Shown here piece by piece: positions 1-64,000 of a stretch of DNA of 64,000 nt. The position numbers and the translations under genes are program-made. The notes beneath the pieces were generated by a model that saw nothing but the letters and a program-made list of their open reading frames with translations, was not told where the DNA came from and made no database searches. Source of the stretch: an uncultured Hungatella sp. (lineage in GTDB: Bacteria; Bacillota; Clostridia; Lachnospirales; Lachnospiraceae); assembly GCA_947089145.1 (NCBI GenBank), contig CAMUJH010000021.1:1-64000 (forward strand). Reading direction: 5' to 3'. Position 1 is the stretch's first letter; every line of letters starts with the position of its first letter.

Positions 1-1
1 A

Positions 2-133
2 GCAAGCCGCTTGAGCAATAGCTGTACGGTCGAAAAACTCATTTCTCTTTATAAGTCATATTTTAAAGGCATACGGCAGTTTTGTCAAATGAAACAGCGC
101 AAGGGCAGTTATGAACCTGTAAAGGGTTTGTAG
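2..133 (+). CDS. C-terminal tail of an unrecognised protein, cut by the window edge
   Basis: An open frame runs in from the left edge and ends at TAG 131-133. The 43 visible residues are basic and aromatic (they include LISLYKSYFKGIRQF) and match no family I can name. It sits directly in front of a primase fragment, so it probably belongs to the same decayed integrative element. Whether it is a complete gene end or another fragment cannot be told from this window. Confidence 0.3.
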   Translation, partial: ASRLSNSCTVEKLISLYKSYFKGIRQFCQMKQRKGSYEPVKGL

Positions 134-142
134 CTGTCCTTT

Positions 143-420
143 TTGCGTTTTGCTGGAGGGCTTTATGAATTGGGTAAAAAAGAGGCAGCATTGCAGATAG
201 CGTCGGAGTTCAGTATCAGTTTTAACGATAACAGGGGCAGAAAGCCGCCGCCAAAGCGCAAGCGGAAGCTATCGTCGGAGCAGAAGTTTGAAAGGGCGGA
301 AAAGAAATGTTTTTGTGTACTTTCTGATTATCTGTGCCAGTTAAGGGAATGGAAGGAACAGCAGGCGGCACTGGAAAAAACGATGGAGAAGATGGAGCAG
401 GCATCACAGCCAGAAACAGG
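143..420 (+). pseudogene. Fragment of CHC2-type zinc-finger DNA primase of an integrative element
   Basis: The frame encodes AGGLYELGKKEAALQIASEF and then a basic linker and a stretch with CFCVLSDYLCQLREW. From family knowledge this resembles the part just after the CHC2 zinc finger in primase-like proteins of Lachnospiraceae conjugative elements (pattern FTAALYGLGKKEAA..LA.DFG). The zinc finger itself, expected upstream, is absent, and the match fades near base 420 where a different gene fragment begins in another frame. It is therefore read as a truncated relic. Assignment is by recall of the family pattern, not by a search. Confidence 0.5.
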
Positions 421-429
421 TTTGCCGGG

Positions 430-594
430 AACAAAGTCAAGGACGTGCTGTTCTGTGAGGATTTTCTCGCGGGACACCCGATGAAGTGTATACATGACAG
501 GTTCTTTGATGTAAATGGGGCTGTCAGCGATATGGAACAGATAAAGGCTGAAATATACCAAAAGATTGCGCCTTATGTCACATCAAACATTGCT
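430..594 (+). pseudogene. Fragment of P4/D5-family phage-plasmid primase-helicase, N-terminal part
   Basis: In a frame different from the preceding primase fragment, residues KVKDVLFCEDFLAGHPMKC followed by an IKAEIYQKIAPYVTSNIA segment resemble the N-terminal region of D5/P4-type primases found next to CHC2 primases in integrative elements. The match stops around base 594 and no helicase domain follows. The fused order of two normally separate genes, with no intact start or stop, indicates deletion scars. It is non-functional as it stands. Confidence 0.45.
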
Positions 595-704
595 TCGGAT
601 AAAGAGGAAAAGTGCTTGCAGGTTGCTGACCATGAAGGTATAATAAGAAATGAAGAACCGCTTTGCAGTCCACCAGCTTTTTCTGGAAAGGGGAAAGTCA
701 ATAC

Positions 705-1037
705 GGTTATAAAATCCGCAGCACCATGACCACAAAAGCAAGGGCGGGCATCTACCACAGCACAGTGCCGCCGTTCGGCTACCGCAAATCGCCGAAGGAC
801 AGCCGCAAGCTGATACCTGATGCGGAAACAGCACCGAGAGTAAGGCATATGTATGAGCCTGCTGTGCAGGGAAAATGTTATAAGGCAATCGGCAACGTGC
901 TGATAAGGGAGCGCATACCGATACCGGCATACTGGCGCCACATCAGGGGCGAGGGTACATGGGCAGGCTTTCAGGGCGAGGGGCATATATCCAACTATAT
1001 CTGGAATGAAACTACAATTAAATGGAGAGTGGTATAA
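705..1037 (+). pseudogene. Internal fragment of a large serine recombinase
   Basis: The frame contains GIYHSTVPPFGYRKSPKDS, then RHMYEPAVQGKCYKAIGNVL and a segment ending ISNYIWNETTIKWRVV. This is the typical 'recombinase' DNA-binding domain that follows the resolvase domain in large serine recombinases. The catalytic N-terminal domain and the zinc ribbon/coiled-coil C-terminus are both missing. Together with the primase pieces upstream it marks 1-1040 as the wreck of an integrative element. The 150 bases after it, up to the rubrerythrin gene, hold only a 14-bp repeat end. Confidence 0.6.
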
Positions 1038-1129
1038 TCACCTTGGAACTTCAACATGATGTGCCTCCTTCCATAGTCTGCAGTGGTTTACAACTATAGG
1101 ATAGCATATTTTGCTGAAGTTTTTCTATA

Positions 1130-1143
1130 CAAACACGCTCTAG
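1130..1143 (+). repeat. Solitary terminus identical to the end of palindromic repeat E
   Basis: The 14 bases CAAACACGCTCTAG are identical to the right terminus of the 166-bp palindromic element at 8962-9127. No matching left arm is seen upstream. It may be a truncated copy or the edge left by the decayed integrative element. Confidence 0.5.
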
Positions 1144-1189
1144 CACAACAGGTTAAGTTAAAAATTTTAAACACAAAGGAGATAAAGAA

Positions 1190-1729
1190 ATGGCAAACAA
1201 GTACACAGGCACCCAGACAGAGAAAAATTTAGAGGCGGCATTTGCCGGGGAGTCACAGGCAAGAAACAAATATACGTATTTTGCGTCTGTGGCTAAGAAG
1301 GAAGGGTACGAGCAGATTTCGTCACTGTTTTTAAAGACGGCGGACAATGAAAAAGAACATGCCAAAATGTGGTTTAAGGAGTTAAACGGCATCGGGGATA
1401 CCAAGGCAAACCTGGAGGCGGCTGCAGACGGGGAGAACTACGAGTGGACCGATATGTATGAGGACTTCGCAAAGACTGCTGAAAAAGAAGGCTTTGAGGA
1501 CCTGGCCAAAAAGTTCAGGCTGGTGGCTGCCATTGAGAAGCACCACGAGGAGAGATACCGTGCCCTTCTTAAAAATGTGGAGACTGCATCCGTGTTTGAA
1601 AAGAGTGAGGTAAAGGTATGGGAGTGCCGCAACTGCGGGCACATTGTGGTAGGGACAGCGGCACCGGAAGTATGTCCCACATGCAATCATCCCAAAAGCT
1701 ACTTTGAGGTGAGTGCGGAAAATTATTAA
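1190..1729 (+). CDS. rbr: Rubrerythrin, peroxide-detoxifying non-haem diiron protein
   Basis: The 179-aa product has the full rubrerythrin layout. An N-terminal ferritin-like four-helix diiron domain occupies residues about 5-140, with ligand motifs EKEHAK and [10 protein letters not shown]-terminal rubredoxin domain carries CRNC and CPTC knuckles. In anaerobes this cytoplasmic enzyme reduces hydrogen peroxide to water using electrons passed through rubredoxin or NADH-linked carriers. Length is normal for the family. A strong AAAGGAGATAA ribosome site lies just ahead of the ATG. The gene appears monocistronic; the next gene starts 110 bases later. Confidence 0.97.
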
Positions 1730-1839
1730 CCAATGGACAAAAAGAAACTTGCAGGGCGCACAGAGCAGATCTTGTGCGCCTTTATTGTCAACAAAAGTTT
1801 TTGGGGAGACTGTTTTCATAAGCAGCAGAAGGGAGGAAA

Positions 1840-2802
1840 ATGCTTCGAAAAATATGCCCCATTTGTGAGCAGGCCATGAAACTGTCCCACTACTGTAAAA
1901 ATTGCAGACGGTTTGTAAAGACGCCATATGTAAGGGATGTAACGTACTATTTAAATGAAAGGCACCCGGAAAAGGAAAAGAACTGTGAATATCATAGCAC
2001 ATATGGGGAGGAAAATCGTCCGGCGCCGTATGTCAGGCCAGCGCCGCCTATGCCGGTGGATTCCCGGCCTGAAGGGAGGAAGAGGGCCGCAGGAGGGGCA
2101 GGCGGGAGGACAGCGGTGCTTGCGGTTGTGGGAGCCATGGTTTTGGTACAGATAATCGGGGCTGCCAAGGTTTTCACCGATAAGATCAGCAGCTGCGGTA
2201 GTTTTGAGGATGATACCGAAACAGAAGAGTTTTGGAGTCTGACAGATGAGGAAGTTCAAAGCGCCGGAGTTGCCTGCAATTCCTATGGCCATTATTCCAT
2301 AGACGGAATCCGTATGGCAGAAGAAATAGAGAGGATCATCAGGGGATCAAGATATAACATTGACGATATGACTACATTTTCTTTCAATTATGAGACAGAA
2401 GACGAAGATGGCCTTTGGGCAAACTATAGGACTATGATTTTGTATGATATTTCTTTGACAGAAAAGGATCAGGAGAATGTAGATTCAGAGTCAATTACAG
2501 TAGATTATGACACAGCCACAGGACAGCTGCATAGAGTTGTCTTTTATATGGCAGAACCGGAGTCGGCCGCCCTGTTGTCAGAGGAGATCCTGGATTTTCT
2601 GCAGGAGCAGGGAGAGCTTCCGGAAAAGGAGGACTATGGAAGCCTGATGGCAGGACAGATTGCGGAGTATTCAGACAGAGGAGAGTATGAGGATACGGAT
2701 ATGGTACAGAGGAAAATCCTGAAGGACGGAGAATGGCATACAGAGTATCACTTCTATGAGATGGATGGGAGGCTTTGTGTGACAATCTCGAGAATGCAGT
2801 AA
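1840..2802 (+). CDS. Zinc-ribbon membrane protein of unknown function
   Basis: The 320-aa product starts with a zinc ribbon (CPIC near residue 6 and CKNC near residue 18). A proline-rich linker follows, then one hydrophobic segment (about residues 85-105, TAVLAVVGAMVLVQIIGAA) and a 215-residue acidic domain likely outside the membrane. The layout (cytoplasmic ribbon, single membrane pass, extracellular domain) is common among Clostridia proteins of unknown role. GGGAGGAAA precedes the ATG. It is convergent with the lipoprotein gene downstream, from which a perfect palindrome separates it. I do not recognise the family. Confidence 0.7.
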   Translation: MLRKICPICEQAMKLSHYCKNCRRFVKTPYVRDVTYYLNERHPEKEKNCEYHSTYGEENRPAPYVRPAPPMPVDSRPEGRKRAAGGAGGRTAVLAVVGAMVLVQIIGAAKVFTDKISSCGSFEDDTETEEFWSLTDEEVQSAGVACNSYGHYSIDGIRMAEEIERIIRGSRYNIDDMTTFSFNYETEDEDGLWANYRTMILYDISLTEKDQENVDSESITVDYDTATGQLHRVVFYMAEPESAALLSEEILDFLQEQGELPEKEDYGSLMAGQIAEYSDRGEYEDTDMVQRKILKDGEWHTEYHFYEMDGRLCVTISRMQ

Positions 2803-2820
2803 TGAAACAGCCGGATGCCC

Positions 2821-2854
2821 GCTGCCTGACAGGTACTAGTACCTGTCAGGCAGC
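2821..2854. terminator. Perfect 34-bp palindrome between convergent genes, possible bidirectional terminator
   Basis: The sequence is a perfect palindrome with 17-bp arms (GCTGCCTGACAGGTACT and its complement) and no loop. It lies between two convergent genes. There is no adjoining T-run on either strand, so it may act by cruciform or hairpin formation or as a protein-binding site rather than as a classical terminator. Confidence 0.5.
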
Positions 2855-2893
2855 AAGGCAGTGAAAGTCCTGGAAATCTTCAGCCGCCCCATG

Positions 2894-3643
2894 TTATTTG
2901 GTGGCGGTGACAGAAGTAATATGGGGGTTAACGCCCTCATACCAATAGAGGAATCCCTCCATGTCGATCTTATCCCCAACGTTCAGATTTTTTACTGCGG
3001 CATAGACATCTGTAGTGCTGTCGCATAAGTAGGATTCAACGGTAAAAGTGTAGGTATTGCCGTTCAGTGAGACGTTAAAATACAGATCATCGCCTTCCTG
3101 GCCGGAACCGTCCCAATTGTATAAATAGGCCGCCGGATTTTCGCTGTCATCCTGTCCTGCGGGTTCTACAGTCATGCCTTTGAAACATACAAACTTATTT
3201 TGATGTTTGATCAGATCATCGGACCCCAGAAGCGCAGTGACATCTTCCGGCTCCGCCACATAATTGCCCTCCTGAATCTCAAAGGTACCGTCAATAATCT
3301 CCGTTTCCCCGGACCACTCTGATTTATATCCGGTAACTTTAATCTTTGTGCCGACAGTTAATTTCTCATAGTCCTCCTGGGAGCAGGCCATATTGTACAG
3401 AAAATATGCGCCGTCTTTGTCCTGGGAGTAGACGGTGGCCTGGTTATCCCACCAGGACTGCTTTGCCTGGACATATGCCTCAATGACAACTTCCGTATCC
3501 AGGTCAGCGGCAAGGTACTCCTCATAAGTCATGACTCCCGGAGATTTGGCATCTGCAGAGCCGGAATCTTTAGCGGGAGAACTGCAGCCTGCACAGGCAA
3601 GGGCAAGCGCAAAAGCCAGAAGCAGTGAAGCTGTTTTTTTCAT
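2894..3643 (-). CDS. OB-fold-like surface lipoprotein
   Basis: The 249-aa product begins MKKTASLLLAFALALACAGCSS, a lipoprotein signal with lipobox ACAGC, so the mature protein is expected to be membrane-anchored outside the cell. The mature part (motifs VVIEAYVQAKQSWW and GTKIKVTGYK) resembles OB-fold, tRNA-anticodon-like domains seen in many Firmicutes lipoproteins of unknown function; this is inference from pattern. The start at 3643 is preferred over the upstream ATG at 3664 because AGGGGAA sits about eight bases before it. It lies 95 bases after the sugar-binding protein gene on the same strand and could share its transcript. Confidence 0.7.
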   Translation of the reverse strand: MKKTASLLLAFALALACAGCSSPAKDSGSADAKSPGVMTYEEYLAADLDTEVVIEAYVQAKQSWWDNQATVYSQDKDGAYFLYNMACSQEDYEKLTVGTKIKVTGYKSEWSGETEIIDGTFEIQEGNYVAEPEDVTALLGSDDLIKHQNKFVCFKGMTVEPAGQDDSENPAAYLYNWDGSGQEGDDLYFNVSLNGNTYTFTVESYLCDSTTDVYAAVKNLNVGDKIDMEGFLYWYEGVNPHITSVTATK

Positions 3644-3738
3644 AATATTTTTCCCCTCTTTCATACAAAATGTATTCAGCAGCCAAGGCTGTAAAACACA
3701 AAACTATTATACACAATATTTTTAATAAATCAATAGAA

Positions 3739-5337
3739 TCACCTCTTTTTCAGATTCTGAAAAATCACATACAAAATAATGAGCGTCCACGCCCCGCCCA
3801 GAGAGGAGAGCAGCAATACGGACATAAATGGCAGCTTTCCCAGATCGGCTTTTGAGGAAGCGGGAGAGATGCCTGCACGGCTTATCTGGTCTAACCGGTA
3901 CAGAGATGTCATGTCCTGATACAGTTTTTCCGTATATTCCCGGTCAATGGTTTCTCCCCGGCGCACGGATTTTACCGTGTTTTCAATCATCTGCCCGGCG
4001 GCATCCCGAAGAGAGGCGGAACCGTTAAATACAGGGGTGACAAAGGTGTGATCCCGGTTGTCCAAAAGCATTTTGGCGGCTTTGATTTTTACATCATAAT
4101 AAAGAGAGTTATCTTCTCCGCATCTGGATAAATAATCCTGATATTCCGGCGCGTTCAGAGCTTTTAAGGTTACCGGCACATACCCTTCTGTCTCAGAGTA
4201 AGCAATCTGCACGTCATTGGTCAGAAGATACTGGGCGAACAGCCAGGAAGCTAAAACCTCCTGGGAATCGGCCTTGTTGAAAATGCAGACCGACGGTCCC
4301 TGGGATATCATCTGCGGATTCTCAGGGTCAAACTGAGGGATGGGCATGACAGCCGTCTCAAACTCTGTCAGCTTATCAGCGCTGATATCACATAAGGGAG
4401 CATGGGTTCCCATCCAGGTAGCGCCGGCAGTGGAGTCAATGGCAAAAATACATTGTCCCGCATTTAAAAAATTGGCAGGGTAGCTTGAGATCTTAAAGGT
4501 GGAGAAGGCCCCCGTTTTTGCATGTTCTGCAATGGTAAGAAGAAGTTCCCCGGCGGTGTCGTGAAACAGAGAGAATTCCCCGTTTTCTGAGGAATAGGGC
4601 GCCTGACGCTGTCTCAGCATTTGGATCATCATGTTATCCGTGGATTTGTAAATAAAAGGGATCATGACTTTTTGGCCGTTTACCAGGAAAGTGCCGTCTG
4701 GCGCCTGGGCCATGGCAGCTTCGGAAACCTGCCATACAAAATCCCAGGTCAGCGTTTCAGGCAGGGTGTAGCCTAAAGATTCCACATAAGTTTTGTTAAT
4801 ATAGCAGGCTTCTGTGGAACGCATAAAGGGGAGCGCATAGTAATGGCCGCCAAAGGAACATTCTTCCAGAAATTTCGGCGTGATCTCCTGAAGGGCAGGG
4901 GAATCGAAAGAAACCTGGCTTCCTCCTAACCCGTATTTTTTGTCATGAAACAGGCCTTCAAGAGGCACCACCATGTTGGTCCCTGTCAGATACGTGGCTA
5001 TGTGATCAGGATAGGTAATGCACACATTGGGAGTGGTATTGGTTGCCATGTTGGTTATAACGTCATTATAGATTTTGCCGTAATCAGTGTACAGGCGCAG
5101 GCTGACAGTTATGTTAGGATACAGAGCCTCAAAATCGGAGATTGCCTTCTCATAGATTGCGGTCTGGGTTTTGTTGGTGTCATTTTTAGCCCAGAAAGTG
5201 ATCTCATACTGCTTTGACAGATCAAACTCTGCCGGAATTTCAAAAGGGCTTAAGCTTTCCTTTCCATGGCATCCTGCAAGGACAGACAGGCCGACGGCAA
5301 ATGCCAGGGCGGCGGCTGTGAAATTTAGCGGCTTCAT
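3739..5337 (-). CDS. ABC sugar transporter extracellular solute-binding protein with C-terminal membrane anchor
   Basis: The 532-aa product has a lipoprotein signal (lipobox LAGC near residue 20) and a family-1 type solute-binding domain starting YEITFWAKNDTNKTQ, with a late hydrophobic ARLD-less core typical of carbohydrate-binding proteins. Unusually it ends in a membrane segment (SVLLLSSLGGAWTLIILYVIF) followed by NLKKR. It would deliver a sugar or oligosaccharide to the two permeases encoded upstream. Its ATG overlaps the end of the MalG-like permease gene by four bases, which indicates translational coupling. The extra C-terminal anchor is not part of the ordinary family layout. Confidence 0.88.
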   Translation of the reverse strand: MKPLNFTAAALAFAVGLSVLAGCHGKESLSPFEIPAEFDLSKQYEITFWAKNDTNKTQTAIYEKAISDFEALYPNITVSLRLYTDYGKIYNDVITNMATNTTPNVCITYPDHIATYLTGTNMVVPLEGLFHDKKYGLGGSQVSFDSPALQEITPKFLEECSFGGHYYALPFMRSTEACYINKTYVESLGYTLPETLTWDFVWQVSEAAMAQAPDGTFLVNGQKVMIPFIYKSTDNMMIQMLRQRQAPYSSENGEFSLFHDTAGELLLTIAEHAKTGAFSTFKISSYPANFLNAGQCIFAIDSTAGATWMGTHAPLCDISADKLTEFETAVMPIPQFDPENPQMISQGPSVCIFNKADSQEVLASWLFAQYLLTNDVQIAYSETEGYVPVTLKALNAPEYQDYLSRCGEDNSLYYDVKIKAAKMLLDNRDHTFVTPVFNGSASLRDAAGQMIENTVKSVRRGETIDREYTEKLYQDMTSLYRLDQISRAGISPASSKADLGKLPFMSVLLLSSLGGAWTLIILYVIFQNLKKR

Positions 5338-6200
5338 CCTTTTATCCCTCCTCTCGATACTCCCTCCATGATTTGTTTGTGAAACAGGAGAAACAGAAGA
5401 ATTAGGGGAAGGGAGATCACGGTCACGGCGGCCATCATGGCCGGAATATTTTCCCGGCCGAAACCATTTTCACGAATCTCCTGAATGCCGTTGGAAACCA
5501 GGTAATAGCGCTGCTGATCCGTAATAAGGCGGGGCCATACATAAGAATTCCAGCATTCGATTACCTTCAATATGACAATCGTAACCAAAGTGGGCTTTGA
5601 CAGAGGGATCAGGACTTTAATAAGGTATTTCAAATCAGAGGTGCCATCTACCTTCGCGGCATAGTACAGGCTGTCTGGTATCTGCTCAAAATTTTCCTTC
5701 AGAAGATAGAGGTAAAAGACAGACATAACCGAAGGCAATATCAGGCCCGGAAACGAATTGCGCAGATCCAGGTTGGTAACCGTGACAAAATTGGTGATGA
5801 TCACCAGCTCATTTGGAATCATCATCATGGAAAGGAAGACAAGAAACACCAGGTTTTTCCCTTTAAAGTCAAGGCGCGCAAAGGCAAAGGCGGCAGGGAC
5901 TATGGCTGCCAGCATAATCCCAGTGGTCGCAAGGGTAAAAAAGAATGTATTTATCAGATACTTTCCAAGGGGAACAGCGGTAAAAGCATCAGAAAAGTTC
6001 TGCAGGGTAGGCGACAGAGTGAAAAATTGCGGAATATATTCCGAGTTATATGCGCCGTAGCTTTTTACGGATGTGAGAATCATCCAGTAAAAGGGAAACA
6101 GGACAATAAGCGCCCAAAACAGCAGAAACAGCCAGATGACAGCCGTGGCCGCTGACTTTCGGATTTTGCCGGTTTCCTCCAGATATTTACAGTGATTCAT
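5334..6200 (-). CDS. ABC sugar transporter permease, MalG/UgpE type
   Basis: The 288-aa product is a typical inner permease with about six membrane segments. It carries the coupling-helix motif around YYAAKVDGTSDLKYLIKVLI, the EAA loop that docks on the ATPase. It works with the second permease, the ATPase and the binding protein encoded next to it to import a carbohydrate. The start at 6200 is chosen because AAAGGA precedes it at a usable distance; an ATG twelve bases further upstream is possible. The gene is the third of the operon, 39 bases after the MalF-like permease. Confidence 0.92.
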   Translation of the reverse strand: MNHCKYLEETGKIRKSAATAVIWLFLLFWALIVLFPFYWMILTSVKSYGAYNSEYIPQFFTLSPTLQNFSDAFTAVPLGKYLINTFFFTLATTGIMLAAIVPAAFAFARLDFKGKNLVFLVFLSMMMIPNELVIITNFVTVTNLDLRNSFPGLILPSVMSVFYLYLLKENFEQIPDSLYYAAKVDGTSDLKYLIKVLIPLSKPTLVTIVILKVIECWNSYVWPRLITDQQRYYLVSNGIQEIRENGFGRENIPAMMAAVTVISLPLILLFLLFHKQIMEGVSRGGIKG

Positions 6201-6239
6201 AATTAATCCCATTCCTTTCCCGCTTTAGATCATTTTTTG

Positions 6240-7142
6240 TCAATTCTTAACAGCAAATTTTCTGCTGCTTATAAGCAGATTGATGCAGGTAACCGTCAGT
6301 ACAATGGCAAACAGTATCATAGCCGCAGCAGCCGCATAGGAGGGGTAGCCGCCGCTGTCCCCATACAGCATGTCATACACGTAGCCTACAATGGTGTTCA
6401 TCCCCGCCGCATTTAAGTCTGTGCCGAACAGGGCCACTACGTCGCTGTAAGCTTTAAAGGCGCCGATAAACCCTGTGATGATGAGATAAAAGATCATAGG
6501 GGAGATCAGGGGGAGGGTAATGCGCATGAATGTCCTAAGCTTTGAGGTTCCGTCGACCCTTGCAGCGCTATAATAGTCCGGATTGACGGAGGCTAAGGCG
6601 CTGGTCAGAATCAGGATCTTAAAAGGCATAACCGACCAGACGGTATAAAAGCACAGTACAAACATTTTGGCCCAGTAAGGCCCATCCATAAAATCTACGG
6701 TTTTGCCGCCAAACCAGCGGATGATCAGGTTTATAAGGCCTTCGGAATAAGGCGTCTTTTTAAACAGGATCATGAAGACAAGTCCCACTGCCAGGGTGTT
6801 GGTCACATAGGGGAGAAAATAAATGACCTGAAAAATCTCATGGAGAGGCTGTATGGAATTTAACCCTGCGGAAATAAGCAGGGCAATGACTGTGGATAAG
6901 GGCACGGTAATGACAACCAGGATAAACGTATTTTTCACGGCCTGGAGAAAGTAAGGATCATGAAGGACATAGGAATAATTGTAAAATCCGATGCCGAAAT
7001 ACGTCTGGGAGGCAGAGTTGTAACCCTCCTCAAAAGAATAGATAATTACGTCAATAAGAGGGTACACCATAAATGCGCCTAAGAAAAGGACAGCCGGCAG
7101 AAGATAAAGCCAGCTTTTCAAATGGCTAAAGGTGGGTTTCAT
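6240..7142 (-). CDS. ABC sugar transporter permease, MalF/UgpA type
   Basis: The 300-aa product has six predicted membrane helices. The EAA-loop motif YYSAARVDGTSKLRTFMRIT is characteristic of carbohydrate-uptake family 1 permeases and pairs with the MalG-like partner. It overlaps the ATPase gene by 17 bases, consistent with one polycistronic mRNA in the order ATPase, permease, permease, binding protein. Substrate cannot be read from sequence. Confidence 0.92.
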   Translation of the reverse strand: MKPTFSHLKSWLYLLPAVLFLGAFMVYPLIDVIIYSFEEGYNSASQTYFGIGFYNYSYVLHDPYFLQAVKNTFILVVITVPLSTVIALLISAGLNSIQPLHEIFQVIYFLPYVTNTLAVGLVFMILFKKTPYSEGLINLIIRWFGGKTVDFMDGPYWAKMFVLCFYTVWSVMPFKILILTSALASVNPDYYSAARVDGTSKLRTFMRITLPLISPMIFYLIITGFIGAFKAYSDVVALFGTDLNAAGMNTIVGYVYDMLYGDSGGYPSYAAAAAMILFAIVLTVTCINLLISSRKFAVKN

Positions 7143-8289
7143 GACAAGCTCCTATCTGCTGCCTTATGGCAGCCTGAAACGGGATGCGCTTTTCAGTGTT
7201 TTTGTCAAAAAGAAAAACTTTCGCGGGACGAAGGGAAAACCTTACCAGAGGACCGGAAACGTCAGCCTGCCGCTCTGCGCTGATAACAGCGCGGACTTTA
7301 GGGGCTAAAGACGCTTTGTTTGTGGAGACGACGGTGATATCGCGGCCCATGACTTCCACGCCGCTTAGGCGGCAGGCAAGGGGGCCGTTTTCACTGAGAA
7401 TAAAGCCTTCCGGCCGGACGGCGGCATAGACCTGTCCAAAAGCCCCTTCTGATAACCCTCCCCCCGCATGGACAAGATCCAGGACGGGGTCCCCGCCAAT
7501 ATATAAAGTCCCGTTTTTCACCTGACCCTCAAAAACATTAATGGGGGGAGTTCCCAGAAACCTGGCCACAAAAAGATTGTCCGGGTTGTCATACACGTCC
7601 TGAGGGCTTCCGGTTTGCTGGACAACGCCTGCATTCATGACGGCAATCAGATCGGAAATGCTCATGGCCTCCTCCTGATCGTGAGTGACAAAAATCGTGG
7701 TGATCTTCGTCTCTTTCTGGATTCTGCGGATCTCTTCCCGGGTCTGAAGCCTTAAGCGGGCGTCAAGGTTGGAAAGCGGTTCGTCTAAAAGGAGCACTCC
7801 CGGCATTTTTACCAGGGCCCGGGCAATAGCCACCCGCTGCTGCTGGCCGCCGGACAGTTCCCCCGGCTTTCTGTCCATCAGATCTTCAATCTGCACCAGT
7901 GCGGCGGCCTCGCAGGCCTTTTTCAGCATTTCGGTTTTGAAAAGCCGGCTTTTTCCTTTTAAGTTCTCCAGGGGGAATAAAATATTCTGCTTAACCGTCA
8001 GGTGAGGGTAGAGAGCATAGTTTTGGAATACCAGGCCGATCCCCCTGCTTTCCGGCGGAAGATAGGTAACCTCCTGGTCACCGAAGATAATTTTTCCGCC
8101 GGTAGGCTTCTGCAGGCCGCTTATCAGGTTTAAGGTGGTGCTTTTGCCGCAGCCGGAAGGGCCTAAAAGCCCCATAAGCTTCCCGTCGGGAATGTGAATC
8201 GTAAGATCATTGACGGCGATAACGTCTTCACGGAGCTTTTTGCCGCGGCTTGGATACTTTTTGGTTAGATTCTGCAGTATAACTTCCAT
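7126..8289 (-). CDS. ABC sugar transporter ATPase, UgpC/MsmK type
   Basis: The 387-aa cytoplasmic ATPase has Walker A GPSGCGKST, signature LSGGQQQR, Walker B VLLLDEPLSNLD and the switch region FVTHDQEEA. A C-terminal TOBE/OB regulatory region (residues about 240-387) is typical of MalK/UgpC proteins that energise CUT1 sugar importers. The start at 8289 (MEVILQNLTKKY) is preferred to the upstream in-frame ATG because TTGGAG lies six bases ahead. It is the first gene of the operon; a promoter lies about 60 bases upstream. Having a dedicated ATPase is less common in Firmicutes, where MsmK is often shared. Confidence 0.95.
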   Translation of the reverse strand: MEVILQNLTKKYPSRGKKLREDVIAVNDLTIHIPDGKLMGLLGPSGCGKSTTLNLISGLQKPTGGKIIFGDQEVTYLPPESRGIGLVFQNYALYPHLTVKQNILFPLENLKGKSRLFKTEMLKKACEAAALVQIEDLMDRKPGELSGGQQQRVAIARALVKMPGVLLLDEPLSNLDARLRLQTREEIRRIQKETKITTIFVTHDQEEAMSISDLIAVMNAGVVQQTGSPQDVYDNPDNLFVARFLGTPPINVFEGQVKNGTLYIGGDPVLDLVHAGGGLSEGAFGQVYAAVRPEGFILSENGPLACRLSGVEVMGRDITVVSTNKASLAPKVRAVISAERQADVSGPLVRFSLRPAKVFLFDKNTEKRIPFQAAIRQQIGACHETHL

Positions 8290-8347
8290 CTGGGCTCCAA
8301 TCTGCGCAGTAAGTACGCATATAAACAAAAATGAATAATCTTTGGCT

Positions 8348-8376
8348 ATTATACTGAAAAAGGCTGGGAATGTCCA
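8348..8376 (-). promoter_or_regulatory. Sigma-A-type promoter of the sugar ABC operon
   Basis: On the minus strand TGGACA (8376-8371) and TATAAT (8353-8348) are separated by exactly 17 bases, about 60 bases upstream of the ATPase start. The -35 end abuts a large inverted repeat. Confidence 0.65.
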
Positions 8377-8377
8377 G

Positions 8378-8526
8378 GTTACAGTTCACGGGGCGGGGAA
8401 AATCGGATGAAAACAGGCGTCAAGCTTGCTTGTAAGACTGTTTTCATCCGATTTTCCCCATCGGGCGAACGCCCCAGCTTTTGTTCGGCGTAGCCAGACA
8501 AGAAGATGCACCCCGTGAACAGTAAC
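8378..8526. repeat. Nested cloverleaf-like inverted repeat (family D)
   Basis: Outer arms 8378-8393 and 8511-8526 pair over 16 bases with one mismatch (GTTAC.GTTCACGGGG). They enclose a perfect 22-bp hairpin (8395-8416 with 8438-8459) and a further GC-rich stretch. It lies between the divergent promoters of the sugar operon and leuS. No coding capacity is visible. A loosely similar arrangement occurs at 14750-14872. Confidence 0.7.
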
Positions 8527-8565
8527 ATGTCCAGGCCCGGCACGCCCCTGCCGCGGAAAAATAAG

Positions 8566-8594
8566 TTGACAGAACTGCGCAAATATGATAGATT
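8566..8594 (+). promoter_or_regulatory. Sigma-A-type promoter of the leuS T-box transcript
   Basis: TTGACA (8566-8571), a 17-base spacer and TAGATT (8589-8594) place transcription start near 8601, just before the T-box leader. Confidence 0.7.
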
Positions 8595-8600
8595 TGTAAA

Positions 8601-8945
8601 CAACTTAACTACAGTGAAGAGGAGTAGTAGCATATTGGAGCCATACAGAGAGCCGCCGGCCGGTGAAAGGCGGAGGGGGAAGATATGTGAACTGGCCTTG
8701 GAGTAGCCCGTTGAACGAAGAAGACTTATATCCTTTCAGTAGACGGTTGCCGGAACCCGCCGTTATACGGGAAGGGATATGGTTTTTGGCAAAGTGACGC
8801 CGCAAGGCCACGATCCCCCAGAGCGCATGCACTGCATGAAATAGAGTGGTACCACGCAGGAAGCCGGAACCCCCGGTGCTGGCCAACGAGAGAACAGTCC
8901 CTGCGCCTCTATCAGAAAGACGATAGAGGTGCAGGTTTTTTATTT
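8601..8945 (+). promoter_or_regulatory. T-box riboswitch controlling leuS, with its terminator
   Basis: The leader contains a stem I region (AGAGGAGTAGTAG onward), an apical AGAGAGCC segment and a probable specifier CTG (Leu, 8692-8694, in GAACTGGCC). The conserved T-box AGAGTGGTACCACGC spans about 8843-8857. A terminator hairpin with arms near CTGCGCCTCTATC and GATAGAGGTGCAG, followed by TTTTTT, ends at about 8942. Family knowledge: uncharged tRNA-Leu pairs with the specifier and T-box to form the antiterminator and allow leuS expression. The specifier choice is inference; the T-box motif and terminator are directly visible. Confidence 0.92.
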
Positions 8946-8961
8946 CACAGGCCCCCGCGCT

Positions 8962-9127
8962 CTAGAGCGTGTTTGAAAATTCATTCCCGGCATCTGCACG
9001 CCCCACTTCGCGGTATATTTGGCCCAAATTCACTTAACGTAGCCCACTACGCCGCGTTCATTTGGGCCAAATCTCCCACAAAGTGGAACGCACAGCTACC
9101 GGAAAGCAATTTTCAAACACGCTCTAG
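8962..9127. repeat. 166-bp palindromic MITE-like element (family E) between T-box and leuS
   Basis: The element begins CTAGAGCGTGTTTGAAAATT and ends with the complementary terminus. Its two arms pair along nearly the whole length, including the segment TTTGGCCCAAAT near the centre. A copy of its last 14 bases occurs at 1130-1143. It carries no gene. The CTAG termini and full-length fold are features of miniature inverted-repeat elements. Confidence 0.75.
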
Positions 9128-9229
9128 TACTCCTTGTTCTGTTTCGGGACAACGAAAACCGATGTTGGGATTTTGCAGACAAAGCAGGCGTTAAAACAGC
9201 AATGAAAACAAAAAAGGAGGCTGATGTTC

Positions 9230-11641
9230 ATGGCATCATACAACCACAGCGCCATTGAGAAGAAATGGAGAGAAAACTGGGAGAAGAATCCCATCAATGT
9301 AGACGACGGCAAAAAGCCTAAATATTACTGTCTGGATATGTTCCCCTATCCGTCAGGCAGCGGACTTCATGTAGGCCACTGGAGAGGCTATGTGATCTCC
9401 GATGTGTGGAGCCGCTATCAGATCTTAAAGGGGCACTATGTCATTCATCCCATGGGATGGGATGCCTTTGGGCTTCCTGCGGAGAATTACGCCATTAAAA
9501 TGGGAATCCATCCGGCTATTTCCACAGCGGAGAATGTAAAAAACATTAAAAGGCAGATCAACCAGATTGCCTCCATCTATGACTGGGATATGGAAGTCAA
9601 CACGACAGATCCAAAGTTTTATAAATGGACTCAGTGGATCTTTGTGCAGATGTTTAAAAAAGGCCTGGCTTATGAAAAAGAATTTCCGATTAACTGGTGT
9701 CCGTCCTGCAAGACGGGCCTTGCCAACGAGGAAGTGGTAAACGGCTGCTGCGAGCGGTGCGGCGCCACGGTGACTAAGAAAAACCTGCGGCAGTGGATGT
9801 TAAAGATTACCGCCTATGCGGAGCGGCTGCTAAATGACCTGGACAAGCTGGACTGGCCGGAAAAGGTCAAGAAGATGCAGAGCGAGTGGATCGGAAAATC
9901 CTACGGCGCAGAAGTGGATTTCCAGGTAGAGGGAAAAGACGAGAAAATCACCGTGTACACCACAAGGCCGGATACGCTGTACGGAGCCACATTCATGGTG
10001 CTGGCTCCTGAGCACGTTCTGGCAAAGAGCCTGGCCACGGACGAAACCAGGGAAGCGGTGGAGAAATACATTTTCGACTCTTCCATGCGCTCCAACGTGG
10101 ATCGGATGCAGGATAAAGAGAAAACCGGCGTATTTACGGGAAGCTATGCCATTAATCCTTTAAACGGCGCCAGGACGCCTATCTGGCTGTCAGACTACGT
10201 GCTGGCCGATTACGGCACCGGGGCCATTATGTGCGTTCCGGCCCATGACGACAGGGACTTTGAGTTTGCAAAGAAGTTTAACATCCCGATTATCCAGGTT
10301 ATTGCAAAGGACGGGAAAGAGATCGAAAATATGACCCAGGCTTACACCGAGGCCAGCGGCACCATGATCAATTCCGGGGAGTGGAACGGCATGGAATCGG
10401 CAGTGCTGAAGAAAGAGGCACCGGCCATGATCGAAGCCAGGGGCCTGGGCAAGAAGACAGTAAACTACAAGCTGAGGGACTGGGTATTCTCCAGACAGCG
10501 CTACTGGGGCGAGCCGATCCCCATTGTCCATTGTCCAAAGTGCGGCAACGTGGCAGTGCCAGAGGAAGAGCTGCCCTTAAGGCTCCCGGAAGTGGAAAGC
10601 TATCAGCCTACGGGAACCGGGGAATCTCCCCTGGCAGCCATTGACCAGTGGGTAAACTGCAGATGCCCCCAGTGCGGCGGCCCGGCCAAGAGGGAAACCA
10701 ACACCATGCCTCAGTGGGCCGGCTCTTCCTGGTATTTCCTCAGATACGTGGACAGCCACAATGACAGGGAACTGGTATCCAAGGAAAAAGCGGATAAATA
10801 TCTGCCGGTGGACATGTACATCGGCGGCGTGGAGCATGCGGTGCTGCACCTGTTATATTCCAGATTTTACACCAAATTCCTGTACGACATCGGCGCCGTG
10901 GACTTTGACGAACCTTTCACCAAGCTGTTTAACCAGGGAATGATCACGGGGAAGAACGGTATCAAGATGAGCAAGTCCAAGGGCAATGTGGTTTCCCCTG
11001 ACGATCTGGTGCGGGATTACGGATGCGATTCCCTGAGAATGTATGAGCTGTTTGTGGGACCGCCGGAGCTTGATGCAGAGTGGGACGACAGAGGCATTGA
11101 AGGCGTCAGCCGGTTCCTGAACCGGTTCTGGAACCTGGTGACAGAAAGCAAGGATAAGGATATAGCGCCTACAAAGGAAATGATAAGGCTGCGCCATAAG
11201 CTGGTATTTGACATTGAGCAGCGGTTTAACCAGTTTAACCTGAACACGGTGATATCCGGGTTTATGGAGTACAATAATAAATTTATGGATCTGGCCAAAA
11301 AAGAGGGAGGCATTGATAAGGAAACCTTAAAGACCTTTGTAGTGCTGCTGGCTCCCTTTGCTCCTCATATCGGCGAGGAATTGTGGCAGCAGTTAGGCGG
11401 GACGGACAGCGTGTTCCATGCAGCCTGGCCGGAGTGCGACACAGAAGCTATGAAGGAAGACCAGGTTGAGATCGCAGTGCAGATCAACGGCAAGACAAGA
11501 GCCGTGGTGCGCATACCGGCGGAGGCTTCGAAAGAGGAGGCCGTCAAAGCCGGCAAAGAGGCTGTGGCGGATAAACTGACGGGGAATGTGGCGAAGGAGA
11601 TCTATGTTCCGAAGAAGATTGTGAATCTGGTAGTGAAATAG
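9230..11641 (+). CDS. leuS: Leucyl-tRNA synthetase
   Basis: The 803-aa class I synthetase charges tRNA-Leu with leucine in the cytoplasm. The HIGH-type motif HVGH (in PYPSGSGLHVGHWRGY), the zinc-binding cysteine cluster WCPSC...CERC and the KMSKS motif IKMSKSKGN are all present. An editing domain lies in the middle and an anticodon-binding domain at the C-terminus. Length is normal. The start at 9230 is chosen over ATG 9224 because AAGGAGG at about 9214-9220 is only three bases from the latter and nine from the former. Expression is governed by the upstream T-box. Confidence 0.98.
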   Translation: MASYNHSAIEKKWRENWEKNPINVDDGKKPKYYCLDMFPYPSGSGLHVGHWRGYVISDVWSRYQILKGHYVIHPMGWDAFGLPAENYAIKMGIHPAISTAENVKNIKRQINQIASIYDWDMEVNTTDPKFYKWTQWIFVQMFKKGLAYEKEFPINWCPSCKTGLANEEVVNGCCERCGATVTKKNLRQWMLKITAYAERLLNDLDKLDWPEKVKKMQSEWIGKSYGAEVDFQVEGKDEKITVYTTRPDTLYGATFMVLAPEHVLAKSLATDETREAVEKYIFDSSMRSNVDRMQDKEKTGVFTGSYAINPLNGARTPIWLSDYVLADYGTGAIMCVPAHDDRDFEFAKKFNIPIIQVIAKDGKEIENMTQAYTEASGTMINSGEWNGMESAVLKKEAPAMIEARGLGKKTVNYKLRDWVFSRQRYWGEPIPIVHCPKCGNVAVPEEELPLRLPEVESYQPTGTGESPLAAIDQWVNCRCPQCGGPAKRETNTMPQWAGSSWYFLRYVDSHNDRELVSKEKADKYLPVDMYIGGVEHAVLHLLYSRFYTKFLYDIGAVDFDEPFTKLFNQGMITGKNGIKMSKSKGNVVSPDDLVRDYGCDSLRMYELFVGPPELDAEWDDRGIEGVSRFLNRFWNLVTESKDKDIAPTKEMIRLRHKLVFDIEQRFNQFNLNTVISGFMEYNNKFMDLAKKEGGIDKETLKTFVVLLAPFAPHIGEELWQQLGGTDSVFHAAWPECDTEAMKEDQVEIAVQINGKTRAVVRIPAEASKEEAVKAGKEAVADKLTGNVAKEIYVPKKIVNLVVK

Positions 11642-11645
11642 GCAG

Positions 11646-11687
11646 AAGCAGGCATGACAGGAAACTAAAGTCATGCCTGCTTGTTTT
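11646..11687 (+). terminator. Rho-independent terminator of leuS
   Basis: Arms AAGCAGGCATGAC and GTCATGCCTGCTT pair perfectly and are followed by GTTTTATTT, four bases after the leuS stop. Confidence 0.9.
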
Positions 11688-11787
11688 ATTTCTCTTTACT
11701 GGGCCTTTTGGACTCCCTTTTGCACATTGCTTAACCAATGAAAAAGTGGACAAAATCCAGGATATTCACTATAATATAAAAAATAAC

Positions 11788-11951
11788 AATGTACTTTCGG
11801 AGTCTCTCAGCGCCTGATTTTGTGAGATGGTTTTCTGTCAGATACACATAAATTTATGAGGCGTACGCGGAACGAACACTGACTAAATTTCGGTGCATAT
11901 GATGGAAAATCATCCGCAAAGGCAGGTGCAGGAGAGATTCCGAGAGTACAT
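11788..11951. repeat. Palindromic repeat family C, copy 1
   Basis: Termini AATGTACTTTCGGAGTCTCT and its near-complement at 11931-11951 enclose arms that pair imperfectly along about 70 bases. The second copy at 62758-62909 shares the ends, the central TAAATTTATGAGGCGTACG and the GCAAAGGCAGGTGCAGGAGA stretch. Its right arm supplies an in-frame ATG that artificially extends the hemerythrin gene. Confidence 0.75.
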
Positions 11952-11973
11952 TACAACAGAAAGGGGAAAAGCT

Positions 11974-12870
11974 GTGGAAAAGGCAGTGTGGGATGACCAG
12001 TATAACCTGGGGATAGAGGTGATTGACAAAGCCCATGCCAATCTTTTTCGGATCGTGGGAAAGCTGATAGCTCTTGTGGAAAATGGGGAGAACAGCGAAA
12101 GCGCCTGCAGGGAGGGGCTGAAGTATCTGGAAAATTACACCATGAAGCATTTCTTTGAGGAGGAGGCCTACATGAGGTCTGTTCACTACAAGGAGTACGG
12201 AAGGCATAAAAAGATCCATGACAAGTTCCGCAATGAAACGCTGAAAGCGCTGAAATGGAATCTGGAGACGGAAAACTATTCGCCTGCATCTGTTCAGCGG
12301 TTTGTAGGTACGCTTCTTGGCTGGCTCACAGGACATATTATGACAGAGGATCAGGCTATTGTGGGAAAAGTGGAACTGAAGAGGGTTTATGACCGTTCTG
12401 CCGAGATCTCCATTGTGGCAAGGGCTGTGGATCATGCCATGCAGGACATATTCCGTCTGGATGCAAAGCTGGTGGACGAGAACTATAACGGGCGGAACAT
12501 AGGCAGGGGATTCTACTGCCGCTTGGATTATAATATGGAGGATGGAAGCAGGATACGGCTGCTTTTAGGTGTGGAGGAGCAGCTGCTTTTAAAGGGAGTA
12601 GGCATGCTTTTGGGACTGACTGCCCTGAAAAAGGACAGGGTGGTGGATGAGGCGGCTCTGCAGATTTTTAAGCAGCTGTTCAGCCATATGGGCAGGCTGT
12701 TCCGGGTTGATGTGCCCCATGAGCTACACAAGGAGGATATGCTGACCCAGGAGCAGTTCCGAGAGGAGTTTATGACCAGATATCCCTGCAACCTGCTGTT
12801 TCGGACAAGGGTGGGGCATTTTATATTCTGCTTCCGCAAATGGCGGAGCAAGGATCATAAGACAGGATAG
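11974..12870 (+). CDS. Bacteriohemerythrin with extra C-terminal domain
   Basis: The 298-aa protein begins with a hemerythrin domain (residues about 1-140). Its diiron ligands are visible in order: IDKAHANLF, KHFFEEEAYM, HKKIHDKF and WLTGHIMTEDQ. Such domains bind or sense oxygen. The C-terminal 150 residues (IVARAVDHAMQDIF onward) do not match plain hemerythrins and may be a CheX/CheC-like or other sensor-output fold. The GTG start at 11974 follows AAAGGGGAAAA; the longer frame from 11893 starts inside palindromic repeat C and is rejected. A hairpin at 12950 may terminate it. Confidence 0.85.
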   Translation: MEKAVWDDQYNLGIEVIDKAHANLFRIVGKLIALVENGENSESACREGLKYLENYTMKHFFEEEAYMRSVHYKEYGRHKKIHDKFRNETLKALKWNLETENYSPASVQRFVGTLLGWLTGHIMTEDQAIVGKVELKRVYDRSAEISIVARAVDHAMQDIFRLDAKLVDENYNGRNIGRGFYCRLDYNMEDGSRIRLLLGVEEQLLLKGVGMLLGLTALKKDRVVDEAALQIFKQLFSHMGRLFRVDVPHELHKEDMLTQEQFREEFMTRYPCNLLFRTRVGHFIFCFRKWRSKDHKTG

Positions 12871-12949
12871 ATGACAGGTGGCTGACATTTTTTGACCAGA
12901 ACATTTCAGATGAGAATTTGAAAGACTGACTGAATAGGAATTGCGGATG

Positions 12950-12983
12950 AAGCGGATACCTTAGACACTGGGGTATCCGCTTT
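12950..12983 (+). terminator. Hairpin after hemerythrin gene, probable terminator
   Basis: AAGCGGATACC pairs with GGTATCCGCTT across a ten-base loop. The T-run is short (TTT), so termination strength is uncertain. Confidence 0.5.
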
Positions 12984-13082
12984 GCTGTGCGGGTTTGATG
13001 AGAGCCAGCCAAGACAGGGATATCTGCCGACCAACATCCGCTTTCATACCAGATGGACAGGGCTAAATGAAAATGATTTTAC

Positions 13083-13406
13083 ATGGATGAATATTGCGGC
13101 AGTGCCGGGATCAAAAAGGGCACAGAAAGCTATTTTGCAGTAATTGAAAAGGGGATCGTGGTTCAGGAACCCACGGGGGAGGATATGCTTAAGAAGCTTG
13201 GCGCATTCCGGGACGGGCAGGTGATCGATCAGATTGGCAGCGCGGGAGCGGACTGGGGGAATGACTGCTCTGTCTAGATTAGCGGGAAGGAGCAGGCTAA
13301 ACGGCAGCAGGGACTTAATATCGTGGTATACAGTAATGACACAAGAAGCGTGATTGACTCCGTGTGCTTTGACATACCAAGCCCGGAAGCGGCGGCCTCC
13401 AGGTAA
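13083..13406 (+). pseudogene. Decayed fragment resembling an interleukin-like EMT inducer (ILEI) domain
   Basis: One frame reads through an internal TAG (13275-13277) and continues to TAA at 13404-13406. It includes ESYFAVIEKGIVVQE and, after the stop, QGLNIVVYSNDTRSVIDSVC. The last motif resembles the C-terminal strand of ILEI-like domains found on large Lachnospiraceae polysaccharide enzymes. Upstream, coding-like residues (WTGLNENDFTWMNIA) lie in a different frame, which implies a frameshift. No start, promoter or partner domain survives. The family call is inference. Confidence 0.45.
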
Positions 13407-13410
13407 GGGA

Positions 13411-13695
13411 TCAGCTGCTCCTGGAAGCCCCTTTCTGCATAAGCATGCGGATCATATCAAACCGCCCTTTGTCAGCAGGGCTTAAGTAGCAGGTGAGAAT
13501 GTCTGTTAGCAGGCTGGATTCCTCGCTGGTAAATGAGATGTTTTTGCTGCCGGCTTCTGCAGTGAGAGCCAGGAAGCGGGAGAGAACCTGGTCTTTGGGA
13601 GTGGTGTTAAGCTGCTGTGCAAAGTTTGCAAGAAACTGCACTTTTTCCGGGGCCATGGATTTCAGCCTCGGATCTTTCTGCCAGTCGCTGTTCAT
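13411..13695 (-). CDS. Small conserved-type protein of unknown function
   Basis: The 94-aa product is helical and soluble, with no signal peptide or cysteine motif (MNSDWQKDPRLKSMAPEKVQ). A good GGAGGTAAT ribosome site precedes its ATG. It follows the gene at 13786-14460 on the same strand with a 90-base gap, so the two probably form an operon. I do not recognise the family. Confidence 0.65.
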   Translation of the reverse strand: MNSDWQKDPRLKSMAPEKVQFLANFAQQLNTTPKDQVLSRFLALTAEAGSKNISFTSEESSLLTDILTCYLSPADKGRFDMIRMLMQKGASRSS

Positions 13696-13785
13696 AGGGA
13701 TTACCTCCTTTTCATGGTGGATGATTCAGGTCAATGGCCGGATGAAACGGCCGGTTTCCGGCCATTTTGGCCGGCAGGCCAGGGG

Positions 13786-14460
13786 CTATGTAAATTGCTG
13801 CAGGGCCTGAAGGACAAAGGCGGCCTGCTCCAAGCGGGCCTGCTGGTCAGGGGGAAGGAAATTCTTAATCTGCTCAATGGATGCAGGCATGGAGCGGAGA
13901 TTTGACGGATGGGCGCCTGTCTGAACGCTGTCCGGGGATGGGACGGCGCTGCCGGCTGCCTCTGCCCCAGGCGCCGGAGGAACAGAAGCCGCATGGTAGG
14001 GAGGCAGCTCTGCAAAAGGCTGGTTCGTTCCGTAGACAGGAGGCTGGACGCGGTCAGGGACAATCTCCGTAGGCGGAATGTCATCCATCATATCATTGGA
14101 CGGGGCCTGGGCAGCTACGATATCAGGATATTGCCCGCCCATACGGGGGCCTGAAAGAAAATTGCAGAGCATGTCAATTAGATCCTGTTCCTGGGTGTTG
14201 CCATAGGGCCTGATGGCTTTCATGATCTCCAAAGGAGAACCTTTTGCCCCGTCGCTGGGAGAGCATATGCCCATGGCTCCCACCTGCTCCTCCCGAAAAA
14301 GGGAGACAGTCCGCTGAAGTTCCCTCAGCTTTACAAACAGGGACAGAAACCGCTGCTGCGTTACATTTACATAGGGGATGGCGGCTTTTACCATCTGCAG
14401 ATGATGGTCGCCGATAAGATAGTCAAAGTCAGTAAGCTTCATGGTGGATTCATCAGTCAT
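13786..14460 (-). CDS. Unknown protein with helical N-terminus and proline-rich C-terminal half
   Basis: The 224-aa product has a helical N-terminal half (LTDFDYLIGDHHLQMVKAAI). A low-complexity region rich in proline and alanine follows, then a helical tail (SIEQIKNFLPPDQQARLEQA). It has no membrane segment. The start at 14460 is a compromise: a TTG at 14493 extends the frame, and ATG 14442 is also possible. The pairing with the 94-aa gene downstream suggests a common role, perhaps sporulation or surface related, but nothing in the sequence proves it. Confidence 0.6.
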   Translation of the reverse strand: MTDESTMKLTDFDYLIGDHHLQMVKAAIPYVNVTQQRFLSLFVKLRELQRTVSLFREEQVGAMGICSPSDGAKGSPLEIMKAIRPYGNTQEQDLIDMLCNFLSGPRMGGQYPDIVAAQAPSNDMMDDIPPTEIVPDRVQPPVYGTNQPFAELPPYHAASVPPAPGAEAAGSAVPSPDSVQTGAHPSNLRSMPASIEQIKNFLPPDQQARLEQAAFVLQALQQFT

Positions 14461-14562
14461 AATTGGCGGCTTTCCAAATCTCTTTGATGTCAATGTATGA
14501 GGCGCTTATGGAAAATATTCCGCATATGATAACAATGGAAATAAAAATAGACGGAGGACATT

Positions 14563-14715
14563 ATGTCGGAACGGCTGATTATAGATGGAAACGCAGTATA
14601 TGAAATAGACGAGGACTGCCTGCGGCAGCAGGAAGCCAGAAGAAGAGGACAGAGAAGGGGGAGAGGTGACTGGCAGGTCTGTCAGGAAAAGAAGGAGGAG
14701 AGCAAGACAAGGTAA
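14563..14715 (+). CDS. Small basic protein, 50 aa
   Basis: A short frame, MSERLIIDGNAVYEIDEDC onward, ends in an arginine/lysine-rich tail. It follows a good ribosome site (ACGGAGGACATT). The charged, non-repetitive composition and strong ribosome site support a real gene, divergent from the 13786-14460 gene. Function unknown. Confidence 0.5.
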   Translation: MSERLIIDGNAVYEIDEDCLRQQEARRRGQRRGRGDWQVCQEKKEESKTR

Positions 14716-14749
14716 AGACAGGGGAAATTTTTCCGCAGTGAGAAGAGAG

Positions 14750-14872
14750 TTAATGTTCAGGCAGGTTTGCGCACTTGTTTGCGCTGACCGTAAATAACTT
14801 GGGCCGGCGAGCAAAAATCCCATCGCCGCAGGCGAACTTTATGGATTTTTGCCAGCTGCTGTGAATGCGCAT
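14750..14872. repeat. Nested inverted repeat, possible second member of family D
   Basis: Outer arms GTTAATG and CATTAAC enclose a hairpin in which GCAAAAATCCCAT (14811-14823) pairs with ATGGATTTTTGC (14841-14852) with one bulge. Layout resembles 8378-8526 although the primary sequence differs. No gene is seen here. Confidence 0.45.
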
Positions 14873-14890
14873 TAACAGTAATAAAAGAGA

Positions 14891-14923
14891 AACAGCCGCC
14901 GGGAGAACCCCGGCGGCTGTTTT
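14891..14923 (-). terminator. Terminator of the cysteine-rich protein gene
   Basis: AACAGCCGCCGGG pairs with CCCGGCGGCTGTT around a short loop. On the minus strand it is followed by a T-rich run, just after the stop of the 14938-15186 gene. Confidence 0.8.
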
Positions 14924-14937
14924 AGAGATGCTTAAGA

Positions 14938-15186
14938 TTAGCAGCAGAAGCAGCTGTTGTTATTGCCGCCGCAGCAGCACAGAAGGAGAATAATCCAGAT
15001 GAAGTCACATCCAAAGCCGATTCCGCAGGATGTATTGCAGTTATTTCCGCCGCATCCGCATCCAAACCCGAATCCGCCGCCGCAGCAGCATAAGAGAATC
15101 AGAATCCAAATGATGCTGTTGCCTCCATTGCCTCCTGTTGAACACTCACACCCGCAACCACAGTTTGTCGCTGCCAAATCACTCAT
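14938..15186 (-). CDS. Cysteine/glycine-rich small protein ('chorion class high-cysteine' type)
   Basis: The 82-aa product has about twenty cysteines in CGCGC and CCCGG clusters between two hydrophobic stretches (SIIWILILLCCC and FIWIILLLCCC). Proteins of this composition are common in Clostridia and are usually labelled high-cysteine HCB protein; their role is not established (a spore-coat or membrane role is only speculation). It has a clear ribosome site (GGAGGAATCAAT) and its own terminator. Confidence 0.75.
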   Translation of the reverse strand: MSDLAATNCGCGCECSTGGNGGNSIIWILILLCCCGGGFGFGCGCGGNNCNTSCGIGFGCDFIWIILLLCCCGGNNNSCFCC

Positions 15187-15332
15187 ATTGATTCCTCCAG
15201 AAATTTTCTTTACAATCTATCATATGAACAGGGGGTTGGCAAAGTTTCCACGAAAGCTGTCTGTGATCCCAGATTTTTAACCGCATTTAAAAAAGACATT
15301 GAGAATATAAAAGGCTGCTTTCACATACTGTC

Positions 15333-15361
15333 TTGTCACAAGCCGCTGTTGATGATATACT
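15333..15361 (+). promoter_or_regulatory. Promoter of the first AI-2E family permease gene
   Basis: TTGTCA (15333-15338), a 17-base spacer and TATACT (15356-15361) lie 90 bases before the start codon. Confidence 0.6.
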
Positions 15362-15450
15362 GACAGCATGGATAAAATGTAAAATAGTTAAATACGGCAG
15401 AGCGTCAGAAAAACATGTATTTCCTAAAACTGCCGAAAAGGAGCCGCCTA

Positions 15451-16623
15451 ATGGAATTAAACAAAGAAAACATAGCGAAGATAAGAAGCCTGATCGTATT
15501 TGCCGTGGCAGCGGTTGTGGCAGGGATCAATTATCAGAAACTGTTTTCCCTTCTGAGAAACTGTATTGCCATGGTTTCCCCGTTTCTTTTAGGGGGGACC
15601 ATTGCGTTTATCCTCAATGTCCCCATGCGTGCCATAGAAAACTGCCTGCCAAAGAAAAGCGGAAAATTCAGGCGTCCCATTAGCCTGATCATGGCTATCA
15701 TCGCAGTGGCGGGAGTCCTGGCACTGGTGATTTTTGTAGTCGGTCCTGAGCTGGTGGGAACGGTTATAGGACTGCAGAAAAGCATTCCTGTGTTTTTTGA
15801 GAAGATGCAGGGGCAGGCGGAGGACTTGTTTTCCCGATACCCGGAGATTGTGGAGTACATTTCCAATGTAAATATAGACTGGGAACAGACCGGGAAAGAA
15901 ATAATGACATTTCTGTCCAGCGGCGCCGGAACTATGCTGGCATCCACGCTCAATGCGGCTATGTCCATTGTAAGCGGAGTTACCAGCTTCTGTATCGGGT
16001 TTGTGTTTGCAATTTATATTTTACTGCAGAAGGAGATACTGGCAAACCAGATGAAGCGGCTGTGCAGGGCATACCTGCCAAAGAAGGCATACGAGAATAT
16101 AATAAAGGTGGCTGTACTGACGGAAAAGACATTTTCTAACTTTCTGGCAGGGCAGTGTATGGAGGCGGTGATTCTGGGAGCCATGTTTTTTGTGACCCTT
16201 ACCATCCTGCGGATTCCCTATGCCCTGCTCATCGGAGTGCTTATTGCGTTTACGGCGCTGATCCCCATATTCGGCGCCTTTGTGGGATGTGCCGTCGGGA
16301 CATTTCTGATCCTGATGGTAAACCCGGTGCAGGCACTGGTGTTTTTGGCAGTGTTCCAGATTCTGCAGCAAATAGAAGGCAATCTGATCTATCCCCATGT
16401 AGTAGGCGGTTCCGTGGGACTGCCGTCTATCTGGGTCCTGGTGGCAGTGACCGTAGGCGGAAGCGCCATGGGAATCGTGGGAATGCTGGTGTTTATTCCC
16501 CTCTGCTCGGTAATGTATGCTCTTTTGCGGGAAGCAGTGGCTGCAAGGCTTGAGAGGAAGACGGCTCAGGACAGAGGACAGAAGGCTCTCGGACAGGCTG
16601 AGAAGAAAAAAAGGAAGGACTGA
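15451..16623 (+). CDS. AI-2E family transporter (PerM-like), copy 1
   Basis: The 390-aa membrane protein has an N-terminal helix pair, a soluble amphipathic middle and a C-terminal bundle with the conserved stretch ALIPIFGAFVGCAVG and QQIEGNLIYPHVVGGSVGLP. Family members export small molecules or act as ion exchangers; the quorum-signal role of the name is not general. The start at 15451 is set by AAAGGAGCC six bases ahead; the longer frame from 15415 lacks a site. Its 3' end overlaps the convergent PHP gene by 131 bases. A second member lies at 55443. Confidence 0.9.
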   Translation: MELNKENIAKIRSLIVFAVAAVVAGINYQKLFSLLRNCIAMVSPFLLGGTIAFILNVPMRAIENCLPKKSGKFRRPISLIMAIIAVAGVLALVIFVVGPELVGTVIGLQKSIPVFFEKMQGQAEDLFSRYPEIVEYISNVNIDWEQTGKEIMTFLSSGAGTMLASTLNAAMSIVSGVTSFCIGFVFAIYILLQKEILANQMKRLCRAYLPKKAYENIIKVAVLTEKTFSNFLAGQCMEAVILGAMFFVTLTILRIPYALLIGVLIAFTALIPIFGAFVGCAVGTFLILMVNPVQALVFLAVFQILQQIEGNLIYPHVVGGSVGLPSIWVLVAVTVGGSAMGIVGMLVFIPLCSVMYALLREAVAARLERKTAQDRGQKALGQAEKKKRKD

Positions 16624-17470
16624 CCATCCTCTTGTAGTCGTCTTTAATGTCTTCTAAAAGGGCATAGGAAACCCGCAGGCCGCCCCGGCCTCTGCCAAGT
16701 TCAATATCAGGCTTGTTGCCTCCGTGGAAGTCAGAACCACCTGAGGGCAGCAGGCCTGCTTTTTTGGCTATAACCTGAAGCCTGGCGCTCTGAGGCTGAT
16801 GGTGGGAAGAGTGGTAAACTTCCAGTCCCCGCAGGCCAAGTTCTTTAAGCAGAAGAACCAGTTTTTCTGTCTCTTCATATCCTAAGCCGTACTGCATGGG
16901 GTGGGCCAGGCAGGGCCAGACATGGCATCGGTTCATAAGCTCCATAACCTGCTTGGGGGTGACGGTTTCTTTGCGGGTGCAGTAAGGCCCGCCATACTGC
17001 AGATATTTGTCAAAAGCTTTGGCAGGAGATGAGACATATCCTTTTTCTGTCAAAACTCTGGCAAAATGAGCCCTGGTAATGACAGTGTCCGAATTGCCGT
17101 GCATCAGATCTTCCATGGTAATGTCAAATCCGTCTTCCTGAAAACGCCGAAGCATATTGTCGTTGCGCCGGCAGCGTATTTGGCGGAATTCATTAAGGCC
17201 TTTTGTCAGCTGTCGGTCTGTCTCATCTGCGAAAAATCCCAGAATATGAATCTCCGTTCCCTGATAGATGCAGGAAAGCTCCATACCTGGGATCAGCTCC
17301 AGGGAGGAAGACCTGGCAGCCTGTTTTGCCCTGGCGATTCCGTCTACCGTGTCATGGTCTGTAAGGGCTATGGCTTTCAGGCCAAGGAACGATGCGCGGG
17401 CAACCACTTCTTCAGGCGTCAGAGTTCCGTCAGAGGCAGTGGAATGGGTGTGTAAATCGACAAAATTCAT
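16493..17470 (-). CDS. PHP-domain metal-dependent phosphoesterase
   Basis: The 325-aa cytoplasmic protein shows the PHP metal-binding motifs: DLHTHSTASDG at the N-terminus, TDHDTVDG, and later CLAHPMQYG and GSDFHGG. Relatives hydrolyse nucleotides such as 3',5'-bisphosphate or 5'-phosphorylated ends (YciV/RNase AM group). The last 45 residues or so (after LLEDIKDD) are low complexity and lie antisense to the end of the AI-2E gene. This suggests a C-terminal extension created by loss of the original stop. The start at 17470 gives the canonical MNFVDLHTHS. Confidence 0.88.
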   Translation of the reverse strand: MNFVDLHTHSTASDGTLTPEEVVARASFLGLKAIALTDHDTVDGIARAKQAARSSSLELIPGMELSCIYQGTEIHILGFFADETDRQLTKGLNEFRQIRCRRNDNMLRRFQEDGFDITMEDLMHGNSDTVITRAHFARVLTEKGYVSSPAKAFDKYLQYGGPYCTRKETVTPKQVMELMNRCHVWPCLAHPMQYGLGYEETEKLVLLLKELGLRGLEVYHSSHHQPQSARLQVIAKKAGLLPSGGSDFHGGNKPDIELGRGRGGLRVSYALLEDIKDDYKRMVSPSFFSSQPVREPSVLCPEPSSSQALQPLLPAKEHTLPSRGE

Positions 17471-17619
17471 AAATTTTCTCCCTTTTGAAATAGTTTGGTA
17501 ACATTATAGTAACATGTCCCGGAAAATAAGTAAAATGGAAAAAAAGAGATTCCATTTTCCACAAAGTATGGTATACTACTTGGTGTAAAACTACATTATC
17601 ATGTGAAACAGGTGAAAAG

Positions 17620-19569
17620 ATGAACATAGACGATCGCTATAATAATCATAGAGTGTCAGGGGACAGAAGCTATTCCTCAGGCAGCAGGCCGGCAGGAGGC
17701 AGAACGACAGGGCCGGGCACATCCAGAAGTTCTTTGGGACGCACGGCAGGGAGCGGGACAGGCAGAAGCGCCGGAGGGCCTTCGGCAAGAAGCGGGACAG
17801 GCAGAACCACTGCCAGAAGTTCAGCCGGGACAAGGCAGACCCATGGAGGATCTTCCAGACCTCCGGGAAGGCCGCCGGGCGCCAGGCAGACACAGTCCCA
17901 TTACTCGTCAGGAAGCCATGGAAGCAGAAGGGGACGAAGGAGGAAGCATTCGCCGGATTACCGCATCATTGCCGTGGCGGGCGTGGTTCTGATATTGGCC
18001 ATTGCCGCAGTGGTATATGGGATGCAGCACAGTAAAAAGACGGACGCAGATGCAAAGACCACAGAGGCAGTGACTACGGAGCCTGAGACTGAGCTGGAGA
18101 AGACCGTGACCGTGGACGGAATCGAGATCACGGGAATGTCCAGGGATGAGGCCAGGGCGGAGATTCTGAAGAAGTATCCGTGGAACATGGAAGTTGCCTA
18201 TGAGGGAGATACGTACCAGGTGGCGAACCTGATGGAGGAGAAGGTGAATCTTCTTCTTGACGAAATTTACAGAGGAACCCCAAGAGAATCTTATACTTTG
18301 GACACTTCGGGGCTTGATGAGGCGGTTAAGGCCCAGGCCGCTGCGGCTGCGGCAAAATGGGACAAGGCGGCGAAAAACGGTTCCATTTCCAAGTACGAGC
18401 CTTCCAATGATACGTTTGTGTTTGAGGGAGAGAGCACGGGAATTTCCATTGATCAGGAGAAGCTGGCTCAGGATATTGCGGCGGCTTTGAAGGCTAAAAA
18501 ATTTGATGCGGCGATTACGGCGTCTGCCAGCCAGGTACAGCCGGAGATTTCCGTGGCCAGCGCCAAGGAGAAGTATAAAACTATAGGCACTTATACCACA
18601 AAAACCACGGCGAACAAGAAACGCAATACCAATGTCCGGCTGGCCTGCGAGGCGCTTAACGGCACGATTGTGCAGCCGGGACAGGAGATCTCTTTCAATG
18701 ATACCGTAGGAGAGAGGACGGAAGCCAAGGGATATCAGGGTGCGGCCGCTTACAATAACGGGGAAGTGGTGCAGGAGATCGGGGGAGGCGTATGCCAGGT
18801 CAGCACTACTTTGTATAATGCGGTTCTGAGAGCCGGGCTTAAGATTTCGGTTCGCCGTTCCCATACGTTTGAGCCTTCCTATGTGACTCCGGGACAGGAT
18901 GCCACTGTAAGCTGGGGCGGGCCGGATTTTAAATTTATCAACAATTCCAATACTGCCATAGGCATCCGCGCCAGGTATGCGGATCAGACCTGCACGGTTT
19001 CGGTTTACGGGATTCCGATTCTGGAGGATGGGGTTACCTACTCTCTGGATTCTACAAAGGTAGCGGATCTGGACCCGCCGGCGCCTACTTATGAGGAAGA
19101 TCAGACATTGCAGCCAGGAGAGGAAGTGCAGAAGTCGGCAGGCACAAGAGGAAGCCGCTGGGAGACAAGGCTGGTGATTAAGAGAGGTGATGAGGTGATC
19201 AGCAAAGAGGTGGATCACACTACTACCTACAAGGGTCATGCGCCTGTGGTCAAGAGGAATACTTCGGGAGTGGTGATTCCTGCGGAGGGAAGCACGGAAT
19301 CTACGGCGGAAACGTCGGCCGTGGAGACTCAGCCGGAAGAGACTCAGGCCAGCCAGGAGCCGGTTCCCCAGGGACCGGGGCATACTACGGCACAGCCAGA
19401 GCCGGCGGAGCCTATTGTGGAAACTACGACTGCAGGGCCTTCCAATGGGGTGATGGATAACGGACCCGGGACGGGATCGGAGGATGTGGTGCCGGGGCCT
19501 GTCCAGGAGCCGGTGGCTCCGGGCGGACCGGATATGCCGGGAGAGATGCTGGCCCCGGTGGGGCCGTAG
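17620..19569 (+). CDS. VanW-family membrane-anchored cell-wall protein
   Basis: The 649-aa protein has a basic, Ser/Gly/Arg/Thr-rich N-terminal region of about 110 residues with degenerate SGTGR-like repeats, and then a membrane segment at about 115-134. A peptidoglycan-binding-like domain follows, then the VanW domain (EISFNDTVGERTEAKGY and GGGVCQVSTTLYNAVL) and a G5-like region. A Pro/Glu/Thr-rich tail ends the protein. VanW proteins are extracellular and linked to wall metabolism; their reaction is unknown. A 9-bp inverted repeat (AAAATGGAA/TTCCATTTT, 17532-17558) and TATACT at 17572 lie upstream and may form the promoter region. Confidence 0.88.
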   Translation: MNIDDRYNNHRVSGDRSYSSGSRPAGGRTTGPGTSRSSLGRTAGSGTGRSAGGPSARSGTGRTTARSSAGTRQTHGGSSRPPGRPPGARQTQSHYSSGSHGSRRGRRRKHSPDYRIIAVAGVVLILAIAAVVYGMQHSKKTDADAKTTEAVTTEPETELEKTVTVDGIEITGMSRDEARAEILKKYPWNMEVAYEGDTYQVANLMEEKVNLLLDEIYRGTPRESYTLDTSGLDEAVKAQAAAAAAKWDKAAKNGSISKYEPSNDTFVFEGESTGISIDQEKLAQDIAAALKAKKFDAAITASASQVQPEISVASAKEKYKTIGTYTTKTTANKKRNTNVRLACEALNGTIVQPGQEISFNDTVGERTEAKGYQGAAAYNNGEVVQEIGGGVCQVSTTLYNAVLRAGLKISVRRSHTFEPSYVTPGQDATVSWGGPDFKFINNSNTAIGIRARYADQTCTVSVYGIPILEDGVTYSLDSTKVADLDPPAPTYEEDQTLQPGEEVQKSAGTRGSRWETRLVIKRGDEVISKEVDHTTTYKGHAPVVKRNTSGVVIPAEGSTESTAETSAVETQPEETQASQEPVPQGPGHTTAQPEPAEPIVETTTAGPSNGVMDNGPGTGSEDVVPGPVQEPVAPGGPDMPGEMLAPVGP

Positions 19570-19799
19570 AGGATGTGTGGAGATGCGGCTGGATAGAGTG
19601 ATGTAAAATAAGGGAGCTGCTGCGGCGGGGGGAAGGAGAACCGGCGTGGCAGCTGTTTTTTGTGTTGGGGAGGAGAGGGGCCCTGGGAGGGCGGAGGGCT
19701 CGCTTCGCATTGCGTGGGAAAAGGGGGATCGGCTGCAGCGACTCCGCAGTGCAGCTCGATTCCGCTGCGCTCCATCTCGCTCGCGGGCTTCGCCCTATG

Positions 19800-19862
19800 A
19801 AAAAAAGGGAGAGGGAATCTGCTTACGTGCCAGCACGACGCAGATTCCCTCTCCCTTTTTTT
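19800..19862. terminator. Perfect 23-bp inverted repeat, probable bidirectional terminator
   Basis: Arms 19800-19822 and 19840-19862 (A7 then GGGAGAGGGAATCTGC, and its complement ending T7) pair perfectly around a 17-base loop. The A-run and T-run give a terminator on both strands. The 230 bases between it and the VanW stop are GC-rich with other small palindromes and no gene. Confidence 0.75.
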
Positions 19863-19927
19863 CGCACTGCTCATTGGTGGACGGACATTGTTCCCAAAAT
19901 AATACGTGAAAATGCTAGATTTTACCT

Positions 19928-19955
19928 TTTCAAATTGATAAAAAATTGTTATAAT
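19928..19955 (+). promoter_or_regulatory. Candidate promoter of nifJ
   Basis: TATAAT at 19950-19955 is preceded after 16 bases by TTTCAA, a weak -35 match. It lies 70 bases before the nifJ ATG. Confidence 0.45.
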
Positions 19956-20025
19956 ACTAGACAGGTCAGTATGTATTTAATATGTACTTCACTGTGTATC
20001 ATCAAAATTGTAGGAGGAAAATCAA

Positions 20026-23000
20026 ATGGCAAGAAAAATGAAAACCATGGATGGTAATCAGGCGGCTGCTCATGCTTCTTATGCGTTTACGGAAGTGGCT
20101 GCTATGTATCCCATCACACCTTCTTCTGTTATGCCTGAGCATGTGGATGAGTGGGCGACAGAGGGGAGAAAGAATATCTTCGGACGTACGGTTCAGATCA
20201 CGGAGATGCAGTCTGAGGCTGGTGCGGCTGGTGCGGTTCACGGCTCTTTGGCAGCTGGCGCCCTTACTGCTACTTACACGGCTTCTCAGGGTCTGCTTCT
20301 GATGATTCCGAACCTTTATAAGATTGCCGGCGAGCAGCTGCCGGGCGTTATTAACGTGTCTGCCCGCGCTCTGGCAAGCCATGCGCTGTCTATTTTCGGT
20401 GACCACTCCGATGTATATGCCTGCCGTCAGACCGGATGCGCCATGCTGTGCGAGTCAAGCGTGCAGGAGGTTATGGATTTGACCGCAGTGGCCCATCTGG
20501 CTGCCATTAAGGGCAAAGTTCCGTTTATTAACTTCTTTGACGGTTTCCGTACTTCCCATGAGATTCAGAAGATCGAGGCGTGGGACTATGAGGATCTGGC
20601 CGAGATGGCTGACTGGGATGCCATTGCCGAGTTCCGTAATCATGCCTTGAATCCCAATAATCCGTGCCAGAGAGGTTCTGCTCAGAATCCGGATATTTTC
20701 TTCCAGGCAAGAGAGGCCTGCAATCCTTACTATGATGCGCTTCCTGCCATTGTTCAGCAGTACATGGACAAGGTAAATGAGAAGGCCGGTACGGATTATA
20801 AGCTGTTTAACTACTACGGCGCTGCAGATGCGGAGCATGTGATTGTTGCCATGGGTTCCGTTAATGATACGATTGAGGAAACCATTGACTACATGGCAAA
20901 GACAAGCGGCGCGAAAGTCGGCGTGGTGAAAGTGCGCCTGTACCGTCCGTTCAGCGCTGAGGCTCTGATTGAGGCGATCCCTGATACGGTTAAGAAGATT
21001 TCTGTTCTTGACAGAACGAAAGAGCCAGGTTCTCTGGGCGAGCCGCTGTACCTGGACGTTGTTGCAGCTCTTAAGGGCAGCAAGTTTGACAACGTTGAGA
21101 TCGTATCCGGACGTTACGGACTTGGTTCCAAGGATACCACCCCGGCTCAGATCGTGGCTGTTTACGAGAATGATGATAAGAAGAGATTTACCATCGGCAT
21201 TGAGGATGACGTGACCCATCTGTCCCTGAAGCTTGGTGCTCCTCTGGTAACCACTCCTGAGGGAACGACCAACTGCAAGTTCTGGGGCCTTGGCGCTGAC
21301 GGTACAGTAGGCGCTAACAAGAACTCCATTAAGATCATTGGCGACAATACTGACATGTACGCTCAGGCTTACTTTGATTATGACTCTAAGAAATCCGGCG
21401 GCGTTACCATGTCCCACCTGCGTTTCGGCCATAAGAAGATTAAATCTACCTACCTGATCCATAAGGCTGACTTTGTGGCCTGCCACAATCCGGCTTATGT
21501 AAGAAAATACAACATGGTTCAGGAACTGGTTGACGGCGGCACATTCCTGCTGAACTGTTCTTGGAATGCAGAAGAGCTGGAAACCCATCTTCCGGGCCAG
21601 ATGAAGAAATTCATCGCTGACCACAATATTAACCTGTATACCATTGACGGCGTTAAGATCGGTATTGAAACCGGCATGGGCCCCACACGTATTAACACGA
21701 TCCTTCAGTCCGCATTCTTTAAGCTGACAGGCATTATCCCGGAGGAGAAAGCCATTGAGCTGATGAAGGATGCAGCACAGAAGACTTACGGCCGCAAGGG
21801 CGAGGATGTGGTTAAGAAGAACTGGGCAGCCATTGACGCAGGCGCAGAAGGCGTTGTGAAGGTAGAGGTTCCTGCCAGCTGGAAGGACTGCAAAGACGAA
21901 GGCCTTGACTATAAAGTAGTTACCGACGGAAGAAAAGATGTTATTGACTTTGTAAATAACGTACAGACCAAGGTAAGCGCTCAGGAAGGAAATACCCTGC
22001 CTGTATCCGCATTTAATGATTATGTGGACGGCTCTACGCCATCCGGTTCTGCAGCTTATGAGAAGAGGGGCATTGCGGTTAATGTTCCGGTTTGGAATCC
22101 GGACAACTGCATCCAGTGTAACTTCTGTTCCTATGTATGTCCTCATGCAGTTATCCGTCCGGTTGCCATGACCGAGGATGAGGCTGCAAAGGCGCCGGAA
22201 GGAACAAAGACTCTGGCTATGACAGGCATGCCTCAGTACAAATTTACCGTTTCCATTTCTTCCCTTGACTGTACGGGATGCGGTTCCTGCGCCAACGTAT
22301 GTCCGGGCAAGAAAGGGGAGAAGGCCCTTGTTATGGACAAGCTGGCAGATCATCTGGATCAGCAGCAGACCTTTGATTATGGCTGCACCGTTCCGGTGAA
22401 GACGGATGTTGTGGAGAAATTCAAAGAGACTACTGTAAAGGGCAGCCAGTTTAAGCAGCCTCTCCTTGAGTTCTCAGGCGCATGCGCAGGCTGCGGCGAG
22501 ACTCCTTATGCAAAGCTGATTACCCAGCTGTTCGGCAACAGAATGTATATCGCCAATGCCACAGGATGTTCCTCCATCTGGGGCAACTCCTCACCTTCCA
22601 CACCTTACACGGTAAATGCAAAGGGTCAGGGTCCGGCATGGGATAACTCCCTGTTTGAGGACAACGCAGAGTTCGGCTTCGGCATGCTTCTGGCTCAGAA
22701 TGCCATCCGCGACGAACTGAAAGAGAAAGTTGAGATGGTGGCTGCTGACGACAGAGCCAGCGATGAAGTGAAAGCTGCCTGCAAGGAATGGCTGGACAGC
22801 TTTGGCGTAGGCGCTGTAAACGGCACGGCTACGGACAAACTGGTTGCTGCTCTGGACGGCATCGACTGCCCGACATGCAAATACATTGTTGCAAATAAGA
22901 ATTACCTTGCCAAGAAGTCTCAGTGGATCTTCGGCGGCGACGGATGGGCATACGACATCGGATTCGGCGGCGTTGACCATGTTCTGGCAAGCGGCAAGGA

Positions 23001-23565
23001 TATTAATATCATGGTATTTGATACCGAGGTTTACTCCAATACCGGCGGACAGTCCTCCAAGGCTACAAAGACCGGCGCTGTTGCGCAGTTCGCTGCAGGC
23101 GGAAAAGAAACCAAGAAGAAAGATCTGGCAAGCATCGCCATGTCCTACGGCTATGTATATGTAGCCCAGATCTCCATGGGCGCTGATATGGCTCAGACCG
23201 TTAAGGCTATTGCCGAGGCGGAGGCTTATCCGGGTCCGTCCCTGATTCTGGCTTATGCTCCATGTATTAACCATGGCATTAAGAAAGGCATGAGCAAGGC
23301 TCAGACTGAGGAGAAGCTGGCGGTTGAAACCGGTTACTGGAACAACTTCCGCTACAACCCGGCTGCTGAGAACAAGTTTACTTTAGACAGCAAGGCTCCG
23401 AAGATGGAAGGATATCAGGACTTCCTTAAGGGCGAAGTGCGTTACGCTTCCCTGGCTATGAAGAATCCGGAGAGGGCAGCTAAACTGTTTGCTAAGAATG
23501 AGGCAGAGGCTAAGGAGAGATATGAGTACCTGTCCAAGCTGATTGCTCTGTACGGAAATGAATAA
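20026..23565 (+). CDS. nifJ: Pyruvate:ferredoxin (flavodoxin) oxidoreductase
   Basis: The 1179-aa single-chain enzyme oxidises pyruvate with CoA to acetyl-CoA and CO2, reducing ferredoxin; it is central to anaerobic carbon metabolism. Domains in order are an N-terminal pyrimidine-binding domain (YPITPSSVMPE), a gamma/transketolase-C domain and two [4Fe-4S] ferredoxin motifs (CIQCNFCSYVCP and CTGCGSCANVCP). They are followed by CAGCGE and a thiamine-diphosphate domain (GGDGWAYDIGFGG). Length matches homodimeric PFORs. AGGAGGAAAATCAA precedes the ATG. The even, optimised codon usage suggests high expression. Confidence 0.98.
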   Translation: MARKMKTMDGNQAAAHASYAFTEVAAMYPITPSSVMPEHVDEWATEGRKNIFGRTVQITEMQSEAGAAGAVHGSLAAGALTATYTASQGLLLMIPNLYKIAGEQLPGVINVSARALASHALSIFGDHSDVYACRQTGCAMLCESSVQEVMDLTAVAHLAAIKGKVPFINFFDGFRTSHEIQKIEAWDYEDLAEMADWDAIAEFRNHALNPNNPCQRGSAQNPDIFFQAREACNPYYDALPAIVQQYMDKVNEKAGTDYKLFNYYGAADAEHVIVAMGSVNDTIEETIDYMAKTSGAKVGVVKVRLYRPFSAEALIEAIPDTVKKISVLDRTKEPGSLGEPLYLDVVAALKGSKFDNVEIVSGRYGLGSKDTTPAQIVAVYENDDKKRFTIGIEDDVTHLSLKLGAPLVTTPEGTTNCKFWGLGADGTVGANKNSIKIIGDNTDMYAQAYFDYDSKKSGGVTMSHLRFGHKKIKSTYLIHKADFVACHNPAYVRKYNMVQELVDGGTFLLNCSWNAEELETHLPGQMKKFIADHNINLYTIDGVKIGIETGMGPTRINTILQSAFFKLTGIIPEEKAIELMKDAAQKTYGRKGEDVVKKNWAAIDAGAEGVVKVEVPASWKDCKDEGLDYKVVTDGRKDVIDFVNNVQTKVSAQEGNTLPVSAFNDYVDGSTPSGSAAYEKRGIAVNVPVWNPDNCIQCNFCSYVCPHAVIRPVAMTEDEAAKAPEGTKTLAMTGMPQYKFTVSISSLDCTGCGSCANVCPGKKGEKALVMDKLADHLDQQQTFDYGCTVPVKTDVVEKFKETTVKGSQFKQPLLEFSGACAGCGETPYAKLITQLFGNRMYIANATGCSSIWGNSSPSTPYTVNAKGQGPAWDNSLFEDNAEFGFGMLLAQNAIRDELKEKVEMVAADDRASDEVKAACKEWLDSFGVGAVNGTATDKLVAALDGIDCPTCKYIVANKNYLAKKSQWIFGGDGWAYDIGFGGVDHVLASGKDINIMVFDTEVYSNTGGQSSKATKTGAVAQFAAGGKETKKKDLASIAMSYGYVYVAQISMGADMAQTVKAIAEAEAYPGPSLILAYAPCINHGIKKGMSKAQTEEKLAVETGYWNNFRYNPAAENKFTLDSKAPKMEGYQDFLKGEVRYASLAMKNPERAAKLFAKNEAEAKERYEYLSKLIALYGNE

Positions 23566-23584
23566 TTTTAAGTACTGATGACTG

Positions 23585-23625
23585 CCAGACCCATCGGCCC
23601 CTGAAAGGGCTGATGGGTCTTTGGC
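23585..23625 (+). terminator. Terminator of nifJ
   Basis: AGACCCATCGGCCC pairs with GGGCTGATGGGTCT (one bulge) and is followed by TT, 20 bases after the nifJ stop. Confidence 0.75.
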
Positions 23626-23651
23626 ATGCCGCGCCTAAAGGGCAGGCAGGG

Positions 23652-23698
23652 AAGCCTTCCGTGAATCCGCAATTAAGGATTGACGGAAGGCCTTTTTT
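23652..23698 (+). terminator. Second hairpin terminator between nifJ and the GntR operon
   Basis: AAGCCTTCCGT.AATCC pairs with GGATT.ACGGAAGGCCTT and is followed by TTTTTT. Confidence 0.8.
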
Positions 23699-23706
23699 GT
23701 GTTATA

Positions 23707-23731
23707 ACTGTATTAATTTAATTAATACAGT
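23707..23731. promoter_or_regulatory. Palindromic operator upstream of the GntR/ABC operon
   Basis: A perfect inverted repeat (ACTGTATTAA, five bases, TTAATACAGT) lies 35 bases before the GntR start. Position and symmetry fit an autoregulatory site for the dimeric GntR-family repressor encoded immediately downstream; the binding itself is inferred. Confidence 0.65.
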
Positions 23732-23765
23732 AAAAACACTGCTGTATGGAAAGGAGGGCTGAATT

Positions 23766-24146
23766 TTGATAATTCTGGATTACAGAGACAGGCGGCCTAT
23801 TTATGAACAGATCGTGGAGCGGTTTCAGGAGCTGATGATGTCGGGAGCCATGGAGCAGGATACGCAGCTTCCGTCAGTCAGAAGCCTGGCGATGGATCTG
23901 TCGATCAATCCCAATACGATTCAGAGGGCTTATGCGGAACTGGAGAGGAAGGGATACATTTATTCGGTAAAGGGGAAAGGAAGCTTTGTGGCGGATAATG
24001 GTGCGCTGAAGGACAGCAAGCGAGAGGCGGTTCTTAAGAAACAGGAGGAGACGGCCCTGGAAGCCCTGGGGCTGGGAGTGGAGAGGGAAAAACTGCGGGA
24101 CATTATTGACAAGGTTTATGGCAGGGGAGGGAAGAGCGATGATTGA
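23766..24146 (+). CDS. GntR-family transcriptional regulator, YtrA subfamily
   Basis: The 126-aa regulator has a winged-helix DNA-binding domain (RRPIYEQIVERFQELMMSG...LPSVRSLAMDLSINPNTIQRAY) and only a short C-terminal dimerisation tail, the mark of the YtrA subgroup. Those proteins control adjacent ABC transporter genes, often in response to cell-wall-active compounds. Translation starts at TTG 23766 after AAGGAGGG. The stop overlaps the ABC ATPase start (ATGATTGA), so the two are translationally coupled. Confidence 0.92.
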   Translation: MIILDYRDRRPIYEQIVERFQELMMSGAMEQDTQLPSVRSLAMDLSINPNTIQRAYAELERKGYIYSVKGKGSFVADNGALKDSKREAVLKKQEETALEALGLGVEREKLRDIIDKVYGRGGKSDD

Positions 24147-25038
24147 GACGAAAAACCTGACGAAGCGGTTCGGCGACATCGTGGCGGTGGATCACATTGA
24201 CGCCGTCATAAAGGATGGAAGCGTCTTTGGGCTTATCGGAACCAATGGGGCAGGAAAAAGCACGTTTCTGCGGATGCTTTGCGGTATCTTAAAGCCGGAT
24301 GAAGGCCAGGTGTCCATTGACGGAAAAGAGGTATTTGAGAATATCCAGGTAAAGTCCAGATTTTTTTACATTTCTGATGACCAGTACTTTTTTAACAACG
24401 CAACCCCAAGGGAGATGATGGATTTTTACCGAACCGTATATCCAAGGTTTGACAAGAAACGGTTTGGCCATCTTATGAAAAGCTTTGAACTGAATGAAAA
24501 CAGGAAAATCAACACATTTTCCAAGGGCATGAAAAAGCAGGTGTCCGTGATCTGCGGCGTATGTGCAGGGACAGATTATCTGTTCTGCGACGAAACCTTT
24601 GACGGCTTGGACCCGGTTATGCGCCAGACCGTGAAAAGCATTTTTGTGGGGGACCTGGAGGAGAGAAACCTGACTCCCATTATTGCCTCCCATAACTTAA
24701 GGGAGCTGGAAGACATCTGCGATCACGTAGGCCTTCTGCATAAAGGCGGCATCCTCCTGTCAAAGGATCTGGAGGACATGAAGCTGAATATCCATAAGAT
24801 ACAGTGCGTCCTTCTTCCGGGGACAGAGCCGGAGGACATGAAAGAACTGGACGTTATGAAGATTGAGCGCAGAGGCAGCCTCTGCACGCTGACAGTAAGG
24901 GGAAACCGGGAAGAGATAGAGACAAAGATAGGGGCCTACAAGCCGGTATTTGCAGAGATCATTCCTCTTACTCTGGAAGAGATATTTATCAGTGAAACGG
25001 AGGTGGCTGGTTATGACATCAAAAAGCTTGTGCTTTAA
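24139..25038 (+). CDS. ABC transporter ATP-binding protein (YtrB/EcsA-like)
   Basis: The 299-aa ATPase has Walker A GTNGAGKST, a degenerate signature FSKGMKKQ, Walker B YLFCDETFDGLD and a switch histidine in IASHNLREL. It pairs with the large membrane protein encoded next, whose start overlaps this gene by 26 bases. Such GntR-ABC units usually export or defend against envelope-acting compounds. The ATG at 24139 is chosen since it gives the standard MIETKNLTKRFG. Confidence 0.93.
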   Translation: MIETKNLTKRFGDIVAVDHIDAVIKDGSVFGLIGTNGAGKSTFLRMLCGILKPDEGQVSIDGKEVFENIQVKSRFFYISDDQYFFNNATPREMMDFYRTVYPRFDKKRFGHLMKSFELNENRKINTFSKGMKKQVSVICGVCAGTDYLFCDETFDGLDPVMRQTVKSIFVGDLEERNLTPIIASHNLRELEDICDHVGLLHKGGILLSKDLEDMKLNIHKIQCVLLPGTEPEDMKELDVMKIERRGSLCTLTVRGNREEIETKIGAYKPVFAEIIPLTLEEIFISETEVAGYDIKKLVL

Positions 25039-27238
25039 GCTTATGAAGGAGGATTTAAAGCGCCGGGTTTGGACCATTGCGCTGACTGTGCTTGGCCTTA
25101 CATTCACCCTTCTGGTGCCGGTGGCCGTGAAAAGCAGTTCGTATCTGGACATGGTCAGAAAGCATATGGACGGGTACCAAACGCAACGGGCAGCAGAGGG
25201 ATTGGTAAAGATGGTGGGAGTCAACGGGCTGGTGATCGCATGCCTGCTGGCAGCAGCCGTAGTGTGGGCGGTGTCAGGATTCCGTTATCTTCACAACAGC
25301 AGACAGGTGGACTTTTACCACAGCATTCCGGTAAAGCGGCATCAATTATTTTTAGCTTCCTATTTTAATGGCATCGGAGTTCCCATGGCCATCTATCTGA
25401 TAATCCAGGTTCTGTCTGTGGCATTGGTTTTCAGGGCCGGTATCGGAGGCCGCCTTCTTGGCAGCACCTGGTGGAAAATATTGCTTCTGAATCTGGTGTA
25501 CTACAGCATGATATACACTACTATGGTAATTGCTATGATGATGACAGGAAATATGGTTGTGGCTCTTCTGGGAATGGCGGTGTTCTGCGGCTATGGTCCG
25601 GCAGTGATGTTACTGGCAATGCTTTATAAATCCACCTGGTTCCATACCTTTTATGAGACAGAGGCTCAGATTATGGCATTGAAAAGAGCAGTTAACAACA
25701 CGTCGCCATTTGCCAACTACATGTTTGCCATTGCTGATTTTTCCTATGACAGCTTGGGAGTCAGGAGGGTGGCAGGGGCTGCTGCGGTGACAGTGATCCT
25801 GGCGGTTATTGCCTATGCCTTGTATCACATCCGTCCGTCAGAGGCGGCAGGGAAGGCCATGGCTTTCAAGAAGACGGAAAGCCCTATTAAACACCTGATC
25901 GCCCTCCCCGTAGGCGTGGTGTTCGGAATGTTCTTCTATGGGCTGAGAAGCACCGTGCCGTGGGCCGTGTTCGGGGTTCTGTGCGGAACAGGGCTTACAT
26001 GCTGCATTATGGAGATTATCTATCATTTTGATTTCCGAAAATTATTTGCCAATTGGATGCATTTGGCAGCCTGCTTCGCCATTTCTCTGCTTTTGGTTCT
26101 GGCAGGGATGTATGACTGGTACGGATACGATTCCTGGCTCCCTGACGGGGGAAGCGTAACATCGGCGGCAGTGGTATTTCACTATGATGACGACTGGGTT
26201 ACCTACGGAGACGTTGAGATAAAAGACGATTATGCCGGCAGGAAAATGGCCACATGGAAGTATGAAGGCCAGACAGACTACGGGTTTAAACATATGAATC
26301 TGACAGACATTTATACAGTTATGGAATTGGGAAAGAAAGGGGTGGAGGCTGACAAGAAGGCGCGCAGCCAGAAGGAGGATGTGTGGACATTCGGTGAGAG
26401 ATGCACCATTGAGTACAGGCTCGCCAGCGGAAAAAGCGTGTACAGGCAGTACTACATTCCCTCTGAGGACATGAAGCCTTTAAAGACAGCTGTCTATGAC
26501 AGCGGGGAGTACAAAAAGGGGATATACCCTGTTTTAGAGCAGACCAGCTCGGATGTGGTCAGCGTATGGTATCAGCAGTATAACAGGAAGGAATCGCTGG
26601 ATCTGACGGCGGAGGAGACAGCCCATTTGCTGGCGGTTTATCAGAAGGAGCTGGAGGAGCTTTCCATGGCTGCAAGGGAGAAGGAACTTCCCATAGGGAC
26701 CATCCAGTTCAGAACCGGGAAACTGGAGGAGGGAATAGCCGTTAATAATGAGAATGACTACGGCTACAGCCTGGAAGACAGATGCTATTATCCTGTGTAC
26801 CCGTCATTTACAAGGACACTGGAAGACCTGGAGCACGCAGGAATCCAACTGGCCAGGCTGGATACGGAAACAGTGAAGGACATTATGCTTCTTTACTACT
26901 GGGACCCGGATGACGTGTATGGACAGGACGGCGAAGACAGCGAATTATTGAATAGGAAATGGTCAGAGGATTCTGAATACAGCCACACAGAGGTTTATAA
27001 GGAAAAGGAAGATCTGGAAATCCTTATACCTGCATTGGTGTTCATGGATTATTACAATATGAATTCCTACTATGAGCTGAAATGGCCGGACAACGCGGCA
27101 GTATATGTAACGGCTGATTTTGATGTTTCCGGCAATTACGCTGACAGAGACGGCAGGTCTTCAGCATTTCAGATTAACATGAATAAGCTTTCGGAAGAAG
27201 AGATAGAAAAGTTCGGACTGGCAAAAGTCCCAAATTAG
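25013..27238 (+). CDS. Large ABC-transporter membrane protein of the GntR operon
   Basis: The 741-aa product has membrane helices in its first 370 residues or so (e.g. WTIALTVLGLTFTLLVPVAV and a DFYHSIPVKR motif typical of ABC-2 type permeases). A long extracytoplasmic domain of about 350 residues follows, with no recognisable fold. It would form the membrane part for the preceding ATPase. The start at 25013 follows GGAGGTGGCTGGTT. The long C-terminal domain is the unusual part and may sense or bind the exported compound. Confidence 0.82.
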   Translation: MTSKSLCFKLMKEDLKRRVWTIALTVLGLTFTLLVPVAVKSSSYLDMVRKHMDGYQTQRAAEGLVKMVGVNGLVIACLLAAAVVWAVSGFRYLHNSRQVDFYHSIPVKRHQLFLASYFNGIGVPMAIYLIIQVLSVALVFRAGIGGRLLGSTWWKILLLNLVYYSMIYTTMVIAMMMTGNMVVALLGMAVFCGYGPAVMLLAMLYKSTWFHTFYETEAQIMALKRAVNNTSPFANYMFAIADFSYDSLGVRRVAGAAAVTVILAVIAYALYHIRPSEAAGKAMAFKKTESPIKHLIALPVGVVFGMFFYGLRSTVPWAVFGVLCGTGLTCCIMEIIYHFDFRKLFANWMHLAACFAISLLLVLAGMYDWYGYDSWLPDGGSVTSAAVVFHYDDDWVTYGDVEIKDDYAGRKMATWKYEGQTDYGFKHMNLTDIYTVMELGKKGVEADKKARSQKEDVWTFGERCTIEYRLASGKSVYRQYYIPSEDMKPLKTAVYDSGEYKKGIYPVLEQTSSDVVSVWYQQYNRKESLDLTAEETAHLLAVYQKELEELSMAAREKELPIGTIQFRTGKLEEGIAVNNENDYGYSLEDRCYYPVYPSFTRTLEDLEHAGIQLARLDTETVKDIMLLYYWDPDDVYGQDGEDSELLNRKWSEDSEYSHTEVYKEKEDLEILIPALVFMDYYNMNSYYELKWPDNAAVYVTADFDVSGNYADRDGRSSAFQINMNKLSEEEIEKFGLAKVPN

Positions 27239-27240
27239 GA

Positions 27241-27269
27241 TTGACATAATGCTTTGGACAGGATAAGAT
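27241..27269 (+). promoter_or_regulatory. Promoter of the zinc-ribbon protein gene
   Basis: TTGACA (27241-27246), 17 bases, TAAGAT (27264-27269): the same -35/-10 pair and spacing as the ilvN promoter. It starts two bases after the permease stop, and the transcript would carry repeat A1 in its leader. Confidence 0.6.
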
Positions 27270-27300
27270 TATGCTATAGTTGCTGCGGCTAGAGCAGTCG

Positions 27301-27403
27301 CCCCCCATGCGCCCGGCAGGGGAGGCACCACCACGCATGAAAGTCAGGCGGGCGCACTTGGCATACCAGAATGCATGCCGCCTAATCGGCGGCGGACTTT
27401 CAT
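27301..27403. repeat. Dispersed repeat family A, copy 1
   Basis: The unit starts CCCCCCATGCGCCCGGCAGG, contains TTGGCATACCAGAATGCATG and CGCCTAATCGGCGGCGG, and ends GACTTTCAT, which pairs with the internal ATGAAAGTC. Other copies are at 30345, 31698 and 34402. It occupies the leader of the next gene. Confidence 0.8.
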
Positions 27404-27429
27404 AGTATATTCTGTAGGAGGGATTGTCC

Positions 27430-27915
27430 ATGGCATTTTTTGAAGATTTAAGTAAAACCTTAAGCGACAAGGGAAAGGAAGCGGCACAGAAGGCGAAGGA
27501 GGCTGCAGGCGTGCTGCAGATGAAGGCGCAGATTGCTTCGGAAAAGAGCAAGTTAAAAGAACTGTATGGCGCAGTAGGCGTTCTCTATTACAAAAAGCAT
27601 CGGGATGACGAGGACACGGAGTTCGGTGATTTGTTCCGGGAGATCGGCAACGTGCTGACCAATGTGGCCGCCATGGAAGAGAAGGTTCAGAAGATGGAGG
27701 GCGCCAACGTGTGTCCAAACTGCAAAAAGGTGATGAAGAAGGATGCCTTGTTCTGCAGCCACTGCGGGGCAGCTCTTAAGACGGAAGAAGAGACATGCGA
27801 GGATGAGACGGAAGATGACTTATGGGAGGATGACGAGACAGCAGAGACGGCAGCCGCGGAGACAGTGATTGAAGCAGAGGCAGAGACTGTGCCGGAGGAA
27901 GAGGAAGACGAGTAA
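27430..27915 (+). CDS. Zinc-ribbon protein with N-terminal coiled coil and acidic tail
   Basis: The 161-aa soluble protein has a charged helical N-terminus (MAFFEDLSKTLSDKGKEAAQ), then a zinc ribbon (CPNC near residue 97 and CSHC near residue 112), then a very acidic tail rich in Glu. This layout is frequent in Clostridia and of unknown function. The start at 27430 is chosen because GGAGGG lies nine bases ahead. Confidence 0.75.
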   Translation: MAFFEDLSKTLSDKGKEAAQKAKEAAGVLQMKAQIASEKSKLKELYGAVGVLYYKKHRDDEDTEFGDLFREIGNVLTNVAAMEEKVQKMEGANVCPNCKKVMKKDALFCSHCGAALKTEEETCEDETEDDLWEDDETAETAAAETVIEAEAETVPEEEEDE

Positions 27916-28079
27916 GCGGGGAGATATGTCCATTCTCACGCAGGCCGCCGGGATCTTGACAGATGGTTGCATGGGAGCCGGTTTCGGCAGATAAAATTGC
28001 CTGCCGGACGGCGTTATGGCGAAAACGGATGCCGTTTTGGGGAAACCCGGACAGAGGCAAAAGAAGAGAACCTGAAGAA

Positions 28080-28124
28080 GAGCAGCGGCCCGGGAGAGGC
28101 TTCCATCCCGGACTGCTGTTTTTT
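28080..28124 (+). terminator. Terminator between zinc-ribbon gene and convergent oxidoreductase gene
   Basis: GCAGCGGCCCGGGA and TCCCGGACTGCTG form an imperfect hairpin followed by seven T residues. Confidence 0.75.
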
Positions 28125-28150
28125 TCTTGCTTTATAGGAATAAGGCCGGA

Positions 28151-29392
28151 TTACTTTTCTGATTCTTCCTTAACAAGGCTCTGCATATACTGATGCATGG
28201 ATTCCGCCACAACCTTGCTGTGGGCCACTGCTTCCACCACGGTTCTGGCCCCGTTGACCACGTCGCCGGAGGCAAATATGCCGGGACGGGTGGTATGACC
28301 GGTTTCATCAGCCATCAGAAGCCCCCGCTCATTGGCCTGAAGGCCTTGGGTGGTATTGACGATTCGGTTCTGAGGCCCTTGGCTGATGGAGATGATAACA
28401 CTGTCAGCAGGGTAAAGTTTCTGGGAATCCGGGATGTCGGAAAAGGTTCCGTCTTCATGTTCCGAAATATCTTTGAAAATCACGCCTTCGTCGGTAATCT
28501 CAACGGGAGCTTTGTTGTACTCAAATTTTACGCCTTCCAACTGGGCATAGCTGAATTCGTGGTGGCTGGCAGCTACTTTTTTTGTAATGGAAAAGCAGGT
28601 CAGATCCCGGACGCCCTGGCGGATGGCGGTCCGGGCCACATCCATGGCGGCATTTCCGGCCCCGATGACAATGACCTGCTGTCCCAGGCGATAGCTGTCC
28701 GGATTGTTCAGGTAATTAATGCCGAAGTGTACATGGCCCAGGGTTTCTCCTTTTATATGCAGGGCATTAGGCTTCCATACGCCGGTTCCCACGAAGATGG
28801 CTTTATATCCGTCCCGGAACAGATCGTCGATTCCAATGGCGCCGCCGATGTGGGTGTTGGGGCGGAACTTAATGCCTTTTAAGTCCAGATGGCGGTATTT
28901 GATGTCATCCAGAACGGATTTTGGCAGACGGAACTGGGGAATTCCGTAGCGCAGCACGCCGCCGATTTTGTCCTTGCCTTCAAAAATGGTTACATCATAT
29001 CCATATCTTGCCAAAATGATGGCTATGGTAATACCTGCGGGACCAGAGCCGATAATAGCGGCTTTGATGCCATTGGAGGCAGCAGGCCCTTTTGTCATTT
29101 TGTTGGCGTAAGTGGTGGAGATGTAGTTTTCAATGGTAGAGAAATGAACCGGGGCCCCTTTTTTCCCAAGGACACAGTGTCCCTCGCACTGGTTTTCGTG
29201 GTTGCAGACGAGACTGCACACGGTTGTCAGCGGGTTGTTTTCAAAGAGGATCTTTCCAGCTTCATCCAGCTTATTATCTTTTAAAAGCCGGATAATATCC
29301 GGAATGGGAGTGTTTATAGGGCAGCCTTTCTGACACTGGGGGACTTTGCAGCCAAGGCAGCGGTTCGCTTCATCCATAACATGTAATGCCAT
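28151..29392 (-). CDS. GltD-like NAD(P)-dependent FAD oxidoreductase (glutamate synthase small-subunit family)
   Basis: The 413-aa protein has an N-terminal [4Fe-4S] helical domain (CLGCKVPQCQKGCP near residue 13), then FAD (GSGPAG) and NAD(P) (GAGNAAMD) Rossmann folds. No glutamate synthase large subunit or NfnA partner is adjacent, so it may serve another acceptor. It resembles the module inserted in the molybdenum hydroxylase FAD subunit at 45940-48306, although the two differ in length and detail. It is convergent with the preceding gene. Confidence 0.88.
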   Translation of the reverse strand: MALHVMDEANRCLGCKVPQCQKGCPINTPIPDIIRLLKDNKLDEAGKILFENNPLTTVCSLVCNHENQCEGHCVLGKKGAPVHFSTIENYISTTYANKMTKGPAASNGIKAAIIGSGPAGITIAIILARYGYDVTIFEGKDKIGGVLRYGIPQFRLPKSVLDDIKYRHLDLKGIKFRPNTHIGGAIGIDDLFRDGYKAIFVGTGVWKPNALHIKGETLGHVHFGINYLNNPDSYRLGQQVIVIGAGNAAMDVARTAIRQGVRDLTCFSITKKVAASHHEFSYAQLEGVKFEYNKAPVEITDEGVIFKDISEHEDGTFSDIPDSQKLYPADSVIISISQGPQNRIVNTTQGLQANERGLLMADETGHTTRPGIFASGDVVNGARTVVEAVAHSKVVAESMHQYMQSLVKEESEK

Positions 29393-29558
29393 AGTTTGTA
29401 AACCTTCCTTTCAATTGATAAAAATGTAAGCGCTTTCTTTTGGGTTTTGATTAGTTTAACACATTATGAAAGGGAATTCTACGGGGGAACATGTACTTTT
29501 TGAAGTACAGGCATAATTTTTATAACTTCAAATTATGACATGTATTCCTTTTACATAG

Positions 29559-29587
29559 TTGACAAATCCCATTCCCATTGATAAGAT
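29559..29587 (+). promoter_or_regulatory. Promoter of ilvN
   Basis: TTGACA (29559-29564), 17 bases, TAAGAT (29582-29587), about 70 bases upstream of the ilvN ATG. Confidence 0.65.
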
Positions 29588-29660
29588 TAGAGGAAACGTG
29601 TAACTGCTTAAGAGGTATGGAAGCCGTTACGGAAACACATAAAAAGAAAGCAGGAATTGT

Positions 29661-30161
29661 ATGGACAGAATAGTATTATCATTGCTGGTAGATAATACTG
29701 CCGGTGTTTTGAGCCGCGTGGCAGGCTTGTTCAGCCGCAGAGGCTATAATATTGAAAGCCTGACAGTGGGAGTGACGGCAGATGAGCGGTATTCCCGCAT
29801 GACGGTAGTTTCCACAGGGGATCAGGAGATTTTGGAACAGATTGAGAAGCAGCTTAGGAAGCTGGAAGATGTAAGGGATATTAAGGAATTAAAGCCCGGA
29901 CGCTCTGTGTACAGGGAGCTGATCATGGTGAAGGTGAGGGCTAATGCAAGCCAGCGCCAGGCAATCAGCGCCATTTCCGATATTTTCCGCGCCACGATTG
30001 TGGATGTGGGCAAAGACTCCCTGACAGTCATGCTGACAGGGGATCAGTCAAAATTAGATGCCCTCATTAATCTTTTAGAAGATTACGAGATTCTGGAACT
30101 TGCCAGGACAGGCCTTACAGGGCTTTCCAGAGGATCGGAAGACGTGCGGTACCTGCCATAG
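29661..30161 (+). CDS. ilvN: Acetolactate synthase small (regulatory) subunit
   Basis: The 166-aa protein has an N-terminal ACT domain (LSLLVDNTAGVLSRVAGLFSRRGYNIESLTVG) and the C-terminal ALS_ss domain. It confers valine feedback control on the catalytic subunit, the first common enzyme of branched-chain amino-acid synthesis. The catalytic ilvB gene is not in the window. ilvC follows after 483 bases filled with dispersed repeats, so the two may or may not be cotranscribed. Confidence 0.96.
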   Translation: MDRIVLSLLVDNTAGVLSRVAGLFSRRGYNIESLTVGVTADERYSRMTVVSTGDQEILEQIEKQLRKLEDVRDIKELKPGRSVYRELIMVKVRANASQRQAISAISDIFRATIVDVGKDSLTVMLTGDQSKLDALINLLEDYEILELARTGLTGLSRGSEDVRYLP

Positions 30162-30344
30162 GCGCAGGTGGGGGATAAAGTTTCCAGACAAGTTCATAAA
30201 ACGATATGGAACTGACAGGGTATGCTGAAAGTGTCTGCCGGCTTTGGGACAGGGTTCCGGCTTGGCAAATGCTTTTAAACATAGGCGGGGACATTGGTTC
30301 CCCAAGGCGTGTCAGAGGAAGAATTGGTTTTTGGCACGTTTAAG

Positions 30345-30450
30345 GCACCCCATGCGTTCTGCAGGGGAGGCACCACCACGCATGAAAGTCCGTCGGGCGC
30401 ATTTGGCATCCCCGAATGGATGCCGCCTACTCGGCGGCGGACTTTCAGAG
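30345..30450. repeat. Dispersed repeat family A, copy 2
   Basis: Same unit as 27301-27403 (CATGCGTTCTGCAGGGGAGG, GCACCACCACGCATGAAAGT, TCGGCGGCGGACTTTCA). It lies between ilvN and ilvC and is followed by a short inverted repeat (GTAAACCCCC...GGGGTTTAC, 30450-30500). Confidence 0.8.
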
Positions 30451-30504
30451 TAAACCCCCATGCCGCTTTCTCGGCACCACCATAAATGAAAGAGGGGTTT
30501 ACTA

Positions 30505-31664
<1,160 letters not shown>

Positions 31665-31697
31665 ACCAAGCAGCTGTTCAAAAGGGAAAATAAATCT

Positions 31698-31769
31698 GTA
31701 TGCGCCCGGTGGCGGACGCACTTGGCATACCAGAGTACATGCCGCCTACTCGGCGGCGGACTTTTATAG
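31698..31769. repeat. Dispersed repeat family A, copy 3 (shortened)
   Basis: TGCGCCCGGTGGCGGACGCA, then TTGGCATACCAGAGTACATG and ACTCGGCGGCGGACTTTTAT. The central GGAGGCACCACCACGCATG part of the family is missing. Confidence 0.7.
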
Positions 31770-31772
31770 CAG

Positions 31773-31815
31773 AAAGCAGCACCTAAGTCTAAATCGGGCT
31801 TCGGCGCTGCTTTTT
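31773..31815 (+). terminator. Probable ilvC terminator
   Basis: AAAGCAGC pairs with GCTGCTTT, with extra pairing in the GGGCTTCGGC loop region, followed by TTTTCATTT. The following 190 bases up to the recombinase gene show nothing recognisable. Confidence 0.55.
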
Positions 31816-32005
31816 CATTTGGAAATTCTCTGAATCATGTCGTCTGTCCAGGCAACTCCACTGAGTTATTATCCAATTATGGTCATGGAAATCGGGAGAA
31901 GGTAAGATAAAAAAGGAGTGACCATAAAAAGCACGTCCCTGCGCCGATGCTGATGCATGAAGGTTTGCGGAAGTGCTTTACAAAAGATAAGGAGGAAACC
32001 ATGCA

Positions 32006-32599
32006 ATGATGTACGGATATGCCCGGGTCAGCACAAAAGAGCAGAGAGAGGACAGGCAGCTTATGGCTTTTTCCGGAATGCAGCTTCCGGAGGAAAATAT
32101 TTATGTGGACAAGCAGTCAGGAAAAGATTTTGAACGTCCAATGTACAAGCGGATGGTGCGAAAAATGAAGGAGGATGATCTGCTGTACATAAAAAGCATT
32201 GACAGGCTGGGACGGAATTATGAGGAGATTCTGGAACAGTGGCGGCTGCTTACCAAGGAGAAAAAGGTGGATATTGTGGTCTTGGACATGCCTCTTTTAG
32301 ATACCCGGAGAGGAAAAGATCTGATGGGCACATTTTTAAGCGATGTGGTTCTGCAGGTTTTGTCTTTTGTGGCGGAAAATGAGCGTAAAAATATCAGAGA
32401 CAGGCAGAAGGAAGGGATCGAAGCTGCAAAGATGAGAGGCGTCCGGTTTGGGAGGCCGGAAAACCCGCTGCCGGATAATTTCGAACAGCTGAGCAGCAGA
32501 TGGCTTTCTGGGGAGATATCCGGAAAGAGGGCAGCGGAAATGTGCGGGATGCCTCTTACCACATTCCGCAGAAGAAGCGCCAAACAGGTGGAAAGCTGA
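32006..32599 (+). CDS. Small serine recombinase (resolvase/invertase family)
   Basis: The 197-aa protein has the catalytic serine in YARVSTKEQ (Ser9), the conserved arginines in SIDRLGRNYEEI, the E-helix (NERKNIRDRQKEGIEAAK) and a C-terminal helix-turn-helix (GKRAAEMCGMPLTTFRRRS). Such enzymes invert or resolve short DNA segments. It lies just upstream of the split ABC transporter genes, with its own terminator, and is separate from the large recombinase of the inserted element. No flanking inverted target sites were identified. Confidence 0.92.
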   Translation: MMYGYARVSTKEQREDRQLMAFSGMQLPEENIYVDKQSGKDFERPMYKRMVRKMKEDDLLYIKSIDRLGRNYEEILEQWRLLTKEKKVDIVVLDMPLLDTRRGKDLMGTFLSDVVLQVLSFVAENERKNIRDRQKEGIEAAKMRGVRFGRPENPLPDNFEQLSSRWLSGEISGKRAAEMCGMPLTTFRRRSAKQVES

Positions 32600-32602
32600 A
32601 AA

Positions 32603-32632
32603 GACTGGCCGTGAGGGCCAGCCTTTTTAAGG
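32603..32632 (+). terminator. Terminator of the small serine recombinase gene
   Basis: CTGGCC and GGCCAG form a short stem followed by CCTTTTTAA. Confidence 0.7.
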
Positions 32633-32684
32633 TCTGGGCACTTTATTCCGGGAATTACATAATATAGGGTAAAGGAGGTATGCT

Positions 32685-33452
32685 ATGAAGACAAAGCTGG
32701 AAGTCAGAAACCTCTGCTATTCGTATCATACGCTGGAGGGAGAGACACAGGCCCTTTTGAATATATCTTTTGATGTAAGGGACGGGGAATTTTTTGCCGT
32801 CGTAGGACCGTCAGGATGTGGAAAATCCACGCTTTTATCTCTTCTGTGCGGTATCATTGAGCCGGAAGAAGGAAGCATATTGGTGGACGGGATGCCCCGG
32901 CAGGAAAGCCATGCTGCCATTGGGTATATGCTGCAGAGGGATCATCTCTTTGAATGGCGCAGCATCCTTTCTAATGTTGCACTGGGATTGGAGATCCAGG
33001 ACAGATATGATGAGGAGGCAAAAAGGGAGCTTTTAAAAATGCTGGACACTTATGGCCTGACACGGTTTCAGAATGCCAGGCCGGGGCAGCTTTCAGGAGG
33101 AATGCGGCAGAGGGCGGCCCTTATCCGTACGCTTGCCTTAAAGCCGGATATACTGCTTCTGGATGAACCGTTTTCTGCCCTGGATTATCAGACCAGGCTG
33201 GAAGTGTGCGACGACATCAGCACCATTATCAGGACCCAAAACAAGACGGCTGTTTTGATTACCCATGACCTGTCGGAGGCCATTTCTGTGGCAGACAGGA
33301 TTCTTGTTTTAAGCAGCAGGCCAGCCAGGGTAAAAAGCGTTATGGAAGTTTCCTTTGGTCCGGAATTTGATAGGCCGCTGGCCAGGCGCAACGCTCCGGA
33401 GTTTTCTGCGTATTTTAATGAATTGTGGAAAGAACTGAAAACAGATGGGTAA
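32685..33452 (+). CDS. ABC transporter ATPase, nitrate/sulfonate/taurine type
   Basis: The 255-aa ATPase has Walker A GPSGCGKST, a Q-loop region MLQRDHLFEW, signature LSGGMRQR, Walker B ILLLDEPFSALD and switch ITHDLSEA. This is the SsuB/TauB/ThiZ pattern. With the permease encoded next it would import sulfonates, nitrate, riboflavin or thiamine precursors; the substrate is unknown because no binding-protein gene is adjacent. The partner permease gene is interrupted by a 6.3-kb element, so this importer is probably inactive in the present arrangement. Confidence 0.93.
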   Translation: MKTKLEVRNLCYSYHTLEGETQALLNISFDVRDGEFFAVVGPSGCGKSTLLSLLCGIIEPEEGSILVDGMPRQESHAAIGYMLQRDHLFEWRSILSNVALGLEIQDRYDEEAKRELLKMLDTYGLTRFQNARPGQLSGGMRQRAALIRTLALKPDILLLDEPFSALDYQTRLEVCDDISTIIRTQNKTAVLITHDLSEAISVADRILVLSSRPARVKSVMEVSFGPEFDRPLARRNAPEFSAYFNELWKELKTDG

Positions 33453-33521
33453 AGACGGCTGCAATGTTTGGGGGAGCATTTTCTGGAAGCGGGAAAATAA
33501 AAGAGAAACTGACATTAGGCT

Positions 33522-33632
33522 CCCCATGGGCCCGGCGGGGGATGCATACAAAATGCCGAAAGCGGGTATTTTGGCGCTGTACGGTCAGCGCAGCATATGC
33601 GCAGACCTACCATAAGAATTCGATACTTTCAC
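33522..33632. repeat. Dispersed repeat family B, copy 2
   Basis: CCATGGGCCCGGCGGGGGAT, then ATACAAAATGCCGAAAGC, GGCGCTGTACGGTCAGCGCA and GCGCAGACCTACCATAAGA, closely matching 30505-30617. It separates the ATPase and permease genes. Confidence 0.8.
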
Positions 33633-33662
33633 AGGAAATAACAGGGAAAGGGGGGAAGACCA

Positions 33663-34355
33663 ATGGATGGCCTTTCCATGTCTCAGCAGGAATTTCTTGC
33701 AAAAGAGAAACTGCATAAAAAACAGGTAAGCATCTGCCGGGTAATGCTTCTGGTACTTTTGCTGGCATTGTGGGAGCTGTGCGCCCGGCTTCATATTATT
33801 GATTCGTTTATTTTCAGTTCCCCTGTAAGAATCTGGAATTGCTTTTTGGAAATGACAGGGGACGGAAGTATTTTTCTCCATATTGGCGTGACGCTTTTTG
33901 AAACGCTGGTCAGCTTTTTTCTTGTGGTTGCAGCAGGGGTACTGGCTGCCGTTGCTTTGTGGGGAAGCCGCAGCCTTTCGGAGATCCTGGAGCCTTATCT
34001 GGTTATGCTGAACAGCCTGCCAAAGTCTGCGCTGGCTCCCCTCCTGATTGTGTGGATGGGAAATAACATGCGCACCATCATCGTGGCGGCAGTGTCCGTG
34101 GCCGTATTCGGCTCCATACTGACCCTTCACACGGGATTTATGCAGACAGATCCGGATAAGATCCGGCTGATTCAGTCTCTGGGAGGGACAAAGAGAGATG
34201 TTCTGACAAAAGTGCTGATACCCTCCTCAGTCCCTCTCATCATCAGCAATATGAAGGTAAATGTGGGACTTTGCCTTGTAGGAGTGATTATCGGTGAATT
34301 TCTCTCTGCCAAGGCAGGACTGGGATATCTGATTATTTATGCTTCCCAGGTATTT
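33663..34355 (+). pseudogene. 5' part of ssuC-like ABC permease gene, interrupted by inserted element
   Basis: The first 231 codons encode membrane helices and the EAA loop (LIQSLGGTKRDVLTKVLIP) of an SsuC/TauC-type permease, up to GYLIIYASQVF. At that point the homology stops and the frame runs into element DNA. The missing 32 residues are found at 40667-40765 and begin KMDMLVMSIVIL. Joining TTT 34353-34355 to AAG 40667 restores a 263-aa protein of normal family length, with the expected junction SQVFKMD. The start follows AAAGGGGGG. Confidence 0.93.
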
Positions 34356-34378
34356 CCCTGTGAGTACATACTGACAGG
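34330..34378 (+). promoter_or_regulatory. attL-like junction of the serine-recombinase element
   Basis: Left of TTT (34353-34355) is permease sequence; right of it begins element DNA. The element half includes the arm 34358-34378 (CTGTGAGTACATACTGACAG plus G). This arm is the inverted partner of 40640-40660 at the other end, with 18 of 21 positions complementary. Confidence 0.85.
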
Positions 34379-34401
34379 AACACATAGGGCCTTTATAGTA
34401 A

Positions 34402-34506
34402 ACCCCCCATGGGCCCGGCAGGGAAGGAACCGCCGCCCATAAAAGTCCGGCGGGCGCGTTTGGCATCCCAGAATGCATGCCTCCTAATCGGAGGCGGGAT
34501 TTTAGA
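34402..34506. repeat. Dispersed repeat family A, copy 4, inside the element
   Basis: CATGGGCCCGGCAGGGAAGG, ATAAAAGTCCGGCGGGCGC, TTGGCATCCCAGAATGCATG and CCTAATCGGAGGCGGGATTT match family A with changes that keep the final hairpin paired. It overlaps the stop of the 34502-36025 gene, where it could act as its terminator. Confidence 0.75.
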
Positions 34507-36025
34507 GGAAACGGAAGCATACGACTGCCAAAACCCCTATGATGACGGCAACTGCGGTTCCAAACAGGATTTTTCCCATATTTCCGGACATGCCTATCCT
34601 ATGAGATCCTGCACCTGCCAGGAATCCCCAGGGGCTGTAAGCATTGATCTCCGGCAATTTAGAAGGATTCTGCCGGCTCCCTATGGCAAATAAAAAATTC
34701 TGCCAGTCCTTTTGAAGAATAGGAATTCCCATGGAAAATTCTTTTTCCGGGCTTAGATTTTTTAGCAGCGCCCGGAAAAACCCGGATTCTTTGGAATAGT
34801 GGGGAGGTTTTCCATGGCCAGATGCTTTCTGCTTTTCCCGAAACTGCTGGTAGGCATAGTCCCGCCCGTCCTGAATAGCCTTCTGGGGGTCTTTTGTCTG
34901 CTTATAGGCGGCAAGAGTGTGGTAATAGATTTGGGAAGCTTCCTTTTGGTTCACATACTGGCGGATGATCTTTTCAATGGCATTTTCAAGGGGGAAGGCG
35001 AAAAAACCGGAATCCTGGCTTTTTTCGGCGTATACCTGTCCTTTGATGGACATAACAGCTGCCAGCAGTCCGGTCACCTCCGGGTTTCTTGCTGTGATGG
35101 CTGGATTTTTAAAAAGATTGCCGCTGCCGTCTATATGTGCGGCAAACCGATTTGCCCTCTCCAGTTCCTTGCCTGAACAGGAGGAAAAACCTCCCTGCCG
35201 AAAGGTATTTTCCACGATGCCTTTCCTGGCAGAGATGATTACCTGATTTCTCTGCCGGATCTGCTCTTTCCAGGAACTTTGCTGGGTATGATAGGCCTGC
35301 TGGAATCGGATATTCTGTTTTCCGGAGGATTGATAGATCATGCCTTCTCTGGAAAAGGAGGAAGGAGCAGTAAATAATCCGGCGCTTTTGCTGCCGCCTG
35401 GGGTCCTGGGGGTAAAAAGCACATGTGCGGACTGAGGGGATATGGTCTGCCCGGCAGTCTGTCTGTAAAGGCTGGAGCGGATGCTGTCAAGTTCTGCGGT
35501 CTGCCCTGTTTTTTCCAGGAGGACTGTCAGCTGTTCCAGATTGAGATCCATCAATAGATTCAGCTTTTGAGCCAGCAGAGAATCCAAACGTGCCAGCTGC
35601 TGTGTCAGGTTTTCCCCTTCTGCATATTTCAGAGCAGATCCCAGCAAAGCTAAATACAATCTTGACAGTTCCTGAAGCTGTTTTGAGAGTGCAGCATAGG
35701 GATCAGGCTGCCATTCCAGAAAAGATTCCCATAGTTCTTCTTCCATCTCCAGCACCCATCTAAGCAGTTGGCCTGGAGAAACCGTTTGGCTCTCAAAGAA
35801 CCATCTGCGTGTTTCTGAGATCTCCGCAGTATCTTTTGGCTGCTCCGGATCTTCATCTTTGCGGGATTCCTGAGTTTTTTCACGCTGTCCCGCAATTGTG
35901 CGGGACATCTCCTGAATCAGTGCCTCGCCGGCCTTTTCCCCTATGGGCTGTCTGACAGGCAGAAGTTCTTTCTCTGCACTGGCGGCAGGTTCAATAGCAA
36001 CACCGGCTGCTTTTACATTTGACAT
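34502..36025 (-). CDS. Unknown 507-aa cytoplasmic protein with C-terminal membrane anchor, element cargo
   Basis: The product is largely helical and hydrophilic. Residues 100-190 contain a Leu-rich coiled-coil-like stretch (ALSKQLQELSRLYLALLGSA). The middle is Gln/Ser-rich, residues 340-400 are again helical (PLENAIEKIIRQYVNQKEAS), and the final 20 residues are a single membrane segment (ILFGTAVAVIIGVLAVVCF). No signal peptide is present, so it should be tail-anchored and face the cytoplasm. It is divergent from the chemoreceptor gene, suggesting shared control. I do not recognise the family. Confidence 0.7.
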   Translation of the reverse strand: MSNVKAAGVAIEPAASAEKELLPVRQPIGEKAGEALIQEMSRTIAGQREKTQESRKDEDPEQPKDTAEISETRRWFFESQTVSPGQLLRWVLEMEEELWESFLEWQPDPYAALSKQLQELSRLYLALLGSALKYAEGENLTQQLARLDSLLAQKLNLLMDLNLEQLTVLLEKTGQTAELDSIRSSLYRQTAGQTISPQSAHVLFTPRTPGGSKSAGLFTAPSSFSREGMIYQSSGKQNIRFQQAYHTQQSSWKEQIRQRNQVIISARKGIVENTFRQGGFSSCSGKELERANRFAAHIDGSGNLFKNPAITARNPEVTGLLAAVMSIKGQVYAEKSQDSGFFAFPLENAIEKIIRQYVNQKEASQIYYHTLAAYKQTKDPQKAIQDGRDYAYQQFREKQKASGHGKPPHYSKESGFFRALLKNLSPEKEFSMGIPILQKDWQNFLFAIGSRQNPSKLPEINAYSPWGFLAGAGSHRIGMSGNMGKILFGTAVAVIIGVLAVVCFRFL

Positions 36026-36229
36026 ATGTTTTTCCTTCCTTGTGCTGGAAACTGGGGTTCTTACTAAAATATATCGGCTTAATTGCCAAAAGTCTGATGA
36101 TATAACAGAAATAACTGGTTAGTTTTTGTGATCCATGGGACAAAAGCATAATTCGCTTATCTAAATGACATTGGCCCGTAAAAAGTAACATTACAACAGG
36201 AAGGATTGCAGCAGGAGAGTGAAAGATAC

Positions 36230-36258
36230 TTGCGTTTCAGCCATGCAGTTGCTATAAT
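36230..36258 (+). promoter_or_regulatory. Promoter of the chemoreceptor gene
   Basis: TTGCGT (36230-36235), 17 bases, TATAAT (36253-36258), 42 bases before the start codon. Confidence 0.65.
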
Positions 36259-36300
36259 AGGAAGAGATTAGTAAAAGATGACAGGAAAGGGAGTATGGGT

Positions 36301-38307
36301 ATGGAACACAGAGGAGAAAAGGGTTCCCGGGCCAACACCGGCGTGCGGGGGTGGGGAATCACTGGAAAACTGGCGTCTGCCATTGTGGTAAGCGTTGTGA
36401 TTGCTGTGGCGATCCTTCTTGCCGTAGTTTATCTTCAGATGTCCCGCGCGCTGCTGGACAAAAGCGAGGCTCTTCTGCAGACGACTACGGATCGGACGCT
36501 TCAGGAGACTAAGGCATGGATGAACAGCACGATGACTATGCTGGAGACTCAGAGAGATACCATAGAGTACGAGGACATGGATGTTCCCGCTATGATGGAT
36601 TATATTAAGCACACAGTGGGGCAGAATGATGCCTATCCCGCCGGACTGTACGTGGCACTGACAGACGGTTCCCTGTACCATGCTTCCTTTGTGCCGGGCC
36701 CGGATTACGATCCTGCTGCAAAAAGCTGGTATCAGGATGGCCTTAAATCTGACTCTTTCCTGTTAGGCGACGTGTATTTTGACGAGGACAGCCAGTCCTA
36801 CGTGGTAGGCGCTTCCGGCGTGCTGAAGGCAAAGGACGGTACGGTGCGCGGCGTGGCGGCGGCGGACGTGTATCTGGACTCTATCTCAAAGATTGTCAGC
36901 GAAGCCAGGCTGGAGGACAACGGCGGCATTTTCCTGGTGGATACCAGAACCAATATCATCATCGGCCATCGGGACGGAAATGTGATAGGACAGAAACTGG
37001 ATGAGCTGAAGGACGGCATGTATGTCTATGCCAGCGAGCAAATCCGTGGAGGGAAAACGGGCCTGTCTCTCAATGACAACACCTATATCCAGGTGGAGCA
37101 GGTTCCAGGCAGCGACTGGACGGCAGTGGCCTATGTGTCCAGGTCGGAGGTGCTGTATGAACTGCAGCAGCTGACGGTCAGCATGCTTCTGGTAGCGGCT
37201 TTTGCGGTGCTGGTCCTGATTCTTCTGGTGGTAATTCAGGTTAGGCGGGTTATCGGCCGTCCGGTCAAGGAACTGAGCCGGGCAGCTACGCAGATTGCCC
37301 AGGGCGATCTGGAACAGTCTATCCGCTATCAGTCCAGAGACGAGCTTGGAGTGCTGGCCAGAGACTTTAACCAGGTTACTCTCCGGCTGCGGGAATATGT
37401 GATATATATTAATGAGATCTCCGAAAAACTGCGGGAGATCGCAGCAGGCAATCTGGTGTTTACACTGGAAAACCAATATACCGGTGAATTCGAGAAGATC
37501 AAGATCGCTTTAGAGGAGATATCCCGTGCGCTGAACGGAACTATGGGGCAGCTGCGCACTGTGTCCAGAGATGTGGCGGCAGGCGCCCAGCAGGTTTCCG
37601 ACGGCGCCACCACCCTGTCTCAGGGTTCTACGGAGCAGGCATCCGAAGTGGAAACCCTGGCCGGACACATGAATGTTGTATCGGAAAGCGTGCACAACAT
37701 TTCCAAGGGGGCCCAGGAAGCCAGCCGCATTTCCCAGGATGTGAGAAACGGGCTTTTGTCAAGCAAGGATAAGATGCAGAATATGACAGAGGTGATCCAG
37801 CGGATCAGCGACAAATCCGCAGAGATCCATAAGATTGTCAAGACCATTGAGGACATTGCCTTCCAGACCAATATTCTGGCCCTCAACGCCGCCGTGGAAG
37901 CTGCCAGGGCAGGGGCTGCCGGAAAAGGATTTGCGGTAGTTGCCGATGAAGTCCGCGCTTTGGCCGGCAAATCTTCTTCAGCTGCCAAGGAGACTACGAT
38001 TCTGCTGCGCCAGACAGTGGATTCCATGGAAGAGGGGGTCCATGCGGCCCAGGATACGGCGGATTCCTTACTGAAGGTAGTGGCTCAGGCGGATGAGATG
38101 AATAAGTTTATTGACGGAATCGCAGACTACACCAAGCAGCAGGACGCCAATGCGGAAGAGATCACCCAGGGGATCGAGCAGATCTCCACGGTTGTGCAGA
38201 CCAATGTGGCTACGGCAGAAGCCAGCGCCGCTGCCAGCGAGGAACTGGCAGGCCAGGCAGCCATGCTCCGGGAAATGGTTGCAAAATTTAAGATTCGGGA
38301 ATCATAA
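36301..38307 (+). CDS. Methyl-accepting chemotaxis protein, element cargo
   Basis: The 668-aa membrane receptor has an N-terminal membrane helix, an extracellular Cache-type sensor domain (residues about 45-280), a second helix (MLLVAAFAVLVLILLVVIQV) and a HAMP domain. The cytoplasmic signalling domain carries the hairpin tip ALNAAVEAARAGAAGKGFAVVADEVRALA. It senses a small ligand and would modulate CheA. Cache domains often bind amino or organic acids. ATG 36301 has better ribosome-site spacing (AGGAAAGGGA) than ATG 36295. Finding a receptor as cargo of a small recombinase element is unusual. Confidence 0.93.
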   Translation: MEHRGEKGSRANTGVRGWGITGKLASAIVVSVVIAVAILLAVVYLQMSRALLDKSEALLQTTTDRTLQETKAWMNSTMTMLETQRDTIEYEDMDVPAMMDYIKHTVGQNDAYPAGLYVALTDGSLYHASFVPGPDYDPAAKSWYQDGLKSDSFLLGDVYFDEDSQSYVVGASGVLKAKDGTVRGVAAADVYLDSISKIVSEARLEDNGGIFLVDTRTNIIIGHRDGNVIGQKLDELKDGMYVYASEQIRGGKTGLSLNDNTYIQVEQVPGSDWTAVAYVSRSEVLYELQQLTVSMLLVAAFAVLVLILLVVIQVRRVIGRPVKELSRAATQIAQGDLEQSIRYQSRDELGVLARDFNQVTLRLREYVIYINEISEKLREIAAGNLVFTLENQYTGEFEKIKIALEEISRALNGTMGQLRTVSRDVAAGAQQVSDGATTLSQGSTEQASEVETLAGHMNVVSESVHNISKGAQEASRISQDVRNGLLSSKDKMQNMTEVIQRISDKSAEIHKIVKTIEDIAFQTNILALNAAVEAARAGAAGKGFAVVADEVRALAGKSSSAAKETTILLRQTVDSMEEGVHAAQDTADSLLKVVAQADEMNKFIDGIADYTKQQDANAEEITQGIEQISTVVQTNVATAEASAAASEELAGQAAMLREMVAKFKIRES

Positions 38308-38321
38308 GGTGAAACTGATAA

Positions 38322-38360
38322 AAAGAACGTTTCCAGGCGAAAGACCAGGAAACGTTCTTT
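38322..38360 (+). terminator. Terminator of the chemoreceptor gene
   Basis: AAAGAACGTTTCC and GGAAACGTTCTTT pair perfectly around a 13-base loop, 15 bases after the stop. Confidence 0.88.
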
Positions 38361-38460
38361 CATTTCATAGGAAATTGCGTCCTATGAAATAAAAACGCTT
38401 TGCGAGGATGCGCACTCCGCGCAAAGGAAAATGGCTGCTGTGGCAGCCGCGCTCCGGCGC

Positions 38461-38490
38461 AAGTGTGCGTCAAGACGCACACTTTTTTAA
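38461..38490 (+). terminator. Second terminator-like hairpin before the recombinase genes
   Basis: AAGTGTGCGT and ACGCACACTT flank a CAAG loop and are followed by TTTTAA. The GC-rich stretch 38390-38455 just before it holds small palindromes and no gene. Confidence 0.75.
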
Positions 38491-38592
38491 TTTATGCCAA
38501 TAGAATCTTTGCAGAATATATCTGATTGATCACATTTAAAGCAATTATGGACAGGGCCTTAGCCATATTATAGTAAAAAACGGTTGGAAAAG

Positions 38593-38760
38593 ATGACAGA
38601 TACGATTATCACAGGGAAGAAAGAAGTGAAATCCGGTACGGAATTTTATGAAGAGGAAAAGGCGGTTCTCAGCCAGGCGGCCAGACTATTAGTCAGGGAG
38701 AGGCTTATAAATGCGGAAGAACAAATGCGCTTTCTGTCTCTCCTTCAGGAGGAGGGGTAA
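38593..38760 (+). CDS. 55-aa protein upstream of the large serine recombinase
   Basis: A short acidic frame (MTDTIITGKKEVKSGTEFY onward, ending INAEEQMRFLSLLQEEG) stops immediately before the recombinase TTG start, so translation is coupled. Its helical C-terminus (ARLLVRERLINAEEQ) loosely recalls SHOCT-like short domains. A recombination-directionality (excision) factor role is a reasonable guess from position only. Confidence 0.6.
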   Translation: MTDTIITGKKEVKSGTEFYEEEKAVLSQAARLLVRERLINAEEQMRFLSLLQEEG

Positions 38761-40575
38761 TTGGCCCTGCTGCGGGCAGTCATCTACTGCCGCTGCAGTA
38801 CAGAGGAGGAAAGCCAGGCAGATGCTCTGCGCAATCAGATTTGGGAGAGCGAGGCATGCGTCAGGGAGCAGGGGTGGGCTTTGACAGACAGATATGTGGA
38901 ACTGAAAAGCGGGACTACCACGAAAGGAAGAGATGAGTATAACCGGCTATTTGAAGACTTACTGTCTGACAGGTTTGACATTATTGTCATAAAGAGCCAG
39001 GACCGTCTCATGCGCAATGTGAAAGACTGGTATCTGTTTCTGGACAGAATGTTAAGCTGCAGAAAACGGCTGTTTATGTACATAGAACGGAAATTTTACA
39101 CGGCGGACGACGCCCTGGTTACCGGGATCAAAGCCATACTGGCTGAGGAATACAGCAGGGAGTTAAGCAAAAAGATCAACAATGCGCATCGCTGCCGCCA
39201 GGTTAACGGCAAAAAGGCGGTGCTGACATCAAGGGTGTTTGGTTTTTGCAGAATGTCTGACGGTACCTTGCAGGTTGAGGAAGCGGAAGCTGAGATTATC
39301 AGAGAAATATACAGCTATTGTGCGGCTGGATATGGCAGCCGAAGGATTGCCAACATGTTTTTGGAACAGGGATACTTAAAGAAAACCGGCAATCCTTTGA
39401 CGGCTGTCTGTGTAGGAAGGATCATACGAAACCCTCTGTACAAAGGAACCATGGTTATGAACCGGCTGCACTATGATTTTGATACGAAGCAGACGGTGAA
39501 AAATCCCAGGGAACAGTGGATTTACAGAGAAGGGGCAGTTCCAGGGATTGTGGATAAGGATTTGTGGGATCGGGCAAACCAGGCTATGACGGACAGGGCA
39601 AACCGTTTCTGCCCAAATGGAATGAAAACCATAAAAAGCGGCAAAGGTTCTTATGATCTGTCTGGCAAGCTCATATGCAGCCAGTGCAGAAAACCGTATT
39701 ACCGGACCAGGAGAACAGGGGCCGGGAAACGGGAGGTGATTGAGTGGAAATGTTCTAATTATCTGGAACAGGGAAAGAAGGCAGAGAACAATCTATTTGG
39801 AGGCTGTGACAGCGTTCATCTGGATGAAGGCATTTTGTTTGAGATACTTAAGCAGGTAAGCGCAAAGATCTATCCGTTTAAGGAACAGTATAAAGATGGC
39901 ATGATCAGCTGCGGGATTAGGCTTTTTACAGAGGCTTTGAGCCATATGCCTGCCTGCCGCAGGCAGGAGAAGATTGAGAGTGAGAAAAAGCGGCTGGAGG
40001 GACAGAAGGATTTTCTTCTGAGCAAATTTTTGGAAGGGGTGATCTCTGACAGGGATTATCAGAAAAAAAATCAGGAACTGGAGGGAAAGCTTGCCAACCT
40101 AAAGGCCCAGAAGGACGGGCTGGCCAGAGAGGAGCAGGGGAGCGGGAACCTTAAACAGCGCATAGCACTCATAGAGGAACGATTAAAAAACGGAGGTATG
40201 GAGAAGGCTTTTGTGATTCAAATGCTGCAGGACGTAAGCGAAATCAGGGTGCATGGGTGGCAGCTGGAGATCTGTTTTAACCCGTTGAAAAACCACGTCC
40301 CGGTGTGGATCGATTATCCCTTTGGACCGGAGACGGTGAAGGGAAGGTTTTTAGACCGGAGAAAGATTGTGGAAATATTAAAGAAAAACCCATGCGCAAC
40401 TGCCGGAAAACTGGGGGAAGAAATGGGGCGCTCTGTTTACATGGTAAGGAACCGCATGGAGGAGCTGACAAAAGGGGGATATATTCGGTTTCAGGGGAAA
40501 GGCGGGCACGGAAGGTGGGAGGTATTAAAGGAACTTCCAGAGAAGGAGGCAAGCATCAAGGCCGGCGGATTGTAG
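38761..40575 (+). CDS. Large serine recombinase (integrase/excisionase) of the element
   Basis: The 604-aa protein has a resolvase domain with catalytic Ser13 (YCRCSTEEE) and arginines in SQDRLMRN. A recombinase DNA-binding domain follows (GSRRIANMFLEQGYLKKTG, RIIRNPLYKG). A zinc ribbon (CSQC and later cysteines) and a coiled coil (residues about 410-480) come next. The last 75 residues add a winged-helix-like segment (RRKIVEILKKNPCATAGKLG...YMVRNRMEELTKGGYIRF), an unusual extension. The TTG start follows CAGGAGGAGG. It would catalyse integration and excision between attL and attR. Confidence 0.93.
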   Translation: MALLRAVIYCRCSTEEESQADALRNQIWESEACVREQGWALTDRYVELKSGTTTKGRDEYNRLFEDLLSDRFDIIVIKSQDRLMRNVKDWYLFLDRMLSCRKRLFMYIERKFYTADDALVTGIKAILAEEYSRELSKKINNAHRCRQVNGKKAVLTSRVFGFCRMSDGTLQVEEAEAEIIREIYSYCAAGYGSRRIANMFLEQGYLKKTGNPLTAVCVGRIIRNPLYKGTMVMNRLHYDFDTKQTVKNPREQWIYREGAVPGIVDKDLWDRANQAMTDRANRFCPNGMKTIKSGKGSYDLSGKLICSQCRKPYYRTRRTGAGKREVIEWKCSNYLEQGKKAENNLFGGCDSVHLDEGILFEILKQVSAKIYPFKEQYKDGMISCGIRLFTEALSHMPACRRQEKIESEKKRLEGQKDFLLSKFLEGVISDRDYQKKNQELEGKLANLKAQKDGLAREEQGSGNLKQRIALIEERLKNGGMEKAFVIQMLQDVSEIRVHGWQLEICFNPLKNHVPVWIDYPFGPETVKGRFLDRRKIVEILKKNPCATAGKLGEEMGRSVYMVRNRMEELTKGGYIRFQGKGGHGRWEVLKELPEKEASIKAGGL

Positions 40576-40639
40576 CGTTTTGACGGCTTTGCCTAATATG
40601 ATCTGCCCTGCAGGAGACGGTAAGCGGAGGATGCCTAAT

Positions 40640-40690
40640 CCTGTCACTCTGTCCTCACAGCTCTTTAAGATGGATATGCTGGTAATGTCT
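40640..40690 (+). promoter_or_regulatory. attR-like junction of the element
   Basis: Element arm 40640-40660 (CCTGTCACTCTGTCCTCACA plus G) is followed by CTC and the TTT core 40664-40666, after which permease coding sequence resumes at AAG 40667. Confidence 0.85.
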
Positions 40691-40765
40691 ATTGTGATCC
40701 TCTGCATTTTGTCCACAGTTTTGTATCAGGTTATTGCAGCGCTGGAGAAGCGGTTTTTGCAGTAA
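40667..40765 (+). pseudogene. 3' part of the interrupted ssuC-like permease gene
   Basis: The frame encodes KMDMLVMSIVILCILSTVL and the typical C-terminal end VIAALEKRFLQ of SsuC/TauC permeases, then TAA. It has no start of its own. It completes the 5' part at 33663-34355 in frame once the element is removed. Confidence 0.92.
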
Positions 40766-40808
40766 GAAATAAAGCCCCTGAATTTTTTAAGGAGGAAATG
40801 TGCTGACA

Positions 40809-40840
40809 AAAAACGGCAATGAACAGGCATTGCCGTTTTT
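40809..40840 (+). terminator. Terminator of the ABC transporter unit
   Basis: AAAACGGCAATG pairs with CATTGCCGTTTT around AACAGG, followed by T residues; it also faces the end of the convergent TetR gene. Confidence 0.85.
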
Positions 40841-40886
40841 GAGGCGCTTTTCTGGATGAACCGTGAAGCTTCAGGACATCATTTTG

Positions 40887-41546
40887 TTAACCGAAGATAG
40901 AATGTTTAGGCGGCTGGTGGCTGTCAGCAAATTTAAAAGCCTCCTGGATATTCTCCTGTATAGTCAGCTCGTCCAGCTTGCATAAAAGCCCTATGTGATA
41001 AATATGGTAATAACAATACTCATCCACAGTCATGACGCCGGGGTTTTCCTGGAAGCAGGTGTAAAGCTGGACTCTTCCTCCCATATCAATACGGACCTTG
41101 ATGCGCAGATCCTTCATGTCATAGGATTTGTGGAAGTCCTGGGATACCTGCTCAAAAATATGGGACACAATATCAACCTTATGGTTCATCCATTGTTCCT
41201 GCTGGTCTTTGTGGTAGAACAGCTCCATGGTGCGGGGGCTGCTCATGATGCGGCGGTAAGCATAAATATAGACAACGCAGTGACGCCAGTATTTATTTCT
41301 GTATTCTTCTGGATAGGAGTCAATGAATTTCTTGAGCATTTCAAAAAAATCGTCAATCAGTTCTTCCATAAGCATAAATTTATTTTTGAAATGGTAAGTA
41401 ATGGTGCTTTTGACAATGCCCAATTCATCCGCTATTTTCTGAAACGTGGTGCCGCTATAGCCATACTGAAGAAACATGTTTCCTGCGACTTTAAGGATTT
41501 CCGACCTTAAATTTGCTGGTTTATTTTTATCTGTAAATGGATTCAT
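40887..41546 (-). CDS. TetR/AcrR-family transcriptional regulator
   Basis: The 219-aa protein has an N-terminal helix-turn-helix (ILKVAGNMFLQYGYSGTTFQ...LGIVKSTITYHFKNK) and a helical ligand-binding domain. It is divergent from the MFS and molybdenum hydroxylase genes, whose promoter carries a perfect inverted repeat. It most likely represses that operon and is released by its substrate. The ligand is not evident. Confidence 0.9.
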   Translation of the reverse strand: MNPFTDKNKPANLRSEILKVAGNMFLQYGYSGTTFQKIADELGIVKSTITYHFKNKFMLMEELIDDFFEMLKKFIDSYPEEYRNKYWRHCVVYIYAYRRIMSSPRTMELFYHKDQQEQWMNHKVDIVSHIFEQVSQDFHKSYDMKDLRIKVRIDMGGRVQLYTCFQENPGVMTVDEYCYYHIYHIGLLCKLDELTIQENIQEAFKFADSHQPPKHSIFG

Positions 41547-41749
41547 TTAGGAAACCTCCAACATAAAAGGGCAGTGGATGAAAAGAATATCCGTCTTATT
41601 ATATAAGAGATTAGGGGAATATACAAGCGGCAGAAGTCAATTAGTACAAACATACGTGCGTATTGTATGTATTAAACGGATAAAATCCGAAATTGTCCTG
41701 TAAAACCGACAAAAAAGATAAAAAATCCTTTTTTATTGATAAATTTATA

Positions 41750-41778
41750 TTGACTATGTCTAGCCAATATAGTAAAAT
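41750..41778 (+). promoter_or_regulatory. Promoter of the MFS/molybdenum hydroxylase operon
   Basis: TTGACT (41750-41755), 17 bases, TAAAAT (41773-41778). Transcription would start inside the adjacent inverted repeat. The rest of the 331-base divergent region is AT-rich. Confidence 0.65.
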
Positions 41779-41781
41779 TGC

Positions 41782-41807
41782 ACTGTACAAACAATAAATT
41801 GTACAGT
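41782..41807. promoter_or_regulatory. Perfect inverted-repeat operator at the transcription start
   Basis: ACTGTACAA, eight bases, TTGTACAGT: perfect 9-bp arms placed just after the -10 box, where a bound repressor would block transcription. The divergent TetR protein is the obvious candidate, though TetR half-site spacing is usually tighter. Confidence 0.65.
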
Positions 41808-41877
41808 ATAAAATAAACTGCAGCTTATTTTTTTATTGTAACATGTTAAAAAAAAGACAAAGGAAGGAGCAATTATA

Positions 41878-43110
41878 ATGGAAGCATCACAGAAAAGGGG
41901 GAATCCTTGGCTGTCCTTGACAGCGGTTACCCTGGCCTTTTCCTTCACGTTTTTAAGCAGATACATCTGGAGCCCGCTGATGGCAGACGTATCCAGTGAG
42001 TTTGGGATTAACGCTACTCAGGCGGGACTTTATATGTCTGCTTTTTTTGCCGGCTATCTGGTGACCCAGATACCTGGAGGGATCATGGCGGACAAGTACC
42101 AGCCCAAATATATTCTGATGATCTGCACAGCTTTGGGAGGCATCATGACGGCTATGATGTCCATGATCCAAAGCTATGAGATGGGATTGGCGATCCGAGT
42201 CATAACCGGCGTCAGCAGCGGATGCGTTATGGCCCAGTGTTCCAAAGTGGTGGCCACTACCTTTGAGCCTAAGAAACGGGCGTCAGCTATGGGCGTGGTT
42301 CTTGCTTCCCCGCCTTTTGGCATCACGCTGGCACAGTCTCTGGGAGCCCCCTTAAACCAGGCCATTGGCTGGAGAAACACGTTTTTGGCAGTGGCAGTGG
42401 TGGCTGTTGTCATTGTTGCCATGATCGCCATGTGGGTTCCCGCTACGGCTAAGAAGGCGGCTCCCACGGGGGAGGCGGCCAAGGCGGCGGCTCAGACTGC
42501 GGCGGCAGCTCCGGCGAAACAGGCAGGGCTTTTGGAGGGGCTTATCGGATTCTTTACCAACAAGCAGCAGCTTCTTCTGGGAGCCAGCGGGTTCATGTTC
42601 ATGTTTATCTCTGTGGGATTTGCCACGTGGACCAACCGCTATGCTCAGAGCCTGGGGTTCACTCCTGTCCAGGGAGGCATGATTATTACATGCTACAGCA
42701 TCGCAGGTATTGCGGCCTCCTGCATTTCTGGCTCTCTGGCGGACAAGCTTCACTTGAGCCACAGGAACTTCCTTATATTAAGCCTATCCCTGATGGGCGC
42801 CATGACTCTGGTATTTTCGTTCCAGAGCAGTTATGCGGGGCTTCTGGTGGTGGGCATTATTTACGGCGCCGCTTCCTATCTGCCGTCTACCCACTACACC
42901 ACGTCAGCCATGATCCTGGCAGGAGAGCGGTTTACAGCCACAGCGGCGTCCTCCCAGAACCTTTTATTCCAGCTGGCCAGCTTTATTATGCCGGTTGTGG
43001 TTGGGCGGGCCATAGACGCTACGGGCAATTACAGCCTGGTTTGGTATATTTTCTGCGGCTGCGCTGTTATTTCCGTAATATTCTGTTTCTTTGTTAAAAA
43101 TGATAAATAA
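41878..43110 (+). CDS. MFS transporter
   Basis: The 410-aa protein has about twelve membrane helices. The MFS signature follows helix 2 (GGIMADKYQPKYIL), and an Ala-rich central loop separates the halves. The overall pattern is that of anion/organic-acid (OxlT/ACS-like) transporters. It is the first gene of the operon with the molybdenum hydroxylase (21-base gap), so it probably imports that enzyme's substrate. GGAAGGAGCAATTATA precedes the ATG. Confidence 0.92.
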   Translation: MEASQKRGNPWLSLTAVTLAFSFTFLSRYIWSPLMADVSSEFGINATQAGLYMSAFFAGYLVTQIPGGIMADKYQPKYILMICTALGGIMTAMMSMIQSYEMGLAIRVITGVSSGCVMAQCSKVVATTFEPKKRASAMGVVLASPPFGITLAQSLGAPLNQAIGWRNTFLAVAVVAVVIVAMIAMWVPATAKKAAPTGEAAKAAAQTAAAAPAKQAGLLEGLIGFFTNKQQLLLGASGFMFMFISVGFATWTNRYAQSLGFTPVQGGMIITCYSIAGIAASCISGSLADKLHLSHRNFLILSLSLMGAMTLVFSFQSSYAGLLVVGIIYGAASYLPSTHYTTSAMILAGERFTATAASSQNLLFQLASFIMPVVVGRAIDATGNYSLVWYIFCGCAVISVIFCFFVKNDK

Positions 43111-43130
43111 CATGGAGAAAAGGAGTACAT

Positions 43131-43649
43131 ATGAAAGAAATAGTTCGAAAAGTAATTACCATCCATGTAAATGGAAAGACGTATGATATTCCCGTAGGTA
43201 CAGGGCGGTATGAGATGCCGGAAAGCGAGACACTGTCCCATACCCTGCGGGACCGTCTGGGGCTGACAGGTCTTAAGATCGGGTGCGACCAGGGCGCCTG
43301 CGGCTGCTGCACGGTCATTATGGACGGGAAGGCTGTTACCTCCTGCATGACTCTTACCATGGATTGCGACGGCAAAACGATTACCACCATCGAGGGGCTG
43401 GCTGATCGGGCTACCGGTGAGCTGGACGGGCTTCAGCAGGCATTTTTGGACAACTGCGGATATCAGTGCGGATTCTGTACTCCAGGCATTATCATGACTG
43501 CCAAGGCATTTCTGGAAGAGCATGAAAACCCTACTGAGGAGGAGGTGCGGGAAGCTTTGGCCGGCAATTACTGCCGCTGCGGCACCCACTACACAGCGGT
43601 TGAGTCGGTTATGGCTTATGTGCAGAAGAGGAAGGAGGAGCGTCAATGA
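43131..43649 (+). CDS. Molybdenum hydroxylase small subunit with two [2Fe-2S] clusters
   Basis: The 172-aa protein has a plant-type ferredoxin cluster motif (CDQGACGCCTV with a later C) and the second helical cluster motif (CGYQCGFCTPG and NYCRCGTH). This is the XdhC/CoxS/HcrC family pattern. It passes electrons between the molybdenum site in the large subunit and FAD. Its N-terminus is about 15 residues longer than usual. The stop overlaps the start of the large-subunit gene (ATGA). Confidence 0.95.
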   Translation: MKEIVRKVITIHVNGKTYDIPVGTGRYEMPESETLSHTLRDRLGLTGLKIGCDQGACGCCTVIMDGKAVTSCMTLTMDCDGKTITTIEGLADRATGELDGLQQAFLDNCGYQCGFCTPGIIMTAKAFLEEHENPTEEEVREALAGNYCRCGTHYTAVESVMAYVQKRKEERQ

Positions 43650-45943
43650 GCGAATTGAAATATGTAGGTAAAGAGACTGTCCGCCTGCTGGGACGTGACA
43701 TCGTTACAGGCAGGGCCAGGTACACAGGGGATTTCCGGCTGCCGGGGATGCAGTACGGAAAGATTTTGAGAAGTCCTCATCCATACGCAAAGATCCTGTC
43801 CATTGACGTGTCCCGGGCAAAGGCTTTGGAAGGCGTTACTGCGGTGGTAACCTGGAAGGATGTTGACAGGAACATCTACATTACCAACGGCTTCACCCCG
43901 CCAAAGCATCACCACATTATGGACGAGTATGTGCGGTTCATCGGCGATGCCGTGGCCCTTATTGTGGCGGAGACAGAGGATTTGGCCATGGAGGCCATGG
44001 AGCTTATTAATGTGGAGTATGAGGTGTTAAAGCCTGTGTTTACCATTGACGAGGCCATAGCACCGGATGCGCCCCAGCTGTATCCGGAGTTCCCGGGAAA
44101 CATTGCGCCCCACAAGAACAACCTGGATTTTGAGGTAGGGGACCTTGAAAAGGGATTTGAGGAGTCAGATATTATCGTGGAGATCGATGCGGCCATGGAG
44201 AACGGACAGAACCCTCTGCCGGTAGAGCCGCCTACCATTATATGTTCCTATGAAAATGATACCTACAACTTTATCGCCTCCGCTGCAGCTCCGGCTTACT
44301 GCCACCAGAATGTGGCTTCTTCCCTTGATGTGCCTTACGAGCAGGTTCGCCTGGAGGCCCCGGCCGTAGGCGGCAGCTTTGGCTCCAAGCTCTACAGCGG
44401 CAATGTGCAGTGTCTTGTATTTGCGGCCATTATGTCCAAGGCGGCTCATTGTCCCGTGCTGTTTACCTACACCAAGGAGGAGCATTTCGGCGTTCACCAG
44501 AACCGCATGTCCACTAAGGCTCATATTAAGTTCGGCATGAAGAAAGACGGCATGGCCAGCGCCATCCAGATGACCCAGTATGCGGACGCAGGCGTGTGCG
44601 CTTCCACCCAGGAGTTTATGCTGGCGGTTGGAACCAACACCCTGCCGATCCTTTGCAAGACAGATAACAAGAGCTACCATGCCAAGGTGGTTGTGACCAA
44701 CCATATTCCTTCCGGCTCTTTCCGCGGATACGGGTACATGGAGTCAACAGCCCTGGTGAGCCAGGCGGTTTTCGAGGCCTGCGAGAAGATGGGCATTGAC
44801 CCGGTGGTTTATCTTGAGAAAAATGCCATGAAGAAGGGCGACCGCTACCACAATTCCATGGCCGGCGATCACCCATGGCAGGAGAACAAGACAGCAGACT
44901 GGTCCAACCTGGTAACAGAGACTGCCAAGGCCTTTAAGTGGAGTGAGCGGTTTAAAGGCTGGGGCGTTCCCACATGGGTATCGCCGGACGGCAAGAAGGC
45001 CAGAGGCGTAGGCGTGGGAGCCGCAGGCCATTCGGATACCGGCGGCAAGCCGTCTAATGCCAATGTGACAGTTACAGGGCTTGGAGCCGTGTATCTGTCC
45101 ACCTGCATGTCCGAGTTCGGCGCAGGGACCAGGGACGTGATGCTGAAAGTGGTAGCCGAGGAGCTTGACATGCCTTTAGAGTCTATCCGGGTTTCCGATG
45201 CGGATACAGGCATGACGCCTCCTGATTTCGGCTCCACCGGTTCCAGATCCACCTACTGCGGCGGCATTGTGGCAAAGAGGGCCTGCGAAGACGTGAAGAA
45301 GAAACTGTTTGCCCTGGCCCATCAGAAGTTCGGCGTTCCTGAAGATGATCTGGGATTTGGAAATGGGTTTGTGTACCGCCTTTCCAATCCGGAAGAAAAG
45401 TATGGCTTGTTCCCCCATCTTATGGGAAAGGTGGACAGCGTTACAGGATGCGGCCATTTTGACGGCGTTCACAACAGCACCATTTTCCATCTGCAGTTCG
45501 TTGAGGTGGAAGTGGACAAGGAGATGGGAACCTTCCGCATTATTGACCATTTCGGCGGGTCAGACGCAGGCGTTATTGTGAACCCCCTGCCTTTAAAGAA
45601 CCAGTGCCAGTCGTTCTTCGCGGGTATTGACATTGCCTGCATGGAGGAGACAGTGTGGGACCCCAATGATTTCAGAGTGCTGAATCCAAGCAATATTGAT
45701 TACAAAACCAGAACCTTTAACGATGTGGTTCCCCATGACCACATTATCCTGGAGTCCATGAAGGATGTGGAGAATGATTATCCCTTTGGCGCAGTGGGCG
45801 TGGGAGAGCCGCTGCTGGCCCCCGGCGGTCCGGCGATCCGCATGGCCATCTATAATGCATGCCAGATCAAGCTGAATTCGTATCCATTTACGCCGGCCAG
45901 AGTTTTAAAGGCACTGAAAGAGAAGGAGGAACAGGAAGCATGA
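43646..45943 (+). CDS. Molybdenum hydroxylase large subunit (molybdopterin-binding)
   Basis: The 765-aa protein is of the xanthine dehydrogenase/CO dehydrogenase large-subunit family. It has the aldehyde-oxidase N-domain (GRARYTGDFRLPGM), the cofactor loops AVGGSFGSK and FRGYGYMES, and the catalytic glutamate in AVGVGEPLLAPGG. The cofactor loops differ from the common GGGFGGK and FRGPG or FRGFG, so the substrate is uncertain: a purine, N-heterocycle or aromatic acid are all possible. It overlaps both neighbours by four bases, forming one complex with them. Confidence 0.93.
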   Translation: MSELKYVGKETVRLLGRDIVTGRARYTGDFRLPGMQYGKILRSPHPYAKILSIDVSRAKALEGVTAVVTWKDVDRNIYITNGFTPPKHHHIMDEYVRFIGDAVALIVAETEDLAMEAMELINVEYEVLKPVFTIDEAIAPDAPQLYPEFPGNIAPHKNNLDFEVGDLEKGFEESDIIVEIDAAMENGQNPLPVEPPTIICSYENDTYNFIASAAAPAYCHQNVASSLDVPYEQVRLEAPAVGGSFGSKLYSGNVQCLVFAAIMSKAAHCPVLFTYTKEEHFGVHQNRMSTKAHIKFGMKKDGMASAIQMTQYADAGVCASTQEFMLAVGTNTLPILCKTDNKSYHAKVVVTNHIPSGSFRGYGYMESTALVSQAVFEACEKMGIDPVVYLEKNAMKKGDRYHNSMAGDHPWQENKTADWSNLVTETAKAFKWSERFKGWGVPTWVSPDGKKARGVGVGAAGHSDTGGKPSNANVTVTGLGAVYLSTCMSEFGAGTRDVMLKVVAEELDMPLESIRVSDADTGMTPPDFGSTGSRSTYCGGIVAKRACEDVKKKLFALAHQKFGVPEDDLGFGNGFVYRLSNPEEKYGLFPHLMGKVDSVTGCGHFDGVHNSTIFHLQFVEVEVDKEMGTFRIIDHFGGSDAGVIVNPLPLKNQCQSFFAGIDIACMEETVWDPNDFRVLNPSNIDYKTRTFNDVVPHDHIILESMKDVENDYPFGAVGVGEPLLAPGGPAIRMAIYNACQIKLNSYPFTPARVLKALKEKEEQEA

Positions 45944-48306
45944 AAAATTTCGGATATGTTACCCCAAAGACCCTGGAAGAAGCTTCCGGTCTGTTAGCGC
46001 AGCCGGGCGCCGCAGCTATGGGCGGCGGTACGGATCTGCTGGGAGTTATTAAGGACGGGCTGCTGCCAAGTCCCCCAAAAACTGTGGTGAATCTGAAAAA
46101 GCTTCCGGAGCTTTCGGGCCTCACAGAGCGGGAGGACGGCCTCCATGTGGGAGCAGCCGTGACCCTTGCGGAGATTTCGGAGAACGAGACAGTGAAGGCC
46201 AAATGGCCTGCCCTGGCAGACGCTGCCAGAAGCGTAGCCACGCCTAACCTGAGAAACACCGCCACTCTGGGAGGCAATCTGTGCCAGGATATCCGCTGCT
46301 GGTATTACCGGTATCCGGATATCTTAGGAGGCCGGATCAACTGCGCCAGGAAAGAGGGACATCTGTGTTCGGCTATGATGGGAGAGAACCGCTACCATTC
46401 TATTTTCGGCGCTGCCAAGGTGTGCGAGACTCCCTGTACAGGCAAGTGTCCGGCCCACACAGATATTTCGGCTTACATGGAGCTTCTGCGGGCAGGCAAG
46501 GTGGAGGAGGCCGCCAGGGTTATTCTGGAGGTGAACCCCATGCCGGCTATTACCAGCCGCGTGTGCGCCCATTTCTGCATGGAAGGGTGCAACCGCAATA
46601 CCTACGACGAGAGTCTGAACGTGGGCGCCGTGGAGCGGTATCTGGGCGATTATATTTTGGAGCATAAGGATGTATTTATGAAAGCTCCCGAAGGAGAGAA
46701 CGGGCTGAAGATTTCCATCATTGGTTCCGGCCCTGCGGGACTGACGGCTGCTTACTATCTGCGTCAGAGCGGATACGGCGTGACCATCTATGAGAAGCAG
46801 CCGGAGGCCGGAGGCTGTCTGACTTACGCCATCCCGCCGTACCGTCTGCCAAAGAACGTGGTCAGAAGCTTTATCAGTGCCTTGGAAGCCATGGGCGTGA
46901 AGATCGTGTGCAGCTGCCAGATCGGCCAGGATAAGACCCTGGACGAGATCGTGAAGGCAAGCGACAGCGTGATGCTGGATACGGGTACATGGAAGAGGCC
47001 GTTGATCGGGCTGGCCGGCGAGGAATTGACAAGGTTCGGCCTGGAGTTTTTGATTGATGTAAACAACTATGTCAGGGAGAGGCCGGGTTCCCGGGTGGTG
47101 GTTGTAGGAGGCGGCAATGTGGCCATGGACGTGGCGATTACGGCCAAGCGCCTGGGCTGTCCGGAGGTTGCCATGGTCTGCCTGGAGCAGAGGGATTCTA
47201 TGCCTGCTAATGAAGAGGAGGTTGCCAGAGCCCTGGAGGAGGGCATACTGATCCACAATGGCTGGGGACCGAAAGAAGTTGTGCGCACTGACGGCAAGGT
47301 AACCGGAATGGTGTTCAAGCATTGTCCTAAGGTGTTGGATGAGACAGGACGGTTTAACCCGGTCTATGAGGAGGACAACGTTATGGAACTTCAGGCCGAC
47401 ATCATCATGATGGCTATCGGCCAGAAGGCTGACCTGGATTTCTTAGAGGGCGCTTACAAGATCGAGACGGAGCGGGGAAGGATCAAAGCCCTTGACGGAT
47501 GCCGGACCACCGAAGCCGGTATCTTTGCAGGCGGCGACGTGACCACAGGCCCGGCTACGGTTATCAAGGCTATCGCTTCTGGAAAAGAAGCTGCAATTTC
47601 TGTGAACCAGTACTGCGGGTTAAAGGAGCTTCCTGTTGAGAAGACAGCCCGGCTGCGGCTTCATGAGAAGCTGGCAGCGTTTGATACCAGGTGCCGCGGC
47701 GAGAAGGAGGCGGTTAAGTCTCCTATGCTGGAAGTACACGAGAGGGACATGGACAAGGAAGATTTAGGCTGCATCGCCCCAGAACTTGCAAAGGGCGAGG
47801 CCAACCGCTGCTTTAACTGCGGATGCCTGGCGGTGAACCCCAGCGATACAGCCAATATGCTGTACGCCATGGACGCGAAGATCGTGACCAACCGCCGCAC
47901 TATCAGTTCAGAAGAGTTTTTCGGGATTCACACCAGGGTGCAGGAGGTGCTTGAAAAGGGCGAGATTGTAAAGGAGGTTATTGTTCCTTACCTGCCTAAG
48001 GGCGCTGTGGCAAGATATGACAAGTATCGCATCCGCAAGTCCATTGATTTTGCCGTGCTGGCTGTTGCCGGGTATTACCGCCTGGAGGATGGCGTGGTAA
48101 AGGATGTAAGCATGGTCCTGGGCGCTGTGGCTCCGGTTCCCATGAAGATGAAGGAGGCTGAAAGCTACCTTACAGGGAAGAAACTGACAGAGGAAACAGC
48201 CAGAGAGGCAGCCGAGATTGCCCTTAAAGATGCCATCCCCCTGGCGATGAACGGATATAAGATTGACATGGCCAAGGTTATGGTGCGGAGGTTTTTGGGA
48301 TTTTAA
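45940..48306 (+). CDS. Molybdenum hydroxylase FAD subunit with an inserted GltD-like module
   Basis: The 788-aa protein begins as a normal FAD subunit (GGGTDLLG near residue 28, TLGGNLCQDIRCWYYR near 109). At about residue 162 it turns into a GltD-type module: an Fe-S helical domain (CETPCTGKCPAHTDIS), an FAD fold (GSGPAG) and an NAD(P) fold (GGGNVAMD). The sequence returns to the FAD subunit at about residue 630 (AVNPSDTANMLYAMDAKIVT) and ends with its normal C-terminal domain. The chain therefore links NAD(P)H oxidoreductase to the hydroxylase. Start 45940 overlaps the preceding stop (ATGA). Confidence 0.92.
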   Translation: MKNFGYVTPKTLEEASGLLAQPGAAAMGGGTDLLGVIKDGLLPSPPKTVVNLKKLPELSGLTEREDGLHVGAAVTLAEISENETVKAKWPALADAARSVATPNLRNTATLGGNLCQDIRCWYYRYPDILGGRINCARKEGHLCSAMMGENRYHSIFGAAKVCETPCTGKCPAHTDISAYMELLRAGKVEEAARVILEVNPMPAITSRVCAHFCMEGCNRNTYDESLNVGAVERYLGDYILEHKDVFMKAPEGENGLKISIIGSGPAGLTAAYYLRQSGYGVTIYEKQPEAGGCLTYAIPPYRLPKNVVRSFISALEAMGVKIVCSCQIGQDKTLDEIVKASDSVMLDTGTWKRPLIGLAGEELTRFGLEFLIDVNNYVRERPGSRVVVVGGGNVAMDVAITAKRLGCPEVAMVCLEQRDSMPANEEEVARALEEGILIHNGWGPKEVVRTDGKVTGMVFKHCPKVLDETGRFNPVYEEDNVMELQADIIMMAIGQKADLDFLEGAYKIETERGRIKALDGCRTTEAGIFAGGDVTTGPATVIKAIASGKEAAISVNQYCGLKELPVEKTARLRLHEKLAAFDTRCRGEKEAVKSPMLEVHERDMDKEDLGCIAPELAKGEANRCFNCGCLAVNPSDTANMLYAMDAKIVTNRRTISSEEFFGIHTRVQEVLEKGEIVKEVIVPYLPKGAVARYDKYRIRKSIDFAVLAVAGYYRLEDGVVKDVSMVLGAVAPVPMKMKEAESYLTGKKLTEETAREAAEIALKDAIPLAMNGYKIDMAKVMVRRFLGF

Positions 48307-48408
48307 ACGCTGACAGGCTGCGGGCCTGACAGCCGCTGTTCCTGAGACGAATGCGGGACAACGGATAAGTTTGGCTTGATGCTGCTTAACATGATAAGGG
48401 ATTGATGA

Positions 48409-48463
48409 TTGACGCTCCCGGGATTTTTGCTGTATGATTGATGCAGGAGGAATTCCGGGAGCG
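48409..48463 (+). promoter_or_regulatory. Promoter overlapped by an inverted repeat, upstream of the NifU-like gene
   Basis: TTGACG (48409-48414), 18 bases, TATGAT (48433-48438). CGCTCCCGG (48413-48421) and CCGGGAGCG (48455-48463) bracket the -10 region and could be an operator or leader hairpin. The rest of 48307-48524 shows nothing else. Confidence 0.5.
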
Positions 48464-48524
48464 TGCGTTAGAGAGAGATGAATTCACCGGAATTTCCGAG
48501 ACAGCAGGAAGATGGAGGAGAAAA

Positions 48525-48899
48525 ATGGATCAGGAATTAATATTGGAATACAGTGAAAAGCAGGAGCTTAGAGGGGAGCTGAGAGATTTTCAGGGTAGCT
48601 CCAGAGTGCAGGAGCCAGGGTGCGGGGATGAGATGTGCATGTATCTTAAAACTCACAGAGAGGTGATTACAGAGATCCGTTTTACCATTACGGATTCAGC
48701 CTGCCCCCCGGTAAAGGCATGCGGGGCATTGGCAGCTGAGATGGCCCTTGGCAGGCCGGTTATGGAGGCTTATCTGATTGATGCAGACAGGCTTAGCCAG
48801 CGGCTTGGAGGACTGCCGAAAGAGAGCATGCACTGCGCCATGATGGCGGAGATTGCCTTGAAAAAGGCTATTAAAGATTATGTGTCGAAAAGGAGCTGA
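48525..48899 (+). CDS. NifU/IscU-like iron-sulfur scaffold protein
   Basis: The 124-aa protein has the scaffold cysteines in order: CGDEMCMYL, CPPVKACGAL and MHCAMMAE. Related small scaffolds are found beside molybdenum hydroxylase clusters. It would assemble Fe-S clusters, here likely for the four or more centres of the hydroxylase complex just upstream. The aspartate after the first cysteine is conserved. Start 48525 follows GGAGGAG; the frame extends further upstream without a site. Confidence 0.8.
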   Translation: MDQELILEYSEKQELRGELRDFQGSSRVQEPGCGDEMCMYLKTHREVITEIRFTITDSACPPVKACGALAAEMALGRPVMEAYLIDADRLSQRLGGLPKESMHCAMMAEIALKKAIKDYVSKRS

Positions 48900-48942
48900 C
48901 TGCTTCAAATGAAAGAAACAAATGTTACAAAAAATGAAACGG

Positions 48943-48977
48943 AACCCGAAAAAACTTATGGAATTTCGGGTTTTTTA
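48943..48977 (+). terminator. Terminator of the molybdenum hydroxylase/NifU region
   Basis: AACCCGAAA pairs with TTTCGGGTT and is followed by TTTTATTT. Confidence 0.85.
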
Positions 48978-49151
48978 TTTGTACGACATAGGGAAGAGAC
49001 GTAAAAAGGGCTGCGGTTAGCGCCATGGAGAGCGCCAGCCTATTGTAAAAAGAGGGCTATATATTTGCTATAATAGGACAATATTTTAAATCTGTATTCC
49101 ATCTGTAAAATCCAATAAGATAAAAGAAGGATATTCAGTTGGAGAAAGATT

Positions 49152-49487
49152 ATGGATAACGAAAGCGTATTAAGAAAAATTGAAGAACTAATGACACAGC
49201 GTGGATATACCAAATATAAACTGGCTAAGTTAAGCGGTATCAGCAAATCCACAATCACTACCATGTTCAACAAGAGAAGCACAGTGAGCCTGTATAACCT
49301 GTCAAGGATGTGCCGGGCGTTTAATCTGACTTTGTCGGAGTTTTTTGCCATGATGGAGGGAAAGTCAGATGAAGGGCTGATTCAGGAATTCCCTCTGGAA
49401 TGGTGGAGCAGCCTGCCGCCGGAAAAGCGGCGCCAGGTAAGCACGATTATGTATGCGGTAGCGCAGCTGGACCTGGGGAGAAAATGA
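49152..49487 (+). CDS. XRE-family transcriptional regulator
   Basis: The 111-aa protein has a lambda-repressor-like helix-turn-helix in its first 65 residues (YKLAKLSGISKSTITTMFNK...LSRMCRAFNLTLSEFF) and a short helical tail. TATAAT at 49067-49072 is a likely -10 box. It lies directly ahead of the flavoprotein reductase gene and may regulate it or the hydroxylase operon. Confidence 0.9.
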   Translation: MDNESVLRKIEELMTQRGYTKYKLAKLSGISKSTITTMFNKRSTVSLYNLSRMCRAFNLTLSEFFAMMEGKSDEGLIQEFPLEWWSSLPPEKRRQVSTIMYAVAQLDLGRK

Positions 49488-49627
49488 TTTGTGATTCAGA
49501 AATGGGAAACTGCGGCGCTGCATTTGGCAGCATTACCGCAGTATTTCTATTTTAACTAATGCAAAGGTTTGCAATTTGGACATTATGACGAAAACCGTGA
49601 AAAAGCGAGAAAACAATTGAGAGAATA

Positions 49628-49655
49628 TTGACAATGCAAGGGACTTGTATATAAT
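49628..49655 (+). promoter_or_regulatory. Promoter of the flavoprotein reductase gene
   Basis: TTGACA (49628-49633), 16 bases, TATAAT (49650-49655), 55 bases before the ATG. The strong match shows that the longer frame from 49645 cannot be the real start. Confidence 0.8.
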
Positions 49656-49710
49656 GTTAATACGGGCTTGGCCGGCAGGCCTGGCACGAATAATATTTTG
49701 GAGGAATATT

Positions 49711-51516
49711 ATGAGAAAGAGAAAGTTATTGAAAGTGTTTGCAGCATCGGCGTCAGCACTCAGCCTGGTGGCGTGTTCCGGTTCCGGGACTGGTGAGACT
49801 ACGGCAGCACCGGAGACGACTACGGCAGCTGAGGCATCGGCGGAAGAAACCACCGCTGCACAGGAAGAAACCACCGAGGAGGCCAAGCAGGCTGAAGGAC
49901 CGGTAATCTATGAGGCAAAGGGAAGCGGCTACGGCGGAGAACTGAATTTGAAGGTTACCATTGACGGCGGCACCATTACGGAGCTGGAGCTGGGGGATCA
50001 TCATGAGACTAACGTAGTGATGGACAGGGCATTTCCTGTTATCAGGGAAAGAATCCTGGAGGCAAACTCTCCGGAAGTGGACAGCGTGACAGCCGCGACG
50101 TTTTCTTCTTATGCGGTAAAGACGGCGGTGGCGGATGCCATGGCCCAGGCAGGCCTTGAGGCGGCAGATATTACCATGGCCACGGCAGGCCCTGAAAAAG
50201 AGGCAAAGACCCTTGAGGACGTGACTGCGGATATCGTGGTCGTAGGCGGCGGCCCATCCGGGCTTGCGGCAGCCATCACGGCAAAGCAGACAAACAAGGA
50301 TGCCAATGTGATCGTTGTGGAGAAGATGGACATTCTGAGCGGAAACGGCAAGTTTGACATGAACTTTTATGACCTGATTAACTCCCAGGCTCAGAAAGAG
50401 GCAGGCAATGAGAAGTGGACAGTGAATCAGGTGGAGAATTTTATAGAAGAAAAATCCTCGGCTGGAGACAGCGAAGCCCGCGTAAAGGTGTGGGCGGAGC
50501 AGGAGAACGGGCTGGACGCATGGCTTCGGGACATGGGTGTGGAACTGAATAACAATTACGGTGCCATGAACCATATGGCAGAGGAAGATCAGTATGCCGG
50601 GGAAGTGATTCAGGCAGGCATGGAGGAGTGCGCCAGGGAACTGGGCATAGATATCCGCACCGGAACCAAGGGCGTGGATCTGATTATGGAAGACAAGAGA
50701 TGCACTGGCGTCAATGTAGAGAACAATGATAAAGAAAGCTATGCCATTAAGGCACAGCATACCATTATTGCCACAGGGGGATTCTGCAGCAGCAAGGAAC
50801 TTCTGGCAGAGTATGCGCCGGGATACGAGGTGCTGAACACTTCCAATCAGATGGGAACCACCGGTGATTTTGTAAAGGTATTTGAGAAGAACGGCTTTAA
50901 AATGGAGAACATGGGCAATGTGAGAGTGTTCCCCAATATTATCGTTCCCCGCAGGGATCTGACCGGCGGCGCAGACGTAAGCATTCTGGTAAACAAGGAA
51001 GGAGCCCGCTTTATCTCTGAAAATGCAGGGGGCCTGGAACTGGGAACCACCATTCAGGCTCAGCCGGACGGAGCGGTATTCTCCATTACAGACAAGACAG
51101 GGTATGACTCTTTCTACAGAATCCGCAAACATGTGGGGCTTGGATATTATTCCGAGGGCCAGACATTAGGGGAACTGGCGGAGGCGCTGGGGATTGACGC
51201 GGCAGGCCTGGAAGCAGCAGTTGCAGCCTTCAATGAGGCGGCAGAGGCCGGCAGCGAGGATGAACTGTTAAAGGCTGTTCCGTCCCGTCCTCTGGATGCC
51301 CAGGGACCATACTACGGCGTGCGCATAGAGGCTGCTAACCATATGACCAAAGGCGGCGTTTCCTGCAATGAAAATGCGCAGGTGCTGTATGAGGACGGAA
51401 CGGCAGCTGAAGGCTTATATGCTGCAGGCGAAGTTACGTGGCAGTCAGGCGGATATTCCCAGTCTGTAGCATTCGGACGGGTTGCCGGTGAGCAGGCGGC
51501 TTTGAATCTGGATTAA
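49711..51516 (+). CDS. Exported FMN/FAD lipoprotein reductase (fumarate reductase/urocanate reductase family)
   Basis: The 601-aa protein has a lipoprotein signal (lipobox LVAC near residue 22) and a Thr/Glu-rich linker. An FMN-binding domain follows, with the flavinylation-type motif DSVTAATFSS, then an FAD-dependent reductase domain (VVVGGGPSGLAAA, ATGGFCSSKELL, SGGYSQSVAFGR). Such proteins are anchored outside the cell and reduce organic acceptors (fumarate, urocanate, cinnamates) in anaerobic respiration. The acceptor is unknown. The usual Gly in the flavinylation motif (TGAT) is Ala here. Confidence 0.92.
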   Translation: MRKRKLLKVFAASASALSLVACSGSGTGETTAAPETTTAAEASAEETTAAQEETTEEAKQAEGPVIYEAKGSGYGGELNLKVTIDGGTITELELGDHHETNVVMDRAFPVIRERILEANSPEVDSVTAATFSSYAVKTAVADAMAQAGLEAADITMATAGPEKEAKTLEDVTADIVVVGGGPSGLAAAITAKQTNKDANVIVVEKMDILSGNGKFDMNFYDLINSQAQKEAGNEKWTVNQVENFIEEKSSAGDSEARVKVWAEQENGLDAWLRDMGVELNNNYGAMNHMAEEDQYAGEVIQAGMEECARELGIDIRTGTKGVDLIMEDKRCTGVNVENNDKESYAIKAQHTIIATGGFCSSKELLAEYAPGYEVLNTSNQMGTTGDFVKVFEKNGFKMENMGNVRVFPNIIVPRRDLTGGADVSILVNKEGARFISENAGGLELGTTIQAQPDGAVFSITDKTGYDSFYRIRKHVGLGYYSEGQTLGELAEALGIDAAGLEAAVAAFNEAAEAGSEDELLKAVPSRPLDAQGPYYGVRIEAANHMTKGGVSCNENAQVLYEDGTAAEGLYAAGEVTWQSGGYSQSVAFGRVAGEQAALNLD

Positions 51517-51535
51517 ATAGGCAAGAACATGCATA

Positions 51536-51587
51536 AAAATACAAGACAGGCTTCCCAGGCACTTTTGGGAAGCCTGTCTTGTATTTT
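51536..51587 (+). terminator. Terminator of the flavoprotein reductase gene
   Basis: A perfect hairpin of about 21 pairs (ATACAAGACAGGCTTCCCA and its complement) around GGCACTTT, followed by TTTT. Confidence 0.93.
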
Positions 51588-51737
51588 TACTGCCGTTTCA
51601 GGACATTATTATATTCAGAATGTTTCTCTGCTCATTTTTCTCCATTCATTTTGAAACCGAAAAAAATAGTATTTCTTACAGAAGTATGATATAATCAAAG
51701 CAGTCAAAAGTTTCTTCGCATTGGGGGAGGTTTTATT

Positions 51738-52514
51738 ATGATGGTTGAACTGGGAAGAGAGAAACGCCGGAGTATCAGGCCAATCTGCGAGGGCAGCAAA
51801 GAGGTGCTGGTACGGGGGGCCGTGGAGGGAACCATGGGCCGGGTGTGGGTACCAGGCCTTGGCCCCTCTCCGTATTGCCTTATCGGCTCAGGGGATTTTG
51901 CCTATCTTTTAGGCCTGCCGCCTAAAGGCGCCGGCGCGTTGGATTTAAAAAGCCAGATTTACCAGTCAGTCTCCCATGCGTTTATCTACCCGGAAAATGA
52001 GCGGTGGGAGCAGTGGCTTCAGGATGAATTTGGCGGACAGTTCCGCATGGTGACCCGGTATGCCCTGAAAAAGGACGAGCATCATTTTGACACAGACAGG
52101 CTGAAATCCTACGTAAAATCCGTGCCGCAGGGAATCCGCATCAGGCGGATTGACGAGAGGCTGTACCATTTGGCCCTGAGGGAAGAATGGAGCCGGGATC
52201 TGTGTTCCAATTTTGAGGATTACAGGCATTTTGAAACCTGCGGATTCGGGTACGGCGCCATGAAGGGGCACAGGTTAGTATCCGGATGCTCTGCCTATGG
52301 AGCCAGCGAGGGCATGATGGAGATTCAGGTGGATACCAGAAAGGACTTCCGCAGGCAGGGGCTGGCTTTGGCCTGCAGCGCCGCATTTGTGCTGGAGTGC
52401 CTGGAAAAGAACCTTATTCCAAACTGGGATGCGGCCAACCAGCAGTCCGTGGAACTGGCGGAGAAGCTGGGATATGTGTTTGAACGGGAATATCAGGTGT
52501 ACCAGCTTTTGTGA
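51738..52514 (+). CDS. GNAT-family acetyltransferase
   Basis: The 258-aa protein has a variable N-terminal half and a C-terminal GNAT fold with the acetyl-CoA loop in VDTRKDFRRQGLALACSAAF, then NWDAANQQSVELAEKLGYV. It fits the GNAT_acetyltran group that includes self-resistance enzymes; the substrate is unknown. GGGGGAGGTTTTATT precedes the paired ATGs at 51738 and 51741. TATAAT at about 51691 is a likely -10 box. Confidence 0.88.
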   Translation: MMVELGREKRRSIRPICEGSKEVLVRGAVEGTMGRVWVPGLGPSPYCLIGSGDFAYLLGLPPKGAGALDLKSQIYQSVSHAFIYPENERWEQWLQDEFGGQFRMVTRYALKKDEHHFDTDRLKSYVKSVPQGIRIRRIDERLYHLALREEWSRDLCSNFEDYRHFETCGFGYGAMKGHRLVSGCSAYGASEGMMEIQVDTRKDFRRQGLALACSAAFVLECLEKNLIPNWDAANQQSVELAEKLGYVFEREYQVYQLL

Positions 52515-52601
52515 TTGCATTCCAAAGCCGCAGAGACAATGCGCCCATGGGCAGTCCGGTTTCAGGGGACTGGACATTTTCACAGAAAGGGGAACAAAAT
52601 T

Positions 52602-53291
52602 ATGGACAGGGAAAAAATTTTTCATGCTGTGGATCACACGCTGCTGACCCAGCAGGCAACCTGGGGGGAGATTCAGCAGGTTTGCGATGACGCCATGAAG
52701 TACAAGACGGCATCCGTATGCATTCCGCCTTCCTATGTGGAGGCAGTGAAAGAGTATGTGGGGGACAAGATGAAGGTGTGCACAGTCATCGGCTTCCCCA
52801 ACGGATACAATACTACGGCGGCCAAGGTATTCGAAACGGAGGATGCCCTGGAAAACGGCGCCGACGAGATCGATATGGTGATCAATATCGGGGATCTGAG
52901 GGACAAACGGTATGACAGAGTCCTGGAGGAGATCCGCACCATTAAAGCGGTGTGCGGTGATCATGTGCTGAAGGTAATTATTGAAACCTGCCTTCTGACA
53001 GAGGAGGAGAAGATCAGGATGTGCCGTCTGGTGACAGAGGCAGGGGCGGATTTTATTAAAACCTCAACAGGCTTTTCCACGGCAGGCGCCTCCTTTGACG
53101 ATATCCGTCTGTTTGCAGAGCATGTGGGGCCTAAGGTAAAGATAAAGGCGGCAGGAGGCATCTCCTCTTTTGAGGATGCCTGGAAATTTATGGAGCTGGG
53201 AGCCGAAAGGCTGGGCACCAGCAGGATCGTGAAACTGGCAAAGGCGGAGGAGCAGAATGGACAGACGGAAACTGATTCAGGCGGCTATTAA
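52602..53291 (+). CDS. deoC: Deoxyribose-phosphate aldolase
   Basis: The 229-aa enzyme cleaves 2-deoxyribose-5-phosphate to glyceraldehyde-3-phosphate and acetaldehyde. The Schiff-base lysine lies in FIKTSTGF, and the second active-site lysine in [18 protein letters not shown]-type residues precede. Start 52602 follows AAAGGGGAACAAAATT. It overlaps cdd by 35 bases and heads the salvage operon deoC-cdd-pdp. Confidence 0.97.
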
Positions 53292-53667
53292 GGTGCTGCC
53301 GGAGTCTTATACCCCTTATTCCCATTTTCATGTGGCAGCCGCGCTTTTGTGTAAGGACGGAACCGTATATACCGGGATTAACATTGAAAATGCGGCATAT
53401 ACGCCTACGGTGTGCGCGGAGAGAAGCGCATTTTTCAGAGCCGTCAATGAGGGGAAGCGGGAGTTTGAGGCTATCGCTATTTGCGGGGGAAAAGACGGGA
53501 TCGTGACGGACTACTGTGCGCCATGCGGCGTGTGCCGGCAGGTAATGCGGGAATTTTGCGACCCCGGCACATTTAAAGTGATTCTGGCAAAATCAGAGGA
53601 CGAATATAAAGAGTTTGTTCTCAAAGAGCTGCTTCCCATGGGATTTGGGCCGGAAAACCTTTTATGA
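53257..53667 (+). CDS. cdd: Cytidine deaminase
   Basis: The 136-aa enzyme deaminates (deoxy)cytidine to (deoxy)uridine. Zinc ligands and the catalytic glutamate are in CAERSAFF and PCGVCRQV, and the ribose-binding motif is [10 protein letters not shown]. It starts inside the end of deoC, so its translation is coupled. Its product feeds the pyrimidine phosphorylase encoded next. Confidence 0.97.
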
Positions 53668-53686
53668 ACCGGAGGTGTATTGACAG

Positions 53687-55018
53687 ATGCGGATGTATGA
53701 TTTAATAGAAAAAAAGAAGCAGGGGGGAACTCTTTCCAGACAGGAAATCCATGACATGGTGCGGGGATTTGTGGACGGGGACATTCCGGATTACCAGATG
53801 GCCGCCATGCTTATGGCCATCTATTTCCGAGGCATGGAAAGAGAGGAGACGCTGGGGCTTACCCTGGAGATGGCGGCTTCCGGCGACATGGTGGATCTGT
53901 CGGCCATCGAGGGGATAAAGGTGGATAAGCACAGTACCGGGGGCGTGGGGGATAAAACCACTCTTGTTATCGGCCCTTTGGCGGCGTGCCTTGGGGTGAA
54001 GGTGGCTAAAATGTCAGGAAGAGGGCTGGGCCACACCGGAGGGACCATTGACAAGATGGAGTCCATACCCGGGCTGCGCACTGCCATTGGCCGGGAACGT
54101 TTTTTTGAGATTGTCAACGAAACGGGAATTGCGGTTATCGGCCAGTCCGGAAATATGGTGCCGGCTGACAAGAAACTGTATGCCCTGAGGGATGTTACAG
54201 CTACGGTGGACAGCATTCCCCTTATCGCTTCGTCGATTATGAGCAAGAAGATTGCAGCAGGAAGCGACGGCATTGTTTTGGATGTGAAAACAGGAAGCGG
54301 GGCTTTTATGAAAAGCCTTGAGGATTCCATTGCTCTGGCAAAAGAGATGGTTGCCATCGGGACAGGAGCCAAAAGACGATGCTGCGCCCTGATTACGGAT
54401 ATGGATGTGCCTTTAGGGTCTGCCATCGGCAATTCCCTTGAAGTCATGGAAGCCATAGAAACGCTTCAGGGCCATGGCCCTGAAGATTTAACCGAGGTGT
54501 GCCTGCAGCTGTGCGCCCAGATGCTTTCCATGGCGGGCAAGGGCAGCGCTGATGCCTGCTATGCCATGGCAAGGGAAGCCATGGCGGACAAAAGAGGACT
54601 TAAGACCCTGGCCGCCATGGTGAAAGCCCAGGGAGGGGATGAAAGCTATATTCTGAACCCTGATAAATTTTCCAGGGCTCCCTTCCTCTGCGAAGTAAGA
54701 GCAGAGACAGAGGGGCGCATCGTACATATTGATGCGGCAGGGTGCGGGATTGCCTCTGCAATGCTGGGGGCAGGCCGTCAGAAGAAGGAAGATGCCATTG
54801 ATCACTGCGCCGGGATACGCCTGAATAAAAAGTATGGCGATGAGGTGAAAAAAGGCGATGTCATAGGCACCCTCTACGCATCTAAAAAAGAATTGTTTGA
54901 AGAGGCTTCTAAAAAATTGTTATCTGCGTATACTATAGCAGAGAAACGTGACAAAGCCCTGGAGGAAAAGAAACTGATCTATGCCAGAGTGACAAAGGAC
55001 GGGGTAGAGCGGATGTAA
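53687..55018 (+). CDS. pdp: Pyrimidine-nucleoside phosphorylase
   Basis: The 443-aa enzyme phosphorolyses uridine and thymidine nucleosides to base and (deoxy)ribose-1-phosphate. The N-terminus MRMYDLIEKK, the phosphate motif KHSTGGVGDK and the glycine-rich segment MSGRGLGHTGGTIDK are diagnostic. With deoC and cdd it forms a catabolic deoxynucleoside route; the phosphopentomutase is not here. Thymidine phosphorylase (deoA) is the alternative name for the same family. Confidence 0.95.
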   Translation: MRMYDLIEKKKQGGTLSRQEIHDMVRGFVDGDIPDYQMAAMLMAIYFRGMEREETLGLTLEMAASGDMVDLSAIEGIKVDKHSTGGVGDKTTLVIGPLAACLGVKVAKMSGRGLGHTGGTIDKMESIPGLRTAIGRERFFEIVNETGIAVIGQSGNMVPADKKLYALRDVTATVDSIPLIASSIMSKKIAAGSDGIVLDVKTGSGAFMKSLEDSIALAKEMVAIGTGAKRRCCALITDMDVPLGSAIGNSLEVMEAIETLQGHGPEDLTEVCLQLCAQMLSMAGKGSADACYAMAREAMADKRGLKTLAAMVKAQGGDESYILNPDKFSRAPFLCEVRAETEGRIVHIDAAGCGIASAMLGAGRQKKEDAIDHCAGIRLNKKYGDEVKKGDVIGTLYASKKELFEEASKKLLSAYTIAEKRDKALEEKKLIYARVTKDGVERM

Positions 55019-55049
55019 CACATTTCCTCAAAAGTAAATAAATATAGGA

Positions 55050-55078
55050 TTGAAAAAATACATACGGTATTGTATAAT
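55050..55078 (+). promoter_or_regulatory. Promoter of the 6S RNA gene
   Basis: TTGAAA (55050-55055), 17 bases, TATAAT (55073-55078), placing the start near 55086. Confidence 0.75.
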
Positions 55079-55085
55079 AATCGTA

Positions 55086-55280
55086 TCAAAAGACAGGATT
55101 GTAATTCCTGGAATGTTCGACAATCTTACGTATCTTTGAACCTACATTATGACATAAGGGATTCCTATATTTTCCGGTGGATGTCAGGCCTCCTCTGAGT
55201 GGAAGGCAGAAGCCGGAGTGCGGTCACCCACCTAGCATTGCTAGGCGTCAAATTGTAAGAACCGGCATTTTGGGATTACA
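55086..55280 (+). ncRNA. ssrS: 6S RNA, regulator of housekeeping RNA polymerase
   Basis: The stretch has its own promoter and terminator and no open frame. Its ends pair (GTAATTCC at 55100 with GGGATTAC at 55272; CAATCTTAC with GTAAGAACCGG nearby), leaving a long closing stem. Its internal segments (ATGTTCGACAATCTTACGT, GGGATTCCTATATTTTCCGG and GGTCACCCACCTAGCA) match my memory of Clostridia 6S RNAs, where the central bubble mimics an open promoter. SRP RNA and tmRNA motifs are absent. Confidence 0.78.
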
Positions 55281-55319
55281 AAAGATGAAAGCAGCGAGCG
55301 ATCGCTGCTTTATCTTTTT
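55281..55319 (+). terminator. Terminator of the 6S RNA gene
   Basis: AAAGCAGCGA and TCGCTGCTTT pair perfectly around GCGA, with further pairing outside (AAAGATG/TATCTTT), followed by TTTTG. Confidence 0.85.
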
Positions 55320-55442
55320 GCAAAAATATGGTAATCTATACATAAAAGACACTTTTTCGTGGGTGCGGCGGCAGAACGGAGATATCTGCGGCCGCGGCAG
55401 GAAGTGACTTGACAAATTAAGAGAAGGTGGAAAGGGTTACAG

Positions 55443-56681
55443 ATGAACGAACACAAATTTCGAGACTACATTTATTGGGGAGTGACGGCAGTGCTGGTGA
55501 TTGTCACCTGCATCGCGGCAGCCCTTGTCTTTATCCGCTGGCAGACTGTGTACGGAGCGATCAAATATGTAAACCGTGTATTGGCGCCTATTATCTACGG
55601 GGCCATACTGGCATATCTGCTTACTCCGATCTATAACCAGGTATACCGGCTGGCTGACAGGATTCTTACGCCTTATCTGAAGCGGGGGAAGAAAAAAAGC
55701 GGACTGGCCAAAGCGGCGGCGACTCTGGCAAGCATTGCCTTCCTTGCGGCAGTGGCCGCAGGGCTGGTGTGGCTGATCCTGCCTAGGGTTTTTGAGAGCG
55801 TCAAGGGAATCGTCAACTCGATTCCCAGCAATGCGGCAAGGATTGCCCTGTGGATAGAGGCACTGTTTGCGGATTATCCGGATATTGAGATGGCGGTGCT
55901 GAATGTCTACAACCAGGGGGTGGAGAAACTGGTTTCCTGGGTTCAGACCACTACGGATCTGCTGCCTAACATTGAACGGATTATTACCGGAGTTTACACC
56001 AGCATTATGGGGGTGGTAAACCTGGTGAAAAATGTGCTGATCGGCATTATTGTCATGGTGTATCTGCTGAATATTAAGGACACTCTGGCAGCTCAGGGAA
56101 AAAAGATCATTTACAGTCTGTTTCCCCTTCCTGTGGCCAATGAGGCGGTGGAAAAGTGGAGATTTATCCATCGCGTATTCGGAGGCTTTATAATCGGAAA
56201 GCTTTGGGACTCGCTGATTATCGGCATACTGACTTTTGTGTGGCTGAGTATTATCAAGATGCCCTACACGGTACTGATCAGCGTGATAGTGGGGGTGACC
56301 AATGTTATTCCCTTTTTCGGGCCGTTTATCGGAGCTGTTCCAAGCGCCATCCTTGTGCTTTTGGTTAATCCCAGAAAGTGCCTGTGGTTTCTGCTTTCGA
56401 TTCTGGCTATCCAGCAGCTGGACGGCAACATTATCGGACCGAAGATCTTAGGCAATTCCACAGGATTGTCCAGTTTTTGGGTGCTGTTTTCCATCCTGCT
56501 GTTCGGCGGGCTTATGGGGCCGGTGGGAATGATCATCGGCGTGCCTTTGTTTGCGGTCCTCTATCGTCTGGCGGCAGAGTGGGTCAATAAACGGCTAAAG
56601 AGAAAAGACTTGCCTACAATTACTGATGATTACGGGGATCTGAAGCATATTGATGAGGAAAAGAAAACATTTGTCAGGTAA
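55443..56681 (+). CDS. AI-2E family transporter (PerM-like), copy 2
   Basis: The 412-aa membrane protein has the same fold as the one at 15451-16623, with the conserved NVIPFFGPFIGAVPS and QQLDGNIIGPKILGNSTGLS stretches. It is followed after six bases by the SpoIID-like gene, so the two share a transcript. The substrate is unknown. The ribosome site AGAAGGTGGAAAGGG precedes the ATG. Confidence 0.9.
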   Translation: MNEHKFRDYIYWGVTAVLVIVTCIAAALVFIRWQTVYGAIKYVNRVLAPIIYGAILAYLLTPIYNQVYRLADRILTPYLKRGKKKSGLAKAAATLASIAFLAAVAAGLVWLILPRVFESVKGIVNSIPSNAARIALWIEALFADYPDIEMAVLNVYNQGVEKLVSWVQTTTDLLPNIERIITGVYTSIMGVVNLVKNVLIGIIVMVYLLNIKDTLAAQGKKIIYSLFPLPVANEAVEKWRFIHRVFGGFIIGKLWDSLIIGILTFVWLSIIKMPYTVLISVIVGVTNVIPFFGPFIGAVPSAILVLLVNPRKCLWFLLSILAIQQLDGNIIGPKILGNSTGLSSFWVLFSILLFGGLMGPVGMIIGVPLFAVLYRLAAEWVNKRLKRKDLPTITDDYGDLKHIDEEKKTFVR

Positions 56682-56687
56682 AAAAGT

Positions 56688-58958
56688 ATGAAGAGAAAAA
56701 AAATAGCGGGGTGGTTCATAGGGGTTCCTCTGACTGTAATAGCGCTGGTGATGATTATACTCCTTGCGGAGCCGGACGAAGACGGGGTAACCAGGGCGGC
56801 GGCTTTTAAAGCGACGGCCCTTTCTACGGCTACAGTGGAAGAGTGCCGGCTGGAATCCCGCAGCCGGTCAGAATTTCCGGCAGCCAGCCAGAATCAGTGG
56901 TATGTAAAATATATGGATGTTTTATACCACCGAGGATGGATCGACAAGGATATGACCCCTGCCACGGAAGCATCGGCGGAAGGCCTTTTAACTTACAGGG
57001 AAGCAGACTGGCTGGCAGGGCAGGTATCGGAAACACTAAAGGAACAGGTGGGGCTTTCTGATAAAAATAAGGATAGGCCTTATCCCCCAGATGAATGGTG
57101 GCGCCTGTATGAAGAGCTGTGCAGGGAGCTTCAGGTATGGCAGGATGATAAAGTCCGCAGAGAGACTCTGGTGGTGTACGGTACCTTTGAGGACGTGGAG
57201 GACGGCACGCCGTGGAGAGCCTACACCAGTCAGGGAAACCGAGGGTTTGAGGGACTTGGCCTTGGCTCCTGCAGAGATCAGGAGATACAGGTTCTGGTAA
57301 GCGGCAGCGAGATTCTTCAGGTTACGGACAAGATTTCCAAATCCGTGGTTTACAAAAATATCTGGCTTATGGAGGCAGGGGAAAATGAGCTGACGGCATA
57401 TGTAGGCTCCCTCGCCAGAAAACTGCCTGTAAAGTCAAAAATAAAAGCTCCCCAGGAGATGGCTGCCCAGGTTGCCGACCTGTATGTCACTGACGGGGAA
57501 GTGAAAAAGGTGGTCTTGAAAAAGGAACGGGTGTCAGGAAAGGTGCTGGAGATCCGGGATGATGAAATCGAGATTGAGGGCTACGGCCGCCTGGCCATTG
57601 GAGAGGACTTTAACGTGTACCGCCTTTATGGGGAATTCAGAAGGCAGAATCTGTCCAGCGTGGTTGTAGGCTCTGACGTCCAGGAATTTGTGGTTGCAGA
57701 CGGACAGCTGTGCGCAGCCCTTACCATGCGGCCTTTTGACGCAGAGACGATTCGGGTGCTGGTGATGGACACGGGATTTCAGTCCATTTTCCATGAAACC
57801 GTTACGCTGGAATTTTTAAGCCCCGGGGTCATGACAATAGGTGACAGGGAAGAGACATTTCAGCCAGGGGACACAGTAACGTTTCGCTCCGGAGACGAGA
57901 AACTGGCAAAAGACCGGGTCGTAATCAAACCTACTGATGAAAGTGCGGGGATTCGGGTAACAGCCATTAAAAGAGGGGATCAGATTCCCGCATATCCGGG
58001 CCATATGGAGATTAAACAGGAGTCAGAGGGCCTTGTGCTGGTAAATGAGGTTTATCTGGAGGAGTATTTAAAGCGGGTAGTGCCCAGCGAAATGCCGGCC
58101 AGCTATGAGAAAGAGGCCCTGAAGGCTCAGGCTGTCTGTGCCAGAACCTATGCCTGGAGACAGATTATGGCTAATGGCTACAAAAATTACGGGGCCCACG
58201 TAGATGACAGCACAAAGTATCAGGTTTACAACAATGTGGCAACCAGCGCCAGCACGGATACGGCTGTCAACGAAACCTATGGGAAACTCATAACATATGA
58301 GGGGAAGGTTGCGGAGATCTATTATTTTTCCACATCCTGTGGCCATACTACAGACGGAACCATTTGGGGGGCCAGCCAGTCCGATTACCCATATCTGAGA
58401 GGCATAGCGGTGAAAGAAGGCGGCGGCACCATGGATCTGACAAATGAGGAGACATTTTCCCAGTTTATAAAAAGCTGCCCGGAAGGATATGAATCGGAGT
58501 TCGGCATGTACCGGTGGACAGCCAGGATAACAGGAGGACAGATTCAGAAAAAAGTTACGGGAATCGGAACGATCGTTGATTTAACGATGAAGGAGCGGTC
58601 GACGGGCGGAATCGGAAAGGTTCTTTGGGTCAAGGGAACGGCAGGGAGCAAGGAGATCACAGGCGAGGGGCAGATACGGGCAATGCTGGGGAACACAGAT
58701 GCAGAGATCAGGCAGCAGAACGGCAATATCCTTACAGGCTGGGATTCTCTGCCCAGCGCTTTTATTTCCATTGAAAAAGAGGAAGGGGAATCAGAGGAGG
58801 ATGTCTGTTTTACCATCTACGGCGGAGGGTACGGCCACGGGGTGGGCATGAGCCAAAACGGCGCCCAGGCTATGGCAAAAGCCGGCAAAAGCTATAAGCA
58901 GATCCTGGAATTGTTTTATGACGGTACAGAAGTGGCGGAGATTGATGAGATCTCATGA
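56688..58958 (+). CDS. SpoIID/LytB-domain cell-wall protein
   Basis: The 756-aa protein has an N-terminal membrane anchor (WFIGVPLTVIALVMIILLA) and a long extracytoplasmic region. A SpoIID domain at about residues 430-740 carries the catalytic-type motif VVPSEMPASYEKEALKAQAV and VNETYGKLITYEG...STSCGHT. SpoIID-type lytic transglycosylases cut glycan strands at engulfment or in wall turnover. This copy is about twice the size of sporulation SpoIID, and its first 430 residues are not recognised. Confidence 0.88.
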   Translation: MKRKKIAGWFIGVPLTVIALVMIILLAEPDEDGVTRAAAFKATALSTATVEECRLESRSRSEFPAASQNQWYVKYMDVLYHRGWIDKDMTPATEASAEGLLTYREADWLAGQVSETLKEQVGLSDKNKDRPYPPDEWWRLYEELCRELQVWQDDKVRRETLVVYGTFEDVEDGTPWRAYTSQGNRGFEGLGLGSCRDQEIQVLVSGSEILQVTDKISKSVVYKNIWLMEAGENELTAYVGSLARKLPVKSKIKAPQEMAAQVADLYVTDGEVKKVVLKKERVSGKVLEIRDDEIEIEGYGRLAIGEDFNVYRLYGEFRRQNLSSVVVGSDVQEFVVADGQLCAALTMRPFDAETIRVLVMDTGFQSIFHETVTLEFLSPGVMTIGDREETFQPGDTVTFRSGDEKLAKDRVVIKPTDESAGIRVTAIKRGDQIPAYPGHMEIKQESEGLVLVNEVYLEEYLKRVVPSEMPASYEKEALKAQAVCARTYAWRQIMANGYKNYGAHVDDSTKYQVYNNVATSASTDTAVNETYGKLITYEGKVAEIYYFSTSCGHTTDGTIWGASQSDYPYLRGIAVKEGGGTMDLTNEETFSQFIKSCPEGYESEFGMYRWTARITGGQIQKKVTGIGTIVDLTMKERSTGGIGKVLWVKGTAGSKEITGEGQIRAMLGNTDAEIRQQNGNILTGWDSLPSAFISIEKEEGESEEDVCFTIYGGGYGHGVGMSQNGAQAMAKAGKSYKQILELFYDGTEVAEIDEIS

Positions 58959-59180
58959 TCAGCCTGCAATGTTGAGCAGGCCATCTCTTTTTAAGGAGCT
59001 GGTCTGCCTTTTTGGATCATTTGCTTATTCTGCTGAAAATCTCCTTGACATTTCGAACATATGTTCTATAATAAAATCAGAGAACTGATCATTGCATTAT
59101 GAATGTATCCGCCAGAGGCTTACAGATTCCATTTTCAGACATACTCTGCAGTAAATTATCAGAATATATATTCCATTGTC

Positions 59181-59209
59181 TTGTATAAATTATAAACTTG
59201 GAATATAAT
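59181..59209 (+). promoter_or_regulatory. Promoter of the debranching enzyme gene
   Basis: TTGTAT (59181-59186), 17 bases, TATAAT (59204-59209). It overlaps the ATG at 59208, which rules out that ATG as translation start. Confidence 0.75.
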
Positions 59210-59243
59210 GAACACTGTAAGTTTTTGTAAGGAGGTAGAGACA

Positions 59244-61409
59244 ATGTACAAGAAAACGGTAGAAGGGGGAATGAAGGTGACTACAGAAAAGAGGGAACCG
59301 AAACGAGACGATGCAAAGGAGCAGGTAGAAAAGATAAGCCTTCCCCGTACCATTCATCTGGTCCCCATGGATCACATAGGCGGCTTCGACGTGCGCCCCG
59401 GCTTCTATGAGGTCAATGGAGCCACGGCCATTCCGGGCGGGGTGAATTTTACCGTATATTCCCGCGGCGCCACATCCATTGAACTGCTTTTGTTCCACCG
59501 TATGGAGGAGGAACCGTTCGCAGTGCTGCCGTTTCCCAAGCATTATCGCATCGGCAATGTTTATTCCATGATTGTGTTTAAGCTGAATATAGAGGAATTT
59601 GAATACGCATACAGGGTAGACGGACCCTATGACCCGGAGAAAGGGCTTATTTTTGATAAAACCAGATATTTGCTTGACCCCTATGCAAAGGCAGTTACCG
59701 GACAGAGCCAGTGGGGGGATTCGTCTGTCCGGGAGCAGCACTACAAGGCCAGAGTGGTGAAAGACGACTTTGACTGGGGAACTTCCAAACAGCCGCTGCT
59801 TCCCATGGAGGATCTGATCATTTATGAATTGCATGTGAGAGGCTTTACAAGGGATGCCTCGTCAGGCGTATACCATCCAGGCACTTTCGCCGGCCTTATG
59901 GAAAAGCTTCCTTATTTGCTGGAACTGGGGGTTAACGTGGTAGAGCTGATGCCTATTTTTGAATTTGACGAGATGCAGGATTATCGGGAAGTAGACGGCA
60001 AGAAGCTGTACAATTACTGGGGATACAACACAGTCAGCTTTTTTGCCCCTAACACCAGCTACACGGCCAGCACAGAGTACAATCGGGAGGGCAACGAGTT
60101 AAAGAACCTGATTCAGGTTTTTAATCAGCACGGAATAGAAGTTTATCTGGATGTGGTGTTTAACCACACTGCAGAGGGCAATGAGGACGGGCCTTTCTTT
60201 TCGTTTAAAGGCTTTGACAATAACATTTATTATCTGCTGACGCCCAAGGGGGAGTATTACAATTTCAGCGGCTGCGGCAATTCTCTGAACTGCAACCATC
60301 CCATTGTGCATCAGATGATTCTCAACTGCTTAAGATACTGGGTAACCACGTACCGGGTTAATGGCTTCCGTTTCGATCTGGCCTCGATTATGGGACGCAA
60401 TGAGGATGGAACGCCTATGAATAAGCCGCCCCTTCTCCAGTCTCTGGCTTTTGATCCCATCCTGGGGGATGTGAAGCTCATCGCCGAGGCCTGGGATGCG
60501 GTGGGGCTTTACCAGGTGGGGACGTTTCCCTCATGGAACCGCTGGGCGGAATGGAACGGGAAATACCGGGATGATATGCGCCGCTATTTAAAGGGGGACG
60601 GCGGCATGGCCCAGGCAGCGGCGCTGCGCATGGCAGGCTCCCGGGACATATATGAGGTCAGTGCCAGAAAAAATGCTTCGGTGAATTTTATTACCTGTCA
60701 TGACGGCTTTACGCTGTATGATCTGTTTTCCTATAATGAGAAACATAACGAGAAGAACGGCTGGAATAATACGGACGGAGCCGGGGATAACTGCAGCTGG
60801 AACTGCGGCGTGGAAGGCGACACGGATGATCCGGAGGTGAACCGCCTAAGACGCCGGATGATGCGCAACGCTTTCTGCCTGCTGATGTGCAGCCGCGGCA
60901 TTCCCATGTTCCTGGCAGGAGACGAATTCTGCAACACGCAGTTCGGCAATAATAACGCTTATTGCCAGGATAATATTACCTCCTGGCTGGATTGGACTAT
61001 GCTGGAAAAGAACAAAGATATGTTCCGGTTTTTCCAGCATATGATAAAGTTCCGCAAAAACCACCGGGTTTTGCGCAGGAATACCAGTGACGGAGCCTGC
61101 GGCTTCCCGGATATTAGCTTTCATGGGGAGAAGCCGTGGCGCGGACATTTTGCTGACCATGAGAGATACGTGGGGGTTATGTTTGCAGGGCATGAAAAGG
61201 GAAAAGAGCCTGAGATCATCTATGTCGCATCCAACAGTTATTGGGAGGAGGTTACGGTACTTTTGCCTGAGCTTCCCGAAACCATGACCTGGGAGCTGAT
61301 GGCAGACACCTGGGAAACCGTGCAGGAGGACAGACAAGGCAGCCTGTCAGGCAGCAGCTTTACGATCCGTCCCAGAAGCGTTATGGTGTGGATGGGAAAG
61401 AACGTGTGA
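59244..61409 (+). CDS. Glycogen debranching enzyme (isoamylase/pullulanase type, GH13)
   Basis: The 721-aa enzyme hydrolyses alpha-1,6 branches of glycogen or starch fragments. After a CBM48-like N-terminal domain (PGGVNFTVYSRGATSIELLL) the GH13 barrel shows VYLDVVFNHTAEG, the nucleophile in GFRFDLASIMG and the acid in LIAEAWDAVG; the transition-state Asp is in FITCHDGFTLYD. No signal peptide is present, so it is cytoplasmic. Start 59244 follows AAGGAGGTAGAGACA. GlgX-type is the nearest named enzyme. Confidence 0.93.
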   Translation: MYKKTVEGGMKVTTEKREPKRDDAKEQVEKISLPRTIHLVPMDHIGGFDVRPGFYEVNGATAIPGGVNFTVYSRGATSIELLLFHRMEEEPFAVLPFPKHYRIGNVYSMIVFKLNIEEFEYAYRVDGPYDPEKGLIFDKTRYLLDPYAKAVTGQSQWGDSSVREQHYKARVVKDDFDWGTSKQPLLPMEDLIIYELHVRGFTRDASSGVYHPGTFAGLMEKLPYLLELGVNVVELMPIFEFDEMQDYREVDGKKLYNYWGYNTVSFFAPNTSYTASTEYNREGNELKNLIQVFNQHGIEVYLDVVFNHTAEGNEDGPFFSFKGFDNNIYYLLTPKGEYYNFSGCGNSLNCNHPIVHQMILNCLRYWVTTYRVNGFRFDLASIMGRNEDGTPMNKPPLLQSLAFDPILGDVKLIAEAWDAVGLYQVGTFPSWNRWAEWNGKYRDDMRRYLKGDGGMAQAAALRMAGSRDIYEVSARKNASVNFITCHDGFTLYDLFSYNEKHNEKNGWNNTDGAGDNCSWNCGVEGDTDDPEVNRLRRRMMRNAFCLLMCSRGIPMFLAGDEFCNTQFGNNNAYCQDNITSWLDWTMLEKNKDMFRFFQHMIKFRKNHRVLRRNTSDGACGFPDISFHGEKPWRGHFADHERYVGVMFAGHEKGKEPEIIYVASNSYWEEVTVLLPELPETMTWELMADTWETVQEDRQGSLSGSSFTIRPRSVMVWMGKNV

Positions 61410-61506
61410 CAAAGAAAGAGCATGCTGCTGTGGACGAAAAACCGTATGGCATATTTGACAAGAAACTTATGAAGATGCTTTCCAACGGATAAGGAGGAAT
61501 CCCACT

Positions 61507-62739
61507 GTGAAAAAAAGCGTGTTTTTGGTTGGTGCAGCATGTCTGCTGCTGACGGCTTCTGTTTTTACAGGCAGACAGCAGACGGCAGAGATTTATTCGA
61601 TTCATTCCTGGGAAAGCAGCAGATTCCCTATTGAACAGGGAACTTCCTATTACATGTATCAATGGGGACTGAAAAATAACGGGGATATTGTGGGAAGAAG
61701 GGCAAGAGGGGGCGACAGGCCGGAAAAGAGGACCCAAGAGAGCAGAATCAGCGTCAATGATATGCCAGACAAAGCAGGGGAGCCGTCTGAAGAGACAGCA
61801 ATCCAAAGCATTCAGGGGGCGGATATCGGCATAGAGCCTGCATGGGCCTTCTATGAGCAGATTCCGGACAGAAGGCCTGTGACGGTTGCCATGATTGACA
61901 CGGGGGTAGATGTGAATCACCCGGAACTGACAGGCTCCATATGGGTAAACGAAGATGAGATACCAGGGGACGGAATCGACAATGACAATAACGGATATGT
62001 GGACGACGTAAACGGATGGGATTTTTATGCTGACAGCGGCTGTATATTTTCAGGGGACGAGGATGAACACGGAACCCATGGGGCAGGGACCATAGCGGCG
62101 GCATGGGACGGACAAGGCACGGCAGGCATTGCTGACAGCCGTTATGTGAAGGTGATGGTGCTGAAGGTTCTGGGAACAAAGGACGGAAAAGGCGTTTCTT
62201 CGGCTGTAAAAAAAGCCATCGGCTATGCGCAGGACAACGGCGCCCAGATATGCAATCTCAGCATGGGAACCACTACTTATGACAAGGAGCTGGAGGAGAT
62301 CATACGCAGTTCTCCCATGCTGTTTGTGGTTTCGGCGGGAAACGGGGATGCAGCGGGGCAGGGTTACAGCATCGACGATCTTCCCATGTATCCGGCGGCC
62401 TATCCGGCGGAAAATATAATCAGCGTGGGAAGCATGCTGTTTGACGGTTCCATGGATGTAAGCTCCAACTACGGCAGCGTCAGCGTGGATCTTGCGGCTC
62501 CGGGGATATCCATATTAAGCCCTGTGCCAGGCGGATATGCTTTTATGTCCGGCACCTCCATGGCCGCGCCCATGGTTACCGGGACGGCCGCGCTGGTTTA
62601 CTCCTGCAGAACGGATCTGGATGTTATGGGAGTGAAGCAGGCGATTTTAAATTCTGCCAGGCCGGCGGAAGGCATGGCAGGAAAAACCGTTACACAAGGA
62701 GTTTTGGATGCCTACGGCGCGATTACTTACGGAAAGTGA
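61507..62739 (+). CDS. Secreted S8-family subtilisin-like serine protease
   Basis: The 410-aa protein has a signal peptide (MKKSVFLVGAACLLLTASVF), a pro-region to about residue 125, and a catalytic domain. The triad is Asp in AMIDTGVDVNHPEL, His in EHGTHGAGT and Ser in SGTSMAAPMVTG. The GTG start follows AAGGAGGAATCCCACT. Calcium-site-like acidic loops (DGIDNDNNGYVDD) are visible. It would be released or remain at the surface. Confidence 0.95.
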   Translation: MKKSVFLVGAACLLLTASVFTGRQQTAEIYSIHSWESSRFPIEQGTSYYMYQWGLKNNGDIVGRRARGGDRPEKRTQESRISVNDMPDKAGEPSEETAIQSIQGADIGIEPAWAFYEQIPDRRPVTVAMIDTGVDVNHPELTGSIWVNEDEIPGDGIDNDNNGYVDDVNGWDFYADSGCIFSGDEDEHGTHGAGTIAAAWDGQGTAGIADSRYVKVMVLKVLGTKDGKGVSSAVKKAIGYAQDNGAQICNLSMGTTTYDKELEEIIRSSPMLFVVSAGNGDAAGQGYSIDDLPMYPAAYPAENIISVGSMLFDGSMDVSSNYGSVSVDLAAPGISILSPVPGGYAFMSGTSMAAPMVTGTAALVYSCRTDLDVMGVKQAILNSARPAEGMAGKTVTQGVLDAYGAITYGK

Positions 62740-62757
62740 CAAGGCATGAATTAACCA

Positions 62758-62909
62758 AATGTACTCTCGGCGTCTCTCTGTGTCGGATCTTGTGAGATGA
62801 TTTTTTGTCAGATGTGCATAAATTTATGAGGCGTACGTTGATTAAATTTATATGCATCTGACGGAAAATCAGCCGCAAAGGCAGGTGCAGGAGAGATTCC
62901 GAGGTACAT
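62758..62909. repeat. Palindromic repeat family C, copy 2
   Basis: It starts AATGTACTCTCGGCGTCTCT and ends GAGAGATTCCGAGGTACAT, with the same central AAATTTATGAGGCGTACG as copy 1 at 11788-11951. As in copy 1 an in-frame start codon within the right arm runs into the next gene. Confidence 0.75.
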
Positions 62910-62932
62910 CCAAAAAAGCGGAGGAAACGCAT

Positions 62933-63304
62933 ATGGTGACCAATACCTTAAGAGGATATACCAGTGACGAAGTCTGGGAGATGATAAGGCAGCACCAAGG
63001 TGAGGAAATTCTGACAGCCAAAGGCCTGCCCTTTACCTATACCATGAAGGGCGGAGAACTGTTTATCAGCCGAAGGACAAAATCCATAACCAGAAGCACG
63101 TTTGATGCTGCCTGGAACAGAGTTCTGGAACGTCCAAGGGAAATAACCGGCCCTAAGAAGCTGAACGTTTTCGGAGCGCCCTATTTGTGGGCGGTTTTTA
63201 AAAGGCTGGAGCTGGTTCCCTTTGGCGCAAAAAACTGCCCTCCAGGGATAGGGGAATCAGAAGGGAAGGAAAGCGGGCGAAAGACAGAGAGCGGGAAAGA
63301 ATAA
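62933..63304 (+). CDS. Small basic protein of unknown function
   Basis: The 123-aa product (MVTNTLRGYTSDEVWEMIRQ onward) has no signal or membrane segment and ends in a charged tail. Start 62933 follows GCGGAGGAAACGC; the longer frame from 62852 begins in repeat C. It ends 33 bases before topB and may be cotranscribed with it. I do not recognise the family. Confidence 0.65.
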   Translation: MVTNTLRGYTSDEVWEMIRQHQGEEILTAKGLPFTYTMKGGELFISRRTKSITRSTFDAAWNRVLERPREITGPKKLNVFGAPYLWAVFKRLELVPFGAKNCPPGIGESEGKESGRKTESGKE

Positions 63305-63337
63305 TACTATGTGACATCTGAAGGAGCAGGACAGTAT

Positions 63338-64000
63338 ATGAAATCATTGGTAATTGCGGAGAAACCTTCGGTTGCCCGGGACATTGCCCGGGTTCTGAAA
63401 TGCGCAAAACAGGGGAACGGCATTATAGAGGGAGAGCGCTATATTGTTACCTGGGGACTGGGACATCTGGTGACATTAGCTGACCCGGAAGACTATGATA
63501 AAAAGTATAAAGAATGGAAGATGGAGCACCTGCCCATGATGCCGGAAAAGTTTCGCCTGGAAGTGATTAAACAGACATCAAAACAGTATCAGGCAGTAAA
63601 GGCTCAGATCCACAGGAAGGATGTAAATCAGATTATTATTGCCACAGACGCAGGGAGAGAGGGCGAGCTGGTGGCGCGGCTTATACTTAAGAAGGCGGGC
63701 AATGAAAAGCCCCTGAAACGGCTGTGGATCTCGTCGGTGACAGACAAAGCGATCCGGGAGGGATTCGCCGGGTTAAGAGATGCCAAAGAGTATGAACCGC
63801 TGTATGATGCAGCCATGTGCAGGGCGGAGGCGGACTGGCTGGTGGGGATTAACGCTACCAGGGCCCTGACATGCAAGTATAATGCCCAGCTGTCCTGCGG
63901 ACGGGTGCAGACGCCTGCCCTGGCCATGATTGACAAAAGGGAGCAGCAGATTAAAAGCTTTGTGCCGAAGCCTTACTATGGAATCCAGGCAAAAGCAGGA
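63338..64000 (+). CDS. topB: DNA topoisomerase III, N-terminal part (continues past window)
   Basis: The first 221 codons start [20 protein letters not shown], the TOPRIM domain of type IA topoisomerases. The acidic motif [14 protein letters not shown] and [13 protein letters not shown] follow. The catalytic tyrosine lies beyond the window. The enzyme decatenates replication or recombination intermediates. It could be a housekeeping copy or belong to an element further on; nothing here decides. AGGAGCAGGACAGT precedes the ATG. Confidence 0.93.

Follow-up and report, generated by a model that had tools for sequence, protein, structure and literature searches.

The window, by which we mean the whole 64,000-nucleotide stretch analysed here (from a contig of an uncultured Hungatella sp.), carries a site-specific integrative element of the large serine recombinase (LSR) type, recognised by the three LSR domains of its recombinase, the attL and attR sites that bound it, the empty site in relatives and a common target. 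With a probability of roughly 0.87, we regard it as a small member of a cargo-swapping, site-specific family that uses codon 231 of an ABC permease gene as its hotspot. The permease locus more closely resembles a hotspot for the insertion of mobile elements than a dedicated gene switch, because LSRs down to 39–44% identity share the codon, the cargo changes and the histories of recombinase and permease are discordant; for the same reasons we no longer follow the preliminary description of this DNA in its suggestion of a dedicated developmental or stress switch.

That description had an ssuC-like permease gene split by a 6.3-kb serine-recombinase insertion, codons 1–231 running to 34355 and the remaining 32 codons from 40667, and this was borne out, the insertion being an LSR element of 6311 bp (34356–40666; Table 1). 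Joining 33663–34355 to 40667–40765 gives, as had been claimed, a 263-residue permease with no internal stop and the junction SQVFKMD. KMD or RMD directly follows SQVF in all 16 intact permeases of the window's genus, the Pfam BPD_transp_1 match of the open frame 33663–34442 stops at residue 231, and both halves align to the same orthologue, not to different homologues. It had further been proposed that excision restores a working importer. The reading frame would indeed be restored exactly, but a working importer is not established, because no gene for a substrate-binding protein was recognised beside the permease among the window's ORFs (translations read by eye) and all five of the genome's NMT1-type matches lie on contigs other than that of the permease. 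We also considered expression of the detached 3' part (permC) from an ORF of its own, and set this aside because the surrounding open frames vary from 36 to 118 codons, without a common start. A separate gene for a 197-aa small serine resolvase-like protein lies at 32006–32599, immediately upstream of the gene for the transporter's ATPase.

Table 1. Features of the split permease gene and of the element within it, in window coordinates.
Feature	Position	Strand	Basis or remark
Permease N-terminal part, codons 1–231	33663–34355	+	Open frame continues to 34442 through element DNA
attL core dinucleotide TT	34353–34354	+	Window junction and aligned junctions of relatives
attL element-side arm (right half of attP)	34356–34378	+	Window junction and aligned junctions of relatives
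507-aa protein, predicted C-terminal helix	34502–36025	-	In 7 of 22 elements, some of them retrieved partly
Methyl-accepting chemotaxis protein (dCache, HAMP, MCPsignal), cargo	36295–38307	+	Pfam
58-aa ORF abutting the recombinase gene	38584–38760	+	Position kept in relatives; candidate directionality or accessory factor
Large serine recombinase with C-terminal winged-helix domain	38761–40575	+	Pfam
attR element-side arm (left half of attP)	40640–40663	+	Window junction and aligned junctions of relatives
attR core dinucleotide TT	40664–40665	+	Window junction and aligned junctions of relatives
Permease C-terminal part, last 32 codons and stop	40667–40765	+	Joined translation; split/intact comparison

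When the two ends of the element (40630–40666 and 34356–34390) are joined, the reconstructed attP contains the dyad that had been described, with 18 of 21 positions complementary, or 18 of 25 if the four innermost unpaired positions are counted; a score of 18 was reached by none of 2000 shuffles, whose maximum was 16. The centre of the dyad falls in the TTT of the junction, as had been said, and more exactly between its first two T. In the junctions of the relatives, aligned and read by eye, TT stands at the core in 19 of 19 attL and 22 of 22 attR sites, and the base that follows differs between attL and attR in six of the 19 two-sided loci (those of G100, G106, G020, G008, G103 and G119). With TT invariant on both sides and the third base variable, we therefore place the crossover at TT, and the alignments point to this dinucleotide as the probable core. 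Related arms lie on both sides of the aligned junctions regardless of the direction of the recombinase gene. The best attP dyad is centred on one common point in 17 of the 19 loci, centres having been sought within 7 bases of the junction only, and it was matched by no more than 5 of 500 shuffles in 14 of them. Weaker dyads were found in G107 (17/500 shuffles) and G116 (44/500), and those of the remaining three loci (G099, G100 and G115) were no better than shuffled sequences.

The recombinase gene product (38761–40575) has Resolvase, Recombinase and Zn_ribbon_recom domains in Pfam, the models of which are all matched by 22 of 22 aligned LSRs, and the C-terminal winged-helix model HTH_24 is matched at E ≤ 0.01 by 20 of the 22. 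Among the PHROGs, the LSR of the window matches the phrog_95 integrase. The LSR gene runs codirectionally with the permease in nine elements, which form one clade with moderate support (83/89), and opposite to it in twelve, the element at locus L040 being rearranged. An ORF of 44–82 codons lies directly upstream of the LSR gene in 21 of 22 elements, L051 having none; in 16 of 21 relatives it resembles that of the window by BLAST, and those of L046, L049, L050 and L052 were assigned by their position and a weak common motif. Comparison of the small ORF with solved structures gave no convincing relative (best E 0.029, Bicaudal D), and it was the LSR, not the small ORF, that matched the SPbeta integrase entries, one of which is a YotN fusion. 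The small ORF may be a directionality factor.

A recombinase search of genome contigs yielded 23 loci, of which 22 were examined (L048, on a 3-kb contig, was left out), and the queries run against the whole genomes of these 22 were the joined permease and, separately, its final 32 residues; the genomes are mostly drafts, many of them MAGs, and the split ones were chosen mainly through the LSR search. The same permease cut is present in 21 of the 22 genomes reached in this way, the window being an additional case; the exception is L053 (Blautia), in which the LSR lies outside the permease. The permease match ends at residues 233–255 in 21 of the 22, with the 3' part found elsewhere (weakest E 0.0018, in G112), and the junctions of the split loci themselves show that the cut is at codon 231. 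In five of the 22 split genomes (G006, G010, G019, G112 and G114) the two halves are on different contigs and are therefore not seen to be colinear. No second intact copy of the permease orthologue was found in the 21 split genomes at E ≤ 1e-20, the next-best permease matches being only 23–29% identical.

Close relatives do not all share the split. Intact permease orthologues are present in 16 of the 26 genomes of the window's genus and split ones in eight; G004 gave no permease match at the cut-off used, and the permease of G017 is fragmentary, its second fragment (residues 171–259) running uninterrupted across the insertion site. The LSR was found at E ≤ 1e-100 in exactly the eight split genomes and in none of the 16 intact ones (Fisher p 1.4e-6, the related species not being independent). 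A more distant recombinase (E 2.3e-86) occurs in G011, on a contig other than that of its intact permease. The recombinase of G076, 43% identical, groups beside that of G116 within the clade, and the permease of G076 is intact and on another contig, so that the recombinases are largely, but not strictly, faithful to the permease. At L040 (12271–14368), the 3' part of the permease is inverted relative to the 5' part, by rearrangement or misassembly; simple excision could therefore not restore the gene there.

Plasmid and phage collections yielded only LSRs of less than 60% identity. One record, MT836003.1 (L105, 7785–10895), a faecal contig named 'Bacteriophage sp.', is the same bacterial permease locus, with an open permease 3' part and a truncated LSR whose match covers residues 4–279 only, and the plasmid record NC_012782 has an LSR relative with phage-type neighbours. 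IMG/VR gave four LSR relatives (L055–L058). No permease lies near the LSR in L055–L057, which have neighbouring genes in common with each other and with L053; L058 is cut short at its end, with no permease in the 9 kb examined.

Split and intact permeases interleave in the permease tree, with 14 changes of state on 52 rows, at least four of them forced by starred branches; only 9 of the 49 inner branches of this tree carry a star, so that its resolution is weak, and shuffled states gave a mean of 16.9 changes, with 48–49 of 500 shuffles as low as 14. Sister rows may be of opposite state: G008, for example, is split and its sister G023 is intact. In synonymous divergence the permease exceeds the LSR in some pairs (dS 1.03 versus 0.56 for G008–G019 and 0.93 versus 0.47 for G020–G008), and is the lesser in others (LSR 0.51 versus permease 0.18 for G099–G100, and 0.36 versus 0.18 for the window and G010). 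The histories of permease and LSR are thus discordant, and we therefore take the element to move horizontally into one hotspot.

Stable vertical inheritance at the locus was accordingly not what we found across the family, where the distribution is patchy and the histories disagree; the pair formed by the window and G010 does fit shared descent. Between these two, the element is about 90% identical and the upstream flank about 93%, and because both are shared, the copy in the window has probably been resident since the two diverged; it was likely inherited by both from a common ancestor, or else moved together with its flank. Beyond the permease 3' end, window positions 40766–45500 (TetR, MFS and molybdenum hydroxylase genes) are unrelated to the DNA at the same position in G010, so that a further rearrangement borders the locus. 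Stretches at about 30.3–30.6, 33.5–33.7, 34.3–34.5 and 38.3–38.5 kb of the window are absent from G010, and CCCATGGGCCCGGC occurs twice in the window, at the gaps of about 33.5–33.7 and 34.3–34.5 kb.

The detached 3' end has kept its reading frame: permC is an open frame at every one of the 22 split loci and is as well conserved there as it is in intact genes. In pairs limited to a pN below 0.15 in the 5' part, which overlap and are not independent, its mean pN is 0.114 for 26 split–split pairs, 0.109 for 75 split–intact pairs and 0.100 for 65 intact–intact pairs. Between the window and G010, permC has five synonymous changes in 21 sites and three non-synonymous changes in 66 (Fisher p 0.018, from eight substitutions in all); the two do not differ in its first bases, which belong to the att arm and are separately constrained. 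Conservation of the 3' ends is accounted for equally well by frequent re-insertion into genes that function and by regular excision.

The smallest element (L036) measures 3.7 kb and the two largest about 28 kb (G117) and about 32 kb (G103), and the minimal ones (L033, L036, L038 and L042, 3.7–4 kb) consist of the LSR, the small ORF and the 507-aa protein only. In the window, the element carries a chemoreceptor gene, the 58-aa ORF and the LSR gene, with the 507-aa ORF on the opposite (minus) strand, and no transfer genes were seen in it. The 507-aa protein has no match in Pfam, NCBIfam, PHROGs or PADLOC, and its AlphaFold2 model, built from six sequences, has a mean pLDDT of 41.5. Relatives of this protein stand alone, outside the permease, at L093:6647–8134 (G022) and L094:6495–8009 (G038), with no recombinase match near them in the stretch examined; the neighbours of the former resemble cobalamin-synthesis genes by eye. 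The chemoreceptor is present in three of the 22 elements, some of which were retrieved partly. The host genome has three matches to CheW-type genes, and the chemoreceptor could therefore function. Its relatives at L095:1061–3121 and L096:1058–3142 (G016 and G015), 76–82% identical in the sensor half, lie away from any such recombinase match, and the permease is intact in both genomes.

Cargo of the other elements includes AAA-ATPase/PDDEXK_9 proteins, helicases, HerA-like ATPases, HipA and GGDEF proteins, among others. When 30 proteins from 13 elements were scanned with PADLOC (matches counted at E ≤ 1e-8, with no enrichment control), a PADLOC-listed family was matched in eight of the 13: Hachiman HamA and HamB together in G116, the only visibly complete pair; Septu PtuA, PDC-S03 and PDC-S04 in G119; a TmtA/MkoA-like protein in G008; mad8/DndH-like and PDC-M03A proteins in G114; a DndH/mad8-like protein in G112; PDC-S03 in G113; PDC-S09 in G019; and an IetA-like protein in G103. 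A helicase match at L037:6506–8314 was weaker than the cut-off and was not counted. There was no match among the proteins scanned from the window, G101, G107, G020 and G117. The codirectional clade, of which the window is a member, was represented by two proteins (that of 507 aa and L035:6391–7269), and neither gave a match.

We propose that a single LSR recombines attP with an attB inside permease codon 231, at the TT core, and that the cassettes, found here in Lachnospiraceae and relatives, keep the module of small ORF, LSR and attP, exchange their cargo and pass from species to species, each time entering the permease at this site. Integration cuts the last 32 residues off the permease; the LSR, probably assisted by a directionality factor for which the small ORF is a candidate, would rebuild the gene exactly on excision. 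The anatomy, the common target, the patchy distribution, the discordant histories and the conserved reading frames are observed, whereas we infer that integration and excision would be continuing, that the small ORF would have a part in them, that transport would be affected and that the cassettes would have some route between cells. A search of the assembly to which the window belongs, allowing up to three mismatches, detected neither an excised attB nor a circular attP junction; minor forms are normally hidden in an assembly.

It seems unlikely to us that the element has been domesticated as a reversible switch, its conditional excision turning the permease on as skin does for sigK. Such a switch would fit the open and conserved permC of all 22 split loci, the skew of its substitutions towards synonymous ones in the window and G010, which apparently share the split by descent, and the exact frame of the joined halves. 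Yet recent insertion accounts equally well for the conserved 3' ends, and the pair test comprises few substitutions in a stretch whose first bases are constrained as an att arm. The elements differ widely in size, in cargo and in the orientation of the LSR gene, permease and LSR histories conflict, the site is empty in 16 of the 26 genus genomes, the gene at L040 is beyond repair by simple excision, and the window's assembly holds no excised form. The last point would also suit a degenerate, locked insertion, with the permease broken and the element immobile, as would the chance-level attP dyads of some relatives and the truncated LSR of MT836003; we nevertheless consider this improbable, for in the window the frame and domains of the LSR and the attP dyad are intact, and permC appears constrained between the window and G010.

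A prophage remnant with a permease-targeting integrase is suggested by the phrog_95 match, by distant LSR relatives (39–42% identity) in IMG/VR viral contigs and by YqaJ- or RecT-type recombination genes in the two largest elements. Its origin as such is doubtful in our view, as the element in the window has no structural or lysis gene, Pfam revealed no structural gene among 40 cargo proteins of relatives (the large elements being partly covered), and elements of 3.7–4 kb hold nothing besides the LSR, small ORF and 507-aa protein. The cargo-swapping hotspot family remains our preferred reading. A more speculative idea, to which we give little credence, is that through this widespread cassette family populations might trade the importer for interchangeable immune or sensory cargo, excision being frequent enough to keep selection on permC, so that the element would act as a mobile on/off switch at the level of the population, coupled to exchangeable defence modules.

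In lifestyle, the nearest known system is SCC, which is mobilised by recombinases of the LSR family (Ccr) at one chromosomal site and carries variable cargo, but which inserts at the end of rlmH, with that gene remaining functional. The likeness lies in the LSR family, the single chromosomal site and the variable cargo; the element in the window, by contrast, splits its permease internally and has one LSR in place of the ccrA/ccrB pair. Membership of SCC was rejected, since the best NCBIfam scores of the LSR are far below the cut-offs (CcrB 93.4 bits against 900, CcrC 52.7 against 900 and CcrA 50.2 against 700) and the insertion is in the permease, not in rlmH. As described by Durrant et al. 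(2022, PMC10083194), distantly related LSRs share one target gene, a prolyl isomerase, which they disrupt at one site in the coding sequence; our family likewise has one disrupted target gene and one internal site, and differs from the elements described there in its exchangeable, partly defence-like cargo. The words 'permease' and 'ABC transporter' are absent from the main text of that report. The skin element in sigK of Clostridioides difficile undergoes experimentally shown, developmentally regulated excision (PMC5025042). The element in the window resembles skin in combining an LSR with a separate, here putative, directionality factor and in that excision would control a gene, whereas its family is mobile and swaps cargo, and any regulation would be hypothetical. 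Within an open-access library searched by word match, neither this cassette family nor any insertion of an LSR element into an ABC permease gene was found described.

The many natural attL and attR sites that can be aligned at one target should be useful in the study of site recognition by LSRs, and the recombinases themselves are potentially useful as integration tools for gut Clostridia. The hotspot also marks cargo, among it the 507-aa protein and small operons, that merits tests for a role in defence against phages. A further question, itself testable, is why the 3' end of the permease remains conserved although it is detached.
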